Source: Pseudanabaena yagii GIHE-NHR1
GTDB lineage: Bacteria > Cyanobacteriota > Cyanobacteriia > Pseudanabaenales > Pseudanabaenaceae
DNA: 64,000 bases
Assembly (NCBI RefSeq): GCF_012863495.1
Contig: NZ_JAAVJL010000004.1
Span: 174,501-238,500 of the forward strand
Reading direction: 5' to 3'
A model generated the notes under the pieces. The model was not told the DNA's origin. It ran no database searches and saw only the letters and a list, made by a program, of their open reading frames with translations. The position numbers were made by a program, and so were the translations under genes. Positions 1 to 64,000 of the stretch are shown here, one piece after another (position 1 is the first letter of the stretch; every line of letters starts with the position of its first letter).

Positions 1-810
1 GGAATGGGGAATCGATTGACTTGGCTAGCGGATACTGCGATCGCCCAAAGATGTTCGGAATCATTGCTAGCAGAGCTAGAGAGAACTTTTAATCATTTAC
101 CTGTAGACTCCTATATCTTGTTTACCGCATCAAACAAACCTGACGGGAGAGCCAAATCTACCAAATTATTGCAGAAGTATGCCCAAATCTTAGAGTTTTC
201 TTTAATACCGCCTTGGAAAACTGACGCGATCGCTCAATTAGTTAAACAAGCAGCGACAGAAATTGACTTGAAATTGTCTTCAGATGCCGTTGATTTACTA
301 GTTGATGCGATTGGTAATGATACCCGTCGCTTGACAATGGAACTACAAAAGTTACAACTGTCTCATTATGGTCAAACTAAGCCTTTGACCGCTAAAGAAA
401 TTGCGCCACTTGTACAAGCATCTGCCCATAATAGTCTCCAATTAGCTAGTGCTATTCGTACATCTAATATTAGCCAAGCGCTTACTTTAGTTGCCGAATT
501 ACTGAGAAACAATGAAGTGGGTTTGCGAATTTGTGCAACCTTGGTGGGACAGTTTCGCACATGGCTCTGGATTAAGCTCATGCAGGAATCTGGAGAACGC
601 GATGACAAGGCAATCGCTGATGCTGCCGAAATTGGTAATCCCAAACGAGTTTATTTTCTAAAGCAAGAGGTTCAAGGTCTAAATAGCCAAAAATTGATGC
701 GATCGCTGAGCATTTTGTTACGACTAGAAGCCGAACTCAAACATGGCAAGGATGAAACTGCCACTCTGCAAACTGCGATCATCGAGTTATGTCAAGCAAT
801 GGCTAAATAA
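1..810 (+). CDS. holA: DNA polymerase III subunit delta, 3' part (start outside window)
   Basis: This is the C-terminal part of the clamp-loader delta subunit, which opens the beta sliding clamp during replication. The reading frame is open back to base 1. The first in-frame ATG (base 4) corresponds to an internal 'FGMGNRL'-type segment of the family, so it is not the start. About 270 of the usual 320-340 residues are present. They cover the end of the AAA+ domain and the helical collar: leucine-rich helices, a 'NDTRRLTMELQKL' segment, and the C-terminal bundle ending 'CQAMAK'. The N-terminal strand with the degenerate P-loop lies upstream of the window. The family call rests on the overall match to cyanobacterial HolA. 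Confidence 0.85.
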   Translation, partial: GMGNRLTWLADTAIAQRCSESLLAELERTFNHLPVDSYILFTASNKPDGRAKSTKLLQKYAQILEFSLIPPWKTDAIAQLVKQAATEIDLKLSSDAVDLLVDAIGNDTRRLTMELQKLQLSHYGQTKPLTAKEIAPLVQASAHNSLQLASAIRTSNISQALTLVAELLRNNEVGLRICATLVGQFRTWLWIKLMQESGERDDKAIADAAEIGNPKRVYFLKQEVQGLNSQKLMRSLSILLRLEAELKHGKDETATLQTAIIELCQAMAK

Positions 811-818
811 AAACTAAG

Positions 819-917
819 AAGTACCTGTGGCTTCGACTTCGCTCAGCCAACGTTAGCTGAGCGAAGTCGAAGCTAGATAACTTTGGTGAGACATTTTTTA
901 TCCGCAAGAGCCTAAAT
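819..917. repeat. F1 inverted-repeat element, copy a
   Basis: The core is an imperfect palindrome of two 18-nt arms, GCTTCGACTTCGCTCAGC and its complement, at 830-873. It is flanked by sequence shared with the copies at 42131-42247 and 59430-59545, for example 'ACTTTGGTGAGACATTTTTT'. No reading frame is plausible. It is oriented opposite to the copy at 59.4 kb. Confidence 0.8.
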
Positions 918-918
918 A

Positions 919-952
919 ACAAAAAGAGATGGCAACGAGTCTCTTTTTGTTT
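919..952. terminator. Hairpin downstream of holA
   Basis: The arms AACAAAAAGAGA and TCTCTTTTTGTT enclose a 10-nt loop. The second arm holds a short T-run. It could end holA transcription. It sits between repeat elements F1 and F2. Confidence 0.45.
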
Positions 953-972
953 CCATTAATTCTCTCTATGAA

Positions 973-1095
973 AACGTCAGTTCGTGTTAAAGTTACGAAT
1001 TTTACAAGACCAGAATCAAAATCCTTAATTAGCAAAGCTTTTGATTCTGGTATTTGAGAGAGGGTTGGCATAGCCAACCCTCTCTATTGAGGCTG
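973..1095. repeat. F2 inverted-repeat element, copy A (one end lost)
   Basis: It begins with the F2 terminal motif AACGTCAGTTCGTGTTAA and then has two successive hairpins ('CCAGAATCAAAA..' and 'GAGAGGGTTGG..'), in the same order as the copies at 39.8, 59.3 and 60.9 kb. The opposite terminal repeat is not recognisable, so this copy is truncated or diverged. Confidence 0.7.
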
Positions 1096-1102
1096 GAAAC
1101 GA

Positions 1103-1144
1103 TTGTTTATTGAAAGCTAGCCTTTGGCTAGCTTTCAATAAACA
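1103..1144. repeat. Perfect palindrome upstream of aroB
   Basis: The arms of about 19-20 nt ('TTGTTTATTGAAAGCTAGCC') are perfectly complementary around a TTT loop. The arm sequence is unlike other palindromes in the window. Confidence 0.7.
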
Positions 1145-1233
1145 AGAATGAGAATTGCAGTTTTGTTTCTAGGTTGCGAGATGGGAAAACATGATCGCTG
1201 CTACCATGAGAACTAGATCATTTACCTAGAAAT

Positions 1234-2364
1234 ATGTCCGAAAATTCCGCAACAGTTACAGTTGCACTTAGTAGTGATAATCAACCTAATCGCAGTTATG
1301 ACATTGCGATCGCCGCCCATAGCCTCAAAAATTTGGGTGCGAAATTAGTAGAAATTGGCTTAGGCAAAAAAAGCAAAAAGATTCTGATCGTCTCCAATCC
1401 TGTCATTTACAAGCATTATGGTGAGACCGTACATAATTCTTTGACTAATGCAAGTTTTGATGTTGCTCATTTGATTCTTCCCGCAGGCGAACGCTTTAAA
1501 ACTGCCAACTCTCTCCAGAAAATCTATGATGCTGCCCTTGAGCATCGCCTCGAACGTTCATCGGCAATTGTAGCCCTTGGTGGTGGTGTAATTGGTGATA
1601 TGTCAGGCTATGCGGCGGCAACATGGTTGCGCGGTATTGATCTCGTACAAGTACCGACCACACTTTTGGCAATGGTGGATTCAGCGATCGGCGGCAAGAC
1701 GGGGATCAATCATCCACAGGGCAAAAACCTGATCGGTGCTTTCTATCAACCCCGCTTAGTCTGGATTGATCCTGAAGTCTTAAAAACCTTACCTGCTCGT
1801 GAATTTCGCTCAGCAATGGCAGAGGTGATTAAGTACGGCGTAATCTGGGATCGGGAATTATTTGATTTATTAGCTAAATGCGATCGCCTCGATCAGTTGC
1901 GCTATATTTCCGATGAGCTTTTGCAAACCATCCTCTATCGTTGTGCTAAAGCCAAGGCTGAAGTAGTATCCAAGGATGAGAAAGAAGGAAATCTTCGTGC
2001 CATTCTTAACTATGGTCACACCGTTGGTCATGCGATCGAATCAGTTACCAACTATCGCCTCTACAATCATGGTGAAGCCGTTGGTTTAGGGATGCTCATT
2101 GCTGGGGCGATCGCAGTTGATCTCGGTCTCTGGTCTGCGGAAGATCAAGCCCAACAGGTTGCCCTCATAGCCAAAACTCGCTTACCACAAACCCTACCTG
2201 CGGATATTGATCAAGAAGCGATTGTTGAGTCCCTATCTACCGATAAAAAGGTTGAAGCGGGCAAGGTTCGGTTCATTCTGCCTACAGCGATCGGTCATGT
2301 CACTCTAAGCGATCGAGTGACTGGGGATCTAGTTAAACAAAATTTACGTCAAATTTTGACATAA
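1234..2364 (+). CDS. aroB: 3-dehydroquinate synthase
   Basis: The enzyme converts DAHP to 3-dehydroquinate, the second step of the shikimate pathway, using NAD and a divalent metal in the cytosol. The 376-aa length is normal for the family. Visible family motifs are the glycine-rich NAD site '[14 protein letters not shown]', the '[20 protein letters not shown]' core, the 'AEVIKYG' segment with a metal-ligand Glu, '[11 protein letters not shown]' with a ligand His, and '[11 protein letters not shown]' with the last ligand His. The ATG start follows a palindrome-rich gap. The infC promoter begins five bases after the stop, so infC is a separate unit. Confidence 0.96.
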
Positions 2365-2368
2365 TCAC

Positions 2369-2397
2369 TTGACACATCAAAGGGTAGTTCGTACTAT
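2369..2397 (+). promoter_or_regulatory. Predicted sigma70-type promoter for infC
   Basis: A perfect -35 box TTGACA (2369-2374) is followed by a 17-nt spacer and TACTAT (2392-2397, 4 of 6 matches to TATAAT). A leader of about 100 nt before the infC ATG would follow. It is inferred from consensus only. Confidence 0.6.
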
Positions 2398-2503
2398 ACT
2401 TAAACGTTTATGTCAAGCAAAAATATTGCTAAGCTTAGACATACATTTGTAAACCATTAGTAATTCAACCCCATACCCAAAGAGTCTAGACAACAGAGAT
2501 TTC

Positions 2504-3028
2504 ATGACTAAAAAGCCAATTAAAGACCTCCCCCAAATCAACGAACGCATCAGATATCCAAAAATTCGAGTCATTGATATGGAGGGGGAGCAGCTCGGCA
2601 TCCTGACCCCAAAAGAAGCCTTGAAAATGGCTGAAGAAAAAGAGCTAGATCTTGTATTAGTCAGCGACAAAGCCGATCCTCCTGTTTGTCGGATCATGGA
2701 CTATGGCAAATTCAAGTTTGAGCAAGAAAAAAAGGCGAGGGAAGCCCGCAAAAAGCAACATACTTCAGATGTCAAGGAAGTAAAGATGCGTTACAAGATT
2801 GAAGAGCATGACTATAAAGTGCGAATCAACCATGCGGAGCGTTTCTTAAAAGAAGGAGACAAGGTTAAGGCAACTGTAATGTTCCGTGGTCGTGAGATCC
2901 AACACGTCGATCTTGCTGAAGTTCTACTCAATCGTATGGCTAGCGATCTTGAAGCTGTTGCTGAGATTCAACAATATCCAAAGCGTGAAGGTAGAAATAT
3001 CACCATGTTGATGGCTCCCAAGAAATAA
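2504..3028 (+). CDS. infC: Translation initiation factor IF-3
   Basis: IF-3 binds the 30S subunit, checks the initiator tRNA-start codon pairing and prevents premature 50S joining. The 174-aa product has both standard domains. The N-terminal part contains '[20 protein letters not shown]' and '[20 protein letters not shown]', then a charged linker. The C-terminal part contains '[20 protein letters not shown]' and '[12 protein letters not shown]'. The start is ATG, not the rare AUU known from enterobacterial infC, so that form of autoregulation is not indicated. The rpmI-rplT genes that often follow infC are absent here. Transcription appears to end in a bidirectional hairpin. Confidence 0.96.
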
Positions 3029-3083
3029 CCCTAAGAAACAAAAAAGCCTCGCTATTTGCGAGGCTTTTTTGTTTCTTAGGGTT
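3027..3083. terminator. Bidirectional terminator between infC and the convergent lipoprotein gene
   Basis: The perfect stem 'AACCCTAAGAAACAAAAAAG' plus 'CCTCGC' pairs with its complement and has T-runs on both strands. The stem overlaps the stop codons of both convergent genes. Confidence 0.85.
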
Positions 3084-3912
3084 ATCGAGGAGGATTTAAA
3101 GGCATGGCAAGTGGAGTCGGTGTAGGTTGTGGACTCGCAGACTGACTCGTCGTATCTGTGGATGCAACCACAGGTGCTCCGACAGCGCGCAAGACCTCAA
3201 CTCCATTTTGCTGAAGAACGACAATTGGTGGTTCAGAGTTTGTGTCAATTCTCTTGACCAAAACCCTACCATTAGAAATCAGTTGCCCAGCTCTGACATT
3301 GCGAGGAGTTGGCTCATCACTTGCTTGGATGATGGCATAGATAGTACCGCCAATCTCGACCGTACCTGTTACAACAGTGCCTTCTGCTGCCTTCGTGTCA
3401 GGAGGCTCTATTTTCGTACGTGTAGATGTTCTAACCACGATCGCTGCTCTTAAATTTGGTGGCTCCTTAGGCTTAGCCAAAAGAGCTTCTAATTTTGGCA
3501 CTGGATTGATGACTGTACTGGTAAAAGGATCACGAGCCTGCTTAGAGTCAATACCGATTTTCTTCTCTAGTTCCTGCACTCTAGCCTGTTTATCCGTAGT
3601 GGCAATTAGCTCTTGACTCTTCTGTCCAGCTACAAATGGTGTTTTAAAAGCTTCTTGGGCTGGAGTTGCCGCCGCCTTGGGCGCAGTATTTGTAGTGGTT
3701 GCCTCAGCAATTGTGGGCAATGGCTTACCTTCTTCAGCAAGCTTTCTCATGGCTTCGCAATCAGTCCCTGGTGCAAATTTCCCAGTTTTAGTAATACCTT
3801 GCCTGAGTTCTCTTGCTGTGCTGATCGTACATTCGGTTGGTGTGCTCTCACCGCAAGCACTAAGGATTGTAGTAATGCTAAGAATCACGCCAGCTAGGTA
3901 ATAGATACGCAT
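3082..3912 (-). CDS. Putative lipoprotein with a PilP-like C-terminal segment
   Basis: The 276-aa protein starts with a hydrophobic signal and a lipobox, 'TTILSAC', with Cys about residue 20, so it is probably lipidated and exported. A low-complexity, Pro/Ala/Thr-rich middle part follows. Residues about 175-245 ('GTVEIGGTIYAIIQ', 'VRAGQLISNGRVLVKRI', 'IVVLQQNGVEVLR') look like the small beta domain of PilP-type pilus lipoproteins. That similarity is my inference; no pilus gene lies nearby. The last 30 residues are Ser/Pro/Thr rich. It is single and convergent with infC. The function is not known. Confidence 0.6.
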   Translation of the reverse strand: MRIYYLAGVILSITTILSACGESTPTECTISTARELRQGITKTGKFAPGTDCEAMRKLAEEGKPLPTIAEATTTNTAPKAAATPAQEAFKTPFVAGQKSQELIATTDKQARVQELEKKIGIDSKQARDPFTSTVINPVPKLEALLAKPKEPPNLRAAIVVRTSTRTKIEPPDTKAAEGTVVTGTVEIGGTIYAIIQASDEPTPRNVRAGQLISNGRVLVKRIDTNSEPPIVVLQQNGVEVLRAVGAPVVASTDTTSQSASPQPTPTPLAMPLNPPR

Positions 3913-4047
3913 AAAAAAGTTCCTCTGCTGCCTACTTGTTTGTTCGGTACAGCGTCATCCGATGTTGTCGATTTTGACTGCAAGATAGTAAAGCATTATG
4001 GTCATTTTGGCAATCATTAACAAGAGATAACATTAAGTTTTACCAAT

Positions 4048-4097
4048 AAAACTCCATAAGAGTTTGGCGGTGCGCCGCCAAACTCTTATGGAGTTTT
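4048..4097. repeat. Perfect palindrome between divergent genes
   Basis: The arms of about 23 nt (AAAACTCCATAAGAGTTTGG plus CGG) surround a GC-rich loop. It lies between the divergent 3912 and 4162 starts, so it is not a simple terminator. Confidence 0.75.
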
Positions 4098-4161
4098 GAT
4101 TTTTTTCTAACACAAACGGCGACAGCTATACTTTTAGTAATAGCCATTGACGGAGAAATTT

Positions 4162-4809
4162 GTGGAAATTACATCTGAAGTTTATCAAGGTCAGTTTGGT
4201 GAGTTTACGATTACTGAGAGCGATCGCCTCAGCGTAATTATCTATCGCAGTGCCTTAGCGATCTCGGCAGTATGTTTTAGCGTAGGAGCGCTGTTAGTGC
4301 TACTACAGCCAAATAATCCTCAAATCCTAAATTGGTTAACTTGGCTATATTGTGGATTTTCGCTAGGTTTAGGGGTTGCACTTTGGACGATCCATATCTA
4401 TCTAGAATTACTTCATCGGGTGTTGCAGCTATTTTGGGCAATTGGCGTGATCGCTTCGGTCGGTATTGCTTTGTATTTCCCAGAACCTTTGGCGATCGCA
4501 ATTTACGAACATCCGATCGCTTTAATTGGTGTGGGTTTTAGTTTTGCCGCTCTAACTGGGATTTTCTTTAAAGAATCTTTTTGTTTTAATCGCTTTGAAA
4601 CTAAATTTTTAGTTCCATTATTGCCAGTATTGATTCTTGGTCACTTGGTGAGTCTTCTGCCCATAGCGATCGAGCAAAGTTTATTAGGTACTTGGGCAGT
4701 TTTATTTATGATTTTTGCAATTCGTAAATTAAGCCAAGAAATCCCCTCAGACATTGGCGATAAATCAGTATTTGCTTATCTCAAAGCCCAAAAGCAACAA
4801 GCAGCTTAA
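4162..4809 (+). CDS. DUF2301-type integral membrane protein
   Basis: A hydrophobic protein of about 215 aa with six or so membrane segments, matching the cyanobacterial/plastid DUF2301 family as I remember it. Segments include 'SALAISAVCFSVGALLVLL', 'LTWLYCGFSLGLGVALW', 'FWAIGVIASVGIALYF' and 'FLVPLLPVLILGHLVSLL'. The 'GIFFKESFCFNRFETKFLV' stretch is the most characteristic part. I chose GTG 4162 because GGAG sits six bases upstream; an in-frame TTG at 4147 lacks a ribosome site. The next gene starts seven bases after the stop, suggesting co-transcription with the methyltransferase. The function is unknown. Confidence 0.75.
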   Translation: MEITSEVYQGQFGEFTITESDRLSVIIYRSALAISAVCFSVGALLVLLQPNNPQILNWLTWLYCGFSLGLGVALWTIHIYLELLHRVLQLFWAIGVIASVGIALYFPEPLAIAIYEHPIALIGVGFSFAALTGIFFKESFCFNRFETKFLVPLLPVLILGHLVSLLPIAIEQSLLGTWAVLFMIFAIRKLSQEIPSDIGDKSVFAYLKAQKQQAA

Positions 4810-4816
4810 TACAAAT

Positions 4817-5512
4817 ATGAATAAAGCTTTTACTTCTCAGGCAGATGAATGGACAGAGGCGATCGCCCCCGTACAGCAGCGCTACGATCGCGAATATCGG
4901 AATGAAGCATTTGATTTACCCGCAGAGGTGGAGTCGATGCCACTATTTCGTGAATGGGTGAGCCATACTCTAGCGGGTAAAATTGCCTCGCCTTTTTGGG
5001 AATTGGCGCAATTTCAAAAGAATCAACGGTGTTTAGATATTGGCTGTGGGGTTAGCTTTTTAATTTATCCTTGGCGGGATTGGGAAGTATATTTTTATGG
5101 ACAAGAAGTTAGCTTTGTGGCGAAGGATGCCCTAAATTCTAGGGGTTCGCAGCTTAACTCGAAATTATTTAAAGGCGTGCAACTGGGATCCGCCCACAAG
5201 TTAAATTATGAAAATGCTACTTTCGATCGCGTAATTGCGACGGGCTTTAGTTGCTATTACCCTCTGAAATATTGGAAATTGGTATTGCAGGAGGCAAAAC
5301 GGGTATTAAAGCCCAATGGAGTTTTAATTTTTGATGCGATCGCCCCCGACTTAGAATTTGCTGAAAATTGGGCGATTTTAGAAACCTATTTAGGTGCAGA
5401 AGTATTTCTCACTCCTCTTAGCGAATTTACCGAGCTGGCGCAGTCGATGGGTGGCAAAATCACCGCTAAAAAAGATGGGTTGCTATTTTCGATGTATCGC
5501 GTTCAGTGGTAG
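4817..5512 (+). CDS. Class I SAM-dependent methyltransferase
   Basis: The 231-aa protein has a Rossmann-type SAM fold. Motif I is 'CLDIGCGVSF' (residues 72-81). The acidic post-I strand is weak ('VYFYGQEVS'). A 'FDRVIATGFSCYYP' strand follows, and then 'LQEAKRVLKPNGVLIFDAIA', typical of methyltransferases acting on small molecules or lipids. The longer frame reaches back into the DUF2301 gene, but ATG 4817 just after that gene's stop is the natural start. The substrate cannot be told from sequence. Pairing with a membrane protein gene may be meaningful but is unproven. Confidence 0.8.
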   Translation: MNKAFTSQADEWTEAIAPVQQRYDREYRNEAFDLPAEVESMPLFREWVSHTLAGKIASPFWELAQFQKNQRCLDIGCGVSFLIYPWRDWEVYFYGQEVSFVAKDALNSRGSQLNSKLFKGVQLGSAHKLNYENATFDRVIATGFSCYYPLKYWKLVLQEAKRVLKPNGVLIFDAIAPDLEFAENWAILETYLGAEVFLTPLSEFTELAQSMGGKITAKKDGLLFSMYRVQW

Positions 5513-5561
5513 TTTGGTGAAACTTGCGTAGCAAGTCACCGCAAATTTTACAGGTTAGATT

Positions 5562-5849
5562 ATGTCTGATAATTCTTCAACAACAGGTGCTGATGCGATT
5601 GATGTGGCGATCGCTCAAGGCATTGATTTTGATGGCACACCCATCGATCCTAAAAAGCTTGATCTATACAACAGTGTGATGGCTCTAGAAGCTGGTCGTC
5701 AGCGTAGTGGTGTAACTAACACCATGCGATCGCGCATTGTCCGTATTGGCGCAAAACATATCCCTCAAGATGAGCTGAATCAAAAATTGTTGGAAGCAGG
5801 CTTTGCCCCACTTAAAGATAAGGATATTGCTTACTTTTACAATAAGTAA
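5562..5849 (+). CDS. Small conserved cyanobacterial protein (DUF4090-like)
   Basis: A 95-aa soluble protein containing 'IDPKKLDLYNSVMALEAGRQ', 'SGVTNTMRSRIVRIGAKHI' and a C-terminal 'LLEAGFAPLKDKDIAYFY'. I recall this pattern as a protein conserved across cyanobacteria under the label DUF4090. No catalytic motif is visible. It has an ATG start 49 nt after the methyltransferase and is followed by two palindromes, so it may be the last gene of the 4.1-5.9 kb unit. The function is unknown. Confidence 0.7.
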   Translation: MSDNSSTTGADAIDVAIAQGIDFDGTPIDPKKLDLYNSVMALEAGRQRSGVTNTMRSRIVRIGAKHIPQDELNQKLLEAGFAPLKDKDIAYFYNK

Positions 5850-5851
5850 TC

Positions 5852-5925
5852 GTTTGTGTGAGCTTTGCGCTCACATACAAACATTGCAGAGAGTTACAGC
5901 GCGTTGCGCTGTAACTCTCTGCAAT
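5852..5925. terminator. Two consecutive palindromes
   Basis: The first, 5852-5882, has GTTTGTGTGAGC-type arms with one imperfection. The second, 5883-5925, has arms ATTGCAGAGAGTTACAGCGC paired perfectly. Together they probably end the upstream unit. Confidence 0.6.
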
Positions 5926-5999
5926 GTAGCAATACAAGTTTTTGGCAGATTTAATCAGATTTTGGGCATAATTGTTAATACGAAACCTTGACGCTCAAA

Positions 6000-6500
6000 A
6001 TGATTAAGTATTGGCAAGCTATACCCAAAGTTTTTATCACAGCGCTATTGCTGCTGGGCATCGGCGAATGGATGAGCCTAGATGTCGTAAGTGCTCAATC
6101 TCGTGGTAGTTACGTCAGCAACCGTAGTATTCAAAATTTAAAGCGATCGGGTCAACGCTGGATTGAGATTAATCGGCGTAGCCAGACCCTGATCGCATGG
6201 CAAGGAAATAGAGCTATATATTCGGTGATAGTCTCTACGGGTAAATCTGAGACACCTACGCCTGCGGGTATTTTTAAAATTCAGGCAAAGTATCCTACCG
6301 CCAGAATGCAAGGGGAAGATTACAACGTCCCTGATGTGCCCCATGTGATGTACTACAGTGGCAACTACGCCATTCATGGGGCATATTGGCATCGAAGTTT
6401 TGGTATACCGATCAGTCATGGCTGCACCAATGTCGCACCAGATCATGCTGCATGGCTCTATAGCTGGGCTTCTGTGGGTACAACCGTGGTTGTACGCTAG
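6000..6500 (+). CDS. L,D-transpeptidase (YkuD fold), secreted
   Basis: It is probably a periplasmic enzyme that cross-links peptidoglycan stem peptides through 3-3 bonds or anchors proteins to them. The 166-aa product has a signal peptide (residues 1-32, cleavage after 'VVSA'). The YkuD catalytic domain follows: 'WIEINRRSQTLIAW', 'VIVSTGKSETPTPAGIFKI', 'YAIHGAYWH' and the active site 'ISHGCTNV' with catalytic Cys142 and His140. I chose ATG 6000 over TTG 5988. It is short for the family, with only the catalytic domain and no LysM or other wall-binding module. A palindrome overlaps its stop. Confidence 0.92.
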   Translation: MIKYWQAIPKVFITALLLLGIGEWMSLDVVSAQSRGSYVSNRSIQNLKRSGQRWIEINRRSQTLIAWQGNRAIYSVIVSTGKSETPTPAGIFKIQAKYPTARMQGEDYNVPDVPHVMYYSGNYAIHGAYWHRSFGIPISHGCTNVAPDHAAWLYSWASVGTTVVVR

Positions 6501-6532
6501 CAAAATAGGATGCTAAGCATCCTATTTTGCTA
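6498..6532. terminator. Palindrome at the end of the L,D-transpeptidase gene
   Basis: The arms TAGCAAAATAGGATGCT are perfectly paired. The left arm begins on the stop codon. Confidence 0.65.
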
Positions 6533-6647
6533 AATAAAACTTAACGCATTAGAAATAGACAGAGGCGATCGCCTCACAGTAACCTAGAGACGATATCTGT
6601 AATCATTTTATTTTCAAATTACAGTCTTTAGGAATAAGGATAAACCT

Positions 6648-6839
6648 ATGGCAGTTCAACGCGGTTCTAAGGTTCGCATTTTGCGTAAAGAGTCCTACTG
6701 GTATCGTGAAGTCGGTACTGTAGCTTCTGTTGATAAGAGCGGCATCATCTACCCAGTGATCGTCCGTTTCGACAGTGTCAACTACTCCAACGTCGCAACC
6801 AACAACTTTGCGATCGATGAAGTCGAAGAAGTCGCCTAG
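6648..6839 (+). CDS. psaE: Photosystem I reaction centre subunit IV
   Basis: PsaE is a small stromal-side subunit of photosystem I that helps ferredoxin docking and cyclic electron flow. The 63-aa protein is full length. It shows the SH3-like fold signature: '[19 protein letters not shown]', '[20 protein letters not shown]' and '[17 protein letters not shown]'. A good AAGGA site (6636-6640) precedes the ATG. It is transcribed alone and ends in a strong hairpin. About 110 nt upstream are gene-free and should hold its promoter. A HIP1 octamer occurs there. Confidence 0.98.
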
Positions 6840-6852
6840 ATTCTTCTAACTT

Positions 6853-6895
6853 AAAAAAGGTACAATCTCTGCGTAGCAGAGATTGTACCTTTTTT
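6853..6895 (+). terminator. Terminator of psaE
   Basis: The perfect stem AAAAAAGGTACAATCTCTGC pairs with its complement and ends in TTTTTT. mutM starts nine bases later. Confidence 0.85.
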
Positions 6896-6903
6896 AGTAA
6901 GTA

Positions 6904-7773
6904 ATGCCTGAGTTACCAGAAGTTGAGACAGTTCGGATTGGTTTAAATGAAAGTACGTTAGGTTGGCAGATTGAAGGTGGTGAGGTATTGCTGCCCCGTG
7001 CGATCGCCTATCCTGAAAATCCACAAGCTTTTTTAAATGCTCTAACGGGTGCAGAGTTTGTTGAGTGGCAGCGACGGGGAAAATATTTAATTGCGAAGTT
7101 GTCCCAAGGTAATCAACTGGGTGTCCATTTGCGAATGACGGGGAGTTTGCTCTGGTGCGATCGCGATGCTGCCTTGGGGAAACATACACGAGTCAGACTG
7201 TTTTTAAAGGAAAAAGGAAAAGGGAAAAAGGGAAAAAACTCAAGTCAGAAGGAATTGCGATTTGATGATCAGCGTACCTTTGGTAAAATTTGGTGGGTTC
7301 CGCCTGATCACGCGACCGCATCAATTATTACGGGATTACAGAAGTTAGGGTTAGAACCTTTTGACCCAGAGTTTACACCTGAGCATTTAGCCGCCAAACT
7401 TAGCCGTAGTGGTCGCCCGATCAAAACAGTACTGCTCGATCAAGAGACTGTGGCGGGTATTGGCAATATTTACGCGGATGAATCGTTATTTCTTGGCAAA
7501 ATTCATCCTCAAAAGGCGGCAAATTCTCTTAGTGCAGAACAGGTCAAGGCTTTGCATCAAGGAATTATCCGATCACTTAGTGATGGGATTGCTAAGGGTG
7601 GGACAACTTTTAGCTCGTTCCAGAATGTGGCAGGACTAAAGGGCAATTACATCGATACCGCTTGGGTATTTCGACGCACGGGGCAACCCTGTAATGTTTG
7701 TGGAACAGTAATTTCTCGAATTAAACTCGGCGGGAGATCGACACATTTTTGCGCTCAATGTCAGAGCCTATAG
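6904..7773 (+). CDS. mutM: Formamidopyrimidine-DNA glycosylase
   Basis: This repair enzyme excises 8-oxoguanine and formamidopyrimidines and nicks the abasic site. The catalytic N-terminus 'MPELPEVETV' (Pro2, Glu3) and Lys60 ('RRGKYLI') are intact. So are 'HLRMTGSL', the helix-two-turn-helix 'VAGIGNIYADESLF', and the C-terminal zinc finger with 'CNVC' and 'CAQC'. At 289 aa it is slightly long. Residues 102-117 are a lysine-rich insert ('KEKGKGKKGKNSSQ') encoded by a polypurine run at about 7207-7245. That run resembles non-coding purine tracts elsewhere in the window. The insert falls in a loop before the strand 'KELRFDDQRTFG' and probably does not stop activity. Confidence 0.95.
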   Translation: MPELPEVETVRIGLNESTLGWQIEGGEVLLPRAIAYPENPQAFLNALTGAEFVEWQRRGKYLIAKLSQGNQLGVHLRMTGSLLWCDRDAALGKHTRVRLFLKEKGKGKKGKNSSQKELRFDDQRTFGKIWWVPPDHATASIITGLQKLGLEPFDPEFTPEHLAAKLSRSGRPIKTVLLDQETVAGIGNIYADESLFLGKIHPQKAANSLSAEQVKALHQGIIRSLSDGIAKGGTTFSSFQNVAGLKGNYIDTAWVFRRTGQPCNVCGTVISRIKLGGRSTHFCAQCQSL

Positions 7774-7802
7774 ATAGTGGTGCAAAGCTCCACTTATCTT
7801 GC

Positions 7803-8471
7803 TTATGGCAAAAGATTATTTTGGGTAGCGATCGCGATCGCATGTTTGCGATCGGCTACTTCTAGTTTGTGCAAAATCGTATGAATATGTACCCGCACTG
7901 TGCCTGAGGAAATATACAACAGATCGGCAATTTCTTGATTAGTTTTATGCTCTGACATCAACATCAGGATCTCTTTCTCGCGCCGAGTTAAAGTATTGAC
8001 CTTTGCCTCAGAAGATGGATCATCGGTGAGTTCAGGAGAATGATTCTGAAAAGTATGCTGAATTTCTGCGGTAGCAGTGGCATCCCACCAAGAAGCCCCA
8101 GCAATTAGCGATCGCATCGCCAAAATTAAGGTTTCAGCGGCAACACCCTTCATGCAGTAGCCCTGTGCGCCTGCGGTCACTAAACGGGAAATAAGAGTGC
8201 GCTCATTGCGTGAAGTTAAGACCAAAATCGGTAGGTTGGGATGGTTTTGTTTGAGTTGCCGACAGGTTTCCATACCGCCGAGTCCCGGTAAGCCAATATC
8301 AAGGAGGACAAGATCGAAGGTTTGCTGTTTTGCCAAATCGATCGCTGTTTCTCCATCGCTTGCCTCTGCTAAAACGGCAATTTTTGTTTCCTGCTGCAAC
8401 CGCACCTGCAAACCAAGGCGAAATAGCTCATCGTCTTCAACTAACAATATTTTGCGATTATCTAAGGTCAT
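7803..8471 (-). CDS. NarL/FixJ-type response regulator
   Basis: A two-component transcription regulator of 222 aa. The receiver domain has 'KILLVEDDELFR' and the phosphorylation site 'LVLLDIGLPGLGG' (Asp58). The C-terminal LuxR-type helix-turn-helix is 'LTRREKEILMLMSEHKTNQE' followed by 'IADLLYISSGTVRVHIHTIL'. I chose ATG 8471. A longer TTG start at 8513 would lie inside a perfect palindrome, so it is unlikely. The histidine kinase at 8646-9731 is on the same strand just upstream and is its likely partner, although 175 nt of palindrome and repeat separate them. The targets are unknown. Confidence 0.93.
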   Translation of the reverse strand: MTLDNRKILLVEDDELFRLGLQVRLQQETKIAVLAEASDGETAIDLAKQQTFDLVLLDIGLPGLGGMETCRQLKQNHPNLPILVLTSRNERTLISRLVTAGAQGYCMKGVAAETLILAMRSLIAGASWWDATATAEIQHTFQNHSPELTDDPSSEAKVNTLTRREKEILMLMSEHKTNQEIADLLYISSGTVRVHIHTILHKLEVADRKHAIAIATQNNLLP

Positions 8472-8487
8472 AATTTCGGATTGCCCT

Positions 8488-8538
8488 ACCAGAATATTTT
8501 TAAATTCTTGCAAAGTAAGAATTTAAAAATATTCTGGT
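8488..8538. repeat. Perfect palindrome between kinase and regulator
   Basis: The 22-nt arms (ACCAGAATATTTTTAAATTC plus TT) are fully complementary around a 7-nt loop. It is AT-rich, unlike most palindromes here. Confidence 0.75.
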
Positions 8539-8539
8539 T

Positions 8540-8642
8540 ATACCAAATAAAAAAATGGCTACGCCATCTTTTTATTTGAAAACCCTTACTGGGTTTAGGT
8601 TTTAAATCAATAAAGTGTAACAACACTTTATTGATTTGGTAT
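8540..8642. repeat. Inverted-repeat element F4
   Basis: It is bounded by ATACCAAAT and ATTTGGTAT. Inside are two hairpins (a TGGC/GCCA stem near 8556 and 'TCAATAAAGTGT'/'ACACTTTATTGA'). The architecture matches family F2 but the ends differ. There is only one copy in the window. Confidence 0.6.
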
Positions 8643-8645
8643 TAG

Positions 8646-9731
8646 TTATGATGATGAGTATGGCAGGGCTGGCAAACGAAAGCCAAAAACTGCGCCCTGA
8701 GGATGTCGATTCTCTGCCCAAATTGTACCGCCATGCGCTTCAATAATTTGGCGAGATAGATATAGACCTAAACCCGAACCAGTCGCGAGGCGATCGCTTT
8801 GTCCTTGATAAAATCTTTCAAATAGATAGGGCTTTTCATCGGCTCTAATCCCTGCGCCACCATCAAGTACCTGCACCACCTGATAAGCAGATTGAGTTTC
8901 TAGCACTACTTCTACTTTTGCGCCCCGGGGTGAATGATTAATCGCATTGGTCAGCAAATTTATAAAAACTCGCCGTAATTGGAAATCATCGCCATTCACC
9001 CATAGGAATTTGCGAAAGTCCGACTCACCATAGTGCAAATTTAGATAGACACTACGATTAGTAGATAGACTCAATAGGGAAGTTGCCACATCTTCTGCGA
9101 GAACCGCTAAATTGATTGGTTTTAATTGTAGCTGCAAACCTTCCGTTTCATTGCGATAGACATCAAGGAGAGTTTCCACTAGTCGCAAACTATTCTGATG
9201 ACTACGAATCATCGTTGCTAATACTGTCTTTTGAGTGGATAGAATCGTTCCAAAATGTCCTCGATCAAAAGCTTGCAGAGTTTCGATCGCACCGAGTAAA
9301 GGAGTCCGTAAGTCATGTGCCAAAGTGGAAGCAAAATCCTCTCGCACATTCATGATTTTTTCTTGAGCTTGAAGCTTTACCTGTTGCTGGACTAAAATCT
9401 GCTGGGTCTGACGATAGCGATCGCTTAAAATCCCCGTCAAGATCAAAGCAAATACTGTTACTAAACGATTTACCACCATTGAGGTGTGAATTTCTTCGTT
9501 GGCAGGAACCCAAATATTTAATAAAGTCAAAATTACCGCAGCAAAGATGATTTGAAATATCGCACCACGACTCAACCGAGAGTTAGCAATCAAAATTGGG
9601 CTGACGTAGAGATAACTCATCACATAGTCGGGTGGTGTGGAAAATTCTAAAATAAAGACTATCCCGAACAGTCCCACAACTATCCAAAAGAAAGGCGATC
9701 TCCAAGATGATTCTGCTTGTTGTTTTGGCAT
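8646..9731 (-). CDS. Membrane sensor histidine kinase
   Basis: The 361-aa protein has an N-terminal membrane part with about four helices (residues 12-105) and little room for a periplasmic domain, so it probably senses the membrane or an intramembrane signal. A short coiled coil (107-128) follows. The HisKA domain has His139 in 'FASTLAHDLRTPLLGA'. The ATPase domain has the N box 'FINLLTNAINHSP', G1 'DGGAGI' and G2 'GSGLGLYLSRQIIEAHGG'. All catalytic motifs are intact. It lies upstream of the NarL-type regulator on the same strand, and the pair is a plausible two-component system. Confidence 0.92.
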   Translation of the reverse strand: MPKQQAESSWRSPFFWIVVGLFGIVFILEFSTPPDYVMSYLYVSPILIANSRLSRGAIFQIIFAAVILTLLNIWVPANEEIHTSMVVNRLVTVFALILTGILSDRYRQTQQILVQQQVKLQAQEKIMNVREDFASTLAHDLRTPLLGAIETLQAFDRGHFGTILSTQKTVLATMIRSHQNSLRLVETLLDVYRNETEGLQLQLKPINLAVLAEDVATSLLSLSTNRSVYLNLHYGESDFRKFLWVNGDDFQLRRVFINLLTNAINHSPRGAKVEVVLETQSAYQVVQVLDGGAGIRADEKPYLFERFYQGQSDRLATGSGLGLYLSRQIIEAHGGTIWAENRHPQGAVFGFRLPALPYSSS

Positions 9732-9817
9732 GATGGGTTCCTATGTAATTGTGCGATCTGGTTTAAAAAGTACGAATTACGATTTTTTTAATTACGAATT
9801 ATCAATTACGAATTACA

Positions 9818-9931
9818 TATAGCAATCCTAAATGAGTTGAGAGAGGCTTCGACTTCGCTCAGCCATCGTATCCCGATGGCTGAGCGAAGTCGAAGCCCTA
9901 TTTTTCTCATAAATGATTTAGGACTGCTATA
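9818..9931. repeat. F3 inverted-repeat element carrying an F1-type core
   Basis: The ends are TATAGCAATCCTAAAT and ATTTAGGACTGCTATA, as in the copies at 30117 and 47704. The interior is the GCTTCGACTTCGCTCAGCC palindrome that otherwise marks family F1. Confidence 0.8.
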
Positions 9932-10020
9932 TAGCGTTTTTTATTAAGGTGCAGAAATTTGTTTTCCGATGAAGACGGGAAAACAAACCCCTACTTCACT
10001 AGACTGGGAAACGCTATATA
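9928..10020. repeat. Inverted-repeat element F6
   Basis: It is bounded by TATATAGCGTTT and AAACGCTATATA, with an internal 'TGTTTTCC..GGAAAACA' hairpin. It shares its first bases with the end of the F3 element. A weaker relative may lie at 45097-45163. Confidence 0.6.
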
Positions 10021-10484
10021 TTATTTTGCCTTAGCAAAATCGCTAAAATATCAGTACTTGCACGTATGTAGAGTTAAAGTAAGGATCAATAGCTATGTGT
10101 GTTGTCTATCCTCACACTTAAACAGAATCGATAGTGCTTTGCGCTGTCTACTCCGTTGTATAGATTGTTAGGGGATCTCTATCTTTAGAGGTTTTGAAAC
10201 GGTCACGACAATATGAGTAGATATTAATGAGAGGAATCAATATGCACTAAAAACAATAACTTGCTTAATTTACTCACTTAATTACTCGCTTATTGTTGTG
10301 ATTTCTCAGAATTAATTATTCTAACTATGCAGTAATTACAAGTTCTGTAACTACTTAATATGCGGTAACTGATTCGCCCATAAATGCTGGAATTGAGGTT
10401 CTACGAACTTAGTTCCAGAATTGTTTCGACGGTTTATGCTCTTGTGCGGACTTAAATCTTCAGTCAACCCCTAAAACAACTCAT
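10021..10484. other. Gene-free region upstream of ocp
   Basis: No credible reading frame and no repeat element is seen. It is AT-rich near 10200-10370 and must contain the ocp promoter. I could not pick a convincing -35/-10 pair. A short inverted repeat around 10393-10424 ('GGAATTGAGGTTC', 'TTAGTTCCAGAATT') is weak. Confidence 0.4.
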
Positions 10485-11444
10485 ATGACATATACCGTTT
10501 CCACTGCAAGAAATATTTTCCCTAACACCTTGGCTGCTGACGTTGTACCAGCAACCACAGCAAGATTCAATCAACTTAGTACCGAAGATCAACTCGCTTG
10601 GATTTGGTTTACATACCTTGAGATGGGCAAAACTGTAACGATCGCAGCTCCGGGAGCAGCAAGTATGCAGTTAGCCGAATTGACTCTAAATGAAATCAAG
10701 AAAATGAGTTTTCAGCAACAAACTCAGGTCATGTGTGACCTAGCTAATCGTGCTGATACTCCTATCTGTCGTACCTACGCTATTTGGTCGCAAAATATCA
10801 AGCTAGGCTTTTGGTATCAGCTTGGGAAATGGATGGAAGAAGGAATTGTTGCTCCTATTCCTGAAGGATACAAGCTTTCCGCTAATGCTTCCGCAGTTCT
10901 TGCGACATTAATTAGTCTAGAACCCGGTCAACAAATTACAATTCTTCGTAATGCAGTTGTAGATATGGGTTATGACCCTAATAAGTTGGATGGAGTCACC
11001 CGCATTACTGAGCCAGTATTGCCTCCTAAAGAACAGTCAAAGCGCACTCAAGTTAAGATCGAAGGAATTGACAATCCCACCGTATTGTCTTATATGGATA
11101 ACTTGAATGCTAATGATTTCGACGCTTTAATCGCGCTATTCCTTCCCGATGGTGCTTTACAGCCTCCCTTCCAAAGACCAATCGTTGGTAAAGAAGCAAT
11201 TATGCGCTTCTTTAAAGAAGAATGTCAAAATCTCGTACTTGTTCCAGAAAGAGGCGTTTCTGAACCCGCAGATGGTGGCTACACCCAAATTAAAATCACT
11301 GGAAAAGTGCAAACACCTTGGTTTGGCTCTGGTGTAGGTATGAATATCTCTTGGCGCTTTTTGCTTGATCCTAGCAATAAGATCTTCTTCGTGGCGATCG
11401 ATTTACTCGCTTCTCCCAAAGAGTTATTGAACTTGATCCGTTAA
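10485..11444 (+). CDS. ocp: Orange carotenoid protein
   Basis: OCP is the soluble blue-green-light photoreceptor that binds a ketocarotenoid and quenches excess energy in phycobilisomes. The 319-aa product has the whole N-terminal helical carotenoid-binding domain and the C-terminal NTF2-like domain. Key residues are kept: Tyr44, Trp110 and Arg155 in the N-domain; Tyr203 and Trp290 (Tyr201/Trp288 in Synechocystis numbering) that hold the carotenoid keto group; and Glu246, the partner of Arg155. The linker is two residues longer than in Synechocystis. crtW follows 104 nt downstream and could supply the chromophore. No frp (fluorescence recovery protein) gene is in the window. I do not assign an OCP subclass. 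Confidence 0.97.
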   Translation: MTYTVSTARNIFPNTLAADVVPATTARFNQLSTEDQLAWIWFTYLEMGKTVTIAAPGAASMQLAELTLNEIKKMSFQQQTQVMCDLANRADTPICRTYAIWSQNIKLGFWYQLGKWMEEGIVAPIPEGYKLSANASAVLATLISLEPGQQITILRNAVVDMGYDPNKLDGVTRITEPVLPPKEQSKRTQVKIEGIDNPTVLSYMDNLNANDFDALIALFLPDGALQPPFQRPIVGKEAIMRFFKEECQNLVLVPERGVSEPADGGYTQIKITGKVQTPWFGSGVGMNISWRFLLDPSNKIFFVAIDLLASPKELLNLIR

Positions 11445-11472
11445 AAATTTACAGCGCTTTGCGCTTCAAACT

Positions 11473-11521
11473 AAGAAATCCTTAAAAAGTGTTGCTTTGC
11501 TGCATTTTTTAAGGATTTCTT
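11473..11521 (+). terminator. Hairpin between ocp and crtW
   Basis: The arms AAGAAATCCTTAAAAA and its complement enclose about 16 nt. It has no clear terminal T-run, so it may attenuate expression of crtW, not end it. Confidence 0.55.
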
Positions 11522-11548
11522 GTAATTCATTAAATTGCTTCTTGAGAA

Positions 11549-12301
11549 ATGCAAATGCTTAGCCTGCAAAAAAAGGCGCTTAAAACTGATAACTGGATGG
11601 GCGCAATCATAACCTTTGTTATAGCCAGTTTATGGATTGCTAGTCTAGTTGGCTCTTTTCAGATTTTTGTACCAAATAGTTCTTGGATATGGCTAATTTG
11701 TTCGATCTTAATTCGCACATATCTACACACTGGGTTATTTATTCTTGCCCATGAATCTATGCATGGGAACTTAATTCCACAAAACCAGCGCTTAAACAAG
11801 ATCGTTGGACGCTTGATGCTAGGTATCTATGGACTTTTGCCCTACGATCGCTGTTTGGTAAATCATATTAATCATCATCGCTATCCCTCCCAAAGTGGCG
11901 ATCCTGATTTTCATGGCGATGTGGCCAATCCCATCCATTGGTATTGCAAATTTATGAGCGAATATTTCCCGTTGCGATCGCTAGTTACTTTCATTACGAG
12001 CATGATTGTGATTATTGCGATCTTGATGATCGCTTTCAAGGTTTCTCTCACGAATCTAATCCTCTTTTGGCTTTTACCCCTCATCCTCAGTTCGCTCCAA
12101 CTATTTTTCTTTGGCACATATCTTCCCCATCGCCTAATTGATAATAATTTAAACTTCTCGCCACGTTTACATAGCGATCGCTATTCGATGCTGTGGTCAT
12201 TTTTGAGTTGTTACAACTTCGGTCATTACCATTGGGAACACCACGCATATCCCCATGTTCCTTGGTACAAGTTACCTAGAGCAATTCGCACCCAAACTTA
12301 A
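11549..12301 (+). CDS. crtW: Beta-carotene ketolase, CrtW type
   Basis: A membrane diiron enzyme that adds 4-keto groups to beta-carotene, giving echinenone and canthaxanthin. The 250-aa protein has the fatty-acid-desaturase-like histidine clusters: 'HTGLFILAHESMHG', 'NHINHHRYPSQSGDPDFH' and 'GHYHWEHHAYPHVPWYKLP', plus 'FGTYLPHR', a CrtW hallmark. Four or so membrane helices lie between them. The start is ATG 11549; a second ATG two codons later is possible. Its place behind ocp fits a supply role, because OCP needs a ketocarotenoid to be photoactive. Confidence 0.95.
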   Translation: MQMLSLQKKALKTDNWMGAIITFVIASLWIASLVGSFQIFVPNSSWIWLICSILIRTYLHTGLFILAHESMHGNLIPQNQRLNKIVGRLMLGIYGLLPYDRCLVNHINHHRYPSQSGDPDFHGDVANPIHWYCKFMSEYFPLRSLVTFITSMIVIIAILMIAFKVSLTNLILFWLLPLILSSLQLFFFGTYLPHRLIDNNLNFSPRLHSDRYSMLWSFLSCYNFGHYHWEHHAYPHVPWYKLPRAIRTQT

Positions 12302-12348
12302 ATGTGGGTTGTACACATATTTAGAATACTCTAAAGTCTACAAACATA

Positions 12349-12395
12349 AAAACATCCTAAAATCACGAATGAGCAAAGAATTTAGGATGTTTTTT
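12349..12395 (+). terminator. Terminator of crtW
   Basis: The stem AACATCCTAAA pairs with TTTAGGATGTT and is followed by a T-run. The loop is long (about 20 nt). Confidence 0.6.
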
Positions 12396-12637
12396 ACACT
12401 ATTCTTGTGGATGTCTTATGAATATTGGGATGAGACAATCCCATAATTATCTATAAAAAAGTGATTACTCTTTTGTAGAGGATCTCACTTGGTTTGATGA
12501 ATAGGCAAGTGTCGTATTTAGAGCTAATACAATAGGTTTATGTCTACTTTCAACTAATTATCATACAATTGACAATAAATCAGCTATATTTAGGTGATTT
12601 TTCAGACTAATAGTAACTCTAGCCATTTAAAATTCTT

Positions 12638-15600
12638 ATGTCAGAGAAAGTCTCCAAACTCATCGCACAACTTTCTAATATTAATTTGAGGATGCAGCAA
12701 AAGGCAGCAGAGGAAATTCAATCCTTAGGCATTCAAGCTAGAGATGCCTTCAAACCTTTATCATCTAATTTGTATAGCTTAGGCAATAAAGATTCTCTTG
12801 ATAGTTTAGAAGTAGATTTATGTATAAGCGTATTGAAGGCAATTATTGTAACAGAAGATAATTCCGTAGTTATCAAAGAACTAGTTAACCAGTTAGTCAA
12901 CAATAAAAGTTTTATAATACAGACAAAGGTGGCAGAGTGTCTTGGAGAAATTGGTGTAAACGCAAAGGCAGCAATTCCAGAGCTAGAATCAAAATTTATT
13001 GATGAAGATGGCAATCCATACGTTCGCTATAGTAGTAAAATTGCCATTGCAAGAATCAAACAAATAGAAATTCCTATTAACGATATATTCTTTGATATCT
13101 TTCAAACGAATCCTATAAATATCGGAAACATTGTTAATGCTCCTGACAAAATAATTGCGGCACTACAATCTTTTAGCATTCTGGGGAAACAAGCCGAAGC
13201 AGCTTTAGAACAGATTTACAAACTACAAGAAGTCTTAACTCCAGAGCTAAAACAACCTACCAAATTGCAACGTGGCAACTTTGATCTAGTAAAAATCAAT
13301 ACGATACGAGCCATCGCAAAGATAACGAATCAAGAAAATTTAACAAATGAAATTTTGGAATTTTTAGAAAATGCCAACAGTGAAGTAAGAAAATCTGCGG
13401 CACTTTTTCTAAAAGAATGGGAGCAATTTCCTAAAGATGTTATTTTTCCTTTAAGATCTACAACTTCTATAGATGCTAATGCAGAAGTTCGTATAGAGGC
13501 TTTTAATTCTCTAATTACAATCTTAAATCATGATCCTAAAGCCTTGATATGCGAACTCATACAAGCATTATCTAATAGCGATTCAAAAATTTGCATAAGA
13601 GCTATATGGGAACTTGAAGCATTAGGCGAAGATGCTAGAGAAGCATTGGCATCCTTACGGGAACTCGTTGGTATAAGAAATAAGTGGGAAATTGTTAGAG
13701 ATGCTTTTAATGCAATTAAAACTATTCTCCAAAATAACAAAATAGAATTACAAAAAGAATTAATTGCTAATCTTAATCATCCAATTCGCGAAATGAAACT
13801 GAGTGTGATAAAAGAGCTTACTACACTTGGCTATATGTCAATTGAGTATTTTGATGATTTGCTGTCTCTTTCTGTTGATGGTCAATATGATTCGATTTTA
13901 CAAGAAGCACTTAAAAAAATTGATATTCAAACAAGTAGTTTAGAATTAATACAAAAATGTATAAATTTACTAGAAGGTGATAATCCTAAACTAATCCCAT
14001 ATAAATTACTTGAAGATTTAAATCTTTTGGATACAAATAAAAACAAATTTTTAGAATCTCTTTTAAAATTTCTTTGTGGGCATAAAAAGATATCACAGCT
14101 TACTTTAGATATTTTTGACTTATTGTTTTTAGTAACAAGTGATAAAGATATCGATATTCTAATTAAGAATATAATTAACAATGACAAAATTCTCGATGAA
14201 ATTAAATACTGTTTTTTATTCTTCCAAAACTCTTTGCAGAAAACTTTTATTGATCAATGGCAAATTTCTAAGAAAGACAAAGAATTTATTCTAAGAATAA
14301 TAATTACATCTATAAACAGAAATTGTTACTCACATATTAATTCTATTAATCTACTTTACATACAAGGAAAATGCCTGAATTGGCTAAAACAAAATTTTGT
14401 TTTTGACGAGGATCTACCAACTCAACTGTATAGACAGACAATACAAGAGCTAAGAAAACTAGCTTATAGCGAGTTTTCAAGTAGATACATACAAGATCAG
14501 GTTAAAGAGGTATTGGCATTAAATAAACTGAATGATTCTGAAAAATCTTTAGTTGAAATTAAACATGAAAGCAAGAAAGATCTGCTAGATGTATTTCAGA
14601 CAAAAAATCTTTCAGGGCAAATTGCTTCAATTGAAAATCTTATAACAGAAGATCCCAATGAGATAATTGATTTGTGGATACAATGGATAATAGATCTTGA
14701 TGGCGACAAGGCATCACTTGCAAGAATAACATCTGATAAAATACGCACTAGTAAAAATGCCGTAATACCTCTTATAAACCAACTTGAAAAAGGTTGGCAA
14801 CCAAAAGATGAATTCAAAAAGAAAATTCGTAATAAACTTATTGAGTCTATAAAAAACCTTGACTGTATTCGTGTGACATTTGATGATCTCACAGATTCTG
14901 AAAAGCGTAAAAGTCTTGACAAGTTAGAAGATTGGTTGACTTCAATAAAGGATAAGCCAAGCACCTATTCGGAGTTGATCAAAGCAGAGTTTGAGAAAAA
15001 ACAGACAGATAGACGGCAATTAGCAGACAAAATCATCGAAATACTTATACAGGAAGAAATAGATAACTATGCTCTACAAATACAAAAACGTATTGCTCGA
15101 CAATTAGCAGATATGAGTGATGACAGATTTTTTGATAGTTCATCAGAAGAACATGACAACATCAAAGAAGAACTACGCAAACATGCTGTACCAGCACTAG
15201 CCCGAAGACTTCCCAAAGAATCTGATATTGAAATTCGTGAAAGTATGGCACGAGTTTTAGGAAATGTAGGTGGAACATTTGCCGTAGATGCTTTAGCTCA
15301 AGCAGTAGTTGGAGAAGAGAGAACAAGAACTGCTCGTCAAGACTTACTAGCCAAATATTACTTAGAACCATCAAAAGCTCGTAGTGAAGAGGCAGCAATC
15401 ATATTGAAAAGCGCAGTCCAAGAAGCAAAGAAAACCCTATGGATGCAACAATTGTTAAACTTAGCCAGTTTTGTCACTGGAATAATTCTGCTTACGGGTG
15501 GAGCATTCATAAGCATAACTAATGAAGATCTTTCTAAACGTATTGGCGGCGGAGTAGCAGGAATTGGAGGCTTATCTGGTCTGATGTTCCAATTAGTCAA

Positions 15601-16156
15601 AGATCCACTTAACCGTATTCAAAATGCAATGTCCAATCTCATCCAAGCTGAAACCGCTTTCACCAGCTTTATTTGGGAACTAAACCTAAACGGTACTTAT
15701 ATTCAAAGCCAATATGTTGCTCGAGGAATTTTGAGTAACGAAGAGATAGCTCAAACCGTTGATCGTATTGAAAACTCTATGAATTTGACTATGAATCTGG
15801 TTTCCGAGCATTTAAATAGCGAAAACCAAGGTGTATTTCCCCGCTTAAAAAGCTTAGTCCCTCCCATTAGCGAAGTTGATAAACCCATTACGATCTACGG
15901 TCAAAATCTCAAGAAAAAGGATGCTAATAGACTTATAGCTATAAATCACAGATTAATTGAACTAGAATCCATAATCTCTTGGAATGAAAATGTAGTTAAA
16001 TTTAAGCTCCCATCAACATTCTCCAGTATCGATTCTGAACAAGAATCAGTATGGGTTAGCTTATTTGTAGATGGAATAGAAAGTAATGTTCTTCCTTTAC
16101 AAGTTATAAGAAGCCCGTCACTTCCTACTGTAAGGTCTGAAAATATTGATGTCTGA
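12638..16156 (+). CDS. Large HEAT-repeat membrane protein with a C-terminal IPT-like domain
   Basis: I do not recognise a named family. The 1172-aa protein begins with HEAT/armadillo-like helical repeats (about residues 1-400; units such as 'VRYSSKIAIARIKQ' and 'SEVRKSAALFLKEWEQF'), then a long, poorly structured, Lys/Ile/Asn-rich middle. Another HEAT-like block lies near 850-910 ('HAVPALARRLPKESDIEIRE', 'MARVLGNVGG'). Two membrane segments follow (about 938-960 and 968-988). After a conserved-looking segment ('TAFTSFIWELNLNGTYIQSQ') the C-terminus (about 1067-1150, 'ITIYGQNL', 'IISWNENVVKFKLPS', 'ESNVLPLQVI') resembles an IPT/TIG Ig-like domain. The gene is clearly more AT-rich than its neighbours, especially 13.9-14.9 kb, suggesting transfer. 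It is followed by a toxin-antitoxin pair. Confidence 0.75.
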   Translation: MSEKVSKLIAQLSNINLRMQQKAAEEIQSLGIQARDAFKPLSSNLYSLGNKDSLDSLEVDLCISVLKAIIVTEDNSVVIKELVNQLVNNKSFIIQTKVAECLGEIGVNAKAAIPELESKFIDEDGNPYVRYSSKIAIARIKQIEIPINDIFFDIFQTNPINIGNIVNAPDKIIAALQSFSILGKQAEAALEQIYKLQEVLTPELKQPTKLQRGNFDLVKINTIRAIAKITNQENLTNEILEFLENANSEVRKSAALFLKEWEQFPKDVIFPLRSTTSIDANAEVRIEAFNSLITILNHDPKALICELIQALSNSDSKICIRAIWELEALGEDAREALASLRELVGIRNKWEIVRDAFNAIKTILQNNKIELQKELIANLNHPIREMKLSVIKELTTLGYMSIEYFDDLLSLSVDGQYDSILQEALKKIDIQTSSLELIQKCINLLEGDNPKLIPYKLLEDLNLLDTNKNKFLESLLKFLCGHKKISQLTLDIFDLLFLVTSDKDIDILIKNIINNDKILDEIKYCFLFFQNSLQKTFIDQWQISKKDKEFILRIIITSINRNCYSHINSINLLYIQGKCLNWLKQNFVFDEDLPTQLYRQTIQELRKLAYSEFSSRYIQDQVKEVLALNKLNDSEKSLVEIKHESKKDLLDVFQTKNLSGQIASIENLITEDPNEIIDLWIQWIIDLDGDKASLARITSDKIRTSKNAVIPLINQLEKGWQPKDEFKKKIRNKLIESIKNLDCIRVTFDDLTDSEKRKSLDKLEDWLTSIKDKPSTYSELIKAEFEKKQTDRRQLADKIIEILIQEEIDNYALQIQKRIARQLADMSDDRFFDSSSEEHDNIKEELRKHAVPALARRLPKESDIEIRESMARVLGNVGGTFAVDALAQAVVGEERTRTARQDLLAKYYLEPSKARSEEAAIILKSAVQEAKKTLWMQQLLNLASFVTGIILLTGGAFISITNEDLSKRIGGGVAGIGGLSGLMFQLVKDPLNRIQNAMSNLIQAETAFTSFIWELNLNGTYIQSQYVARGILSNEEIAQTVDRIENSMNLTMNLVSEHLNSENQGVFPRLKSLVPPISEVDKPITIYGQNLKKKDANRLIAINHRLIELESIISWNENVVKFKLPSTFSSIDSEQESVWVSLFVDGIESNVLPLQVIRSPSLPTVRSENIDV

Positions 16157-16230
16157 TGCAATTAATTTTTATTGATACGATCATTTTTTCAAAGAAATTA
16201 CTATTAAAATTACACTAAGAGGATAGACAA

Positions 16231-16506
16231 ATGACAGTTAGAGAACAACTTAGCAAAGAACTCGAACAAGCCCCCGAATCATTAGTCGAAGAAATCCTTG
16301 ATTTTTGTCTATTTCTCAAACAACGCCAACAAGCCAAAGTTATCAATCAAGCAACTGAGACAAAACCAAACGGAATTCTCGACCTATTAGAGCGTGTTAA
16401 AGAAATTCAAGCCCAAGTTCCCACCGAAGAATGGGACAAACTCCCCCATGATGGCTCAATCAACCACGATCATTATCTCTATGGTTCTCCAAAGGTTGAA
16501 GAATGA
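16231..16506 (+). CDS. Antitoxin of a VapBC-like module (DUF2281-like)
   Basis: A 91-aa acidic protein. The N-terminal part 'LSKELEQAPESLVEEILDFC' followed by 'LFLKQRQQ' is the pattern of DUF2281-type antitoxins that pair with PIN toxins. The C-terminal half is likely disordered and would bind the toxin ('VPTEEWDKLPHDGS'). Its stop overlaps the toxin start in an ATGA arrangement, so the two are translationally coupled. A purine-rich AAGAGGA site precedes the ATG. Such antitoxins usually repress their own operon. The DNA-binding part here is not obvious. Confidence 0.8.
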   Translation: MTVREQLSKELEQAPESLVEEILDFCLFLKQRQQAKVINQATETKPNGILDLLERVKEIQAQVPTEEWDKLPHDGSINHDHYLYGSPKVEE

Positions 16507-16913
16507 AAACAGTTTTTGCGGACACAGGATACTGGATCGCCCTACTCGATCCTCAAGACACACTTCACTCTAAAGCCATAAATCTAAGCATCACACTTAC
16601 TCAAGTGCAAATTTTCACCAGTGAAATGGTGCTTACAGAAATCCTGAATCATTTTTCTAAGCGTGGTAATTTCCTCAGATACGCCGCCGCAAACTTGATT
16701 GAAAGCTTACAAGAAAATCCTGCAATCACAATTATTCCTCAAACCGATAGTATTTTTCAACAAGCCCTCATTCTCTACAAACAACGCCCCGATCAAGCAT
16801 GGAGCCACACCGACTGCTCCTCATTCTGCATCATGCAACAACAGAACATCCTAGAAGCATTGGCATACGACAAACACTTTGAGCAAGCTGGGTTTATCGC
16901 TTTGCTGCGTTAG
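16503..16913 (+). CDS. PIN-domain toxin (VapC-like RNase)
   Basis: The 136-aa protein has the four acidic PIN-domain positions: Asp7 in 'FADTGYWIALLD', Glu46 in 'EMVLTEILNHF', Asp104 in 'SHTDCSSFCIM' and Asp123 in 'ALAYDKHFEQAGF'. These coordinate Mg/Mn and cut RNA in VapC enzymes. All are intact, so an active toxin is expected. It overlaps the antitoxin stop by four bases. The target RNA cannot be inferred. The module sits at the end of the AT-rich accessory patch that begins after crtW. Confidence 0.87.
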   Translation: MKTVFADTGYWIALLDPQDTLHSKAINLSITLTQVQIFTSEMVLTEILNHFSKRGNFLRYAAANLIESLQENPAITIIPQTDSIFQQALILYKQRPDQAWSHTDCSSFCIMQQQNILEALAYDKHFEQAGFIALLR

Positions 16914-16994
16914 TTTAGATAAAATCGAGGGCGATCCCCTCAAAGAAGTAATCGCCACTCATTACCCATTAGCTAAATCATGCCTTTTGCATAA

Positions 16995-19900
16995 CTATCC
17001 ATAACCTCCCCCCGCAGGAGTGTCAATTACAAATGTATCTCCAGACCCCATTTGCACTGTAGCAGTACTGGTTAAATCGGTAATCTTACCATCATGCCTA
17101 ATCACATAATTGCGACCAGTTGCGCCCGCTTCCCCACCATTTAAGCCAAAGGGAGGAATAACGCGACTACTCGACAAAATTGCCGCAGTCATCGGTTCTA
17201 GAAACTTGATCCGCCTCGTCACACCATTACCCCCATTATGCTTTCCCTTACCGCCACTATTTGCCCTGATGGAGAACTCTTCTAAAAGAACAGGAAATCG
17301 CCATTCCAGAATTTCGGGATCGGTGAGTCGCGAATTGGTCATGTGCGTTTGAATCGCATCAGTACCATCAAAATCAATCCCCGCACCCGATCCACCGCAA
17401 ATAGTTTCGTAATATTGATAGCGATCGCTACCAAAAGTAAAGTTATTCATCGTTCCCTGTGAGGCTGCCATCACACCAAGCGCACCATACAAAGCATTAG
17501 CGATCGCCTGAGAAGTCTCCACATTTCCCGCCACTACCGCCGCAGGATAGACAGGATTGAGCATCGATCCTTCAGGTACAATAATTTCCAAAGGTTCCAA
17601 ACATCCGCCATTGAGAGGAATATCATCATCAACGAGAGTACGGAATACATACAACACAACGGCTTTACACACAGCAAGCGGGGCATTAAAGTTATTCCCT
17701 AACTGCGCCGAAGTTCCCGTAAAGTCAATTTTTGCGGTTCTCTCAATCGGATCTAAGCTTACGGAAACAACTATTTGACTACCATTGTCAATCGGATAAA
17801 CAAACCTACGTTCATCTTTTTCCTTTGCTAAATTTGCAATCGCCTTACGAATGGCATCTTCCGCGTTGTCGCGCACAAAGCCCATATAGGCTTGGACTGT
17901 CATTGCCCCATAGTGATTAACCATGCGCTGAAGTTCCTTTGCGCCACATTCATTGGCAGCGATCTGGGCTTGTAGATCGGCAATATTTTGAGCAGGATTA
18001 CGGGCAGGATATGCACTAGAAGTTAACAAAGCGAGGGTTTCCACTTCGCAAAATTTACCACTTTTCACAAGCTGGAAATTATCAAAAAGAATTCCTTCTT
18101 CTTCGATGCTAGTACTATTTGAAGGCATGGAACCGGGGGTAATGCCACCAATATCCGCATGATGTCCACGCGAAGCAACATAAAAGATCGGCTGTTCGGA
18201 ATCAATAAATACAGGCGTAATCACCGTGATATCAGGTAAATGCGTTCCGCCGTTATAGGGATTATTGGTCGCAAATACATCACCAAAATGGATGTTGGCA
18301 GTTCCTTTTTCTTTGATTAAAGCCTTGACGCTTTCACCCATCGAGCCAAGATGGACAGGGATATGCGGCGCATTGGCAACCAATTCTCCCTCTCGATCAA
18401 AAATTGCACAGGAAAAATCCAAGCGCTCACGAATGTTTACACTCGCACTCGTATTTTGTAAGGTAAATCCCATCTGTTCGGCAATAGATTGAAAGAGATT
18501 ATTAAAGATTTCTAATTTAATCGGATCAGGAAGATATCCCCCTAAATCCCCCTTGTAAAGGGGGACTTCAATTTCTTCTCCCCCAGACATTTGATTTTGA
18601 TATTGAGGCGATCGCCGAAGTATCAAACAATCATCCTCATTTAACTCTGCTTCCCAATCAGGCTCGATCGCATTAGTCCCCGTCGCATCAATAATCAATG
18701 CTGCCCCCGCGATGCGATCACCTACCCGCAAATCCTCCCGCCGAAATACAGGAGTTTCGCTCCATGCTCCTGCCATGTAGACTTGGGCTTTTGGGCTGTT
18801 AGATTGGCTATTAGCTGTTAGCTGTTGGCTATTAGCTTTTTTCCTTCTTACTTTGTCCTTTTTCCTTGAAATGATTGTTTCCACAGCGATCGCTTCAACG
18901 ATTAGAGACTTGTCTGCAAAGATGAAGCCATAGCGATCCTTGTGCAAAGCTTCAAAATTAGTTCGCAAATAATCAAAGGTTTCTTGAGAAGAGAATTCGA
19001 GAGAATTAGGAATTATTACCGTTAGCGATGAATCTGTACCTGTGTAACGCAATCGCAAACTAGTTTCAATCTGCAAATCGCTATCCTCATTACCTTGCAA
19101 AATCTCGCTCTTGCCCTCTTCACTGAGAGTTTGCGCCATAGTTTCCAGTTCTGCAAGCAATTCTAAATTTAGCTCTGACTCCACCGAGCGATCGCGAATT
19201 GTGCGAATATCCGCTAAACCAATGCCATAGGCGGATAGTACCCCTGCATAGGGATGGATGAATACCTGCGTCATGCCTAACACATCAGCGATCGCACAGG
19301 CGTGCTGACCACCCGCACCACCAAAACAACAGAGAACATATTCGGAAACATCATAGCCTCGCTGCACCGATATTTTCTTAATAGCCATTGCCATTTTTTC
19401 GACCGCAATTTCTAGGAAACCTTGGGCGACGAATTCAGGCGTAACCGTTTGTCCTGTAGCTTGACTAATTGTTTGCGCTAATTCCCTAAACTTCTCAACT
19501 ACAACTTCGCGATCGAGCGGCAAGTTCCCATCTTTCCCAAATACCTTCGGAAAGAAATCAGGCTGTAACTTCCCTAACATCACATTGCAATCGGTTACGG
19601 CTAAATTACCGCCATTGCGATAACAGGCAGGACCGGGAAATGCGCCTGCTGATTCGGGACCTACCCGATACCTTGCGCCATCAAAAAACAGTAACGAGCC
19701 GCCACCTGCCGCCACTGTATGGATTGCCATCATCGGCGTACTCAACCTCACCCCAGCAACTTCCGTAGATAGCGATCGCTCATAACTTCCCGCATAATGC
19801 GCCACATCTGTGGAAGTTCCACCCATATCAAAGCTAATAATTTTCTCAAACCCTGCTTGGAGACAGGTCTGCACCGCCCCCACAATCCCCCCTGCGGGAC

Positions 19901-20801
19901 CTGAAAGAATACTGTTTTTCCCTTGAAAAGTTTTCGCTTCCGTCAAGCCTCCATTGGACTGCATAAACATTAATTTCGTAGTCGCAATCCCCTCTCCTGC
20001 GGGAGAGGGGTGAGGGGTGAGGGTCGCATTCTCCTCTCCCAAAATGGGAGAGGGGCTAGGGGTAAGGGTCTGATTAAGTTCTGCACTAACGCGATCGACA
20101 TAGCGCTTGAGAATTGGCGATAGATAGGCATCCACAACCGTCGTATCGCCACGACTAACAAACTTAATTAAGGAACTAATTTCATGGGATACGGAAACTT
20201 GCGTAAAGCCAATTTCTTTAGCTAATTCGGCTAATCTTTGCTCATGGTGCGGATAGCGATAACTATGCATTAAAGCGATCGCGCAAGCCCTAATTCCTAA
20301 ATCATAAGCCTTTTGTAATTCTTTAATCGCTAAGTTCTTATTTAAAGAAATCAGAACTTCCCCATGAGCGCTATAACGTTCTTCTATTTCAATTACCTGT
20401 TCATAGAGCATTTCAGGTAACACAATATGCCGAGCAAAAATATTCGGGCGATGCTGATAGCCGATGCGTAAGGCATCCCGAAAGCCCTTAGTAATTAATA
20501 AAACTGTGCGATCGCCTTTTCGTTCTAATAGAGCATTAGTCGCAACAGTAGTTCCCATTTTAATTGCCGCAATTTGCTCAATGGGAATTGCTTCATCGGT
20601 CGCAAGTCCTAAAATATCTCGAATCCCTTGAATCGGTGCATCGGTATAGCGATCGGGATTTTCCGAAAGCAATTTATGCAGCACAATCTCACCATCAGGA
20701 CGCTGGGCGACAATATCGGTAAACGTGCCACCGCGATCGATCCAAAACTGCCATTTAGAATTTGTGTTAATTTTGCTAACCTTTTCCGAATCAGAACTCA
20801 T
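16995..20801 (-). CDS. Hydantoinase/5-oxoprolinase, fused A and B subunits
   Basis: An ATP-dependent amidohydrolase of the OPLAH/HyuAB group. It is likely a 5-oxoprolinase that recycles 5-oxoproline to glutamate, but hydantoin-type substrates cannot be excluded. The 1268-aa product joins a HyuA-like half ('DRGGTFTDIV', 'GTTVATNALLERKG', 'SFDMGGTSTDVA', 'CCFGGAGGQHACAIADVLG') to a HyuB-like half ('SVNIRERLDFSCAIFD', 'FATNNPYNGGTHLPDITV', 'GGNGVTRRIKFLE'). I chose ATG 20801 over an upstream TTG. Three short segments look like dispersed DNA repeats read in frame (18536-18570, 18787-18868, 19988-20071). It is a single gene with no partner nearby. Confidence 0.9.
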   Translation of the reverse strand: MSSDSEKVSKINTNSKWQFWIDRGGTFTDIVAQRPDGEIVLHKLLSENPDRYTDAPIQGIRDILGLATDEAIPIEQIAAIKMGTTVATNALLERKGDRTVLLITKGFRDALRIGYQHRPNIFARHIVLPEMLYEQVIEIEERYSAHGEVLISLNKNLAIKELQKAYDLGIRACAIALMHSYRYPHHEQRLAELAKEIGFTQVSVSHEISSLIKFVSRGDTTVVDAYLSPILKRYVDRVSAELNQTLTPSPSPILGEENATLTPHPSPAGEGIATTKLMFMQSNGGLTEAKTFQGKNSILSGPAGGIVGAVQTCLQAGFEKIISFDMGGTSTDVAHYAGSYERSLSTEVAGVRLSTPMMAIHTVAAGGGSLLFFDGARYRVGPESAGAFPGPACYRNGGNLAVTDCNVMLGKLQPDFFPKVFGKDGNLPLDREVVVEKFRELAQTISQATGQTVTPEFVAQGFLEIAVEKMAMAIKKISVQRGYDVSEYVLCCFGGAGGQHACAIADVLGMTQVFIHPYAGVLSAYGIGLADIRTIRDRSVESELNLELLAELETMAQTLSEEGKSEILQGNEDSDLQIETSLRLRYTGTDSSLTVIIPNSLEFSSQETFDYLRTNFEALHKDRYGFIFADKSLIVEAIAVETIISRKKDKVRRKKANSQQLTANSQSNSPKAQVYMAGAWSETPVFRREDLRVGDRIAGAALIIDATGTNAIEPDWEAELNEDDCLILRRSPQYQNQMSGGEEIEVPLYKGDLGGYLPDPIKLEIFNNLFQSIAEQMGFTLQNTSASVNIRERLDFSCAIFDREGELVANAPHIPVHLGSMGESVKALIKEKGTANIHFGDVFATNNPYNGGTHLPDITVITPVFIDSEQPIFYVASRGHHADIGGITPGSMPSNSTSIEEEGILFDNFQLVKSGKFCEVETLALLTSSAYPARNPAQNIADLQAQIAANECGAKELQRMVNHYGAMTVQAYMGFVRDNAEDAIRKAIANLAKEKDERRFVYPIDNGSQIVVSVSLDPIERTAKIDFTGTSAQLGNNFNAPLAVCKAVVLYVFRTLVDDDIPLNGGCLEPLEIIVPEGSMLNPVYPAAVVAGNVETSQAIANALYGALGVMAASQGTMNNFTFGSDRYQYYETICGGSGAGIDFDGTDAIQTHMTNSRLTDPEILEWRFPVLLEEFSIRANSGGKGKHNGGNGVTRRIKFLEPMTAAILSSSRVIPPFGLNGGEAGATGRNYVIRHDGKITDLTSTATVQMGSGDTFVIDTPAGGGYG
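18536..18570. repeat. CCCCCTAAATCCCCC-type repeat inside the hydantoinase gene
   Basis: The inverted repeat CCCCCTAAATCCCCCTTG... / AAGGGGGA is read as 'VPLYKGDLGG' on the minus strand. I recall this motif as a common intergenic repeat in cyanobacteria. It lies in the start of the HyuB half. Confidence 0.7.
18787..18868. repeat. GCTATTAGCTGTTAGCTG-type heptamer repeat plus polypyrimidine tract in the hydantoinase gene
   Basis: TTAGCTG/TTGGCTA-type heptamers are read as 'ANSQQLTANSQSNSPKA', next to a TTTTTCCTTCTTACTTTG tract read as 'KKDKVRRKK'. It falls at the junction of the HyuA and HyuB halves. Confidence 0.75.
19988..20071. repeat. CCCTCTCC...GGAGAGGG repeat pair in the hydantoinase gene
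   Basis: Two related inverted repeats (CCCCTCTCCTGCGGGAGAGG and CTCCTCTCCCAAAATGGGAG) are read as 'LTPSPSPILGEENATLTPHP'. The insert is at about residues 244-271 in the HyuA half. Confidence 0.75.
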
Positions 20802-20842
20802 GGCAAATGATGTTATTGGGTAAATGTTATAGCTATAGCTAC

Positions 20843-20899
20843 GCAAAACCGAAACGATAGTTGCAGCGCTAAGCGCTGCAACTATCGTTTCGGTTTTGC
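20843..20899. repeat. Long palindrome upstream of the hydantoinase gene
   Basis: The arms of about 28 nt (GCAAAACCGAAACGATAGTT plus GCAGCGCT) are perfectly paired. It lies between divergent genes, so it is not a classical terminator. Confidence 0.75.
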
Positions 20900-21035
20900 T
20901 TTTGTCCTAACATAATTGGCTACTGCTATATATTTTTGATGATAGGCGATCAACGCGAAAGTTATATCCAATAGCAGCAAATCACTATACAATCCTAGTT
21001 AATCAAACTATTAACTTAAGCCAAAATCAACCAAA

Positions 21036-21233
21036 ATGACTACCCATTTTATTACTGCGGAAATTGAGATTAATGAGAATCAAGAAGCGATCGCTAAAAC
21101 CGTTGAACAGGAGCTAGCCAAACATGGAGAACCATTGCGTTGGGCGATCAATGCGGTGGAGAGCAAAGTTAACTCTGACACAAATATTAAAACTCAGACA
21201 GCTCATGTTGAGGCAGTAGTCACTCGGAAATAA
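21036..21233 (+). CDS. Small conserved protein of unknown function
   Basis: A 65-aa protein: 'MTTHFITAEIEINENQEAI', then 'ELAKHGEPLRWAINAVE' and a final 'TAHVEAVVTRK'. The alternating beta-strand/helix pattern suggests a small alpha/beta fold. I recall similar short proteins in other cyanobacteria but no function. The ATG start is preceded by an A-rich stretch without a strong ribosome site. A clear hairpin follows the stop, supporting it as a real transcript end. Confidence 0.65.
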   Translation: MTTHFITAEIEINENQEAIAKTVEQELAKHGEPLRWAINAVESKVNSDTNIKTQTAHVEAVVTRK

Positions 21234-21236
21234 TCC

Positions 21237-21269
21237 ATAGATTTTGCCCCTTTGGGGCAAAATCTATGG
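21237..21269. terminator. Hairpin between convergent genes
   Basis: The arms CATAGATTTTGCCCC and their complement are perfect, with a short TTT loop. It serves the 65-aa gene and the convergent GAF gene. Confidence 0.7.
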
Positions 21270-21270
21270 G

Positions 21271-22395
21271 TCAGAGAGAACGATATATTTGCATAGCGGT
21301 CTCTTTGATCTTCTGGGAAAGATTTTCTGACTGCAAATCGATCAGTATTTGCCGAACTTTCTGTTGTGAATCCGTTAACTCTTGAATCTGTTGCTGAAGC
21401 ATTTCCACTTCATCTAGCTTTTGTTGTAGTGATTCAGTTAGCTCTTGGACTCTCTGCTGTAAATATTCAACTTTGTCTTGAGTCGTATTGTGATGAATAT
21501 CCTCCAGAACATCCTCTAGGGTTAATGATTCCACATCAACATCATCCAAGTCCATATAACCATCATATTGAACAGAACCATTTTCCCTCTTCCAGTCTAG
21601 CCTCTGCATAGCAAGATTAATGGCTTGGTTAATGGAACTTTGACTACCCTTAAAATTGATTCTATCTAGAATTTCATTATCTTCATCATCAGAAATCAAG
21701 AAATTACCCGACACCGCAATTTCTGTCGGAATCTCTTCAGCATCTTGATATAGCTCTACTCTTTTGACAACAAATTCTTCTTGATCATCTAGATTTTCAT
21801 TGCCTGCATATTGTTCATCTGCAAAAAACAACTTAGAAAAGGCTGGCGATCGCAAACGTAATTGCCAATATTGCAAACATTGGCTTAAAACTTGCGACAT
21901 CTTAAATAAAAATTCCGCTTCTTGGTCTTTCCATACTCTCACGCGATCGCATTGTTGGACAACTGCTAGCCCCCATAGTTGATTGATCGAGGTTGATTCA
22001 TCTAATAGGATCGGGGCTGACATCATGGCTTTGATCTGTGTCCTTTGCCAATATTGATGAACAGTCCAAGTTTCGGTGATTTGAGCAACATCTGACAGAA
22101 TAATCGGACGATCGCAGGGATAACTTTGCGTTGAATCTACTCCGAAGTAATTGATGGGATATATATGATTTTTAATGCTTGGACAATTAGGTGAAACTGC
22201 TTCAACTAAGATCTTCCCCTCATTTTTGTTAATGAATTGGTAAATAGCAACACGATTACTTGCGAGTTTCTCTCCCAAACTCGTTAGAAATACTTTTAAT
22301 AATGCTTCTGGGCTAGTACTCGAGAACATTGCTGTGGCAATTGATTCAACCCCCATTGATTCCCTAGAATCCCAAGATGAAAAAACTTCGTCCAT
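21271..22395 (-). CDS. GAF-domain protein with C-terminal coiled coil
   Basis: A 374-aa soluble protein. Residues about 18-180 form a GAF domain ('ALLKVFLTSLGEKLASNRVA', 'MSAPILLDE', 'QLWGLAVVQQCDRVRVWKDQ', 'EAEFLFKMSQVLSQCLQ'), as in cyanobacterial phytochrome-like sensors. I see no bilin-binding Cys next to a His in the usual place, so the ligand is unknown. The middle is acidic. The C-terminus (about 305-360) is a Gln/Leu/Glu-rich coiled coil. No kinase, GGDEF or DNA-binding output domain is present, so it probably acts by protein-protein contact. Confidence 0.8.
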   Translation of the reverse strand: MDEVFSSWDSRESMGVESIATAMFSSTSPEALLKVFLTSLGEKLASNRVAIYQFINKNEGKILVEAVSPNCPSIKNHIYPINYFGVDSTQSYPCDRPIILSDVAQITETWTVHQYWQRTQIKAMMSAPILLDESTSINQLWGLAVVQQCDRVRVWKDQEAEFLFKMSQVLSQCLQYWQLRLRSPAFSKLFFADEQYAGNENLDDQEEFVVKRVELYQDAEEIPTEIAVSGNFLISDDEDNEILDRINFKGSQSSINQAINLAMQRLDWKRENGSVQYDGYMDLDDVDVESLTLEDVLEDIHHNTTQDKVEYLQQRVQELTESLQQKLDEVEMLQQQIQELTDSQQKVRQILIDLQSENLSQKIKETAMQIYRSL

Positions 22396-22604
22396 AAGTT
22401 ACAAAGTGTAAGCGATCGCCATAATACCCCGACGTAAAAATTGCTGGTTTGGAGTTGTAGGTGCTGACAGCCCCAAACTGGTTTTGAGATGAGAATTGCT
22501 GACATAATTAAGTTTAGCTTGTTGATTTACTAGAAAGAAGCGATAAGGTGTCGTCTTTTCCGTAAATTGCTAATTATTTTGCTAAATTTTGGTTTTCAAG
22601 TTTT

Positions 22605-25124
22605 ATGAGTACAGGTCGGTTAATCATCCAGTTAGGCATTGCCGCCTATATTTTATTTACTTTACTCCCCGACAGTAGTACGCAGATGGTAGCTTTCCCT
22701 TGGGTATTGCTATGGCAAGTAGGACTGCTCTGCTTGGCGATCGCAGGTTTGTTAAATCTATGGCGCAAGGATAAACCATTTTACTTATTGGGCAATGGCT
22801 TTGACTGGGTGGTCGGTTCTGGCTTTGTGACACTATGCCTATCGACGATGTTTTCACAGTTTCCCAATCAGTCGATGTGGTATAGCTTAACCGCCTTTGG
22901 CTATTTGATTGCATTGTATGTGACCAATAATTTTTTGCATAACAATCATGAAGCTAATAGCTCTTCATCTGGGATCTTATCGATTTTGCGATTTCAGGGA
23001 TTGTTAGGGATAGCCGTAATTGTGGAAAGCCTATGGTTATGGACTACGCAAACATGGCTGCCCAGATTGACCCAACTAGGTAAGATCAATCAATGGGGAT
23101 TAAACCTCTCCTACGATTTTTCCGATTTGCAGTCCCGTAACTGGGCACCTATGGGACATCAAAATTATGTGGCAGGATTTTTGATGTTAGTTTTACCGAT
23201 TTTTGTGAGTTTAGCGATCGCCCAAAAGGGGATATGGCGATCGCTGTGGTTAACAGGAATTGGTTTAGGGTTGATTGATTTATATACCACTAGCTCACGG
23301 GGAGGTTTTTTAGGGCTAGGCGCAATCGTTGTCTATGGAATTATCATGGCAATATTTCGTAGCAAGATCAGTCGTTGGTTTGTGCTCTTGGGAGGAAGTG
23401 GGGCAATCGCTTTATTGGGATTTCTGATCGCAGCTAATAATCGTTTGCGATCGCTAATATCAGGATTATCGACGAGTTTTACAAATCCTAGCCAAGGATC
23501 GGGCGAATTACTATTTAGAACTATTGCCGCCGATGTAGGTTGGCGCATGGGGCTAGAGCATTGGCTATTTGGGGCAGGAGCAGGTTCGGCAGTGATGTTG
23601 TATCAGCAATATCGTCCCCAATGGGCAGGTCGTGAGGCGGAGATTTTATTTCAACTGCATAGTACGCCCGTGCATCTCTGGGCAGAACTGGGGATTGGGG
23701 CAGTCATTACCTTTGTCTTTTTATTAGTTGCGATCGCCAGTCTCTTCATTCGGTTACATCAATCTCCCAGTTGGCAAGCGCATTCACAAGATCAGGCGCT
23801 CACCTATGGATTATTGGCAAGTGTGCTGGGCTATGGCATGTTGGCAATTACGGACTATCAGCTTGATGTACCTGCAATTAGTGGCAGCCTAGTCATTGTC
23901 TTTGCGAGCTTGGCTTATTTAGGACAAGTGCATAATCAGGAATTGATTACTCTTGGCTACAAGCAGCCCCGTCTATGGCTCGCACTGATTGCGACGGTTT
24001 ATCTGGGGGCGGCGATCGTTTGGCTAGTACCTGTGAATACAGCTTGGCAAGCATCGAGCGTGGGATTTATTTATTTAGCAAGAGCCAAGTCCGAATTAGT
24101 TAATGCGAAACAGGAAGATCTGCCTGAAGCGATCGCCACAGTTGATAAATTCCAAGATCGCCTGAAATTAGCCAATCAACTGACACCTTGGGAACCTTAC
24201 TATCCCTATCAATTAGGATGGAACTTAGCCGACCTTGCCATTAACTATCCGAATTTACCGCAGTCGAAAACTTGGCAAAAAGAAGGATTAGCATGGATCA
24301 AAACAGCGATCGCTACGAATCCCCATAACGAAGCTACCTACAATGCAGCAGCATGGCTGAGTCTGCAACAGGAAGGAGCTAATGCCGCTCAGGATGCCGA
24401 AGCCTATTTCCGTCGAGGATTAGAGCTAGTTCCCACGAAAAAATCGCTCCATTTCGGTTTAGGGGTGAGTTTATTGCGGCAAGGCAAAACTGCGGAAGCG
24501 ATCGCTGCCATCACCACAGAAATTGTTAATGATCCGATGTTTATTACTAGCCCGATTTGGTCAGACTCAGTTTTACAAACGCTCTATCCACAAGTAGTAG
24601 CAAATCTGGAGCGCACCTATCGCAATAATCCGAATCAAGCTGTGAATCTTGTGGCACTCAGATGGTGGACAGGTCAACCTAAGGCTGTTGAGGAACTTCA
24701 ACAAAGTGGTCATCCCACAGCAGTACTGTTAGCCAAAGCGATCGCCAATAATACGGATGCCTTGCAAGCCGTGAAGCAAAATCCCCAGACTCCTTTAGAA
24801 ATGGTGGTTTCGGCTTGGCTCAATCCCAATTTGCGAGATAAATTATTAGAACGTGCCTATGTATTTGCCTCTAGCAGTTTGCCCGATGAACGCTCAGCCG
24901 CCATTGTCAATGCCATGAGCGATCGCATGAAGCAAGCCCAAAATTTTGATGCATGGTTACGCCAACCCTTACCGCCGAATAGTCCTCTAGTCATGAACTA
25001 TCGTCGAGCGAGATTAGGATTTAATGTGGTGAGTCGTCATGTGGATGGCGTAGTACCGATGGACTTTTTCAATGTCAGCGATCGCGCTGAAATCTCACTC
25101 TTTTTGAAAGATCTATTTTCATAA
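22605..25124 (+). CDS. O-antigen-ligase-like membrane protein with TPR tail
   Basis: An 839-aa protein. The first half has about ten to twelve membrane helices with the O-antigen ligase/Wzy_C pattern: 'APMGHQNYVAGFLMLVLPIF', 'YTTSSRGGFLGLGAIV', and a periplasmic loop with 'RTIAADVGWRMGLEHWLFGA'. The second half (about 500-700) has TPR-like helices ('WLSLQQEGANAAQDAEAYFR', 'LGVSLLRQGKTAEAIAAI'). Such proteins transfer or polymerise surface polysaccharide. In cyanobacteria the IctB-like relatives were once linked to bicarbonate, so substrate assignment is uncertain. It is alone on its strand and faces the WD40 kinase gene across a long palindrome. Confidence 0.85.
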   Translation: MSTGRLIIQLGIAAYILFTLLPDSSTQMVAFPWVLLWQVGLLCLAIAGLLNLWRKDKPFYLLGNGFDWVVGSGFVTLCLSTMFSQFPNQSMWYSLTAFGYLIALYVTNNFLHNNHEANSSSSGILSILRFQGLLGIAVIVESLWLWTTQTWLPRLTQLGKINQWGLNLSYDFSDLQSRNWAPMGHQNYVAGFLMLVLPIFVSLAIAQKGIWRSLWLTGIGLGLIDLYTTSSRGGFLGLGAIVVYGIIMAIFRSKISRWFVLLGGSGAIALLGFLIAANNRLRSLISGLSTSFTNPSQGSGELLFRTIAADVGWRMGLEHWLFGAGAGSAVMLYQQYRPQWAGREAEILFQLHSTPVHLWAELGIGAVITFVFLLVAIASLFIRLHQSPSWQAHSQDQALTYGLLASVLGYGMLAITDYQLDVPAISGSLVIVFASLAYLGQVHNQELITLGYKQPRLWLALIATVYLGAAIVWLVPVNTAWQASSVGFIYLARAKSELVNAKQEDLPEAIATVDKFQDRLKLANQLTPWEPYYPYQLGWNLADLAINYPNLPQSKTWQKEGLAWIKTAIATNPHNEATYNAAAWLSLQQEGANAAQDAEAYFRRGLELVPTKKSLHFGLGVSLLRQGKTAEAIAAITTEIVNDPMFITSPIWSDSVLQTLYPQVVANLERTYRNNPNQAVNLVALRWWTGQPKAVEELQQSGHPTAVLLAKAIANNTDALQAVKQNPQTPLEMVVSAWLNPNLRDKLLERAYVFASSSLPDERSAAIVNAMSDRMKQAQNFDAWLRQPLPPNSPLVMNYRRARLGFNVVSRHVDGVVPMDFFNVSDRAEISLFLKDLFS

Positions 25125-25143
25125 AATGATCAGCGCAAACCGC

Positions 25144-25200
25144 TAAGGAACCGATTTTTTGTGACGCGGCTTCGCCGCGTCACAAAAAATCGGTTCCTTA
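25144..25200. terminator. 57-nt palindrome between convergent genes
   Basis: The arms of about 26 nt (TAAGGAACCGATTTTTTGTG plus ACGCGG) are perfectly complementary around a short loop. An internal T-run on each strand could act as a bidirectional terminator. Confidence 0.8.
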
Positions 25201-25206
25201 AGCATT

Positions 25207-27234
25207 TTATAATTTCCAAATTTTGATTTTGCCATCAAGGCTGCCACTAACTAAAAATTTCTGATCGTTGCTAAATTCTACGGAGGCGACACCGCGCTCA
25301 TGATCCGCTAACACCTGCGGCGATCGCTTCTCTTTTAGATGCCAAATTCGCACGGTTTTATCTGCACTACCAGTCGCCAGTAAACGATCATCTTTACTAA
25401 AATCGAGGGTATGGACTTCTCCAGTATGTCCAGTCAGTACTTCCTTGAGTTGACCTGTAACTGCATCCCATAGACGAACAGTATTGTCTTCCATGGCAGT
25501 AGCAATCAGTTTGCCATTATTGCTATAAGAAATGGAGCGTACAGAACTCCCACTTTCCGATAGAGTTTTGACAATTTTGCCCGTTTCCACATTCCAAAGA
25601 TGAATTGCCCCATCCTTGCAAGCACTCGCTAAAATTTTGCCATCGGGGGTAAAGGAGACATCATATACCCAAGATTTTTCTTGGAAAATATTAATCGGTT
25701 TACCTGTATCAGCATTCCATAAACGAATCGTGCGATCAGCTCCAGAGCTGGCAATCATTTTGCCATCAGGACTAAAAATTGTAGTATACACCCGTTCTTG
25801 ATGCCCCTCAAGGGTACGCAAAATCTTGCTATTTTTTACATCCCAAATAATTACTTTGCGATCGTCACTGGCACTCACAAGTTTTTTGCCATCGGGACTA
25901 AAGTAAATGTCATAAACCCGACCCGTATTCCCTTTTAAGCTCTGGAGCTTCTTGCCTGTGACCAAATCCCAAAGATCAATACTGCGCTCAGAACTCGCAC
26001 CCGCAAGGGTTTTACCATCAGGACTAACAGCCACACCATAAATTGCATCACTAGTGGAGAATTCCTTGAATAGAGTAATAGAGCCTGTACTAACAGAGTT
26101 ATTTACAGATGTGGTTAAAGCTTGAGGATTCGGACTGGTTATATTAACTTCGTCAGCCTCGTTGGTGCGGATCGGCTTCGGCGGCACAGCTAATAGCAAA
26201 ACGATGGTCGTCAGAGCGATCGCACTGAGCGTTGTCAATCCTACAACCCAATGCCAAGGCTGAATATGCCGCCAAATGGCTAGCTTCTTGGATTTGGGTT
26301 GTTGCGCTGAGTGGAGATCATGGACATTATCACTGGTGAAATCATCACTGAGCCGAATTGTTGGCAAACTGTGATTCACATTCGAGATTGGATAGCGATC
26401 TCGAAATTCCTTGAGCGCTTCGTAGGCAATATGAGCATTAGCATAACGCTGACGAAAATCAAATCGCACCATTTGCGAAAGAATATCTGCAAATTCGGGA
26501 TAGACCTTGGGGGCATAAGTTCGCCACACAATTTCCAGATTGTCATCCTTTTCTAAATGGCTAGGTGGAATTCCTGTCAAAGCTTGGATGCCAATCATAC
26601 CGATCGCATAGAGATCGCTGGCAAACTTCGGTTCTCCATGCGCCTGCTCACTGGGCATATATCCGGGTGTGCCAATACCCACCGTATAGGCAGGCTGATC
26701 ATCATGTCCATTCAAGACCATTGTCGGCGTGGCAATTTGCTTAACTACGCCAAAATCAATTAAAAAAAGCTGTCCATCGCGCCGCCGAATAATATTTTCG
26801 GGTTTAATATCACGATGAATTACATTATGTTGATGCACAAAGCTCAATACTGTCAGAAGATTTTGCAGTAAATCTACAACTGCAAACTGCTCCCAAATTT
26901 TGCCTCGAATCAATTCGTGGCTAAGGTCTTTTCCATCAATATATTCTTGAACTAGATAAAATTCTGATAATTCCTCAAAGTGAGCAAACAGTTGCGGAAT
27001 CTGAGGATGTGCGCCCAGTCGGTATAGTACCTGAGCTTCGGTTTCAAATAGCCGCCGCGAGAGCTGCAACATATTTGGGTCTTGATTGCGTGGGCATAAT
27101 CTTTTGATTACCCGTGATGGGCGATCGGGCAAATGCAAGTCCCGTGAGAGATAAGTCTCACCAAATCCGCCACCACCTAAACGTGTCATAACTTCGTAAT
27201 GTCCGCCGACTAGCTGCCCTGCTGTAAGACTCAT
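25207..27234 (-). CDS. Membrane Ser/Thr protein kinase with seven WD40 repeats
   Basis: The 675-aa kinase has a full PknB-type domain: glycine loop 'GGGGFGETYLSRD', Lys44 in 'RVIKRL', catalytic 'HRDIKPENII' (140-149), 'DFG' (160-162) and 'GTPGYMPSEQA'. A transmembrane segment lies at about 333-356. Seven WD40 repeats (about 397-675) follow, enough for one closed propeller, with the 'SPDGK' and 'IRLW' signatures. WD40 repeats here have diverged normally, unlike those of the gene at 49.9 kb. By topology the kinase is cytosolic and the propeller is on the other side of the membrane, if there is only one span. Substrates are unknown. Confidence 0.93.
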   Translation of the reverse strand: MSLTAGQLVGGHYEVMTRLGGGGFGETYLSRDLHLPDRPSRVIKRLCPRNQDPNMLQLSRRLFETEAQVLYRLGAHPQIPQLFAHFEELSEFYLVQEYIDGKDLSHELIRGKIWEQFAVVDLLQNLLTVLSFVHQHNVIHRDIKPENIIRRRDGQLFLIDFGVVKQIATPTMVLNGHDDQPAYTVGIGTPGYMPSEQAHGEPKFASDLYAIGMIGIQALTGIPPSHLEKDDNLEIVWRTYAPKVYPEFADILSQMVRFDFRQRYANAHIAYEALKEFRDRYPISNVNHSLPTIRLSDDFTSDNVHDLHSAQQPKSKKLAIWRHIQPWHWVVGLTTLSAIALTTIVLLLAVPPKPIRTNEADEVNITSPNPQALTTSVNNSVSTGSITLFKEFSTSDAIYGVAVSPDGKTLAGASSERSIDLWDLVTGKKLQSLKGNTGRVYDIYFSPDGKKLVSASDDRKVIIWDVKNSKILRTLEGHQERVYTTIFSPDGKMIASSGADRTIRLWNADTGKPINIFQEKSWVYDVSFTPDGKILASACKDGAIHLWNVETGKIVKTLSESGSSVRSISYSNNGKLIATAMEDNTVRLWDAVTGQLKEVLTGHTGEVHTLDFSKDDRLLATGSADKTVRIWHLKEKRSPQVLADHERGVASVEFSNDQKFLVSGSLDGKIKIWKL

Positions 27235-27329
27235 AAGCTATTTAAGTTATTTCTGGGGATGTCTCAGATTTGCTAATCATCTTGACATATTGCCAATCAA
27301 TTTTATAGCTGTCACCAATCTTGTGAGGA

Positions 27330-27371
27330 GAATCTTATGAGGCGGCGCTTAGTGCCGCCTCATAAGATTCT
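27330..27371. terminator. Palindrome at the end of murJ
   Basis: The arms AGAATCTTATGAGGCGGC pair with their complement. It lies just after the murJ stop and upstream of the WD40 kinase. Confidence 0.7.
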
Positions 27372-27373
27372 GT

Positions 27374-29089
27374 TTATTTACGTGAAAAGCGACGTTTAAT
27401 TTGATTGGTGAGTGCGTTGATCTCAGGAATTTTCATTTGTACCGCGATCACACCAAATAGCCCTAGACCGACAGCACTAGCGATCGCTAAACCACCGACC
27501 TCTGCGCCAAACCTCATTACCGCACTCATACTGGCAAAGTTTTGGCTCAAGACATAGTAAATGCCCCAACTGGCTCCACCTGCGATCGCACTGGCGATGA
27601 CCAGCCCCAAAATCGTAATACTCCAGCTTTTGAGAGGCATTCCATTCAAGCGGCGATCGAGGACATACATCATCACAATCATGGAAATGACGTTCACGGC
27701 TACCGTTGCGAGGACTAGTCCCGGTGCACCAAATTTTTGGACTAGGAAATAATCAAATAGTCCATTCAGGAAAATATTAACAACGCTAATTTTAAAAGGG
27801 GTATCGCCATCTCCGAGCGCATAAAATACCCGCACCAAGACATCGCGCCCCAAATACACAAACATACCTACAGAGTAAGCCATCAATACGGCTGCGGTTA
27901 GCTGTGAAGCCTCTGTGTCAAAGGCATAACGTTCATAAACCACCTGAGAGATGGGCAAGGCTAAAGCTACCATTAAGGCGCTCAAGGGCAACATCGTTAA
28001 AGCTGTAAGCATCAAGCCCTGACGAATCCGATGTTTCAGTTCATCCCAATTTTCGGGATCGGTTAATTTCGATAAAACGGGAAACAACGGTACAAGAATC
28101 ACATTCGACAAAATTCCCAGAGGTGTTTGCACCAGCAAACCTGCATAGCCCATTGCTGAAACTGCCGCCGCCGCATTGGGAATAAATGAAGCAAAAAATA
28201 AATCAGTCCAGACATTAATTTGCAACATCCCCGATGAAAAAGTGGCAGGAACCATGATTTTCATCACTTCTTTGACTTCAGGACGCTGAAAGTCAAACCT
28301 TAGCTTAAATCCCCCCATACCCGATTTAATCTGCACAGGCAACTGCACCAGCCATTGCAACACTGCTCCTGCCAATGTTGACCAAGCAAGGACTGCGCCA
28401 CCTAACATTGCGTTTTCAGGTAGCAAGATTTTGTCGCCCAAAGTCCACACTAAGCCACCGATGCCAATTAGGACGGTCAAGCTGGAAAAGATCGGACTAA
28501 CTGAAGGCAACCAGTAGGTATCCGAGGCATTAAGTGCGCCAAAGCCAATACCCACTAGCCCTGCTAAGACTGCCATCGGAGCCATGATCTGAAACTGCTG
28601 GATGGCAATGTCTTTAGTAATCTTGAGATTTTGAATCGTTTCAAGGGAAATACCCTTAGCCAGTAAGTCTGCCTCTGGTATAAACAGCCCTGGGGCAACT
28701 AGATGCATTAAGGGTTCCGCAAAAATCACTAAAGCGATCGTCACCAATAGCAAAATGCCCGTAACAATCGTGGTGATGCTATCGATGATCGTGGCAACTT
28801 CACGGCGATCGCGTTTAGCGAGGACACTGACGATCGCACTGTGAAAAGGTCCATTAATGCCGCCGAGCAGAATTAATAAAAATCCAGGAATTACATAGGC
28901 AAAGTTATATGCACCATATGCCGTGCCATTACCAAAGGCAGCAGCGATCGCCACTTGGCGCAGTAGACCAAATATTTTGCTCAATAAGGTGGCAACTGCC
29001 ACAATCGTCGCGATATTGAGAAGCGATCGCTTAGTAGATTGTGGTGGTTGGGTTTCGATGACGATATCTTCTTCTTCGTTGCCAGACAA
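27374..29089 (-). CDS. murJ: Lipid II flippase
   Basis: This MOP-superfamily flippase moves lipid II across the plasma membrane for peptidoglycan synthesis. The 571-aa protein has about fourteen membrane helices and the MurJ/MviN pattern: 'LLSKIFGLLRQVAIAAAFG', 'AYNFAYVIPGFLLILLGG' and 'LSNVILVPLFPVLSKL'. The N-terminal extension 'MSGNEEEDIVIETQPP' is acidic and cytosolic. The family is normally 500-550 aa, so it is complete. It is followed by a palindrome and the WD40 kinase gene on the same strand. Ser/Thr kinases regulate MurJ-linked steps in other bacteria, but there is no evidence of a link here. Confidence 0.95.
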   Translation of the reverse strand: MSGNEEEDIVIETQPPQSTKRSLLNIATIVAVATLLSKIFGLLRQVAIAAAFGNGTAYGAYNFAYVIPGFLLILLGGINGPFHSAIVSVLAKRDRREVATIIDSITTIVTGILLLVTIALVIFAEPLMHLVAPGLFIPEADLLAKGISLETIQNLKITKDIAIQQFQIMAPMAVLAGLVGIGFGALNASDTYWLPSVSPIFSSLTVLIGIGGLVWTLGDKILLPENAMLGGAVLAWSTLAGAVLQWLVQLPVQIKSGMGGFKLRFDFQRPEVKEVMKIMVPATFSSGMLQINVWTDLFFASFIPNAAAAVSAMGYAGLLVQTPLGILSNVILVPLFPVLSKLTDPENWDELKHRIRQGLMLTALTMLPLSALMVALALPISQVVYERYAFDTEASQLTAAVLMAYSVGMFVYLGRDVLVRVFYALGDGDTPFKISVVNIFLNGLFDYFLVQKFGAPGLVLATVAVNVISMIVMMYVLDRRLNGMPLKSWSITILGLVIASAIAGGASWGIYYVLSQNFASMSAVMRFGAEVGGLAIASAVGLGLFGVIAVQMKIPEINALTNQIKRRFSRK

Positions 29090-29172
29090 AATTGGTGCTG
29101 CCCCTTACAATTTAGACTCTGAAAAATGTAACACCAAATTACAACGTTACAGCGCGTTGCACTGAATTAAAA

Positions 29173-29224
29173 ACCAGAGAAATTTTTGAAAGCGTTGCTT
29201 ATCAACTCTTTCAAAAATTTCTCT
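29173..29224. repeat. Palindrome in the murJ-petF gap
   Basis: The arms CAGAGAAATTTTTGAAAG and CTTTCAAAAATTTCTCTG flank a 16-nt loop. It lies in the murJ 5' region. About 300 nt separate the two genes, with nothing else but the petF terminator. Confidence 0.6.
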
Positions 29225-29301
29225 GTGATACGAAAAGCCTATAGTTCGCACTACAGGCTTTTAACTCGCCCAAGATTTATGTGTGTAGGTTCTGTCATCA
29301 A

Positions 29302-29343
29302 AAAAGCGCCGAACACTAAATTCAGTTAGAGATCGGCGCTTTC
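29302..29343 (-). terminator. Terminator of the first petF
   Basis: The stem AAAGCGCCGA...CTAA pairs with TTAG...TCGGCGCTTT, with poly-T on the minus strand. It is closely related in sequence to the interrupted hairpin at 30094-30229. Confidence 0.75.
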
Positions 29344-29390
29344 GTAATATCTACGACAACTTACACAGATAATTTACGCAAAGAATTCAC

Positions 29391-29894
<504 letters not shown>

Positions 29895-30093
29895 TCATCT
29901 GAAAGCATATATAAGTTTTTGAGATAAGTAGACAGGTATATACCACAGATATACTTATATCAAATGATTATAGACTGCTATATTTTTTTCGCATTTTAGT
30001 TTCTTAGATATAGCTATAACTAGTTATCTTGGAATCCAAAATATAAATCAGAAGAGAATTTTGTCACAAATATCTCATTGCATTATATAGATC

Positions 30094-30229
30094 AAAAAAG
30101 CTCCGTGCGCTAAACATATAGCAATCCTAAATGGTTTGTGTAAGCGCACCCCGAAGGAGTGCGCTTACACAAACCAAAAAATCTACAAATGATTTAGGAC
30201 TGCTGTGTCAGTTAGTGCTCGGAGCTTTC
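30094..30229 (-). terminator. Terminator of the second petF, split by an F3 element
   Basis: The left arm (AAAGCTCCGTGCGCTAAAC, around 30098-30115) and right arm (GTTAGTGCTCGGAGCTTT, around 30210-30227) would form a hairpin like that at 29302-29343. An F3 element fills the loop. Confidence 0.65.
30117..30205. repeat. F3 inverted-repeat element in a terminator loop
   Basis: The ends are TATAGCAATCCTAAAT and ATTTAGGACTGCTG. The central palindrome is TTTGTGTAAGCGCACCCC with its partner. It is reverse-oriented relative to the copy at 47704, with which it shares AAAAAATCTACAAATG. Confidence 0.8.
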
Positions 30230-30258
30230 AGAATATTTCTAATTTTTTAAAGAAGTGA

Positions 30259-30558
30259 TTAGTAGAGAGCTTCTTCTTGGTGGGTCAATACTTCGAGGTC
30301 AGATTGAGGATAGGTTACACAAAGTAGGGCATATCCAGCTTCGATTTGCTCATCATCCAAGAAGGACTGGTCACCTTGATCAATATCACCCTTGAGAATC
30401 TTACCAGCACAGGAAGAGCAAGCTCCAGCGCGGCAGGAGTAGGGAAGTTCAATGCCTTGAGCTTCTGCAACATCAAGAATGTACTCATCCGAAGGAACAT
30501 CAATAGTTTGAGAGTTACCTTCGTTATCAATAAGTTTTACTTTGTAGGTAGTAGCCAT
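30259..30558 (-). CDS. petF: Plant-type [2Fe-2S] ferredoxin (second copy)
   Basis: The 99-aa paralogue has ligands Cys42, Cys47, Cys50 and Cys80. It differs from the other copy mainly in the N-terminal loop ('[18 protein letters not shown]') and the C-terminus ('[18 protein letters not shown]'). The start is ATG 30558; the longer frame is not supported. The leader just upstream shares the GTAATAAACCT motif with the first copy. About 430 nt upstream to glyS are gene-free, leaving room for its own promoter. The two copies may be expressed under different conditions; that is inference. Confidence 0.95.
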
Positions 30559-30956
30559 GAATGTAATAAACCTCTTAAAGATTGCAACCAAATTAATAAA
30601 CGAGGGCTTGCAGTTGTACCAAAGTATAGGCACTCAGCCAAGTTCTGTTTATCTCCATCACCCACAGGGGCACTAAAACGCATCATATCGCTCTTAGCAT
30701 CACGACGAACAGTTAGGTTTTTATTTCTACCATTGGTTATAGGTGATAGTTATAGATTACTTTTGGCGCACCTAAATTAGCCAAATTCTTCTCTATTCAA
30801 TGGTTTTAGGTGTTTTGATAGGGCTATAAAATGATGAGTTTTCGTTTGAATTTAAAAATATTTGATAAGTTTTTGTTAACTTATCTGCGATCCTAATTTA
30901 TAGATTAGGTTTTAATAGGAAAATTCAATCAATATATAGCGCTTTTCAAGCAATCT

Positions 30957-30997
30957 AAGTAATTGTTGCCCTGCCTTCGGCAGGGCAACAATTACTT
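30957..30997. terminator. Palindrome on the glyS stop codon
   Basis: The arms AAGTAATTGTTGCCCTGC are perfectly paired around a CTTCG loop. The right arm includes the glyS stop codon. Confidence 0.75.
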
Positions 30998-33118
30998 AAG
31001 TATGGCGCTAAAGTTGGCTAGCTGACGACTGTAGTTACGGATAATACCGAGGAGATTGAGGCGGTTTTGGCGCACTTGAGGATCTTCTGCCATGACTAAC
31101 ACATCATCAAAGAACTTAGCAAGGACAGGCGCGATCGCCTTAATCCCTTCCATTAACTGCTCATCACTGGGTTGACTTGGCAAAGCAGCGATCGCCTGAT
31201 AAAGTTCCTGCTCCGCAGCATCGGTCAAGGTAGCAGGATTAACTACCGACTTAACATCAACGGTGACGCTATCTAGATCTCCCTGTACTGCAAGGCGAGA
31301 AGCTCTCACAATTGGCTCATAGATCGCACCAAGGGTGGCATCTTCGCGAGATTTTTGCAGGAAGTGGGCACGTTCTTTGATGCGAGTGAGATTGCTCAAA
31401 CCTTGCAAGGTATAGGCGAGATCATCAGTACCCGTAACCGCATCAACAAGATCGTAATCAATGCCCTGCTCAGACAAAATTGTGTCACAGCGTTGCTTAA
31501 ACCATTTATAGAGATTTTCCAAAACAGTTTCCGCAGGTTTCGCCAGCAAATTCTTGTCGCCATAAATGGCGATCGCGGATTGCAGCAGTTTTGGTAAATC
31601 GAGGGCAAATCCGTTTTCCCATGCAATCTGGACAACACCAGTAGCCGCACGCCGCAGGGCAAAGGGATCTGACGAACCTGTAGGGATAATCCCCAAACCG
31701 AAAATACCAACGAGACTATCGATACGATCAGCGATCGCCACAATCTTGCCCGTTAACGAGGTAGGCAAGGCATCCCCTGCGCCTTTGGGTTGATAATGCT
31801 CACGAATACCTGTAGCAACCGCCACAGGCTCCTTGCTAGAGAGAGCATAGTAATAACCCATTTGACCTTGCAGTTCAGGAAATTCCTTGACCATCTGCGT
31901 CACCAGATCGGCTTTAGCAAGTTGGGCAGTGCGATCAATTAGTACTTGCTCGGCTTCAGTAATTTCTAAATTCGTAATCGAGTCAACCACTAATTTAGCG
32001 ATCGCTCTAATTCTTTCTACTTTCTCGGCAACCGATCCAAGCTGGGCTTGGAAAGTAACTTTTTCTAAAAGTGGCAAGAAGGTTTCTAGATGGACGGCGC
32101 GATCGCTATCGTAGAAAAATTTGCCATCGGAAAGACGCGCCCGAATTACCCGCCCATTACCTGCGGCAATCAACCGCGACTTGTCAGGATTACCATTGGA
32201 AATCGTAATAAAGCGCGGCAATAGTTGATCGGGATTAGTGGCGGAATGCACAGGGAAATAGCGCTGATGGCTCACCATTTCCGTTTTAATTACGGGCTGA
32301 GGCAATTCCAAAAATTCACGCTCAAACTCACCGATAACTGCTGTGGGAAATTCCACTAAATAGGTGACTTCCTCAAGCAAATCCTCAGGAATTTCCGCAT
32401 TTCCATTAAATAGCTCCACAATGCTATTAATTTGGGTGAGGATATGATGCTGACGTTCTTTGCCATCAACAATGACAAAGGCTTCGCGCAAAGTCGCCAC
32501 ATAGTCATTGGCAGTGTCGATCACAACTGAGCGAGGGTGTAAGACGCGATGCCCTTGACTCAGGCGATCGCTCTGCACGTTTTCTAAAGCGATCGGTAAA
32601 ATTTTGGAATTGAATAGGGCAACTAACCAACGAATCGGACGGGGAAACTTGAGATCACCATTACCCCAACGCATCAAGCGCTTACCTTCGAGTCCTGTAA
32701 TCCAAGATGGTGCTAGCTCTTGCAAAATATCCGCAGTCTGACGACCAACAATTTGCTGATTAGCAAAGACAAATGCACCTTTGTCAGTCTCTTTAATAAA
32801 GATATCTTTTAGATCGATGCCCTTAGACTTGGCAAAACCTAATAAAGCCTTAGTTGGCTCGCCCTGTGGATCACCATTAACAAAAGCGGAACCTACCGCA
32901 GGTCCCTTCAGTTCAACACTGCGATCACTTTGTTGCACAGGTAAGCCATCAATGAGCACGGCAAGACGACGGGGCGTACCATAGACACTGACCTTGCTCG
33001 TAGTTAGTTGGTGTTCATCTAAAATTTTAGGGATGCGCTCTTGCCATTGGCGCAAAGCATCGACGATAAAACTAGCGGGTAATTCTTCAGTACCAACTTC
33101 TAACAGAAAACTTGCCAT
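30992..33118 (-). CDS. glyS: Glycyl-tRNA synthetase beta subunit
   Basis: The beta chain of the tetrameric bacterial GlyRS, which binds tRNA(Gly) and, with GlyQ, charges it with glycine. The 708-aa product starts with the family signature 'MASFLLEVGTEELPASFI'. It contains 'VYGTPRRLAVLI', 'HRVLHPRSV', 'VSHQRYFPVH', an HD-like segment 'GYYYALSSKEPVAVATGIRE', and the C-terminal anticodon-binding helices ('ARAHFLQ'-like 'ERAHFLQKSR', 'FFDDVLVMAEDPQVRQNRL'). I chose ATG 33118; the longer frame adds 22 unsupported residues. glyQ is not in the window, as is common in cyanobacteria, where the two genes are unlinked. Confidence 0.95.
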   Translation of the reverse strand: MASFLLEVGTEELPASFIVDALRQWQERIPKILDEHQLTTSKVSVYGTPRRLAVLIDGLPVQQSDRSVELKGPAVGSAFVNGDPQGEPTKALLGFAKSKGIDLKDIFIKETDKGAFVFANQQIVGRQTADILQELAPSWITGLEGKRLMRWGNGDLKFPRPIRWLVALFNSKILPIALENVQSDRLSQGHRVLHPRSVVIDTANDYVATLREAFVIVDGKERQHHILTQINSIVELFNGNAEIPEDLLEEVTYLVEFPTAVIGEFEREFLELPQPVIKTEMVSHQRYFPVHSATNPDQLLPRFITISNGNPDKSRLIAAGNGRVIRARLSDGKFFYDSDRAVHLETFLPLLEKVTFQAQLGSVAEKVERIRAIAKLVVDSITNLEITEAEQVLIDRTAQLAKADLVTQMVKEFPELQGQMGYYYALSSKEPVAVATGIREHYQPKGAGDALPTSLTGKIVAIADRIDSLVGIFGLGIIPTGSSDPFALRRAATGVVQIAWENGFALDLPKLLQSAIAIYGDKNLLAKPAETVLENLYKWFKQRCDTILSEQGIDYDLVDAVTGTDDLAYTLQGLSNLTRIKERAHFLQKSREDATLGAIYEPIVRASRLAVQGDLDSVTVDVKSVVNPATLTDAAEQELYQAIAALPSQPSDEQLMEGIKAIAPVLAKFFDDVLVMAEDPQVRQNRLNLLGIIRNYSRQLANFSAILK

Positions 33119-33238
33119 AACCACGAGTTGAGGGACAATCTTCAGTTTAGCGCCTTGACGCGCAATAAAGAAAGGGTAAGTCACTTACAGCATCTACTCT
33201 GCATCTGACCTAAATGAATTGGCAGCACCTTAAAAATA

Positions 33239-33340
33239 CTTAAGTAGCTGGGCAAAAAAACAGAATCAAAAGCTGTGGCGCACGCGCAGCGTGCGCCACA
33301 GCTTTTGGGGTTTTATATTTAATTGCGCCTAGCTACTTAG
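33239..33340. repeat. Inverted-repeat element F5
   Basis: The ends are CTTAAGTAGCTGGGCAA and AATTGCGCCTAGCTACTTAG. The centre is a perfect palindrome AAAAGCTGTGGCGCACGC. There is only one copy here. Confidence 0.65.
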
Positions 33341-33353
33341 AAGATATAGCTAT

Positions 33354-33406
33354 AAAAGCCAAAAGAGGGTTGTGGGGCAAAGTCCCACAACCCTCTTTTG
33401 GCTTTT
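33354..33406. repeat. Palindrome upstream of ado
   Basis: The 23-nt arms (AAAAGCCAAAAGAGGGTTGT plus GGG) are perfectly complementary around GCAAAG. It lies between the divergent glyS and ado starts. Confidence 0.7.
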
Positions 33407-33487
33407 AATTTTATTGCACAGTGCCACTTAGCATAAAATAGCTAGAGATTAACTTTTATTGAGCAGGGATACTGAAAGAGGCAAAAC

Positions 33488-34195
33488 ATGGGGCAAACAC
33501 TCGAAGCTGTAGCGATTACTGATCAAATCAATTATCAGACTGAACAATATCGCGATGCCTACAGCCGAATCAATGCGATCGTCATTGAGGGCGAAGCTGA
33601 AGCATACAGCAACTATCTCCAACTAGCGGAGCTACTGCCCGAATCTAAAAATGATCTGATTAAACTTGCCAAGATGGAGGAGCGTCATAAGAAGGGATTT
33701 ACTGCCTGCGGTAAAAACCTCAATGTCACCCCAGACATGGACTTTGCTGAGAAATTCTTTGCCGAATTGCATAGCAATTTCCAAAAAGCCTTTGCAACTA
33801 AAGATATTGTTACTTGCCTGTTGATCCAATCACTTATTATTGAGTGTTTTGCGATCGCCGCTTATAACATTTATATTCCCGTCGCCGATCCCTTCGCCCG
33901 CAAAATCACCGAGGGCGTAGTCAAAGATGAATACCTGCATCTTAACTTTGGCGAAGAATGGTTGCAAGAGCATTTTGAACAATCCAAAGCAAATTTAGAG
34001 CAAGCCAATCGTCAAAACCTGCCGATCGTCTGGAAAATGCTCAACCAAGTTGAAACCGATGCCAAAGTCCTCGGCATGGAAAAGGAAGCTTTAGTAGAAG
34101 ACTTCATGATCCAATATGGAGAAAGCCTCGGCAAAATTGGCTTCAGCACCCGTGACATTATGAAGATGTCTGCAATGGGCTTGGTAGCTGCTTAA
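33488..34195 (+). CDS. ado: Aldehyde-deformylating oxygenase
   Basis: A soluble ferritin-like diiron enzyme that converts fatty aldehydes to alkanes or alkenes plus formate, using ferredoxin-derived electrons and oxygen. The 235-aa protein matches Synechococcus Orf1593 closely. All metal ligands are present: Glu36, Glu64, His67, Glu119, Glu148 and His151 ('MEERHKKG', '[20 protein letters not shown]', '[16 protein letters not shown]'). A GAGG ribosome site precedes the ATG. aar follows 81 nt downstream, giving the usual cyanobacterial hydrocarbon pair. Confidence 0.97.
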
Positions 34196-34205
34196 TCACC
34201 TCACC

Positions 34206-34233
34206 GTTTAAACGCGCCGATGGCGCGTTTAAA
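34206..34233 (+). terminator. Hairpin between ado and aar
   Basis: The arms TTTAAACGCGCC pair perfectly around GATG-type bases. No T-run follows, so it may stabilise or attenuate instead of ending transcription. Confidence 0.55.
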
Positions 34234-34276
34234 CCAAAATATTTTCGTTGACAACTGTAACTGGTAACCGCAATCG

Positions 34277-35296
34277 ATGTTTGGTCTCATTGGGCATTTG
34301 ACAAGTCTTGAACACGCTCAGTCTGTAGCAAGGGAATTAGGCTATCCCGAATATGCCGATCAAGGTTTGGAATTTTGGTGTAGCGCCCCACCCCAAATCG
34401 TCGATCGCATCAAAGTTACGAGTGCCACAGGTCAGCAGATCGAAGGGCTATATGTAGAATCATGCTTCTTGCCAGAAATGTTGGCAGGTAGCAAGATTAA
34501 AACCGCTATTCGCAAAATCCTTAACGCGATGGCTCATGCACAGAAGCATGATATTGATATCACGGCTTTGGGGGGATTTTCCTCGATTATTTTCGAGAAT
34601 TTTAACTTGAGCCAAATGTCGAGCGTGCGAAATATTCAGCTAGATTTTAATCGCTTCACCACAGGAAATACCCATACGGCATACATTATTTGTCGCCAAA
34701 TCGAAGAAGCTAGTCGTAAATTTGGCATTGATTTAGCCAAGGCTACGGTTACAGTTTGTGGAGCCACAGGGGATATTGGTAGTGCAGTATGTCGTTGGCT
34801 CGATGCACGTACCAATATCAAAGATCTATTATTAGTTGCTCGCAATCAAGAGCGTTTGCAGGAACTTCAAGCCCAACTCGGTCGTGGTAAAGTGCTGAGT
34901 ATCGAAGAAGCCTTGCCCCAGTCCGACATTATTGTGTGGGTAGCGAGTATGGCAAAGGGCATGGCGATCGATTCCGCCACCCTCAAGCGTCCCTGTATCC
35001 TCATCGATGGTGGCTATCCCAAAAATATGTCTACCCTTGTTCAAGAAGAAGGCATCCATGTAATTGATGGTGGCATCGTTGAGCATAGTCTCGATATTGA
35101 TTGGAAGATCATGAAAATCGTGAATATGACTGCTCCTGCCCGTCAGCTTTTCGCCTGTTTTGCCGAAGCGATGCTATTGGAGTTTGAAGGTTGGCATACC
35201 AATTTCTCATGGGGACGCAATCAAATCTCCATTGAAAATATGGAAAAAATTGGCGAAGTTTCGATTAAGCACGGATTTAGACCGCTAATTAATTAA
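34277..35296 (+). CDS. aar: Long-chain acyl-ACP reductase
   Basis: It reduces fatty acyl-ACP to the aldehyde that ADO uses, through a thioester intermediate and NADPH. The 339-aa product is full length. The catalytic Cys294 is conserved ('[20 protein letters not shown]'), and the Rossmann segment is '[17 protein letters not shown]' (160-176). The N-terminal substrate domain begins '[18 protein letters not shown]' and has '[15 protein letters not shown]'. It may be co-transcribed with ado; the 81-nt gap holds a hairpin. A palindrome without further genes follows. AccA, which follows aar in some cyanobacteria, is not here. Confidence 0.97.
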
Positions 35297-35341
35297 AGAG
35301 AAATGAATGGTGGCGCTTTGCGCCACCATTCATTTCTCTTT
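35297..35341 (+). terminator. Palindrome after aar
   Basis: The arms AAAGAGAAATGAATGGTGGC plus G pair with their complement and end in CTCTTTG. It begins immediately after the stop codon. Confidence 0.75.
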
Positions 35342-35376
35342 GTTGCTGGCAAATTATCACAACTCTTTAAAAATTG

Positions 35377-35406
35377 TTACAACTACATTATGTAGTTTTG
35401 TATACT
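35377..35406 (+). promoter_or_regulatory. Possible promoter with internal inverted repeat, AarF kinase gene
   Basis: TTACAA (35377-35382) lies 18 nt from TATACT (35401-35406, 5 of 6 matches). The spacer contains the 7-bp inverted repeat AACTACATTATGTAGTT (35381-35397), which could be an operator. It is inferred from sequence only. Confidence 0.4.
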
Positions 35407-35444
35407 GGTAGGTTGATTGGGATATAAAAAAGGTATTTAACAGC

Positions 35445-37139
35445 GTGAGTCAGCATCCCCTAGAAGAGCTAAATCGCTACGATGCCAAAGCCAATGCCGA
35501 ATATTACGGTCGTCGCCCTTGGCTAGCGATTAGTCGCATTTTAAAAATCATTTATTTTGCTTTCAGTTTTGGCTTAGCCTTTGGCTGGGATGTCTTGACT
35601 GGCAACACTGTAAGTCAACCCAAACTTGCCGAACAGTTACGACGCATCATCACGGCACTTGGTCCCACCTATATCAAAGTTGGGCAGGCTTTATCGACAC
35701 GTCCTGATTTAGTACGTGTGGATTTCTTAGAGGAGTTAACAAAACTTCAAGATCAATTGCCGCCATTTTCCAATGAGCAAGCCTTCGCGATTATTGAATC
35801 CGAACTAGGTAAGCCCGTTAATACTATTTATCGCACTATCTCCGAAGATCCGATCGCAGCAGCAAGTTTAGGTCAGGTTTACAAAGCTACCCTCTATTCT
35901 GGTGAAGAAGTCGCCGTCAAGGTACAGCGCCCTGATCTCATCCCAACTTTAACCCTCGATCTATTTATCCTACGTTGGTTTGCAGGTTGGCTGGGTCCAC
36001 TTTTGCCCCTCAACCTTGGCAATAGTCTAGAAGCAATCGTCGATGAATTTGGATTGAAGTTATTTGAAGAGATTGACTACGCCCACGAAGCCACCAATGC
36101 CGAGAGGTTTGCAGGCTACTTCAGAAATGATCCTCATGTCAAAGTTCCATCGATTTATCGTCAGTACAGCACGCATAAAGTTCTGACTTTAGAGTGGATT
36201 AATGGTATTAAGCTCAATGAACTTGACCAAATTAAATCCGCAGGATTAGATACTGATGCCCTTGTGCGAATTGGTGTGATGTCTGGTTTACGTCAACTTC
36301 TAGAATTTGGCTTTTTCCATGCTGATCCTCACCCCGGAAACCTCTTTGCTACCTACGATGGCAAGATGGCATATATCGATTTTGGGATGATGGATCAATT
36401 GGATCTCCAAACCAAAGAGCAATTAGTTGATTCGGTCGTGCATTTGCTCAATAAGGACTATGACGAGCTTGGACAGGACTATGTGAGACTCGGCTTTCTG
36501 CAACCAGATATCGAGATGAAGCCAATCGTGAATGCTCTCGAATCAGTCCTTGGCGATATCATGTCCGAAAAAGTGAAGGATTTCAACTTCAAAGTTGTAA
36601 CCGATCGCTTCTCGAAAGTAATGTATGACTATCCCTTCTGCTTGCCTGCTAAGTTTGCGCTGATCATTCGCTCGGTAATTACGCAAGAAGGTGTTGCCCT
36701 CAGCCTCAATCCTGAGTTTCGGATTGTGCAGGTTGCCTATCCCTATGTAGCGCGTCGCTTGCTCACTGACGAGTCTGAAAGTCTGCGGTCAAGATTATTG
36801 GAAGTTCTCTTTAAAGATGATAAGTTCCAATGGTCGAGGCTAGAGAATTTATTAGCGATCGCTAAATCCGATGGTCAATTTGACATCATTCCTACGGCAA
36901 GTATGGGCTTAAAATTCCTTACGTCCAAAGATGGTGAATATATTCGTCGTCGGATTTTACTAGCTCTTACCGAAGACAATCGCCTACATACTGAAGAGTT
37001 AATGCGAATCTGGAATATGCTCAGCGCCGATATCGAACCCGCCAAGCTATGGGATATGGCACTAAAAACTGTAACTGGAGCCATGCCCAAAGCGATCGCT
37101 GCTGCCCTCCCCTTCGCCGCCTTCCAAAATCTCAACTAA
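35445..37139 (+). CDS. AarF/ABC1/UbiB family kinase-like protein
   Basis: The 564-aa atypical kinase-like protein belongs to a family that regulates quinone and prenyl-lipid metabolism in bacteria and plastids. It has the family's N-terminal extension 'LGPTYIKVGQALSTRPDLV' (the KxGQ motif that blocks protein-substrate binding), the Ala-rich loop 'IAAASLGQVYKA', 'EVAVKVQRPD', 'FFHADPHPGNLF' and 'YIDFGMMDQL'. It starts with GTG 35445, with AAGG upstream. Two C-terminal hydrophobic stretches are weak. In cyanobacteria such proteins are linked to plastoquinone or tocopherol and stress; which one cannot be told here. Confidence 0.9.
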   Translation: MSQHPLEELNRYDAKANAEYYGRRPWLAISRILKIIYFAFSFGLAFGWDVLTGNTVSQPKLAEQLRRIITALGPTYIKVGQALSTRPDLVRVDFLEELTKLQDQLPPFSNEQAFAIIESELGKPVNTIYRTISEDPIAAASLGQVYKATLYSGEEVAVKVQRPDLIPTLTLDLFILRWFAGWLGPLLPLNLGNSLEAIVDEFGLKLFEEIDYAHEATNAERFAGYFRNDPHVKVPSIYRQYSTHKVLTLEWINGIKLNELDQIKSAGLDTDALVRIGVMSGLRQLLEFGFFHADPHPGNLFATYDGKMAYIDFGMMDQLDLQTKEQLVDSVVHLLNKDYDELGQDYVRLGFLQPDIEMKPIVNALESVLGDIMSEKVKDFNFKVVTDRFSKVMYDYPFCLPAKFALIIRSVITQEGVALSLNPEFRIVQVAYPYVARRLLTDESESLRSRLLEVLFKDDKFQWSRLENLLAIAKSDGQFDIIPTASMGLKFLTSKDGEYIRRRILLALTEDNRLHTEELMRIWNMLSADIEPAKLWDMALKTVTGAMPKAIAAALPFAAFQNLN

Positions 37140-37158
37140 TCGACTAATATTTATTCAA

Positions 37159-37200
37159 CAATTAAGGGTTGTGGAGCAAAGCTCCACAACCCTTAATTGT
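37159..37200. terminator. Palindrome between AarF and queC (convergent)
   Basis: The arms CAATTAAGGGTTGTGGAGC are perfectly complementary around AAA. The right arm contains the queC stop codon. Confidence 0.8.
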
Positions 37201-37870
37201 TGGATGCCTCCAGAATTGCGCGATCGCGAATGCGACAAGAATCACAAACACCGCAGGGCGTTTCGCCCCCTTGATAACATGACCATGTCAGCTCAATTGG
37301 CACACCTAAGCGCCTTGCCCGTCGGACAATATCTACTTTAGAATCCATCACTAAGGGGGCAATTAATTGTGGTGCATGACCTTCTACGCCAACTTTAGAA
37401 GAAAGTGCTGCTAATTTCTGGAAAGCGGCTAAATAATCGGGACGACAATCGGGATAGCCCGAATAGTCCACAGCATTAATTCCTAAATAGATTGCCTCGG
37501 CTCCCTTTGCCTCTGCCAGAGATAAGGCGATCGCAATAAATACAGTATTTCGTCCCGGAACATAGGTAATTGGAATTTCCCCTGTTTGAACTCCTTCCGT
37601 TGGTACAGCAAGATTATCATCAGTTAGTGCCGAGCCTCCCCACTGCGCCAAATTTACATCGACAACAAAATGCTCCTTAATCTGTAGTGCCGCCGCAACT
37701 TGTCGAGCCGCTAATAACTCACGTTCATGTCTTTGCCCATAACGAAAGGACAAGGCGATCGCCTCATATCCGTCGGCGATCACCTGAGCCGCCGCCGTTG
37801 CCGAATCTAAACCACCCGATAGCAAAATTACTGCTTTTTTAGAATTTGGAGAACTGGTGATTGAGGTCAT
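37193..37870 (-). CDS. queC: 7-cyano-7-deazaguanine synthase
   Basis: It converts 7-carboxy-7-deazaguanine to preQ0 with ATP and ammonia, on the pathway to queuosine in tRNA (or deazaguanine DNA modification). The 225-aa protein has the PP-loop '[13 protein letters not shown]' (Ser18 to Ser23) and '[15 protein letters not shown]'. It ends in a zinc site, Cys198, Cys206, Cys209 and Cys212 ('[15 protein letters not shown]'). Its ATG follows the queE stop with no gap (TAG then ATG), so queE-queC is an operon with translational coupling. queD, queF and tgt are not in the window. No phage-like dpd genes are nearby, so a tRNA role is likely. Confidence 0.95.
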
Positions 37871-38485
37871 CTATCTCACTCCTAATAACTTATGGGTTTG
37901 GACACTCACGCGCCAATCAGCATGATCTAACACATATTGCATAACCAAATCTTTACTACTTTTCGTCTCCCACTCAGCCTGTAAGTATTTGACCACATTT
38001 GCAGAGACTCTTGCGGCATTCTGTTCCGCCCAAGCCAAATCCGATGAGTCTTTAACGACAACCTTAAGCTCACTAACTTGTTGATAAATGCTGTCATGGG
38101 GTGCTTTAAATTGTTTGGGCGAAAAAGTTACCCAGTCAAAGTCACCACTAAAGGGATGGGAACCAGATGTTTCAAGATGAACCCGCAAACCTTGCTCCTT
38201 TAGCTGTCGAGTCAACTCGGTTAAATCATGCATTAATGGCTCGCCCCCAGTAATAATCACGATCGCAGGATGAGTCTTGACTGCTTCTGTGACCAGATCC
38301 ATGATCGCTATTTGAGGATGTCTTTTGGTATTCCAAGAGATTTTGGTATCGCACCAAGGACAGCCGACATCACAACCTGCTAATCGAATAAAAAAAGCAT
38401 TTACACCCATCCATGTACCTTCTCCCTGTACAGAATGGAAAGTTTCAACTATGGGTAAATGAGTTAGATAATTGATTTGAGTCAT
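37871..38485 (-). CDS. queE: 7-carboxy-7-deazaguanine synthase (radical SAM)
   Basis: A radical-SAM enzyme that contracts 6-carboxytetrahydropterin to 7-carboxy-7-deazaguanine. The 204-aa product has the cluster motif Cys38-x3-Cys42-x2-Cys45 ('LAGCDVGCPWCDTK'). It also has the substrate-binding start 'PIVETFHSVQGEGTWMG' and the 'IITGGEPLMHDL' SAM segment. It is the first gene of the queE-queC operon. A palindrome at 38500-38530 separates it from ribD upstream on the same strand. Confidence 0.95.
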   Translation of the reverse strand: MTQINYLTHLPIVETFHSVQGEGTWMGVNAFFIRLAGCDVGCPWCDTKISWNTKRHPQIAIMDLVTEAVKTHPAIVIITGGEPLMHDLTELTRQLKEQGLRVHLETSGSHPFSGDFDWVTFSPKQFKAPHDSIYQQVSELKVVVKDSSDLAWAEQNAARVSANVVKYLQAEWETKSSKDLVMQYVLDHADWRVSVQTHKLLGVR

Positions 38486-38499
38486 TTCCTATGTTAATG

Positions 38500-38530
38500 A
38501 TGAGTGGTGGTGCTTCGCACCACCACTCAT
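38500..38530. terminator. Palindrome between ribD and queE
   Basis: The arms ATGAGTGGTGGTGC and GCACCACCACTCAT surround TTC. It probably separates the ribD transcript from queE. Confidence 0.65.
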
Positions 38531-38562
38531 TTTTGGGGGTTTATATCTTAAGCAAAACATTG

Positions 38563-39678
38563 CTATAGATTACCAATAATTAAAAAGTCTGTGCCAATTT
38601 GCTGTAGTTTTGGGTTTACCAGATTAAGAGCCTCCGTCATCAGGTTTAATCCCAAATCATCAATAGGACTAGGAGCTGCAAAACCACCAATCAATTTAGG
38701 AGCGATAAAAGCATAGATCTTTTGTACCATCTGCGCTTTAATTGCCGCCGCACCGAGCCTACCACCACATTCCCATAAAACCTGATTACAACCACGATTA
38801 GCAAGTTCTTGCATCACAATTTGCGGTGATAAATCTTCTAGTTCGAGAATTTCCACATGGCGATCGCTGAGCTTTTGCTTCAGTTGATCATTTTGATGCG
38901 GCAATGTCATAACAAGGGTTCTCTCGGTATCGGTAAGATTCCATAAATTGGCTTCTTCGGGAAGATTGAAACTTTTGGTAACGACTACTCGCAAAGGACA
39001 ATGCTTACTCAATCCATGAGTCGTTAAGTGCGGATTATCGAGTCTAACTGTATTTCCGCCTGTAATAATCGCATCACAACCCAGACGTAAATCATGGACG
39101 AGCTTCCGTGATTCTTGTCCCGTAATCCAATAGCTATGTCCTGAAATGGTCGCAATTTTGCCATCTAGGGTCATAGCATATTTAAAAATCCCCAAGGGCA
39201 AATTAGTTTTCACCCGATGAAAAAATGCCTCATTTAGTTCTAGACATTGCTGCTCCAAAATGCCAGTAGTGACTTGAACTCCTGCGGATCTGAGGCGATC
39301 GCATCCACTGCCCGACACCCTTGGATCGGCATCGATCGCCCCAACCACCACTTTACCAATTCCCGCTTGAATAATTGCCTCAGAACAGGGAGGTGTGCGC
39401 CCATAATGATTGCAAGGCTCAAGATTGACATATAGCGTGGCATCGCTTAAGTCTACACCTGTTTGCTGTGCCGCACGAATGGCAAATACTTCCGCATGGG
39501 GTTCTCCTGCTTTGGGATGAAATCCCTCACCTAAGACCTGCCCATTTTTGATAATGACACTACCCACCATAGGATTAGGAGCAGTTTGTCCTCTACCTTG
39601 TTTTGCCAAATCAATACATCTTTGCATCCAGCGATCGTGTACAGATGTAATGCCTTCCTTTTCTGTATTTTCTATCAT
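38563..39678 (-). CDS. ribD: Bifunctional riboflavin biosynthesis deaminase/reductase
   Basis: It catalyses deamination and then reduction of the pyrimidine intermediate in riboflavin synthesis. The 371-aa protein joins a zinc deaminase domain (His61-Ala-Glu63 in 'GEPHAEVFAIRAA', with Cys89 and Cys98 in 'LEPCNHYGRTPPCSEAII') to a reductase domain (about 160-371, 'GIFKYAMTLDGKIA', 'DAIITGGNTVRLDNPHL'). All deaminase ligands are intact. The reductase motif 'CGGRLGAAAI' replaces the more usual E-G-G. In some cyanobacteria and plants one half is inactive; here neither is clearly so. No FMN riboswitch was noticed in its leader. Confidence 0.94.
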   Translation of the reverse strand: MIENTEKEGITSVHDRWMQRCIDLAKQGRGQTAPNPMVGSVIIKNGQVLGEGFHPKAGEPHAEVFAIRAAQQTGVDLSDATLYVNLEPCNHYGRTPPCSEAIIQAGIGKVVVGAIDADPRVSGSGCDRLRSAGVQVTTGILEQQCLELNEAFFHRVKTNLPLGIFKYAMTLDGKIATISGHSYWITGQESRKLVHDLRLGCDAIITGGNTVRLDNPHLTTHGLSKHCPLRVVVTKSFNLPEEANLWNLTDTERTLVMTLPHQNDQLKQKLSDRHVEILELEDLSPQIVMQELANRGCNQVLWECGGRLGAAAIKAQMVQKIYAFIAPKLIGGFAAPSPIDDLGLNLMTEALNLVNPKLQQIGTDFLIIGNL

Positions 39679-39753
39679 TAACTATAAATTCGATATCTTC
39701 TAAATGGCTTGTCAGAGGGTGTCCCGAAGCTCACACCTCTCATATATTGATTT

Positions 39754-39935
39754 AACGTCAGTTCGGGTTAAGCTAGCAAATTAATCCCAAATTAAAAGCC
39801 TTGCTATGCAAGGCTTTTAATTTGGGGCTTTGAGAGAGCCTTTGCAAAGCAAAGGCTCTCTCAAAAGAAGAAAAGCATTGCTAAGCAATACTTTTCTTCT
39901 TTGCAAAATTTTCATGTTTAACTTAAACTGACATT
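39754..39935. repeat. F2 inverted-repeat element, copy B
   Basis: The ends are AACGTCAGTTCGGGTTAAG and TTAACTTAAACTGACATT. Inside are three hairpins in a row ('AAAAGCCTTGC', 'GAGAGCCTTTGC', 'AAGAAAAGCATTGC'), one more than other copies. It lies between ribD and the REC-kinase gene. Confidence 0.8.
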
Positions 39936-39940
39936 GCTAT

Positions 39941-41056
39941 TTAAGATGCCGACGGCAAAACGACTGTAAACTTTGTACCCATATTGACTTCACTTTCTAC
40001 TGCGATCTTGCCACTATGAGCATCTACAGCTTGTTTAGCAATATATAAACCCATGCCTAAGCCCTTGACACTACCAACATTTTCAGCCCTTAAAAATGGC
40101 AAGAATAAACTGTTTAAATATTCTTCAGGTATGCCAATTCCATGATCAGTAATACTTAAAATCAACTTCTGTGATTCACAGGTCAAATCCACATCAACAG
40201 TACCACCCTCATAGGAATATTTAATAGCATTAGAAACTAGGTTCATCACTATATGCCATAGTAATTTCTTATCGACTTTGAGTTTATGAAATTTACCATG
40301 GCTTTGAAATTTAAGCCGACATTTACAATTTTGATCCTCTGTCTCAAAACTCTCAACTAGCTGCTGACAATAGGCTTTGACATCTACATTTTCAGGGTGA
40401 AATGGAAATTTGCCAGACTCTGAACAGGAGATCAGTTTAATTTCTTCCAGTAACCAGTTAATGTCCTTAATTGCTGATTGAATAGCCGAAAGATTTTTAG
40501 CTCTACTTTCCTTAGTTAGTTGTTCTTCAAAATTCTGTAATTTCCAAATTAACAACCGAATTACTGACATCGGTGTCGAAAATTCATGGGATGCCATTGC
40601 CAGCAAACGATTTTTTAAAGAATGCAGTTCCTTTTCTTTATCTAAAGCTTCTTGGAGTAGTTTATCCTCATGATGTTTTTTAAGGGCAAGCATAATTGCC
40701 ATATTTACTTCAGCATATCGGAGAGGCTTAGTGAGATATCCGTAGGGTGAAGTCGAAATTGCTTGCTCTAGAATTTCAGGATCACTAAAGGCTGTGAGGT
40801 AAATGACAGGGATCGATGCGATCTTATGAATTGCATTAACCGCAGTAATGCCACTGTCTGCCCCCCTCAATTTAATATCCATCAGAATAATGTCTGGGAT
40901 ATGGCGATGGATAGAAGCGATCGCATCGTCACTACTATCAACTATTTCTAAAACTCTATAACCTAAGTCCGATAAAACATCTGAAAGTGCATTTGCGGTA
41001 ACAAGTTCATCTTCCACAATTAAGACATTTGCTATCGTATTAGTCTGCACCGTCAT
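39941..41056 (-). CDS. Response-regulator/histidine kinase hybrid (REC first)
   Basis: A soluble hybrid kinase of 371 aa. The receiver comes first (residues 9-125, 'VLIVEDELVTANAL', Asp60 in 'IILMDIKL', Lys110 in 'GYLTKPL'). After a coiled-coil linker comes HisKA with His157 in 'LLAMASHEFSTPMSVIR'. The ATPase domain has 'HIVMNLVSNAIKYS', 'DHGIGI' and 'KGLGMGLYIAKQAVDAHSGK'. REC-HK order suggests it relays from another kinase. The start is uncertain: I chose ATG 41056, but GTG 41104 is possible. No cognate partner is adjacent. Confidence 0.9.
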   Translation of the reverse strand: MTVQTNTIANVLIVEDELVTANALSDVLSDLGYRVLEIVDSSDDAIASIHRHIPDIILMDIKLRGADSGITAVNAIHKIASIPVIYLTAFSDPEILEQAISTSPYGYLTKPLRYAEVNMAIMLALKKHHEDKLLQEALDKEKELHSLKNRLLAMASHEFSTPMSVIRLLIWKLQNFEEQLTKESRAKNLSAIQSAIKDINWLLEEIKLISCSESGKFPFHPENVDVKAYCQQLVESFETEDQNCKCRLKFQSHGKFHKLKVDKKLLWHIVMNLVSNAIKYSYEGGTVDVDLTCESQKLILSITDHGIGIPEEYLNSLFLPFLRAENVGSVKGLGMGLYIAKQAVDAHSGKIAVESEVNMGTKFTVVLPSAS

Positions 41057-41379
41057 GCTTTTCACTGCGTCTTGCTTGTAATTGGAATAAACTGCGTCTA
41101 GCACTGTTTATATTTTAATTATATGATTAACAGATAAAATTCAGGGCAGAAATCTTGAAAATTAGGACAGTAAAGTATGGCTTACCTCACACTCTAGATT
41201 ACTACCAAACAAGAAAGTTTTCCTTGAAAGTATTATTAAACAGCATTTTTAATGAAAATTTATTTTTTTACTTGAGAGTAGGATGTTGTAGTTGCCTTAA
41301 CACGATATAATAATAAATCCTTGCTTCTAGTATCTAAGTTAATAGAAGCCGATTTACTTGCCCGTAAGGAAATAATTAA

Positions 41380-41748
41380 ATGACTGTCAAGCGTTTGTAC
41401 GAAACTATGTATATCCTGCGCCCTGATCTTCCCGATCAGGATGCCGATGCCGCGATCGCCAAATACCAAGACTTCTTAGTACAACAAGAAGCAGAAGACA
41501 TTACCATCCAACATCGTGGTAGACGTAGATTAGCCTACGACATTAGGGGACATCGTGAGGGTATTTATATTCAAGTTAATTACTCTGCAACTCCTAAAAC
41601 TATCGAAACCTTAGAAAGAACATTTCGCCTTGGCGATGATGTGATTCGTTATCTAACGATTAAGCTTGAGCCAGAAGCTACTGAAGATAGTATTGATGCG
41701 ATTCCTGATGCTGAGGCTGCTGTAGAAGAAGTAGCTGCCGCTGAATAA
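41380..41748 (+). CDS. rpsF: Small-subunit ribosomal protein S6
   Basis: S6 binds 16S rRNA with S18 in the platform of the 30S subunit. The 122-aa protein starts '[17 protein letters not shown]'. It has the typical '[20 protein letters not shown]' followed by 'VNYSATP' and '[15 protein letters not shown]'. The C-terminus is an acidic tail of about 20 residues, longer than in enterobacteria. A strong AAGGAA site precedes the ATG. It stands alone, with no rpsR or rplI beside it, and ends in a strong bidirectional hairpin. Confidence 0.97.
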
Positions 41749-41753
41749 GAGAG

Positions 41754-41804
41754 TTCACACAAAAAAAGAGGCTGTGCTTTGCACAGCCTCTTTTTTTGTG
41801 TGAA
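41754..41804. terminator. Bidirectional terminator between rpsF and the Hlip gene
   Basis: The perfect stem TTCACACAAAAAAAGAGGCT plus GTGC pairs with its complement and has seven-base A- and T-runs. It serves both convergent genes. Confidence 0.88.
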
Positions 41805-41809
41805 TTAAA

Positions 41810-41962
41810 TTAAATAATGCCAAAAAAATGTAATACACCTTGACCGCTAATTAATTCGATCGCTAGTGCTGATACAAAACCAATCATGGCTAAACGTCCA
41901 TTCCAATTTTCAGCCCCAGTATTAAATCCAAAACTCCATACATTACGGTTTTCGTCAGACAT
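41810..41962 (-). CDS. hli: High-light-inducible protein (Hlip/SCP), 50 aa
   Basis: A single-helix chlorophyll-binding-type membrane protein of the LHC superfamily. It protects photosystem assembly intermediates under stress. I translated it by hand: it starts '[14 protein letters not shown]' and has the chlorophyll-binding signature '[20 protein letters not shown]', then '[14 protein letters not shown]'. The ExxNxRxAMxGF motif is complete. An AAGG site lies upstream of the ATG, which is at 41960-41962. It is convergent with rpsF. It is short enough to be missed by length-limited gene calling. Confidence 0.93.
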
Positions 41963-41992
41963 AATCGATTTACCTTATGAATTAATTACTTC

Positions 41993-42008
41993 TACATTGC
42001 GAAATGTA
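41993..42008 (-). promoter_or_regulatory. Inverted repeat in the Hlip leader
   Basis: TACATT-GCGA-AATGTA is a perfect 6-4-6 palindrome about 31 nt before the Hlip start codon. It resembles part of the HLR1 light-response element (TTACA half sites), but in inverted, not direct, arrangement. It could be an operator or a leader hairpin. Confidence 0.35.
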
Positions 42009-42130
42009 ACAGATATCACGAGCATTTGCAATCTTTCTTTACATTTTCTGCCTTTCGACAGAAGGAACTAATTTTTGAAGAGTGGCTTTGTTCTCTCCAA
42101 AATTTGGTTCCTTGTTAAATTGCCTAACCC

Positions 42131-42247
42131 TAAGGGACTTGACGAGAAAAAGATACCACCGAGTTTGTATGGCTTCGACTTCGCTCAGCCAACGTTGGCT
42201 GAGCGAAGTCGAAGCCGTAGGTACTTTAAATTAATCGCAAGTCCCTA
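42131..42247. repeat. F1 inverted-repeat element, copy b (complete)
   Basis: It is bounded by TAAGGGACTTG and CAAGTCCCT, with the core palindrome GGCTTCGACTTCGCTCAGCC and partner. Both termini are intact, so this copy defines the element (about 117 bp). Confidence 0.8.
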
Positions 42248-42365
42248 AAGTCGCAATGCTTATAAAATCAGTAACTTTGATGGTGATTTTGGTGCGATCG
42301 TGAATGGATTGGGTAAAATCCAAAAGACATTACAATCAATAATCCACGCAAGGACAGAATTAATT

Positions 42366-43901
42366 ATGCGAAAAATATGGATTAGGCTTCTAGCGGGCTG
42401 TTTAGCTGTGCTAATCAATGTGACAACAACTGGCGCAGTGTGGGCAGCGACTCCTAAGAAGACAGGAGATCCAAAATTTCAGGGCATCCCATTACAATGC
42501 TATGTGTCTCTAGCAGATGAAGGCACATCACCTGAAGCTAAAGTCGCAGCCTATACTGAAATCGCAGGTCAATATCTAGAATTCCAAAGTCCTGATCGGG
42601 CAAAAAAAGTTTTAGAAAAGAGTATTACCACTGCTAAGGATATTGCTAATCCATCCCTGAAAGCTTTTGCTCTATTGGATACCGCAGGTCGTTTAACCAA
42701 AGCCGTAGATCTAAAATTAGCTGCAGATACACTCGATAGCACTCTAACGGTCGCTAAAGATTTGCCTGATCCTGTAGATAGAGTTTTTGCATATATCAAA
42801 ATTGCCCAAGCCTATGGTGAAGCTGGGAAAAAGGAAAAAGCTCAAAATTTACTAGATACCACGATTAAAGCAACACCTGAAGTCATTGATCCCTATGCCC
42901 GATCGCGAGCTTTTGCAGCGATCGCTAATGTCTATACCGAGCTAGGTGATGACTTCAAATCCGAATCAGCGATTTCTGAAGCGACTGAGCTATTGTCAAT
43001 GATCGAAAATCGGAATATCAAAAATAGAGCACAGGTTGAGATCGCAGGCAGCTATGCTCAAGCTGGAAATCATGCTCAGGCTGTTGCATCTTTATCCAAG
43101 GTTTTTCAAGAGTTTGATGCTATCCGTGATACCGCGATCGCTGCAGCCAAAGATGCAGCCAAAAATGCTAAAACTGCGAAGAAATCATCTCCCAAAGTAG
43201 CGACTAAAGCTCTCAAAAAAGAGGATGCTTCAGAAGAAAAGGCTGCTCCTCCTGATCCTCAAGTTGTCGCACAAACAGAGACCGCTAATACCGAAATTTT
43301 GAAAACACGCTCTCTATTCCTTGTTGCCAGCCAATACTTAGTGGGTAAGCAATATGACAAGGCGCTAGAAGTAATTGCTAATCTTGACGCAAAATCAATG
43401 GAGAAAAATATTGGTATTGCCAATGTAGCGATCGCCTATACCAAGGAAAAGAAGCCTGACGAAGCGATCAAGTTACTAGCTCAAAGTCTCCAAGGATTAG
43501 ATGCATTTCCCCCTTCAATTGATGGATTTAATTTACTAGTCGAGGTTGGTCGCCAATATCAAACTCTCAAAAAGACTGATGAAGCAAACAAAGCTTGGAC
43601 AAAGGCTTTAGACATAGCCCAAAAGTTGACTCAACCCGCACAACGCCTCCTTGCTCTCAACATTATTGCAAGTACCTATGGCGAATTTGGCTTAGTTGAG
43701 CAAGTTGAGCCAATTCTGCAAGATAGCTTTGCTCTCACCAAAACTGCCCCTGATCCTAATATTCGTTCGAGAGCTTTCTCGGATATTAGTAGTGCCTATT
43801 GGGCGATCGGTCAGCGCGATAAAGCCAAAGAAATCGCTAAAGAAATCGAAAACCCTAAAGAACAGGAACAATTAGGCAAGTTATTTACTTGCGCTAGTTA
43901 A
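42366..43901 (+). CDS. Secreted TPR-like repeat protein
   Basis: The 511-aa protein has a signal peptide ('MRKIWIRLLAGCLAVL...', cleavage after 'AVWA'), so it is exported. The mature part is a chain of helical TPR-like repeats of 35-40 residues ('PSLKAFALLDTAGRLTKAVD', 'DRVFAYIKIAQAYGEAGKKE', 'RSRAFAAIANVYTELGDDFK'). A Lys/Ala-rich linker with 'AAKNAKTAKKSSPKVATKAL' splits the array near residues 265-300. I chose ATG 42366; the GTG 42300 form extends 22 residues before the signal. No enzyme motif is seen. Its role, probably scaffold or binding, is unknown. Confidence 0.75.
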   Translation: MRKIWIRLLAGCLAVLINVTTTGAVWAATPKKTGDPKFQGIPLQCYVSLADEGTSPEAKVAAYTEIAGQYLEFQSPDRAKKVLEKSITTAKDIANPSLKAFALLDTAGRLTKAVDLKLAADTLDSTLTVAKDLPDPVDRVFAYIKIAQAYGEAGKKEKAQNLLDTTIKATPEVIDPYARSRAFAAIANVYTELGDDFKSESAISEATELLSMIENRNIKNRAQVEIAGSYAQAGNHAQAVASLSKVFQEFDAIRDTAIAAAKDAAKNAKTAKKSSPKVATKALKKEDASEEKAAPPDPQVVAQTETANTEILKTRSLFLVASQYLVGKQYDKALEVIANLDAKSMEKNIGIANVAIAYTKEKKPDEAIKLLAQSLQGLDAFPPSIDGFNLLVEVGRQYQTLKKTDEANKAWTKALDIAQKLTQPAQRLLALNIIASTYGEFGLVEQVEPILQDSFALTKTAPDPNIRSRAFSDISSAYWAIGQRDKAKEIAKEIENPKEQEQLGKLFTCAS

Positions 43902-43910
43902 CGCAAAAAC

Positions 43911-43980
43911 TTTGAGAGATGGGTTGCCTAGCAACCCATCTCTCAAAAACAAAAAGCCTCGCATTGCGAGGCTTTTTGTT
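43911..43980. terminator. Two hairpins after the TPR-like gene
   Basis: The first, 43911-43947, has perfect TTTGAGAGATGGGTTGC arms. The second, 43948-43980, has AACAAAAAGCCTCGC arms with a TTTTTGTT end. They act between convergent genes. Confidence 0.8.
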
Positions 43981-43998
43981 TAACTAAAGACTTTGCTT

Positions 43999-44499
43999 TT
44001 ATTCAGATAGCTGTAATGAACTAAGAGCTGCCCAACGCTTGTCTATAGAATTTTCTGAATTACTAGGACGGGAATCGCTTAACTCCAGAGCAGGTGCGTC
44101 AGGTGCGATTTTTGGATAGGGAATAGCTAAAGTTAGCTGTTCATACAGCCATTCCTCAGGATCGAAATAGCCATTAGGAGACAAAGATTCGACTAAATCA
44201 CCAGACTCTACTTCTCTCTCTTTGGGATACTCACCTTCGGGCAATGGCTCAGCTAACCAAATCGTTTCTGAAGTATCGATCGCTAAGCGATAGTTAAATT
44301 GCACCAATGTGCGATCGCAGGTCAAAGTAATAATTGTCGAAGCCTTCGCACTGACTTCTAAGAATGAGCCAACATGATGCACAGAGATAAATCCTTGAAC
44401 AGGTGTGAGCGTTTCTAACCCTTTGATAAATTCTTTAAAGTCAAAGGACTCAGTTGCTTCAACGGCTCTGGCAATTTGGGGGATATATAGCTTTTCCAT
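43999..44499 (-). CDS. DUF177 (YceD-like) protein
   Basis: The 166-aa protein resembles the DUF177/YceD family, linked in plants and bacteria to 23S rRNA accumulation. Visible are 'TPVQGFISVHHVGSFLEVSA', 'ITLTCDRTLVQFNYRLAID' (with a single Cys where many members have a CxxC pair) and the acidic 'YFDPEEWLYEQLTLAIPYP'. Its ATG overlaps the jag stop by one base, so it is the last gene of the yidC-jag cluster. It usually precedes rpmF in other bacteria, but not here. Confidence 0.8.
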   Translation of the reverse strand: MEKLYIPQIARAVEATESFDFKEFIKGLETLTPVQGFISVHHVGSFLEVSAKASTIITLTCDRTLVQFNYRLAIDTSETIWLAEPLPEGEYPKEREVESGDLVESLSPNGYFDPEEWLYEQLTLAIPYPKIAPDAPALELSDSRPSNSENSIDKRWAALSSLQLSE

Positions 44500-45029
44500 T
44501 AACTCTGCACCAATTTAACAATTAAGTGACGATTTGGCTCTTTACCCTGACTATGGGTTTCGATATCAGGAAAACTTTCTAAAAGCTGATGAATGTATCG
44601 GCGATCGGCAGATGAAAGATGTTTAAGGGCAAATTCGGTTTGGGTTTCACGCACTTGTTGCACAGCTTGTTCTGCTAATTCATGCAAGCTGGCTAGATGT
44701 TTAGAGCGATAACCATTCAATTCGACAGTATAAAAATTATGGTTTTGGCGATGACTTTCTGATTGGTTGGAATCGGATGGTAGATGACTATTGAGGAGGG
44801 TGTTTGCTAAATATTGCAGAGAATCAATTACCGCACCATCTTGACCAATTAACCTTTGAATTTGCTGCTCTTGCAAACCCTCAGTACTTATTTCTAGCCA
44901 ATAATTTTGAGAGTTACTAGCAACTTGGGATGGAGATGCTTCCATAAGACTAGTATTTACCGAAGCTGTATACCCCATTAAGCCTAAAAGCTCTTGAAGC
45001 CAATTCGCACTTGCGGAAGCATCTTCCAT
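44499..45029 (-). CDS. jag: KH/R3H RNA-binding protein (Jag/KhpB family)
   Basis: An RNA-binding protein that in Gram-positive bacteria affects sRNA and cell-elongation control. The 176-aa product has a KH domain ('IQRLIGQDGAVIDSLQYLAN', with the GxxG loop) and a C-terminal R3H domain ('LSSADRRYIHQLLESFPDIE', 'PNRHLIVKL'). The N-terminal jag domain is reduced to 'WLQELLGLMGY'. The R3H motif has DRRYIH in place of the consensus R-x3-H. It lies between yidC and the DUF177 gene, as in other cyanobacteria. Confidence 0.88.
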   Translation of the reverse strand: MEDASASANWLQELLGLMGYTASVNTSLMEASPSQVASNSQNYWLEISTEGLQEQQIQRLIGQDGAVIDSLQYLANTLLNSHLPSDSNQSESHRQNHNFYTVELNGYRSKHLASLHELAEQAVQQVRETQTEFALKHLSSADRRYIHQLLESFPDIETHSQGKEPNRHLIVKLVQS

Positions 45030-45096
45030 AAACAGTAGTTACCTAATCAATGTCTTACTAGATAAATATATAGATAAGTATCTAGTTATTTATAAA

Positions 45097-45187
45097 TATA
45101 TAGCGTTACGGGTTTGTTTCCATGCCGAAAATAGGGAAACTGATTGCTTGAAAAACACTATAAGCGACACAAAGTGCCGCTTATAGT
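45097..45187. repeat. Possible F6 relative and a hairpin downstream of yidC
   Basis: TATATAGCGTTACGGGTTTG recalls the complement of the F6 right end at 10000-10020. It is followed by a hairpin with arms ACTATAAGCG and CGCTTATAGT (45157-45187). The likeness is partial. Confidence 0.4.
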
Positions 45188-45222
45188 TTCTTAGCCTTAC
45201 TTACTATGGAGTCTTAGCTAAT

Positions 45223-46527
45223 TTAGCTCTTTTTCTTTTTCTTAGAAGAGTTGGAATTAGGCTCAAAGGGTAGAGCTGATTTAGTCGGAGTCTTACCATC
45301 TTTGTCTTTGTCGTCAACTACAGTTGCTTTTTTAGCTTTAGCATCAAAGGGAATCTTGCTAGATTCTGCCTTGCTAGGTGTAATTGATTTTGGTTCAGTT
45401 TTTGCCTTGCTAGCAGGAGCAGCATTTGCCGAAACAGTGACTAGCTTTTGGAGGTTTTCTGGTAATGGTTCTTTAGCGACGATAAATGCTTGTAATGTCT
45501 GAAAGATATTGGCAATCAACATGTAGAGCATTACTCCCGATGGCAAGGGGAAGAACAAAAACATACCAGAGAAAATAATTGGTGTGAGTTTATTCATCGT
45601 GTCTTGCTGAGCAGTCTCTGGGGATGGACTATCATTTTTGGGAGTAGATCCACTGGAGATTGCTTGGTTAGCATACAAGCTAATCCCAAAGCCTAGAACC
45701 ATGATGACGATATCCCAGTTAATGCTGCCATCTGCATTGGTTACACCAGTTTTACCAAGAGCCTTGATAAAGAGGAAACCTTTGTTAGATGCTAATCCAG
45801 GAACAGTTGCTTGAACGGTGACTTCACCAGCTTGCTTCGCAACTACAGTTCCATCATCTAAAACCTCAACTAGGTCTTGTCCCTTAGTAACTTTCCACTT
45901 AGGAGTTAGTTCTACGTCTGGGTATTCAGCAGCTAAAGCTTTAAAATCTTGTCCTTGAGCAGTTTGTAAAATAATTTTTGACTGCTCACCGATCGCTAAA
46001 TTTGTACCATTTACCGCAGTAGCTAGGACTGGATAATGCACGCGATCGGCAAAGTAAACATTTTGACTAGGCGAAGTGAAAGCCTGATGAATAATTTGCG
46101 CTTGATTTTCCGCAGGAGAGATCTGAAAATTTAGAGAATAGTTAATATCTGCGAAGGGAGATCCTCTTAGAGTGGCAAACAAAGCAAAGAGAATTGGCAA
46201 TTGCACCAGTGCAGGTAGGCATCCTGAGAGAGGATTACCAAATTCTTTGAAGTTTGCCGAGTTTACTTTGGCTAGCTCCTCTTGCTGTTTGGCAGGATCG
46301 CTTTTGTAACGCTCTTGCACTTCTTTGATTCTTTGTTGCATCACGGGGTTAGCGATTTTCATGCGACGCATACTGCGAAGCTGATTAGCGCTAACGGGAA
46401 ACAACGCAAAACGTACAACCAACGTCAATGCAATAATTGCCAATCCATAGCTCGGCACGATGCCGTAGAAAAAATCTAGGAAAGGCAACATTATGTTGTT
46501 GGAAAGAAAACCTACACCGAAATCCAT
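45223..46527 (-). CDS. yidC: Membrane protein insertase YidC/Alb3
   Basis: It inserts proteins into the plasma or thylakoid membrane, alone or with SecYEG. The 434-aa protein shows the conserved five-helix core ('SYGLAIIALTLVVRFALFPV', 'NPLSGCLPALVQLPILFALF', 'FSGMFLFFPLPSGVMLYMLI'). Arg34-region 'VRFALFPVSANQLRS' holds the catalytic groove Arg. Between the second and third core helices lies a domain of about 120 aa ending 'DGTVVAKQAGEVTVQATVPG', which looks Ig-like (BIG2-type). I recall the same domain in other cyanobacterial YidC proteins. The C-terminus is Lys/Ser rich and basic, as needed to bind ribosomes. It sits in the rpmH-rnpA-PH-yidC-jag cluster. Confidence 0.95.
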   Translation of the reverse strand: MDFGVGFLSNNIMLPFLDFFYGIVPSYGLAIIALTLVVRFALFPVSANQLRSMRRMKIANPVMQQRIKEVQERYKSDPAKQQEELAKVNSANFKEFGNPLSGCLPALVQLPILFALFATLRGSPFADINYSLNFQISPAENQAQIIHQAFTSPSQNVYFADRVHYPVLATAVNGTNLAIGEQSKIILQTAQGQDFKALAAEYPDVELTPKWKVTKGQDLVEVLDDGTVVAKQAGEVTVQATVPGLASNKGFLFIKALGKTGVTNADGSINWDIVIMVLGFGISLYANQAISSGSTPKNDSPSPETAQQDTMNKLTPIIFSGMFLFFPLPSGVMLYMLIANIFQTLQAFIVAKEPLPENLQKLVTVSANAAPASKAKTEPKSITPSKAESSKIPFDAKAKKATVVDDKDKDGKTPTKSALPFEPNSNSSKKKKKS

Positions 46528-46627
46528 TTTCTACTTTACTGTTGAGTTTGCATCTAAATGATTATTGATCACTTATTAAAATTAGGATCGCCCAAGAGTT
46601 GAGCTTCTAGGGCGATCCTGAAATATT

Positions 46628-47026
46628 TTAGGCTTTGCTACCGATCGCACCGCTTCTGTCTTGTGCTTTCAGGCTTAGCTTTGATTCGATATATTCGTAT
46701 GTTTCACGAAATTTTGGTAAAGACTTTAATTCAAGGCGCGAACCGTCCTTTAGGGTCAGTACCATGTCACCCCAACTGCCTAAACCACGGGGAACCGTGA
46801 CGATTTTGGCAATTTCTGCATACACAACATCTGTGCGAGTTTGACCTCTCCAGCCACCTGTGACGGTAATGCGTCGATTGGTGATGCGATAACGTACCCA
46901 TAAAGCTCTTGCGATCGCAGCAATGCCAAAGGGAATTGTGATCACAAAAATACTCATCAGCAAGCTAATAATTAGATCGCCGATGTGAGGTGCGCCTTCG
47001 TAATAAACTTCCTCATTAACTGCCAT
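46628..47026 (-). CDS. PH-domain membrane protein
   Basis: The 132-aa protein has one hydrophobic hairpin ('LIISLLMSIFVITIPFGIAA') and a bacterial PH-like domain ('RYRITNRRITVTGGWRGQT', 'VVYAEIAKIVTVPRGLGSWG', 'LTLKDGSRLELKSLPKF'). It overlaps the rnpA end by 11 nt, so it is probably translated from the same mRNA. In many bacteria yidD occupies this place. In cyanobacteria a PH protein here is, as I recall, usual. It probably binds at the membrane near YidC; the function is not established. Confidence 0.8.
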   Translation of the reverse strand: MAVNEEVYYEGAPHIGDLIISLLMSIFVITIPFGIAAIARALWVRYRITNRRITVTGGWRGQTRTDVVYAEIAKIVTVPRGLGSWGDMVLTLKDGSRLELKSLPKFRETYEYIESKLSLKAQDRSGAIGSKA

Positions 47027-47366
47027 GCAAAACCTTCGCCTTTGCTAATAAATTCCTGAGATCATCCCAAAGTTGTTGGTAGGTTGGTTTGCTCTGAGAA
47101 GCAATAACTGTTACAACAATTTGTAATCCACTTTTCAATTGTGACAGAAGTTGTCGAAAAATGGCGCGAAGTTGACGCTTAAATCGATTACGGCTTACCG
47201 CCAACTTGCTGACTTTTTTGCTAACAACGATACCAATCTTAGTGAATTCCTCGTTACTATCAACAAGAATTCTCATATTTAAGTAAGTGCCTCTGTAGCG
47301 ATCGCCATTGGCATATACCTTTGCGAAGTCCTCTCGCCGTCGCAGACGGTTTTGATTGGGGAGCAC
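47016..47366 (-). CDS. rnpA: Ribonuclease P protein component
   Basis: The basic protein subunit of RNase P, which trims the 5' leader of tRNA precursors with the RNA subunit. The 116-aa protein starts 'MLPNQNRLRRREDFAKVYAN' and has the RNR signature 'KIGIVVSKKVSKLAVSRNRF' followed by 'KRQLR', with the arginines that contact RNA. It starts with GTG 47366. It follows rpmH by about 60 nt and overlaps the PH gene by 11 nt. It is near the family length of 110-125 aa. Confidence 0.95.
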   Translation of the reverse strand: MLPNQNRLRRREDFAKVYANGDRYRGTYLNMRILVDSNEEFTKIGIVVSKKVSKLAVSRNRFKRQLRAIFRQLLSQLKSGLQIVVTVIASQSKPTYQQLWDDLRNLLAKAKVLHGS

Positions 47367-47424
47367 TAGAAAATTAACAAGTACAAGTTAAGTACGAATA
47401 GGTTTGCGAATTAAATCTGAATAG

Positions 47425-47565
47425 TTATACGGTTGTCAAGCGAACTCTGCCTCTGCTGCGGCGAGCTTTGATGACGCGGCGACCTGTGGGGGATTCCATT
47501 CTGGCGCGAAATCCAGAGGTGCGTTTCTTTTTGCGGACACTACCGCGTAGAGTACGTTTTGTCAT
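47425..47565 (-). CDS. rpmH: Large-subunit ribosomal protein L34, 46 aa
   Basis: The smallest conserved 50S protein. I translated it by hand: '[20 protein letters not shown]', '[20 protein letters not shown]' and a final 'VRLTTV'. The highly basic sequence with 'GFRARM' and 'GRRVIKARR' is diagnostic. It is the first gene of the rpmH-rnpA-PH-yidC-jag-DUF177 cluster. The unit's promoter should lie in 47566-47650. It is too short for common ORF thresholds. dnaA and an origin, which neighbour rpmH in many bacteria, are not seen. Confidence 0.95.
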
Positions 47566-47653
47566 AACCGTTACTTACTTATTTAGTTTCAAAGGGTGTC
47601 AATTTTTTCACAGGCTTTTAATTATAACACTTATGCCTATCCTATGTACATAC

Positions 47654-47686
47654 TGAGAAAAGTGTTGCATTGCAACTCTTTTCTCA
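47654..47686. repeat. Palindrome upstream of rpmH
   Basis: The arms TGAGAAAAGTGTTGCA and a nearly perfect partner TGCAACTCTTTTCTCA overlap in a short loop. Confidence 0.5.
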
Positions 47687-47703
47687 CGCTATTGTTTCAG
47701 ATA

Positions 47704-47795
47704 TATAGCAGTCCTAAATCATTTGTAGATTTTTTGGGTTTGTGGAAGTGCACTCCGAAGGGGTGCACTTCCACAAACCATTTAAGATTGCTATA
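47704..47795. repeat. F3 inverted-repeat element upstream of rpmH
   Basis: The ends are TATAGCAGTCCTAAATCATT and ATTTAAGATTGCTATA. The central palindrome is TTTGTGGAAGTGCACTCC, closely related to that of the copy at 30117 but in opposite orientation. Confidence 0.8.
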
Positions 47796-47822
47796 GCTAT
47801 GTAAGAGACAGCTATGACAAAT

Positions 47823-48017
47823 TTACTTTTTTCTTGCTTTGTTTTTTTTGCTGAAATTGACAACAATTTCAGGAGTTAGCTCTTCTTCTGGTTCATCGGT
47901 TTCCCGTTCTGCTAATGCTATTTCTATTTCAGTGGGAGATGCCGTTCCTAGTTTTTGCAAAAGGCTAGCGAAGCCTAATTGTTGTAGGTTAGTTTCTTGT
48001 TTGGGAATTGATTTCAT
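47823..48017 (-). CDS. Small hypothetical protein, or the read-through end of a disrupted gene
   Basis: A 64-aa reading frame ('MKSIPKQETNLQQLGFASLL', acidic middle, basic 'FSKKNKARKK' end), preceded by AAAGGGAAAAAC, a fair ribosome site. If the insertion sequence and one copy of its 6-bp duplication are removed, the frame joins without a stop to the tail remnant at 49548-49620 ('RQMCGIDP' then 'RKKVKGKN'). So it may be a free-standing gene, or the last exon-like piece of a larger gene broken by the IS. No family is recognised. Confidence 0.4.
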   Translation of the reverse strand: MKSIPKQETNLQQLGFASLLQKLGTASPTEIEIALAERETDEPEEELTPEIVVNFSKKNKARKK

Positions 48018-48046
48018 GTTTTTCCCTTTTACCTTTTTCCTTGGAT

Positions 48047-49541
48047 CTGGAGTTTAGACTAAAAAAGGTAAAAAAGGCAGAGTAAAAGAGATACAAACTG
48101 CCTAAAGTAGATGAAAAGTAAAGAGACATCTACAGCCATGATTATTGATAAACTACAAGACTTTCGTCAACAGGTATATAGATTTTTAGGGAACGGACGG
48201 GATGCAATATTTGACTTGATGGATGCAGTATTGACCAGTCCGAGAGTGAAATCATTTGTAGAATTATCGTTATCCGCAGTGTATCGAAGAAAATGGTCAA
48301 GTCTGTATGAATCATTAAAAGACAGTCGCCCCAACCGAGGCAGGATAAGACGGTTATGTGTGGAACAAATACCCAAAGACATCCGCCCTTTGCTAGCAGG
48401 AGACCATACAGGATGGGGAAGACCCCATGCCAAAACGCTAAAAGACAGGAGTTTTGTGCATCAACCGAATTTGGTAGAAGGGAACAAACCGATCGTGTTA
48501 GGGCATGACTACAGCACCTTGGCATGGATACCAGAGATGACAGGGAGTTGGGCAATCCCGTTATGTCACGAGCGGATCAGTAGTTTTGAGACAGCAGGGC
48601 AAAGAGCCGCATTCCAACTGAGTCAAGTATGTCGAGATTTAACGGTAAGACCAATCGCTACTTACGACAGTGAATATGGCAGTGCCGTCTTTATGAATTT
48701 GACTGAGGATATCCCTGCCGATTTACTAATACGTCTACGTCCTAACCGATGCTTATACAAAGCCCCTGCGCCCTACAGTGGTTATGGTCGTCCTCGTAAG
48801 CATGGGGATAAATTCCAACTTGCCAATGCTGATAGTTGGGGAGAGCCATCGGCAACTTTTAGCTTAGAAGATGAGACGGTTGGACAGGTGCAAATCCAGC
48901 AATGGTCTAACTTACACTTTCGGCAAGCAGCCCAACGACATATTCAAGTTATTCGAGTTACACATTCTCATTGCTCTGGTTTGTGGTTAGCTTGGGTGGG
49001 TGAACAGATGCCGACTTTAGACTCCCTTTGGCGCTTGTACTTACGTCGTTTTGCCATCGACCATTGGTATCGTTTTGCCAAACAAAGATTACATTGGACT
49101 CTTCCCCATTTGTTGACTCCTCAGCAAGCTTTGCGTTGGAGTGACCTTATGCCTTTACTCTCTTGGCAATTGTGGTTGGCTCGTCAACTGGTTATTGATA
49201 CTCCTTTGCCTTGGCAGAAACCTCAAACCAATCTTAATTTTGGTCGAGTCGCTCAGGGCTTTGCCGCACTTTTGGTCAGGATTGGCTCTCCTGCTTGTTC
49301 TCCCCAACCTCGTGGTAAGTCTCTCGGTTGGAAATCTGGACGCAAGCGTTCTCCTTTTTCTCGCTTTCCTGTCGTCAAAAAACGAGCTTCTCGCTCGAAA
49401 AAGGTCAATCAAGACTACCTTAATTCCTAACTTTCAATATTCTCTTTTTCTCTCTCTTGCTTTTACTCAGTTCTCCGTTTTCTGGGTCACTTTTTCCTGC
49501 TCTTTTTCTGATTCTCTTAATCAACTTAGTCTAAATTCCAG
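48047..49541 (+). mobile_element. Intact insertion sequence, 1495 bp
   Basis: The terminal inverted repeats are CTGGAGTTTAGACTAA (48047-48062) and TTAGTCTAAATTCCAG (49526-49541), matching at 15 of 16 positions. The direct repeat TTGGAT flanks both sides (48041-48046 and 49542-49547), the expected 6-bp target duplication. One transposase gene fills the inside. The intact ends, frame and duplication suggest recent insertion. Confidence 0.93.
48111..49430 (+). CDS. DDE transposase (IS701/IS4-like superfamily)
   Basis: The 439-aa transposase belongs to a large cyanobacterial group: 'DKLQDFRQQVYRFLGNGRDA', 'RPLLAGDHTGWGRPHAKTL' with the first catalytic Asp98, 'RPIATYDSEYGSAVF' with the second Asp, and 'PAPYSGYGRPRKHGDKFQL'. 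The third acidic residue should lie near 'LRRFAIDHWYRFAKQRL', but I cannot place it firmly. The C-terminus is basic. The frame is intact and bounded by the inverted repeats, so the element is probably active. It has no passenger genes. ATG 48111 is used; ATG 48138 would also fit. Confidence 0.92.
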   Translation: MKSKETSTAMIIDKLQDFRQQVYRFLGNGRDAIFDLMDAVLTSPRVKSFVELSLSAVYRRKWSSLYESLKDSRPNRGRIRRLCVEQIPKDIRPLLAGDHTGWGRPHAKTLKDRSFVHQPNLVEGNKPIVLGHDYSTLAWIPEMTGSWAIPLCHERISSFETAGQRAAFQLSQVCRDLTVRPIATYDSEYGSAVFMNLTEDIPADLLIRLRPNRCLYKAPAPYSGYGRPRKHGDKFQLANADSWGEPSATFSLEDETVGQVQIQQWSNLHFRQAAQRHIQVIRVTHSHCSGLWLAWVGEQMPTLDSLWRLYLRRFAIDHWYRFAKQRLHWTLPHLLTPQQALRWSDLMPLLSWQLWLARQLVIDTPLPWQKPQTNLNFGRVAQGFAALLVRIGSPACSPQPRGKSLGWKSGRKRSPFSRFPVVKKRASRSKKVNQDYLNS

Positions 49542-49547
49542 TTGGAT

Positions 49548-49620
49548 CAATGCCACACATTTGTCTGTCGCTGTCGGTGGCGTTGGGATTGGTAGTGAAT
49601 TCGTGCGGTAAATATTGCAA
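49548..49620 (-). pseudogene. Remnant of a C-terminal tail, cut off by the IS
   Basis: On the minus strand the sequence reads '[17 protein letters not shown]', nearly identical to the end of the WD40 gene at 49871 ('[18 protein letters not shown]'). Nothing of the WD40 repeats or AAA domain precedes it. The IS inserted just after it. Confidence 0.75.
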
Positions 49621-49870
49621 ACATTCGTAGGGGCAGAGCATTCCCGCGATAATTTTTAAATTCTTAGGTTTCCTTGGTTTGGGAATGCTCTGCCCAATAC
49701 TTGACAACGCAGGGACAATTTATCGGTGAAAGCAAATCAAGGAAAAAGTAAAAGGGAAAAAGTAAAAAACAGAAATAATCGCGTTTTTCCTTTTGACTTT
49801 CTACTTTTTCCTTGATTTGGGAATGGTGGCGCAAATGCAAAACCTCTACAAATTTTTACCTTTTACCTTT
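49621..49870. repeat. Inverted repeat and polypurine tracts
   Basis: GGGGCAGAGCATTCCC (49630-49645) pairs with GGGAATGCTCTGCCC (49681-49695). Then come purine tracts (AAGGAAAAAGTAAAAGGG) at about 49740-49775 and their pyrimidine complements at about 49785-49815 and 49858-49880. No gene is present. Confidence 0.65.
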
Positions 49871-52800
49871 TTACTTTTGCCTTGGAGGGATGCCACACAT
49901 CTGTCTGTCGCTGTCTGTGGCGTTGGGATTAGTGGAGAGATAGTCTTGGAGCTTATTGCATAAACCACTGACAAGGCGATCGCGATCGCTCTCAATCTCC
50001 CACACCTGTGCCGTCTTGTCAGAGGAAGCGGTGACGATTTTGCTGCCATCCGCACTGAAATTCGCACTATTGACCCAACCTGTATGCCCTTTTAGTTCGG
50101 CAATGAAATTCCCTTTCCCATCCCACAACCGCGCCGTATTGTCAGAGGAAGCGGTGACGATTTTGCTGCCATCCGTACTGAAATTCGCACTATTGACCCA
50201 ACCTGTATGCCCTTTTAGTTCGGCAATGAAATTCCCTTTCCCATCCCACAGCCGCGCCGTATTGTCAGAGGAAGTGGTGACGATTTTGCTGCCATCCGCA
50301 CTGAAATTCGCACTATTGACCCAACCTGTATGCCCTTTTAGTTCGGCAATGAAATTCCCTTTCCCATCCCACAGCCGCGCCGTATTGTCAGAGGAAGTGG
50401 TGACGATTTTGCTGCCATCCGCACTGAAATTCGCACTATTGACCCAACCTGTATGCCCTTTTAGTTCGGCAATGAAATTCCCTTTCCCATCCCACAGCCG
50501 CGCCGTATTGTCATAGGAAGCGGTGACGATTTTGCTGCCATCCGCACTGAAATTCGCACTTATGACCACACCTGTATGCCCTTTTAGTTCGGCAATGAAA
50601 TTCCCTTTCCCATCCCACAGCCGCGCCGTCTTGTCATCGGAAGCGGTGACGATTTTACTACCGTCCGCGCTGAAATTCGCACTCCAGAGCATATCTGTAT
50701 GCCCTTTTAGGTCGGCAATGAAATTCCCTTTCCCATCCCATAGCCTCGCCGTTTTGTCTTCGGATGTGGTGACGATTTTGCTGCCATCCGTACTGAAATT
50801 CGCACTATAGACCGAACCTGTATGCCCTTTTAGTTCGGCAATGAAATTCCCTTTCCCATCCCACAGCCGCGCCGTATTGTCATAGGAAGCGGTGACGATT
50901 TTGCTGCCATCCGCACTGAAATTCGCACTTCTGACCCCACCTGTATGCCCTTTTAGTTCGGCAATGAAATTCCCTTTCCCATCCCACAGCCGCGCCGTCT
51001 TGTCAGAGGAAGCGGTGACGATTTTGCTGCCATCCGTACTGAAATTCGCACTTCTGACCACACCTGTATGCCCTTTTAGTTCGGCAATGAAATTCCCTTT
51101 CCCATCCCACAGCCGCGCCGTCTTGTCAGAGGAAGCGGTGACGATTTTGCTGCCATCCGTACTGAAATTCGCACTATTGACCACACCTGTATGCCCTTTT
51201 AGTTCGGCAATGAAATTCCCTTTCCCATCCCACAGCCGCGCCGTATTGTCATAGGAAGCGGTGATGATTTTGCTGCCATCCGTACTGAAATTCGCACTTA
51301 TGACCCCACCTGTATGCCCTTGCAGGCGGTTGCGTTCGGCTACGCGATAGGTCGCCTGTTGCAGCAGGGTGGTCACATCCTGTTGGAGTTCCTGCCATCC
51401 CTGCTGTGACTGACTAGGCAGTTGCTTCAGCTTATGCGCGGCACTCACCGCCAGCAGCATCGTCTCGATGCCGAGGTTATCGAACAGAGCAACCTTAGCA
51501 TTGACCGTAGTTAGCTTGAGATCCGCCAAGGCAATATTATTCAGCGCCACCTGTCGCGCCGCCTCCGATCGCGCCGTTCCCTCTTCGGCTTTTCTGAGTT
51601 CTTCCTGAGCGCTTGCCAGTTGTGCCTTTGCCTCCTCCTGTAACTGCAAGAGTTCGCCTTTTGCCCTGACCACTTCTGCATCTGCCTGTTCTTTTTCTGT
51701 CCTTACCTTTTCCGTCTCACGGCGCGTATTCACTAAATCCTGATTAGCCTTAGCTTTTTCGGCATCCGCCTTCTGCTTCTCAGTTAAGGCATTACTAAGC
51801 TCCTTACCAGCTTTGTCTCTATCAGCATCAGCTTTGATCTTGATGTCATTAGCAATCCTCTTGGACGCATTCGCCTCATTCACCGATCGCGCCGCCCATA
51901 ACCCCGCACCCGTAGCCAAAGCCAACGTCACCGCCAAAATTGCCGAACCCACCTTCACCCTGCGATCCGCCTTTTGCTTCGCATCACCTAAAATCCTTGC
52001 CTCTTCCTCAGCTATTTCCTGTTGCCGAACCGCAATTAACCTCTCCTGCTCCGCAACCTCCCGCGCCTGTTGTTCTGCCTCTAGTTTAAGATAACTTTCT
52101 CGCTTCTCCACCTCACGACTAGACTGCAAAAAGCGATCGTCCTCATCACTGAGCCGCTTCCCCTTTGCCCATGCCTCTATCTCCTCCAGCGCCTGACCCC
52201 GTAACAAAAAAGAATCCCTCAAACCCTCATCCGTCTCCTGCCACACCCGCAACGCCTCAGCATAAAAAGTCGGACGCATATCCGCCAAAGCACGACTCAC
52301 CCAAGCCTGATTAAACACCGCCCCATAAATCGGGTTGTAAACCATCAACCTTCCATCGCGCTTCACCACCAAACCTGTTAATCGCAATAGCATCTGGTCA
52401 TAACTCTCATCCGCAGGAATACCATCACCATCCAAAATCTGCTGATACAAACCCAATAATCTCCCCCTTCCCCTCTCATCACTCTGCAAAATCCTATCCC
52501 TGATCGTCTTCAAATGCGCGGGATTATCCTGAGCTTCCCAATTCTCAATCACCTTCTCAAAGACGATCGCTCGTACCATCTCCTCCAGCGAACCTTGCTC
52601 AAAATCTGATTTTGCGGCAATAAAAGTCAATATTTTCTGCGTCAGAAAAGGCTGCCCACCCGTCCAATGCAATACCGCCGCCAAACAAGCCTGCGGATCG
52701 CTTACTTTTCCTACTAAACCTCTAGCCAAAGACTCTATTTCATTCAACTGGAAGCCACTCATCGCTACCGCATAACCAACATTAAACGACGATCGCTCTT

Positions 52801-53395
52801 TGTTCTTAATCAAATCCGCAGGTGTCGCCACCCCCAAAAAAGCAAAGGTCAAACGCTGATATTCTGGCTTTTCGGCACGTTGCTCATACAAAGACCGAAT
52901 CAACAGAAAAAATCCATCGGAATCAAAGGACGTAAGACTCAGTAATGTATCAATCTCTTCGACAAAGATCGCAATTTTTTGAGGAATATTCGGCAATAAG
53001 ACGCGATTGATAAATTCGTAGAATCTCTCTATCAAAGAAAATGACTGCTCATCGAGATCCTTCCACCACTGTTTAAAATTGATCGCTGATCCTAAATTTA
53101 AATCGCGAATTAGATCCCTAATTGTTCCTGCATACCACTGATCCTCTCGTAACGTCGTCCCCTTTTTTTGCGGATCGATCACTGCACAGACAAACCCTTC
53201 TTGCTGCAACCTTTGCATTGTCCGCACCCGTAAACTCGACTTGCCCATTTGTCGCGAGTTAAATACAAAGCAATATTCGCCATCCCTGAGATGTTCTAAT
53301 AATTCGCGATCGCATTGCCGCTCCACATAGGAATTATTATCAATCGGCAAGCTACCGCCAACTTGATATTGGAAATTGCTAGAAGGTGTGGTCAT
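49871..53395 (-). CDS. STAND-like ATPase with TM, coiled coil and eleven WD40 repeats
   Basis: The 1174-aa protein starts with an AAA/STAND-like NTPase ('[15 protein letters not shown]', Lys52 in the P-loop; Walker B '[13 protein letters not shown]' 140-151; 'GVATPADLI'; sensor-like '[13 protein letters not shown]' at 244-256). Then come a helical bundle, a membrane helix (about 482-502), a coiled coil (505-615), and eleven WD40 repeats of exactly 41 residues (691-1141). It ends with the tail '[19 protein letters not shown]'. By analogy to STAND proteins, the propeller senses and the ATPase switches. The effector is not obvious. The ATPase region closely matches the CHAT gene upstream. Confidence 0.9.
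49973..51325. repeat. Eleven tandem 123-bp WD40-coding repeats
   Basis: Each unit encodes 'GHTGxVxSANFSxDGSKIVT'-type WD40 of 41 aa. Units 8 and 9 are identical in protein and almost so in DNA. Variation is concentrated at a few codons (for example 'GWVNS', 'GVVRS', 'DMLWS', and S/Y/E/D before DK or DN). Confidence 0.95.
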
Positions 53396-53467
53396 ACTGT
53401 TATCATATCAATGACTCTAAGCAGTAGCATAGACAATTATAGGGACGGACATCAGCAGGATGAAAAG

Positions 53468-53560
53468 CTAAAACAATTTTTTCCTTTTTCGTGATTCAAT
53501 GCTACACATTTGTCTGTTGCTGTCTGTGGCGTTGGGGTTGGTGGAGAGATATATGGTATC
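53468..53560 (-). pseudogene. Second tail remnant, between the two AAA genes
   Basis: On the minus strand it reads '[20 protein letters not shown]' followed by a Lys-rich end and a stop. It has no start or domain of its own and lies in the 196-nt gap after the CHAT gene. The gap holds nothing else. Confidence 0.7.
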
Positions 53561-53591
53561 TTTAGCCATCAAAGATTAATAATCAAAATCT

Positions 53592-56500
53592 TTACCAAGG
53601 ATTGCCAATAATTGTAAACCCAGCCCAATAATATGGATGAGAAAAATTTTTTCTAGTTTTTAACATTGAAATTTGTGCCTGCCTAAATGCCTCTGATTTT
53701 GTCGGTGCAGTTTTTAATTGTTTATAAAATTCTTGCATTAGAACTGTTGTCCCTTCGTCATGGACATTCCAAGAACTTGCTATGACAGACTTTACACCTA
53801 ATTGAATAACTCTTCCTGCAAGACCGAATTTATTCTCACTTCCGTCCATTTTAATTTGAGATATTCCACTTTCACAAGAACTAAATACTAATAACTCTAT
53901 TGGAAATCTCCCTACTTCTAACTGATTAAACTGGTTAAATTTAATTACTCTATCCCACATTAAGAAAAAAGATTTATCAGGTTCTTCTCTGTTAAGGCTA
54001 ATAGGTGAAGCTATATGAATTATTTGAAAAGAGTTTCTTTTTCTTTGAGACATAAAGTTTTCTAGTGTGAATTCCTCATTTAAAAGAGACTCAGATCTAG
54101 GACTCCATTCAGATTTAATAATTGCTAGTTCTTTCTCTACAAAAGGAGTTGATGTAAATGAAATTTTTTTACCTAGAACTTCTATGTTCTTGGCTAATGA
54201 TAAGCCTGTTACTAGCACGTTAGCATTTCTAATATCTACATAGCTAGTGTCAGTCAAATTTAGACCTGGCATAATTCCAATACTATATTTTTCCACTAAA
54301 AATTGCTTGCCGTCATAAAGTGCGGCTAGAGGAATATATCTTAACTTTTGATCAGTGATGAAAACAAGATTGTCTATTTTCTGCTTTTGTAATTCTGAAT
54401 CTATCGGCTTGATTAAAAGTTTATATAACTTTTCTGATGGCTCTAATAAATCATTGCTGCTTGAATCTGTGACTGTTTGACGAAACTCTCGAAGAAGGTC
54501 TATTAGTTCTATATTTTTGATTGATACTTGTTTTGATACTTGACCTTGTGCTGTGAGCATTAAAATGCCAAGACTATCATTTGCTTTGCTATCAACTCCT
54601 GAATTAATAAAACTCATATAAATAATTGCAGGTCTTTGTCCTGTTTGACGTTCGACTCTAGCTGGCGCATCACCAACACTTTCAATAATTGCTTGCTCAG
54701 CCAGTCTCTTTTGATTTTGAATCAAGTTAAATTCAACACTCAATTTTGAAAATTCAGTTTCTTTCTTTGCAATCTCTGACTGAATTTTTTGAGCTTCAGC
54801 TTGCGATTTACTTATTTGTTCTTCTACATCTTTCTGAGCTTGTTGTTGCTCTTTTAGCGCTTGAGATACTCTTGTTTTAGCTTCTTGAACCTCTTGATTT
54901 GCGCGATCCAATTGCTCCTTTGATTCACGATCAACTGCTTCTAGCTTTTTCTCCGCATTAGCCAAATTTTCCTGAGCTTCTGAAACTTGGCGATTTTTTA
55001 AATCTAATTGTGATTGCGCAAATTGTACATTTTTTACTGCCTCTTGTTTTTGAGCATTTGACTTTTTCACTGCCAGTTCAGCCTCTTGAATCTTAGTTGT
55101 AGCATCACGATCAGCTTTTTCAGCACGTTCAGTCGCGCTCCTAACAAATTGCGCTGCAAATACACTGATAAGTAAAGCAGTTCCTAAAGTAAAAATCAGA
55201 ATTACCGAACCAGTCTTAACTTTCTTTGTGGCATTACGTTCAGCATCTATCAAAATTAAATTTGCCTCCTCAGCCGCCTCCCGAGTCAACCTCTCTGTCT
55301 CCAATGACAAAGTGATCGCCCGTCTCTCCACATCTCGACTATCGCGCAAAAACTGCTCATCCTCATCACTCAATCTTTTCCCCTTCGCCCAAGTCTCCGC
55401 ATCTACCAAAGCCTGACCCCGCAATAAAAATGACTCCTTTTGCTCATCGCTCTCCTGCCATGCCTGAAAAGCCGAACCATAAAAACTGGGACGCAAATCT
55501 GCCAACGCCCGACTTACCCATATTTGATTAAACACCGCTCCATAAATCGGATTGTAAACAATCAAACGCCCATCACGCTTCACCACCAACCCTGTTAACC
55601 GCAACTGCATCTGCTCATAACTCTCATCGTCGGGAATTCCTTCAGCATCCAAAACCTGCTGATACAGCCCCAAAAGCATACCCCGTCCCTTCTCATCACT
55701 TTGCAAAATCCTATCTCGAATCGTCTTCAAATGTGCAGGAATATCCTGTACTTCCCAATTCTCAATCACTTTCTCATTCACGATTGCTTCTACAAATGCA
55801 TCGGGCGAAGCTTGCCCTAAATCACTATCTGTCGCAATTAAATTTAAAAGCTTTTGGGTAAGAAAAGGTTGCCCACCTGTCCAATTCAAAATCGCTGCCA
55901 AAATTGGCACTGGCTCACTAATTCGACTAGCCAAACCCTGCACCAAAGGTTCCGCTTCTCCCAGTGTAAAGCCATTCATTTCTACAGCATGACCAATATT
56001 AAAAGCTGAACTGCCACTGTCTCGTATCAAATCTGACGGAGTGGCAACACCCAAAAAAGCAAACGTCAAGCGCTGATATTCTGGTTTCTCGGCACGGCGT
56101 TCATATAAAGAACGAATTAGAATAAAAAAGCCATCGGTATCAAACTTGAGACTGAGTAGATTATCAACTTCCTCAATAAAAATTGTGATTTTGTTGGGAA
56201 TATTGGGTAATAGAACTTGCTCAATGAAATAATCAAAGCGTTCCACTACCGAAATTGACTGAGCATCGAGTTCTTTCCACCATTTGGGAAAGTCGATCGC
56301 TTGTTCTAAATGCAAATCACCAATCAATCGCTTAATCGTCCCCGCATACCATTGATCCTCTCGCAGAGTTGTCCCCCTCGTCTGCGGATCAATCACTGCA
56401 CAGACGAAGCCTTCTTGCTGCAACCTTTGCATCGTCCGCACCCGCAAACTCGACTTACCCATCTGTCGCGAGTTAAATACAAAGCAATATTCGCCATCCC

Positions 56501-56600
56501 TGAGATGTTCTAATAATTCGCGATCGCATTGCCGCTCCACATAGGAATTATTATCAATCGGCAAGCTACCGCCAACTTGATATTGGAAATTGCTAGACAC
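53592..56600 (-). CDS. STAND-like ATPase with TM, coiled coil and CHAT domain
   Basis: The 1002-aa protein has the same N-terminal ATPase as the WD40 gene (P-loop 'SRQMGKSSL', Lys49; Walker B '[13 protein letters not shown]'), a membrane helix (463-484) and a long coiled coil (488-640). Its C-terminal CHAT caspase-like domain spans 655-1002 ('[20 protein letters not shown]', '[13 protein letters not shown]', '[20 protein letters not shown]'). Cys909 matches the catalytic Cys. Where active CHAT proteins have 'ATHG', this one has 'ASPI' (864-867), so the catalytic His is apparently Pro866. It starts with GTG directly after the kinase stop (TAA then GTG). Confidence 0.9.
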
Positions 56601-58502
56601 TTAACTACCTCCTAAGCGATCGCGAAAGTATAACTTATACAACAAACATCTCGGCGTGACATCGTTATCAATGCGGGATACTAACCCTTGGCTATCGAGC
56701 TTAAAACTAATTTCTGATCGCAACCGCACGGGAGCATCCGCCATCACTACTTTTTGCATTGCCTCACCAAGTTCAGGATAGTCTTCTAAGGTTTTGAGAT
56801 GCCCCATCAAGTAACTGCTGTAAATTCCTGCTTCCGTAGGCGCAGTTCGCAAAAACTCCTCTAAGGTAATATCTTGCGAGGCAATTCGATAGAGCGCCGA
56901 TCGTACTAAATAGGGATGTCCGCCGATCAATTCCATAAATTGATGCAACTCATCCTCTGACCAACTTAATTGATGTCGCTTGACTAGTTCTCTTACTTGA
57001 TCAGTGGTAAATTCCCGCAGTTCTACAGGAAAACCAACATTAAACGGTGATTGATTAATGTCTCTTTGGGCATAGGGTTCTTGAGAATGGACAATTACCA
57101 ACCGCAACTTGCCCCACAATGGATGACTGCGCGATCGCTCATACCAACCACGCAGCAAACCACAAAAATCCGTCTCGATTTCAGGATAGCTAAATACGCG
57201 ATCGAAGTTATCAATGGCAATTATGAGTGGGCGATCGTTACCTTCTAATAAATATTTCTCGAAATAGTCGGTACAGTTGTCATTCGCGCCAAAAATATCA
57301 TCCCAATATTCCTCAGTCTTGACCCGCACACCTAAAGCTTTACCAACAGAAGCGCAGAACCATTGCATGAATTTTTCAGGATCGGCAAAGATTTTTTGAT
57401 TGGTTTGCTCTAGATTTAAAACCACTGTGCGATAGCCAAGACTCTCTGCATGATTAATCACCCTTGCCATCAGCGAAGACTTGCCCATGCGATGAGGCGA
57501 TTTAATCCTTAATAGCGATCCCGCTTTTTTGATCTCCTCGTAACAGCGTGACTCATAGCCCGAAGCAATATAAAAGTGCGAATTAATAGCAACCTGACCT
57601 TCCGTCGATTCCAAAGCGATCGCATGATCATTATCCAATGATGGTTGCTTCGGTATGGTCACAATCGTCGTGGATTCGTCAAGAATCTCTCGCAAAGCAA
57701 CTAGCATCTCGTTAGCAGTGGCATAGCGATCGCGAAAGTTTAACCGAATCGCCTTATCTAAAAACGCCACAAAAGACGGACTAAAATTACCTGCATAGCG
57801 ATGCCACGATAGTTCACCAGTTTGAGGATCAGTATCAAGTTCAGAACTGATTTTCCCAGTTAATAGATAAATTGCAGTCAAGCCCAAGCTATACAAATCA
57901 CTGGCAAAACCCACCCGCCCGATCGCCTGTTCTGACGGCATGAAAGTAGGCGTACCGATCACCACTGAGCAAGTCACATCTCCTTGAGCCGTCATCGCAG
58001 TTGCCAACGTTGCCTTGACTGCCCCAAAGTCAATTAGTACTGGCAAGCGATCGCTAGTTCTTAAAATAATATTTTCAGGTTTAATATCACGATGAATAAT
58101 GCCGCGATCGTGAATATGCTCTAAGGTTGGCAACAGATCTAGCAGAAGTTTCTTGACCTGAAGCTCTGTAAAACATCCCTCAGTATGAATAAGATCGCTC
58201 AGATCCTTTCCATCAACCCATTCCTGAACCAGATAAAACTCATCATTTTCACAAAATGAGGCATAAAGCTCTGGCACAAGGCAATTATCTTTACCCAAAG
58301 TTTCGAGCGTTGCTGCCTCACGCTGAAAGCGATCGCGCACAATTTGATAAATTTCTGGATTATTTGCGATCGCCTTGAGTTGCTTGATCACACAAATACG
58401 TCGCGATGGCATTTGTGTATCTTCCGCCAAAAAAGTTTGACCAAATCCACCTGAGCCAAGCACTCGGAGAACTTTATACCGATTGGACAGGATGGTAGTC
58501 AT
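56601..58502 (-). CDS. Ser/Thr protein kinase fused to a STAND-like ATPase
   Basis: The 633-aa protein starts with a complete PknB-type kinase ('GSGGFGQTFLAED', Lys40, 'HRDIKPENII' 137-146, 'DFG' 158-160, 'GTPTFMPSEQA'). At residues 300-610 it has an ATPase related to the two downstream genes: 'IKSPHRMGKSSLMARVI' (Lys341), Walker B 'LIIAIDNFDRVF' and 'LIGGHPYLVRSAL'. It has no membrane segment. ATG 58502 is preferred over TTG 58562. It directly abuts the CHAT gene, so the two are co-transcribed. The kinase probably modifies the AAA/CHAT or AAA/WD40 protein; this is inference. Confidence 0.92.
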   Translation of the reverse strand: MTTILSNRYKVLRVLGSGGFGQTFLAEDTQMPSRRICVIKQLKAIANNPEIYQIVRDRFQREAATLETLGKDNCLVPELYASFCENDEFYLVQEWVDGKDLSDLIHTEGCFTELQVKKLLLDLLPTLEHIHDRGIIHRDIKPENIILRTSDRLPVLIDFGAVKATLATAMTAQGDVTCSVVIGTPTFMPSEQAIGRVGFASDLYSLGLTAIYLLTGKISSELDTDPQTGELSWHRYAGNFSPSFVAFLDKAIRLNFRDRYATANEMLVALREILDESTTIVTIPKQPSLDNDHAIALESTEGQVAINSHFYIASGYESRCYEEIKKAGSLLRIKSPHRMGKSSLMARVINHAESLGYRTVVLNLEQTNQKIFADPEKFMQWFCASVGKALGVRVKTEEYWDDIFGANDNCTDYFEKYLLEGNDRPLIIAIDNFDRVFSYPEIETDFCGLLRGWYERSRSHPLWGKLRLVIVHSQEPYAQRDINQSPFNVGFPVELREFTTDQVRELVKRHQLSWSEDELHQFMELIGGHPYLVRSALYRIASQDITLEEFLRTAPTEAGIYSSYLMGHLKTLEDYPELGEAMQKVVMADAPVRLRSEISFKLDSQGLVSRIDNDVTPRCLLYKLYFRDRLGGS

Positions 58503-58565
58503 TTTTTTAGAAAGCTCTAAACTTTCATCTAGTTTTAAGTTTATTTGAGTACTTGTCAACAAAAA

Positions 58566-58597
58566 AAAGAGGAAGCGCTAAGCGCTTCCTCTTTTGA
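58566..58597 (-). terminator. Terminator of hup
   Basis: The stem AAAAGAGGAAGCGCT pairs perfectly with its complement. On the minus strand a long T-run follows. It separates hup from the kinase gene. Confidence 0.85.
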
Positions 58598-58605
58598 GAT
58601 CAGAA

Positions 58606-58905
58606 TTAGTCAGAAGGAGGACTGACTTGTTCTTTGAAAGACTTACCAGCAGAGAAGGCTGGAACTTTGGTGGCGGGGATTTCCATCTTTTCGCCAGTCT
58701 TAGGGTTGCGACCTTCGCGGGCCTTGCGATCACGAGCTTCAAAAGAACCGAAGCCAACCAAAGTTACTTTGTCTCCGCTAGCTACCGTATCGATGATTAC
58801 TTCAAGGGTTGCTGAGAGAACTTCATCGGCAGTCTTTTTGTTGACTGACAAGCCCTTCTCAGCAGCTTTCTTAGCAATAGCATCAACTAGTTCACCTTTG
58901 TTCAT
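58606..58905 (-). CDS. hup: DNA-binding protein HU
   Basis: A histone-like dimer that bends and compacts DNA. The 99-aa protein begins 'MNKGELVDAIAKKAAEKGLS'. It has the signature 'GFGSFEARDRKAREGRNPKT' with the Pro-containing arm 'NPKTGEKMEIPATKVPAFSA'. It is a few residues longer than E. coli HU, ending 'KEQVSPPSD'. It is a single-gene unit with its own strong terminator, so the kinase-CHAT unit downstream must have another promoter or depend on read-through. Confidence 0.96.
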   Translation of the reverse strand: MNKGELVDAIAKKAAEKGLSVNKKTADEVLSATLEVIIDTVASGDKVTLVGFGSFEARDRKAREGRNPKTGEKMEIPATKVPAFSAGKSFKEQVSPPSD

Positions 58906-59271
58906 AGGTTTCCCCTTAATATATAGATGATTTGTGAGTATGAGTTTAATGTCAAAGAAATATTTGTGCGATCGCTTTTAGTGAAAGCCGCACTGACTAT
59001 GACTTCTGTTTGATCATTCTAATAGCAACTTGCCACTTGTGTATATACACAACGGTTAATTTATAGGGATTTGAGCAGTTTTTTCTAATTACTTATTGCC
59101 GCAATTCTTGATCAAATCCGTCAAATCCTCTTCCAGAGAGCTTTTCAAGAATCAAGCAAGATCATAAATCAGCGTAACCTAGACAGGGTAAGCACTTCAC
59201 AAAAGTTCAAATTTTTATGATAAATCGCTGAATTCTACTAACTTGCCCCACCAACAATCGCCATCAGTAGG
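58906..59271. other. Gene-free region upstream of hup
   Basis: It contains the hup leader (AAGGGGAAACC before the start). No repeat or frame was recognised. It is AT-rich and has no clear consensus promoter that I could fix. Confidence 0.4.
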
Positions 59272-59431
59272 TAACGCAAGTTCGGAATAATTTAAAACGA
59301 ATACACCGTAGGCATTGAGAGAGGGGCTGCTACGCAGCCCCTCTCTCAATGCCAGAAATCAAAAAACCTGCTAATCAAGGTTTTTGATTTCTGACCTATA
59401 AAATTTGTAAGCCTAACTCGAACTGACGTTA
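59272..59431. repeat. F2 inverted-repeat element, copy C
   Basis: The ends are TAACGCAAGTTCGGAATAA and CCTAACTCGAACTGACGTTA. Two hairpins lie inside ('GAGAGAGGGGCTGC' and 'AGAAATCAAAAAACCT'). It runs directly into F1 copy c. Confidence 0.8.
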
Positions 59432-59545
59432 GGCTCTTACGGATAAAAAATGTCCCACCAAAGTTATCTAGCTTCGACTACGCTCAGCTAACGTTGTCTG
59501 AGCGCAGTCGAAGCCACAAGTACTTTAATCTATAGCAAGTCCCTT
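59430..59545. repeat. F1 inverted-repeat element, copy c
   Basis: Core GCTTCGACTACGCTCAGC and partner (59471-59514, with compensating changes relative to copy a). The outer end is CAAGTCCCTT. It is joined to F2 copy C in the same order as F1-F2 at 0.8-1.1 kb. Bases 59546-59740, up to the transporter gene, hold nothing recognised. Confidence 0.8.
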
Positions 59546-59740
59546 ATGAAGAAATATCTTTGCAAACTTATCGGCAGAAATTAGGATGAGTGCGGCTTCC
59601 GCTACTTCTAAACCTCTACTTTTAGATGGATTCTCATCACTTTGTTGGTTATGATTCAAAATTCTAGGTTTTGAACAAGATAGTATTGTTAATGCTTCTT
59701 AGCATCTTCGCAATCAAACTTTGCATTCCATTTACCATAT

Positions 59741-60841
59741 ATGCATTCATCCACGCCATCCAGTACCAATGAGCTAACCCGTCAGTCTCCCCTCATAATT
59801 GCGCCATTTTTCCTCTGGGGAACGGCGATGGTCGTGATGAAGGCTTTGCTACCACAAACTAGTCCCATGTTTATGGCGGCAGTTAGGTTAATTCCCGCAG
59901 GTTTATTACTAATTCTTGGCGCAGCTTATTTTGGTAGAAGTCAGCCCAAAAGTTGGCAAGCATGGTTATGGATTAGTTTGTTTGCATTAGTCGATGGCAC
60001 TATGTTTCAAGGATTCTTAGCACAGGGATTAGTAAGAACTAATGCAGGGCTTGGATCATTGCTAATTGACTCGCAACCTCTAGCAGTTGCCATACTAGCA
60101 GCAGTTTTGTATAACGAAAAAATTGGTATCGGTGCAACCCTTGGTTTATTTGTAGGGGTAATTGGCATTGGCTTAATTGGCTTACCATCGGAACTAATGA
60201 CTGCGTTGTTAAGCGGAGATTTCAGCACAGTTTTAGAGGCAGGAGTATTTACCCTTGGTGAGTGGTTTATGCTCGGTGCATCACTATCCATGGCGATCGG
60301 CACAATTTTAATTAGACCTGTAGTGCGCTATGCCGATCCAGTCATGGCGACAGGTTGGCATATGGTGATTGGGGGTTTACCTTTATTACTTATTTCTAAC
60401 CAGATCGAGCAGCATCAATGGCAAGATGTGACTGCTTGGGGATGGCTAGGCATGGCTTATATGGCGATTATGGGTAGTGCGATCGCCTATGGATTATTTT
60501 TCTTTTTTGCATCGTCAGGAAGTTTGACCACCTTGAGCGCTCTGACCTTCTCGACACCAGTATTTGCGCTGATGTTTAGCAGTCTCTTTCTTGGTGAAAA
60601 TCTGACTTTAGTGCAATGGATTGGTGTGATTTTGACGCTAACGAGTATTTATCTTGTCAGTGTACGTGGCTCAGAATCAGATAGCAGTGAAGCAAATTCT
60701 GAATCTGAAACAATGACGGAATCTAAAATTTTGACTGCGGCTGAGCAAGTGGCGGTTAGTTCTGCTGTGCCAATTTTGCAACAACCTGTTAATGAATCCC
60801 TAATCAACGAACGTCAGTTTGATGAACGCGGAAAATGGTAA
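59741..60841 (+). CDS. EamA/DMT-family transporter
   Basis: The 366-aa membrane protein has ten helices in two repeated EamA halves. The first half contains 'PFFLWGTAMVVMKALLP' and 'LIPAGLLLILGAAYFGRSQP'. The second contains 'GEWFMLGASLSMAIGTILIR' and 'FSTPVFALMFSSLFLGENLT'. Members export amino acids or other metabolites, or import nucleotide sugars; the substrate is unknown. The C-terminal 55 residues are an acidic, Ser/Glu-rich cytosolic tail ('ESDSSEANSESETMTE'), longer than usual. It stands alone. Confidence 0.9.
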   Translation: MHSSTPSSTNELTRQSPLIIAPFFLWGTAMVVMKALLPQTSPMFMAAVRLIPAGLLLILGAAYFGRSQPKSWQAWLWISLFALVDGTMFQGFLAQGLVRTNAGLGSLLIDSQPLAVAILAAVLYNEKIGIGATLGLFVGVIGIGLIGLPSELMTALLSGDFSTVLEAGVFTLGEWFMLGASLSMAIGTILIRPVVRYADPVMATGWHMVIGGLPLLLISNQIEQHQWQDVTAWGWLGMAYMAIMGSAIAYGLFFFFASSGSLTTLSALTFSTPVFALMFSSLFLGENLTLVQWIGVILTLTSIYLVSVRGSESDSSEANSESETMTESKILTAAEQVAVSSAVPILQQPVNESLINERQFDERGKW

Positions 60842-60909
60842 TAAGTGCTTGCCATTTCTTACCATTTTTCGCCATTTGTGACATATGAAATTCTCGCCGC
60901 AGTTAAGAA

Positions 60910-61058
60910 TAACGCGAGTTCAGGATAGTTTGAAACGAGCTTTGAGAGAGGGGTCGCTACGCAAACCCTCTCTCAAAGCCCCAAAATAAAAGCCTTGCTT
61001 AGCAAGGCTTTTATTTTGGGGCTTTTAAAATTTATCAGCTTAACCCAAACTGACGTTA
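60910..61058. repeat. F2 inverted-repeat element, copy D
   Basis: The ends are TAACGCGAGTTCAGGATAG and TAACCCAAACTGACGTTA. Hairpins are 'TTGAGAGAGGG..CCCTCTCTCAA' and 'CCCCAAAATAAAAGCCTTGC' with its partner. It lies between the transporter and the diguanylate cyclase genes. The rest of the gap is AT-rich and empty. Confidence 0.8.
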
Positions 61059-61216
61059 AGAATAAGAAACTGGGCTTAATCACTATATTTTTGTTGAAAG
61101 TTTAGAAAAGCAGCATCTTCAACACAATATATTTTTTTATTTTAATTAAAGTATCTCATCTTGATATATTTGAGAATTTTAAGCAGTTGCTTAAACTGAT
61201 ACTTTGTGCGATTTCT

Positions 61217-62311
61217 ATGGATCGAATCAAACCCAAATATCTGCGATCGCTTTACGATCTCAAGGCCATTTTGATGAAGGTATTTTTAACCTTTGCCGTT
61301 TTAGCGATCGTAGGAACATGGTGGATAGAAGCATTGGAATCACATATAAATCCAATAGATCGCATTGCTTACCCAATCATGATTGCAGTATTTGGTATCA
61401 GTGCATTCTGGTTGCATCTAAAGCCCAAAAGCCTAAGAAAAGTTGAGTATATTACCTTTACTACTTTTGCTAGCTACTGCTTTGTTGATTTTCAAGCAAT
61501 GCTTTTTGGTCTACCTTTGTTTATTGCCGATCTATATAGCGTCGCCACATTCTTACAATGGCTACCGATGGTCTATATATCAGCATTTATTATGCTGGAA
61601 ATTCGCAATGCTATTATCGCTTCAGGCTTGTTTTATACATCCTTAGTCATCCCCATTGTTTCGTATAGGTTCATTCAGTATGTTCCTGATTTAGCATCAA
61701 CCCAAATATATCTAACAGCAATGGTGGTCTGTTTTGCTCATCCAATTTATATCTTAATGCTTTTAGGAATAGCTCTTTTAAAAGAACAACTTGTGCAAAT
61801 AAAGACTCAAGCTGAAAATATGTCAGTTGCGGCAACAACCGACTACCTCACAGGTATTACAAATAGAAGATTTGCTACTCAGTCCCTCGATCATTTACTG
61901 GAATTAGCAAAAATAGAAAATTTTCATCTAACAATATTTGTATTAGATATTGATCATTTTAAGGAAGTTAACGACTCTTTTGGTCATGATGTTGGCGATC
62001 GTGTACTGATCTGTCTTGCCAATTTTTTGCGTCAGAATCTTCGTGATTCCGACATATTAGGAAGATGGGGCGGCGAAGAATTTATCGTGATTTTGCAGAA
62101 AACTGATTTGCAGACAGCCTGTCATTTAGCCGAGCGTCTATACGAACGAAATTCTGAATGGGTTTACGAAAAAGTTGGTCATGTGACGTTTAGTATTGGT
62201 ATTGCTACATCAAGACCAGATGATACAACTGACTCATTGTTTAAACGTGCTGATGCGTCTCTATATCAAGCTAAACAGAATGGGCGCAATCGCTTTGAGA
62301 TCGCCGTTTAA
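61217..62311 (+). CDS. Membrane diguanylate cyclase (GGEEF)
   Basis: It makes cyclic di-GMP from two GTP. The 364-aa protein has about six N-terminal membrane helices (residues 15-190), a sensor region of MASE type. A short coiled coil and an intact GGDEF domain follow: 'TTDYLTGITNRRF', 'FVLDIDHFKEVNDSFGHDVG' and active site 'RWGGEEFIVIL'. The product-inhibition site RxxD ('RDSD') lies five residues before GGEEF, so feedback is likely. No EAL domain is present. I chose ATG 61217 over TTG 61187. The signal sensed is unknown. Confidence 0.92.
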   Translation: MDRIKPKYLRSLYDLKAILMKVFLTFAVLAIVGTWWIEALESHINPIDRIAYPIMIAVFGISAFWLHLKPKSLRKVEYITFTTFASYCFVDFQAMLFGLPLFIADLYSVATFLQWLPMVYISAFIMLEIRNAIIASGLFYTSLVIPIVSYRFIQYVPDLASTQIYLTAMVVCFAHPIYILMLLGIALLKEQLVQIKTQAENMSVAATTDYLTGITNRRFATQSLDHLLELAKIENFHLTIFVLDIDHFKEVNDSFGHDVGDRVLICLANFLRQNLRDSDILGRWGGEEFIVILQKTDLQTACHLAERLYERNSEWVYEKVGHVTFSIGIATSRPDDTTDSLFKRADASLYQAKQNGRNRFEIAV

Positions 62312-62401
62312 GTAACTCTAAATGTAAAGGATAATGTGCTGTGCCTAGCATTAAACATCATTACATTTCAATCATTAACAATAATCAGCTCAACTAAATT
62401 C

Positions 62402-63475
62402 ATGCCCATTTTATATACTGCAATTACCAATCATGGCTTTGGTCATGCGACGCGCACTGCGGCTGTCCTTGCTGATCTGCAACAGCGATCGCCTGATATT
62501 AAGTTAATCATTGCGACGACGGCTCCACGTTGGTTATTGGAGGAATATATCGCAGGTGATTTTATTTACCATCAACGAGTGTTTGATGTGGGCGTAATCC
62601 AGATAGATAGTTTAGTTACTGATCAAGAAGCAACCTTTGCGGCATGGCAAAAAATTCACGAGCAACAGGCAGACTTAATTACTAAAGAAGTGAAATTTTT
62701 GCAAGAGAACAAGGTTGATTTAATTTTTGGGGATATTCCTCCCATGCTGACGGAAATTGCCAAAGCAGCGAAGATTCCTTGTTGGATGGCAGGCAACTTT
62801 GGCTGGGACTTTATCTATCGTGATTGGGGTGGTAAGTATGCAGAACTTGCCGATCGCCTATCGGAAAACTACAGCCATTGCGATCGCCTATTTCGCTTAC
62901 CCTTTGCGGAACCCATGACTAGTTTCCCCAATATTCAAAATGTGGGACTAACTGGCGCAAAGCCGAACCATTCCCCTGAATATTTACGTGAAAAATTTAA
63001 TTTAGATGGCGATCGCCCTACGGCTCTGCTCACCTTTGGGGGGTTGAGTTTGCAATCGATTCCCTATCAAAATCTCGCTAAGTTTCCCGAATGGCAATTT
63101 ATCACTTTTGATCGAGGCGCTCCTGACCTACCAAATTTGACTAAAGCCAATTGCGATCGCCTTCGTCCTGTGGATCTGATGGTGGTATGCGATCGTGTCG
63201 TCACGAAACCGGGGTATGGCACATTAGCGGAAGCTCTGCGCGTTGGAGTTCCCGTTGTTTGTCTGACCCGTGAAGGATTTTTAGAGGCTGAAACCCTAAT
63301 AGCTGGAGTAAAGAACTACTCAGAACATTTGATTATTTCGCCCCAAGAGTTTTATGAAGGTGATTGGTCATTTCTCAATGCAACCTTCCTCCCTCCAGAT
63401 TTAGCAGAGGCAAAACAGCTAGATATGCATGGAGAAGAAACTATTAATCAAGCGATTTTGGACTATTTCGCCTAA
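62402..63475 (+). CDS. Glycosyltransferase-like protein (GT-B, family 28-like)
   Basis: The 357-aa protein starts 'MPILYTAITNHGFGHATRTA', the Gly-rich loop found in MurG/GT28-like enzymes. The C-terminal half has 'PTALLTFGGLSLQSIPYQNL' and a sugar-nucleotide site 'VTKPGYGTLAEALRVGVPVV'. No membrane helices are seen. I chose ATG 62402; the longer frame lacks support. It probably uses a nucleotide sugar on a lipid or small-molecule acceptor, but neither substrate is known. It begins 90 nt after the cyclase gene. Confidence 0.82.
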   Translation: MPILYTAITNHGFGHATRTAAVLADLQQRSPDIKLIIATTAPRWLLEEYIAGDFIYHQRVFDVGVIQIDSLVTDQEATFAAWQKIHEQQADLITKEVKFLQENKVDLIFGDIPPMLTEIAKAAKIPCWMAGNFGWDFIYRDWGGKYAELADRLSENYSHCDRLFRLPFAEPMTSFPNIQNVGLTGAKPNHSPEYLREKFNLDGDRPTALLTFGGLSLQSIPYQNLAKFPEWQFITFDRGAPDLPNLTKANCDRLRPVDLMVVCDRVVTKPGYGTLAEALRVGVPVVCLTREGFLEAETLIAGVKNYSEHLIISPQEFYEGDWSFLNATFLPPDLAEAKQLDMHGEETINQAILDYFA

Positions 63476-63611
63476 ACTAAGAAATCCCAAGTTGTATCTC
63501 TATCTAACGAATTAAATTTGCCGAGGCATTTATGACTTGCCTGTTTTGATACACTTGGGATCGATCGCCAGCGTAAAATCAAAATCTCTGTCGCTGTGGA
63601 ATCGACAAACT

Positions 63612-64000
63612 ATGGAAATCGATCAATGCTACCAACTCTTCGGTTTGACATCTAACGCGACCTTAGAAGATGTCAACAAAGCTTATAAAGCGCTGGCTAT
63701 GCAATGGCATCCCGATCGCATCCCCAGAGAGAATGTGCAGCTACAACTACAAGCACAGGAAAAACTAAAAGAAATTAACCATGCAAGGGATAGCTTGCGA
63801 AAAGCTGCTGAACAAAAAGTATCAGGTTCCCAAAGATATTCGCATCAAAATAAACAAACTCATCAACACCAAACTAAATATCACAGTAAATACCAAAGTG
63901 CTTCTCAAGGCTATACTCAACAAAAAGCAGCAGACCGTACTTCAGATCGCACTTCGGAACGTACTTCGGAACGTTATTATTCCTATCAATCGCGATCGCA
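63612..64000 (+). CDS. J-domain protein, 5' part (end outside window)
   Basis: I translated the visible 129 codons by hand. The protein begins 'MEIDQCYQLFGLTSNATLED', and the J domain has the essential HPD at 33-35 ('MQWHPDRIPRE'), which stimulates DnaK ATPase. After the J domain (to about residue 70) comes a Gln/Ser/Tyr-rich, low-complexity region ('QHQTKYHSKYQSASQGYTQQ', 'DRTSDRTSERTSER'), unlike the G/F region of true DnaJ. It is still open at base 64000. It looks like a specialised type III J-protein. Confidence 0.85.
   Translation, partial: MEIDQCYQLFGLTSNATLEDVNKAYKALAMQWHPDRIPRENVQLQLQAQEKLKEINHARDSLRKAAEQKVSGSQRYSHQNKQTHQHQTKYHSKYQSASQGYTQQKAADRTSDRTSERTSERYYSYQSRS

Follow-up and report, generated by a model that had tools for sequence, protein, structure and literature searches.

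In-frame dispersed repeats in three linkers of a cyanobacterial hydantoinase

Repeats in coding sequence and the hydantoinase gene

Intragenic REPs, palindromic repeats tagged with GTAG or CGTC, were surveyed in other bacteria in 2013 (PMC3733652). The survey's account of them resembles our findings in that short dispersed palindromes lie in frame in known enzymes, repair genes are favoured, some genes are hit twice (uvrA, uvrB), and flexible linkers or loops are proposed as tolerant sites (PMC3733652). The repeats described here are likewise dispersed short palindromes that also occur within genes. Compared with the cases set out there, however, two hairpin types and a heptamer array share one gene, different repeats strike the same linkers in several genera, and some palindromes are locus-specific rather than dispersed. 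The palindromic elements of Rickettsia, with which the initial annotation had compared the inserts, are a fair analogy as a kind of event, namely in-frame inserts in unrelated functional genes, but they are described as being about 150 bp long and encoding a conserved peptide, whereas the units here are short (PMC10969869, PMC3733652). They are read in several frames and in both orientations, e.g., ALTPSPSPAGEGN, PSPSGRGVGGEG and PPLLRERGLGGEG, and do not share the single frame and single conserved peptide of the Rickettsia elements. In mitochondria of Nematomorpha, inverted repeats are also situated in coding sequence with both arms translated, but there the arms encode conserved residues and here free linkers (PMC6649704). 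Template switching, finally, is a known way of making and repairing hairpins, in which a perfect stem arises in a single step and lost pairing is regained; it has been demonstrated in RNA genes and in coding sequence of yeast (PMC8794818, PMC8604942), whereas for cyanobacterial protein linkers it is only proposed here.

The window, i.e., the whole stretch of 64,000 nucleotides analysed, contains the following features:

16995..20846, minus strand: fused hydantoinase A/B gene (5-oxoprolinase/N-methylhydantoinase type), 1283 aa; Pfam and structure match
19977..20075, minus strand: linker S1 (aa 258-290) with two CCCTCTCC-type hairpins (19989-20010; about 20033-20053); sequence, genome matches, coil
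18783..18860, minus strand: linker S2 (aa 663-688) with a GGAAAAA / GCYAAYA heptamer array of STRR type; sequence, genome matches, coil
18534..18617, minus strand: linker S3 (aa 744-771), the hydantoinase A/B junction, with the hairpin CCCCC-TTGTAAA-GGGGG and CCCCCTAAATCCCCC (18538-18564); sequence, genome copies, coil
18599..18624, no strand assigned: HIP1 (GCGATCGC) with flanking arms, a palindrome broken in the window gene and perfect over 30-32 nt in five relatives

Hydant_A_N, Hydantoinase_A, Hydant_A_C and Hydantoinase_B (Pfam) are all found in one chain, as in an A-B fusion, and the closest solved structure by fold match is N-methylhydantoinase 7hk5/9h03. The likely start is the ATG at 20801 (MSSDSEKVSK), in agreement with the end given in the initial annotation; the listed open reading frame begins at a TTG upstream. 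The gene is present in 29 of the 38 genomes of the family, and its coding stretch is a multiple of three in all 62 aligned rows. Assembly error as the source of the inserts was ruled out, as G030 and G022 have the same ones.

Repeat families and variation of the linkers

The initial annotation had proposed that three kinds of dispersed repeat are read in frame in this one enzyme and had suggested a genome search for further copies. All three lie where it placed them, keep the frame and are scattered over the 5.57-Mb Pseudanabaena genome that carries the window. The CCCTCTCC type (pattern CCCCTAACCCCTCTCC, at most two mismatches) has 46 matches, including those at 20002-20017 and 20047-20062 in this gene, against four in the reversed control; the heptamer pattern GCYAAYAGCYAAYAGC has 47 against none, three of which overlap at 18807-18836; and CCCCCTAAATCCCCC has 23 exact copies, one at 18538-18552, the reversed control being uninformative here because the pattern is mirror-symmetric. 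The heptamer array is of the type of the STRR heptamer repeats of cyanobacteria; like these it is built of 7-nt units in tandem and is scattered over the genome, but here it is translated. That such repeats are usually intergenic holds for the heptamer, with one of 21 other places in a gene, and by and large for the C5 repeat (three of 21), but of the other CCCTCTCC places 12 of 43 are in genes. The intergenic copies of both hairpin families have the spacer GGGGAACAAGAAAATAA in common, and judging from this shared sequence CCCTCTCC and C5 may be subtypes of one element. A GTAG or CGTC tag at the stem end was absent in the copies read by eye; CTAGGGG follows the CCCTCTCC stem and ATTTAGGGGG the C5 stem. 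The meeting of three kinds in a single gene, singled out earlier as striking, is indeed beyond chance: about 2e-5 genes with all three are expected analytically under independent insertion, and simulation gave 2 hits in 20,001 trials (1e-4), both estimates using 13, 4 and 2 target genes and simulated gene lengths.

Alignment with homologues, as had been recommended, showed that S1, S2 and S3 differ in length and sequence among the 62 rows, and no residues conserved across cyanobacteria were seen in these segments. S1 comprises 3-74 aa in 26 other cyanobacterial rows, S3, measured between fixed anchors, is 63-675 nt long across the family, and S2 differs by 21 nt between G026 and G017. The description of the segments as inserts hardly fits S2 as far as length is concerned: it has 26 residues in the window gene, and the median is 22 among 26 other cyanobacteria and 22.5 among 20 non-cyanobacterial rows; here, the heptamers have mostly replaced linker sequence. 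On the tree, whose basal forks are open, the distribution of the CCCTCTCC insert at S1 requires three changes; a single gain was set aside on this count, but one gain followed by two losses fits.

Other cyanobacteria have other repeats at the same sites: GTAGGGGCGGTGCCCCCGTG in S1 of L017, L018 and L034 (37, 26 and 81 genome copies, respectively), GGCACRGGCATCTTGCCTGT in S2 of L019 and L018 (19 and 6), and in L038 the C5 repeat at S3 in a different frame, its 14-mer having 116 copies. By eye, a fourth loop of the enzyme also contains dispersed repeats in other cyanobacteria. Much of the genus has PLYKGDLGG-type units at S3; G012 has seven of them, its close relatives G017 and G026 two and three, respectively. 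Such recurrence might be expected if linker peptides had been recruited for protein function, e.g., binding or localisation, but the sequences are unrelated between genera, L038 reads the same repeat at the same site in another frame, and the linkers have a dN/dS of 0.32-0.95, which makes recruitment very improbable.

Gene fusion could account for S3 if this were a former intergenic spacer whose repeats predate the A-B junction, and S3 of L037 and L040 indeed contains a stop codon that parts A from B, which are separate genes there. They are two of seven rows with a stop within the stretch; in the other five (L021, L032, L087, L101, L119) it lies near the N terminus. Of the 30 cyanobacterial rows outside the family, however, the remaining 28 have an open junction, as have 20 non-cyanobacterial rows; the split thus looks derived, and a spacer origin, which leaves S1 and S2 unexplained, is unlikely.

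Selection on the enzyme and palindromes at S1 and S3

In eight comparisons of relatives with the window gene, dN/dS was 0.05-0.09 for the enzyme body and 0.32-0.95 for the linkers. The body is under strong purifying selection and the linkers are much freer; the segments are therefore tolerated filler and not signs of a decaying gene. Although three repeat-derived segments in one gene resemble relaxed selection, a pseudogene marked by inserts was rejected on the body dN/dS and, given a frame open over 1283 codons, is scarcely credible. Of the earlier suggestion of tolerant loops or relaxed selection, the loops are supported, and relaxed selection applies to the linkers but not to the body. In the predicted model, S1 and S3 include long coil with pLDDT below 50 (model residues 235-259 and 726-742); S2 is also coil, less clearly so, with a core block at pLDDT 51, neighbours at 69 and 71 and a short helix at its end.

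Very probably, then, S1-S3 are dispersed non-coding repeats that either landed in the flexible linkers of this constrained enzyme or expanded there, being translated as filler. Repeat insertion would occur widely, selection would purge copies that break the frame or hit folded parts, thus turning linkers into sinks, arrays would lengthen or shorten by multiples of three, and an existing palindrome could be repaired or rewritten through template switching during replication. Several observations count against this reading. Linker dS is below body dS in nine of 13 non-independent pairs, and in PolA, which also carries CCCTCTCC, third positions of the hairpin stem are better kept than in all but four of 772 windows, in a sample biased by the choice of 18 rows for keeping the hairpin; plain drift predicts neither. 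Some in-gene copies elsewhere in the genome lie within Pfam matches, and palindromes at S1 and, in L029, at S3 are not all dispersed repeats.

In five of the 15 Pseudanabaena relatives without CCCTCTCC at S1, this linker is an unrelated near-perfect hairpin (G020/G016, G029/G031, G010). Two of the five, the pair G029/G031, chosen after seeing the sequences, differ by four compensatory pairs. In the sister pair G020/G016, the changes are one compensatory pair, two lost outer pairs, one restored mismatch and one new one; covariation between them at this hairpin was not significant (P 0.16). Compensatory pairs could mean that hairpins are kept for a useful mRNA or DNA structure at domain boundaries, e.g., slowing ribosomes between domains. 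In 55 genes, S1 and S3, but not S2, are more structured than the remaining gene in 90-nt windows, which overlap and are not independent, with mean percentiles for S1 and S3 of 0.28 and 0.15 in Pseudanabaena versus 0.43 and 0.38 in other cyanobacteria. However, a significant S1 hairpin is missing in ten of the 15 Pseudanabaena rows without CCCTCTCC and in eight of the 11 with it, and template switching, as described, also yields compensatory changes (PMC8794818); we regard a kept structure as quite unlikely. A hairpin required in all relatives was ruled out, many being without one at S1.

The S1 hairpins of G010, G031 and G020 were rejected as dispersed-repeat copies, since exact arm matches in each genome were confined to the two S1 arms themselves. 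These searches covered the three genomes and, with the G020 arm only, G016. Inexact hits (one mismatch: 5 in G010 versus 1 in the reversed control; two mismatches: 2 versus 0 in G031 and 25 versus 11 in G020) were counted as background and not as a family because genomes without the respective hairpin have some too. At S3, the HIP1-centred palindrome occurs with three sets of matching arms, and the S3 palindrome of L029, when sought as a dispersed repeat, matched only its own two arms. The findings at S1 suggest that palindromes are made and repaired locally by template switching. It is conceivable, though less likely than not, that the linkers are written by DNA palindromes, local or arriving as repeats, at fixed positions, with template switching rewriting arm from arm. 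If so, unrelated linker sequences would keep folding as hairpins, new residues would appear in multi-base steps, and the visible states of this process would be the five S1 hairpins named above together with the HIP1-centred palindrome at S3. The locus-specific palindromes, with changes that match in the two arms, are a protein-coding case in which compensatory pairs may reflect the mechanics of mutation and not selection on RNA, which matters for anyone taking covariation as proof of structure. Three linkers of one conserved enzyme, and probably the fourth loop, act as sinks for any repeat of a cyanobacterial lineage and provide a natural series for where proteins tolerate insertion.

In-frame repeats in other genes

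In-frame CCCTCTCC repeats are found in 12 further genes of the same genome, five of which serve DNA repair or replication. Eight of the 12 pass a strict hairpin pattern; those for the CobB-like protein, RecJ, nSTAND-WD40 and UvrA (L160, L162, L174 and L178, respectively) fail it, yet read as repeat peptide. Excluded from the census were L165 and L180, which matched the 16-mer by chance and lack the repeat peptide; coding scores that were negative on one side or both removed L179, L181 and the first of the places in L193 and, from the C5 set, L146 and L150. The C5 set comprises three genes, of which L133 scores weakly for coding (0.01 and 0.04) and L152 is without a Pfam match. If repair genes took up 4% of coding length, a rough guess, five among 13 in-frame targets in this genome would have a probability of about 1e-4. 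The share of repair genes bears on a remark left open in the 2013 survey of intragenic REPs.

Avoidance of domains is not universal: a Pfam match encloses the CCCTCTCC copy in three of these proteins (CobN-like protein, UvrD-like helicase, NFACT) and the heptamer copy in a peptidase S15. In PolA, UvrA, RecJ, NIR/SIR, Mfd and the CobB-like protein, the CCCTCTCC copies fall between Pfam domains, and the UvrA segment coincides with a gap in the solved UvrA structure.

Three repeat kinds in one gene

In this Pseudanabaena genome, the gene for the fused hydantoinase A/B, a relative of N-methylhydantoinase by sequence and by fold, holds repeat DNA in frame in three linkers, namely a CCCTCTCC-type hairpin pair in S1, an array of GCYAAYA heptamers in S2 and a C5 hairpin (CCCCC-TTGTAAA-GGGGG) in S3:

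16995-20846, minus strand: fused hydantoinase A/B, open reading frame of 1283 residues
aa 258-290, minus strand: S1, repeat-bearing segment of the enzyme
aa 663-688, minus strand: S2, repeat-bearing segment of the enzyme
aa 744-771, minus strand: S3, repeat-bearing segment at the A/B junction

All three segments are dispersed repeats. The organism's own genome contains 23 exact copies of the C5 repeat, 46 matches to the CCCTCTCC type (4 for the control) and 47 to the heptamer (0 for the control), which bears out the initial annotation in its description of three different dispersed repeats read in frame. Very small mobile repeats in cyanobacteria were reportedly the subject of a 2008 paper.

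The stretches around the other repeat copies were assigned to the inside or outside of genes by a codon score, with L165, L180, L179, L181, the first place of L193, L146 and L150 left out of the counts. Genes contain 12 of the 43 CCCTCTCC places, 3 of the 21 for C5 and 1 of the 21 for the heptamer. Among these in-gene places only the hydantoinase A/B gene unites all three kinds; a gene for an nSTAND-WD40 protein (L142/L174) has two. With simulated gene lengths, about 2e-5 genes with all three kinds are expected analytically and 2 hits were obtained in 20,001 trials, so that their meeting in one gene by independent chance is unlikely. The simple reason for it is the tolerance of the enzyme's linkers.

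Tolerance of the linkers

The linkers are tolerant, and the earlier proposal of tolerant surface loops was right in this respect: the segments are predicted coil, they vary beside conserved flanks, and their dN/dS exceeds that of the enzyme body. In an AlphaFold2 model (residues 28-1227, mean pLDDT 78.4), S1 and S3 contain coil with pLDDT below 50. S2 is likewise coil: its core block is at 51, the blocks on either side are at 69 and 71, and it ends in a short helix. An alignment of relatives shows all three segments to be variable and their flanks conserved. Median lengths of S1, S2 and S3 are 3, 22.5 and 14 residues in 20 non-cyanobacterial homologues versus 33, 26 and 28 here; therefore, true insertions are seen at S1 and S3 and, for the most part, a replacement at S2. 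When the window gene was compared with eight relatives, dN/dS was 0.05-0.09 for the body and 0.32-0.95 for the linkers. Five further pairs gave 0.45-0.65 for the linkers and, in four of them, 0.08-0.12 for the body; the fifth (G014/G013, body 0.59) is too close to count.

Among the linkers, S3 displays the dynamics best. Within the family (Pseudanabaenaceae) it spans 63 to 675 nt between the same anchors, and units of the PLYKGDLGG type number seven in genome G012, compared with two in G017 and three in G026, both closely related to it. At S2, G026 is longer than G017 by 21 nt, that is, by three heptamers. A stop codon at S3 separates hydantoinase A from B in two cyanobacteria (L037 and L040).

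In-frame repeats in other genes and other cyanobacteria

This genome habitually carries repeats in frame. The CCCTCTCC type lies in frame in genes for a UvrD-like helicase, PolA, Mfd, RecJ and UvrA (L153, L157, L158, L162, L178), for CobN-like and CobB-like proteins, NFACT and NIR/SIR, and for an N6 methylase, a DUF559 protein and the nSTAND-WD40 protein. A strict hairpin pattern is matched by eight of the 12, and DNA repair or replication accounts for five of 13 genes when hydantoinase A/B is included. Compared with solved UvrA, the segment in UvrA is clearly inserted, and those of RecJ and Mfd fall in stretches without alignment. In the UvrD-like protein the segment immediately precedes the GDPNQ motif, within the helicase match, and those of the CobN-like protein and NFACT likewise lie within a Pfam match. 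The PolA insert is old, because its peptide is found in 19 of 26 Pseudanabaena genomes. For GTAG and CGTC repeats of other bacteria, a 2013 survey has UvrABC, UvrD/Rep and DNA polymerase I among the in-frame targets and suggests that flexible linkers or loops may be the reason (PMC3733652).

The same linkers harbor repeats in other cyanobacteria. A repeat starting GTAGGGGCG occupies S1 in L017, L018 and L034 (labelled Microcoleus, Tychonema and Richelia), with 37, 26 and 81 genome copies, and another is found at S2 of L019 and L018 (19 and 6 copies in those genomes). The distant cyanobacterium L038 has the C5 repeat at S3, read in another frame, with 116 genome copies of the C5 14-mer. As judged by eye, heptamer arrays of other sequence lie at S1 or S3 in L010, L019, L029 and L033. 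By eye too, L020, L022, L024, L027, L029 and L087 carry repeat-like sequence in a fourth loop near aa 880 (about window 18200), with about six GC-rich units in L022; the window gene's version of this loop is short. An S3 palindrome in L029 showed no dispersal in its genome at exact match.

Locus-specific palindromes

Hydantoinase A/B is a clear, multiple case of an already known phenomenon. Among the top matches of searches on in-frame repeats, cyanobacterial repeats and Rickettsia elements in a literature collection with few subscription papers, the 2013 survey (PMC3733652) and a review covering Rickettsia elements came up, and neither this enzyme nor recurrent use of the same linkers is reported there. 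The unexpected part is locus-specific palindromes. A near-perfect S1 hairpin occurs in five of 15 Pseudanabaena homologues without the CCCTCTCC repeat (G020, G016, G029, G031, G010; P 0.0025 in every case, the lowest value that 400 shuffles allow). P is below 0.05 in three of 11 with the repeat, and one of three family members outside the genus is significant (G001, 0.025). In G010, G031 and G020 the only exact genome matches of the arm, inexact ones existing as well, are the two arms at S1; these hairpins are therefore not dispersed copies.

Four of 15 pairs differ on both sides between G029 and G031 with pairing kept (P 4.5e-5 given the differences per arm, under a simple null and for a pair chosen after the fact); the sisters G020 and G016 show no excess of compensatory pairs (P 0.16). 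Selection on the hairpin is the weaker explanation for such palindromes. Their likely maker is template switching, which creates and repairs hairpins (PMC8794818) and would generate local palindromes in these linkers. In nine of 13 pairs, the linkers have a lower synonymous divergence (dS) than the body, which is compatible with template switching or with exchange with other copies.

At S3, a perfect palindrome of 30-32 nt centered on HIP1 occurs in five relatives (G030, G022, G014, G013 and G009, G014 and G013 being nearly identical genes) with three sets of matching arms; the window gene has a HIP1 site at 18599-18624 with one arm from each of two sets.

Directly upstream of the hydantoinase start lies a perfect 57-nt palindrome (window 20843-20899), whose 16-nt arm has no further occurrence in the window and whose core is found at two of 241 loci, its own site and that of G022. 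A small gene pair adjoins the enzyme at window 16231-16913; its 91-aa product (DUF2281 score slightly below the Pfam cut-off) and PIN-domain protein look like a toxin-antitoxin pair.
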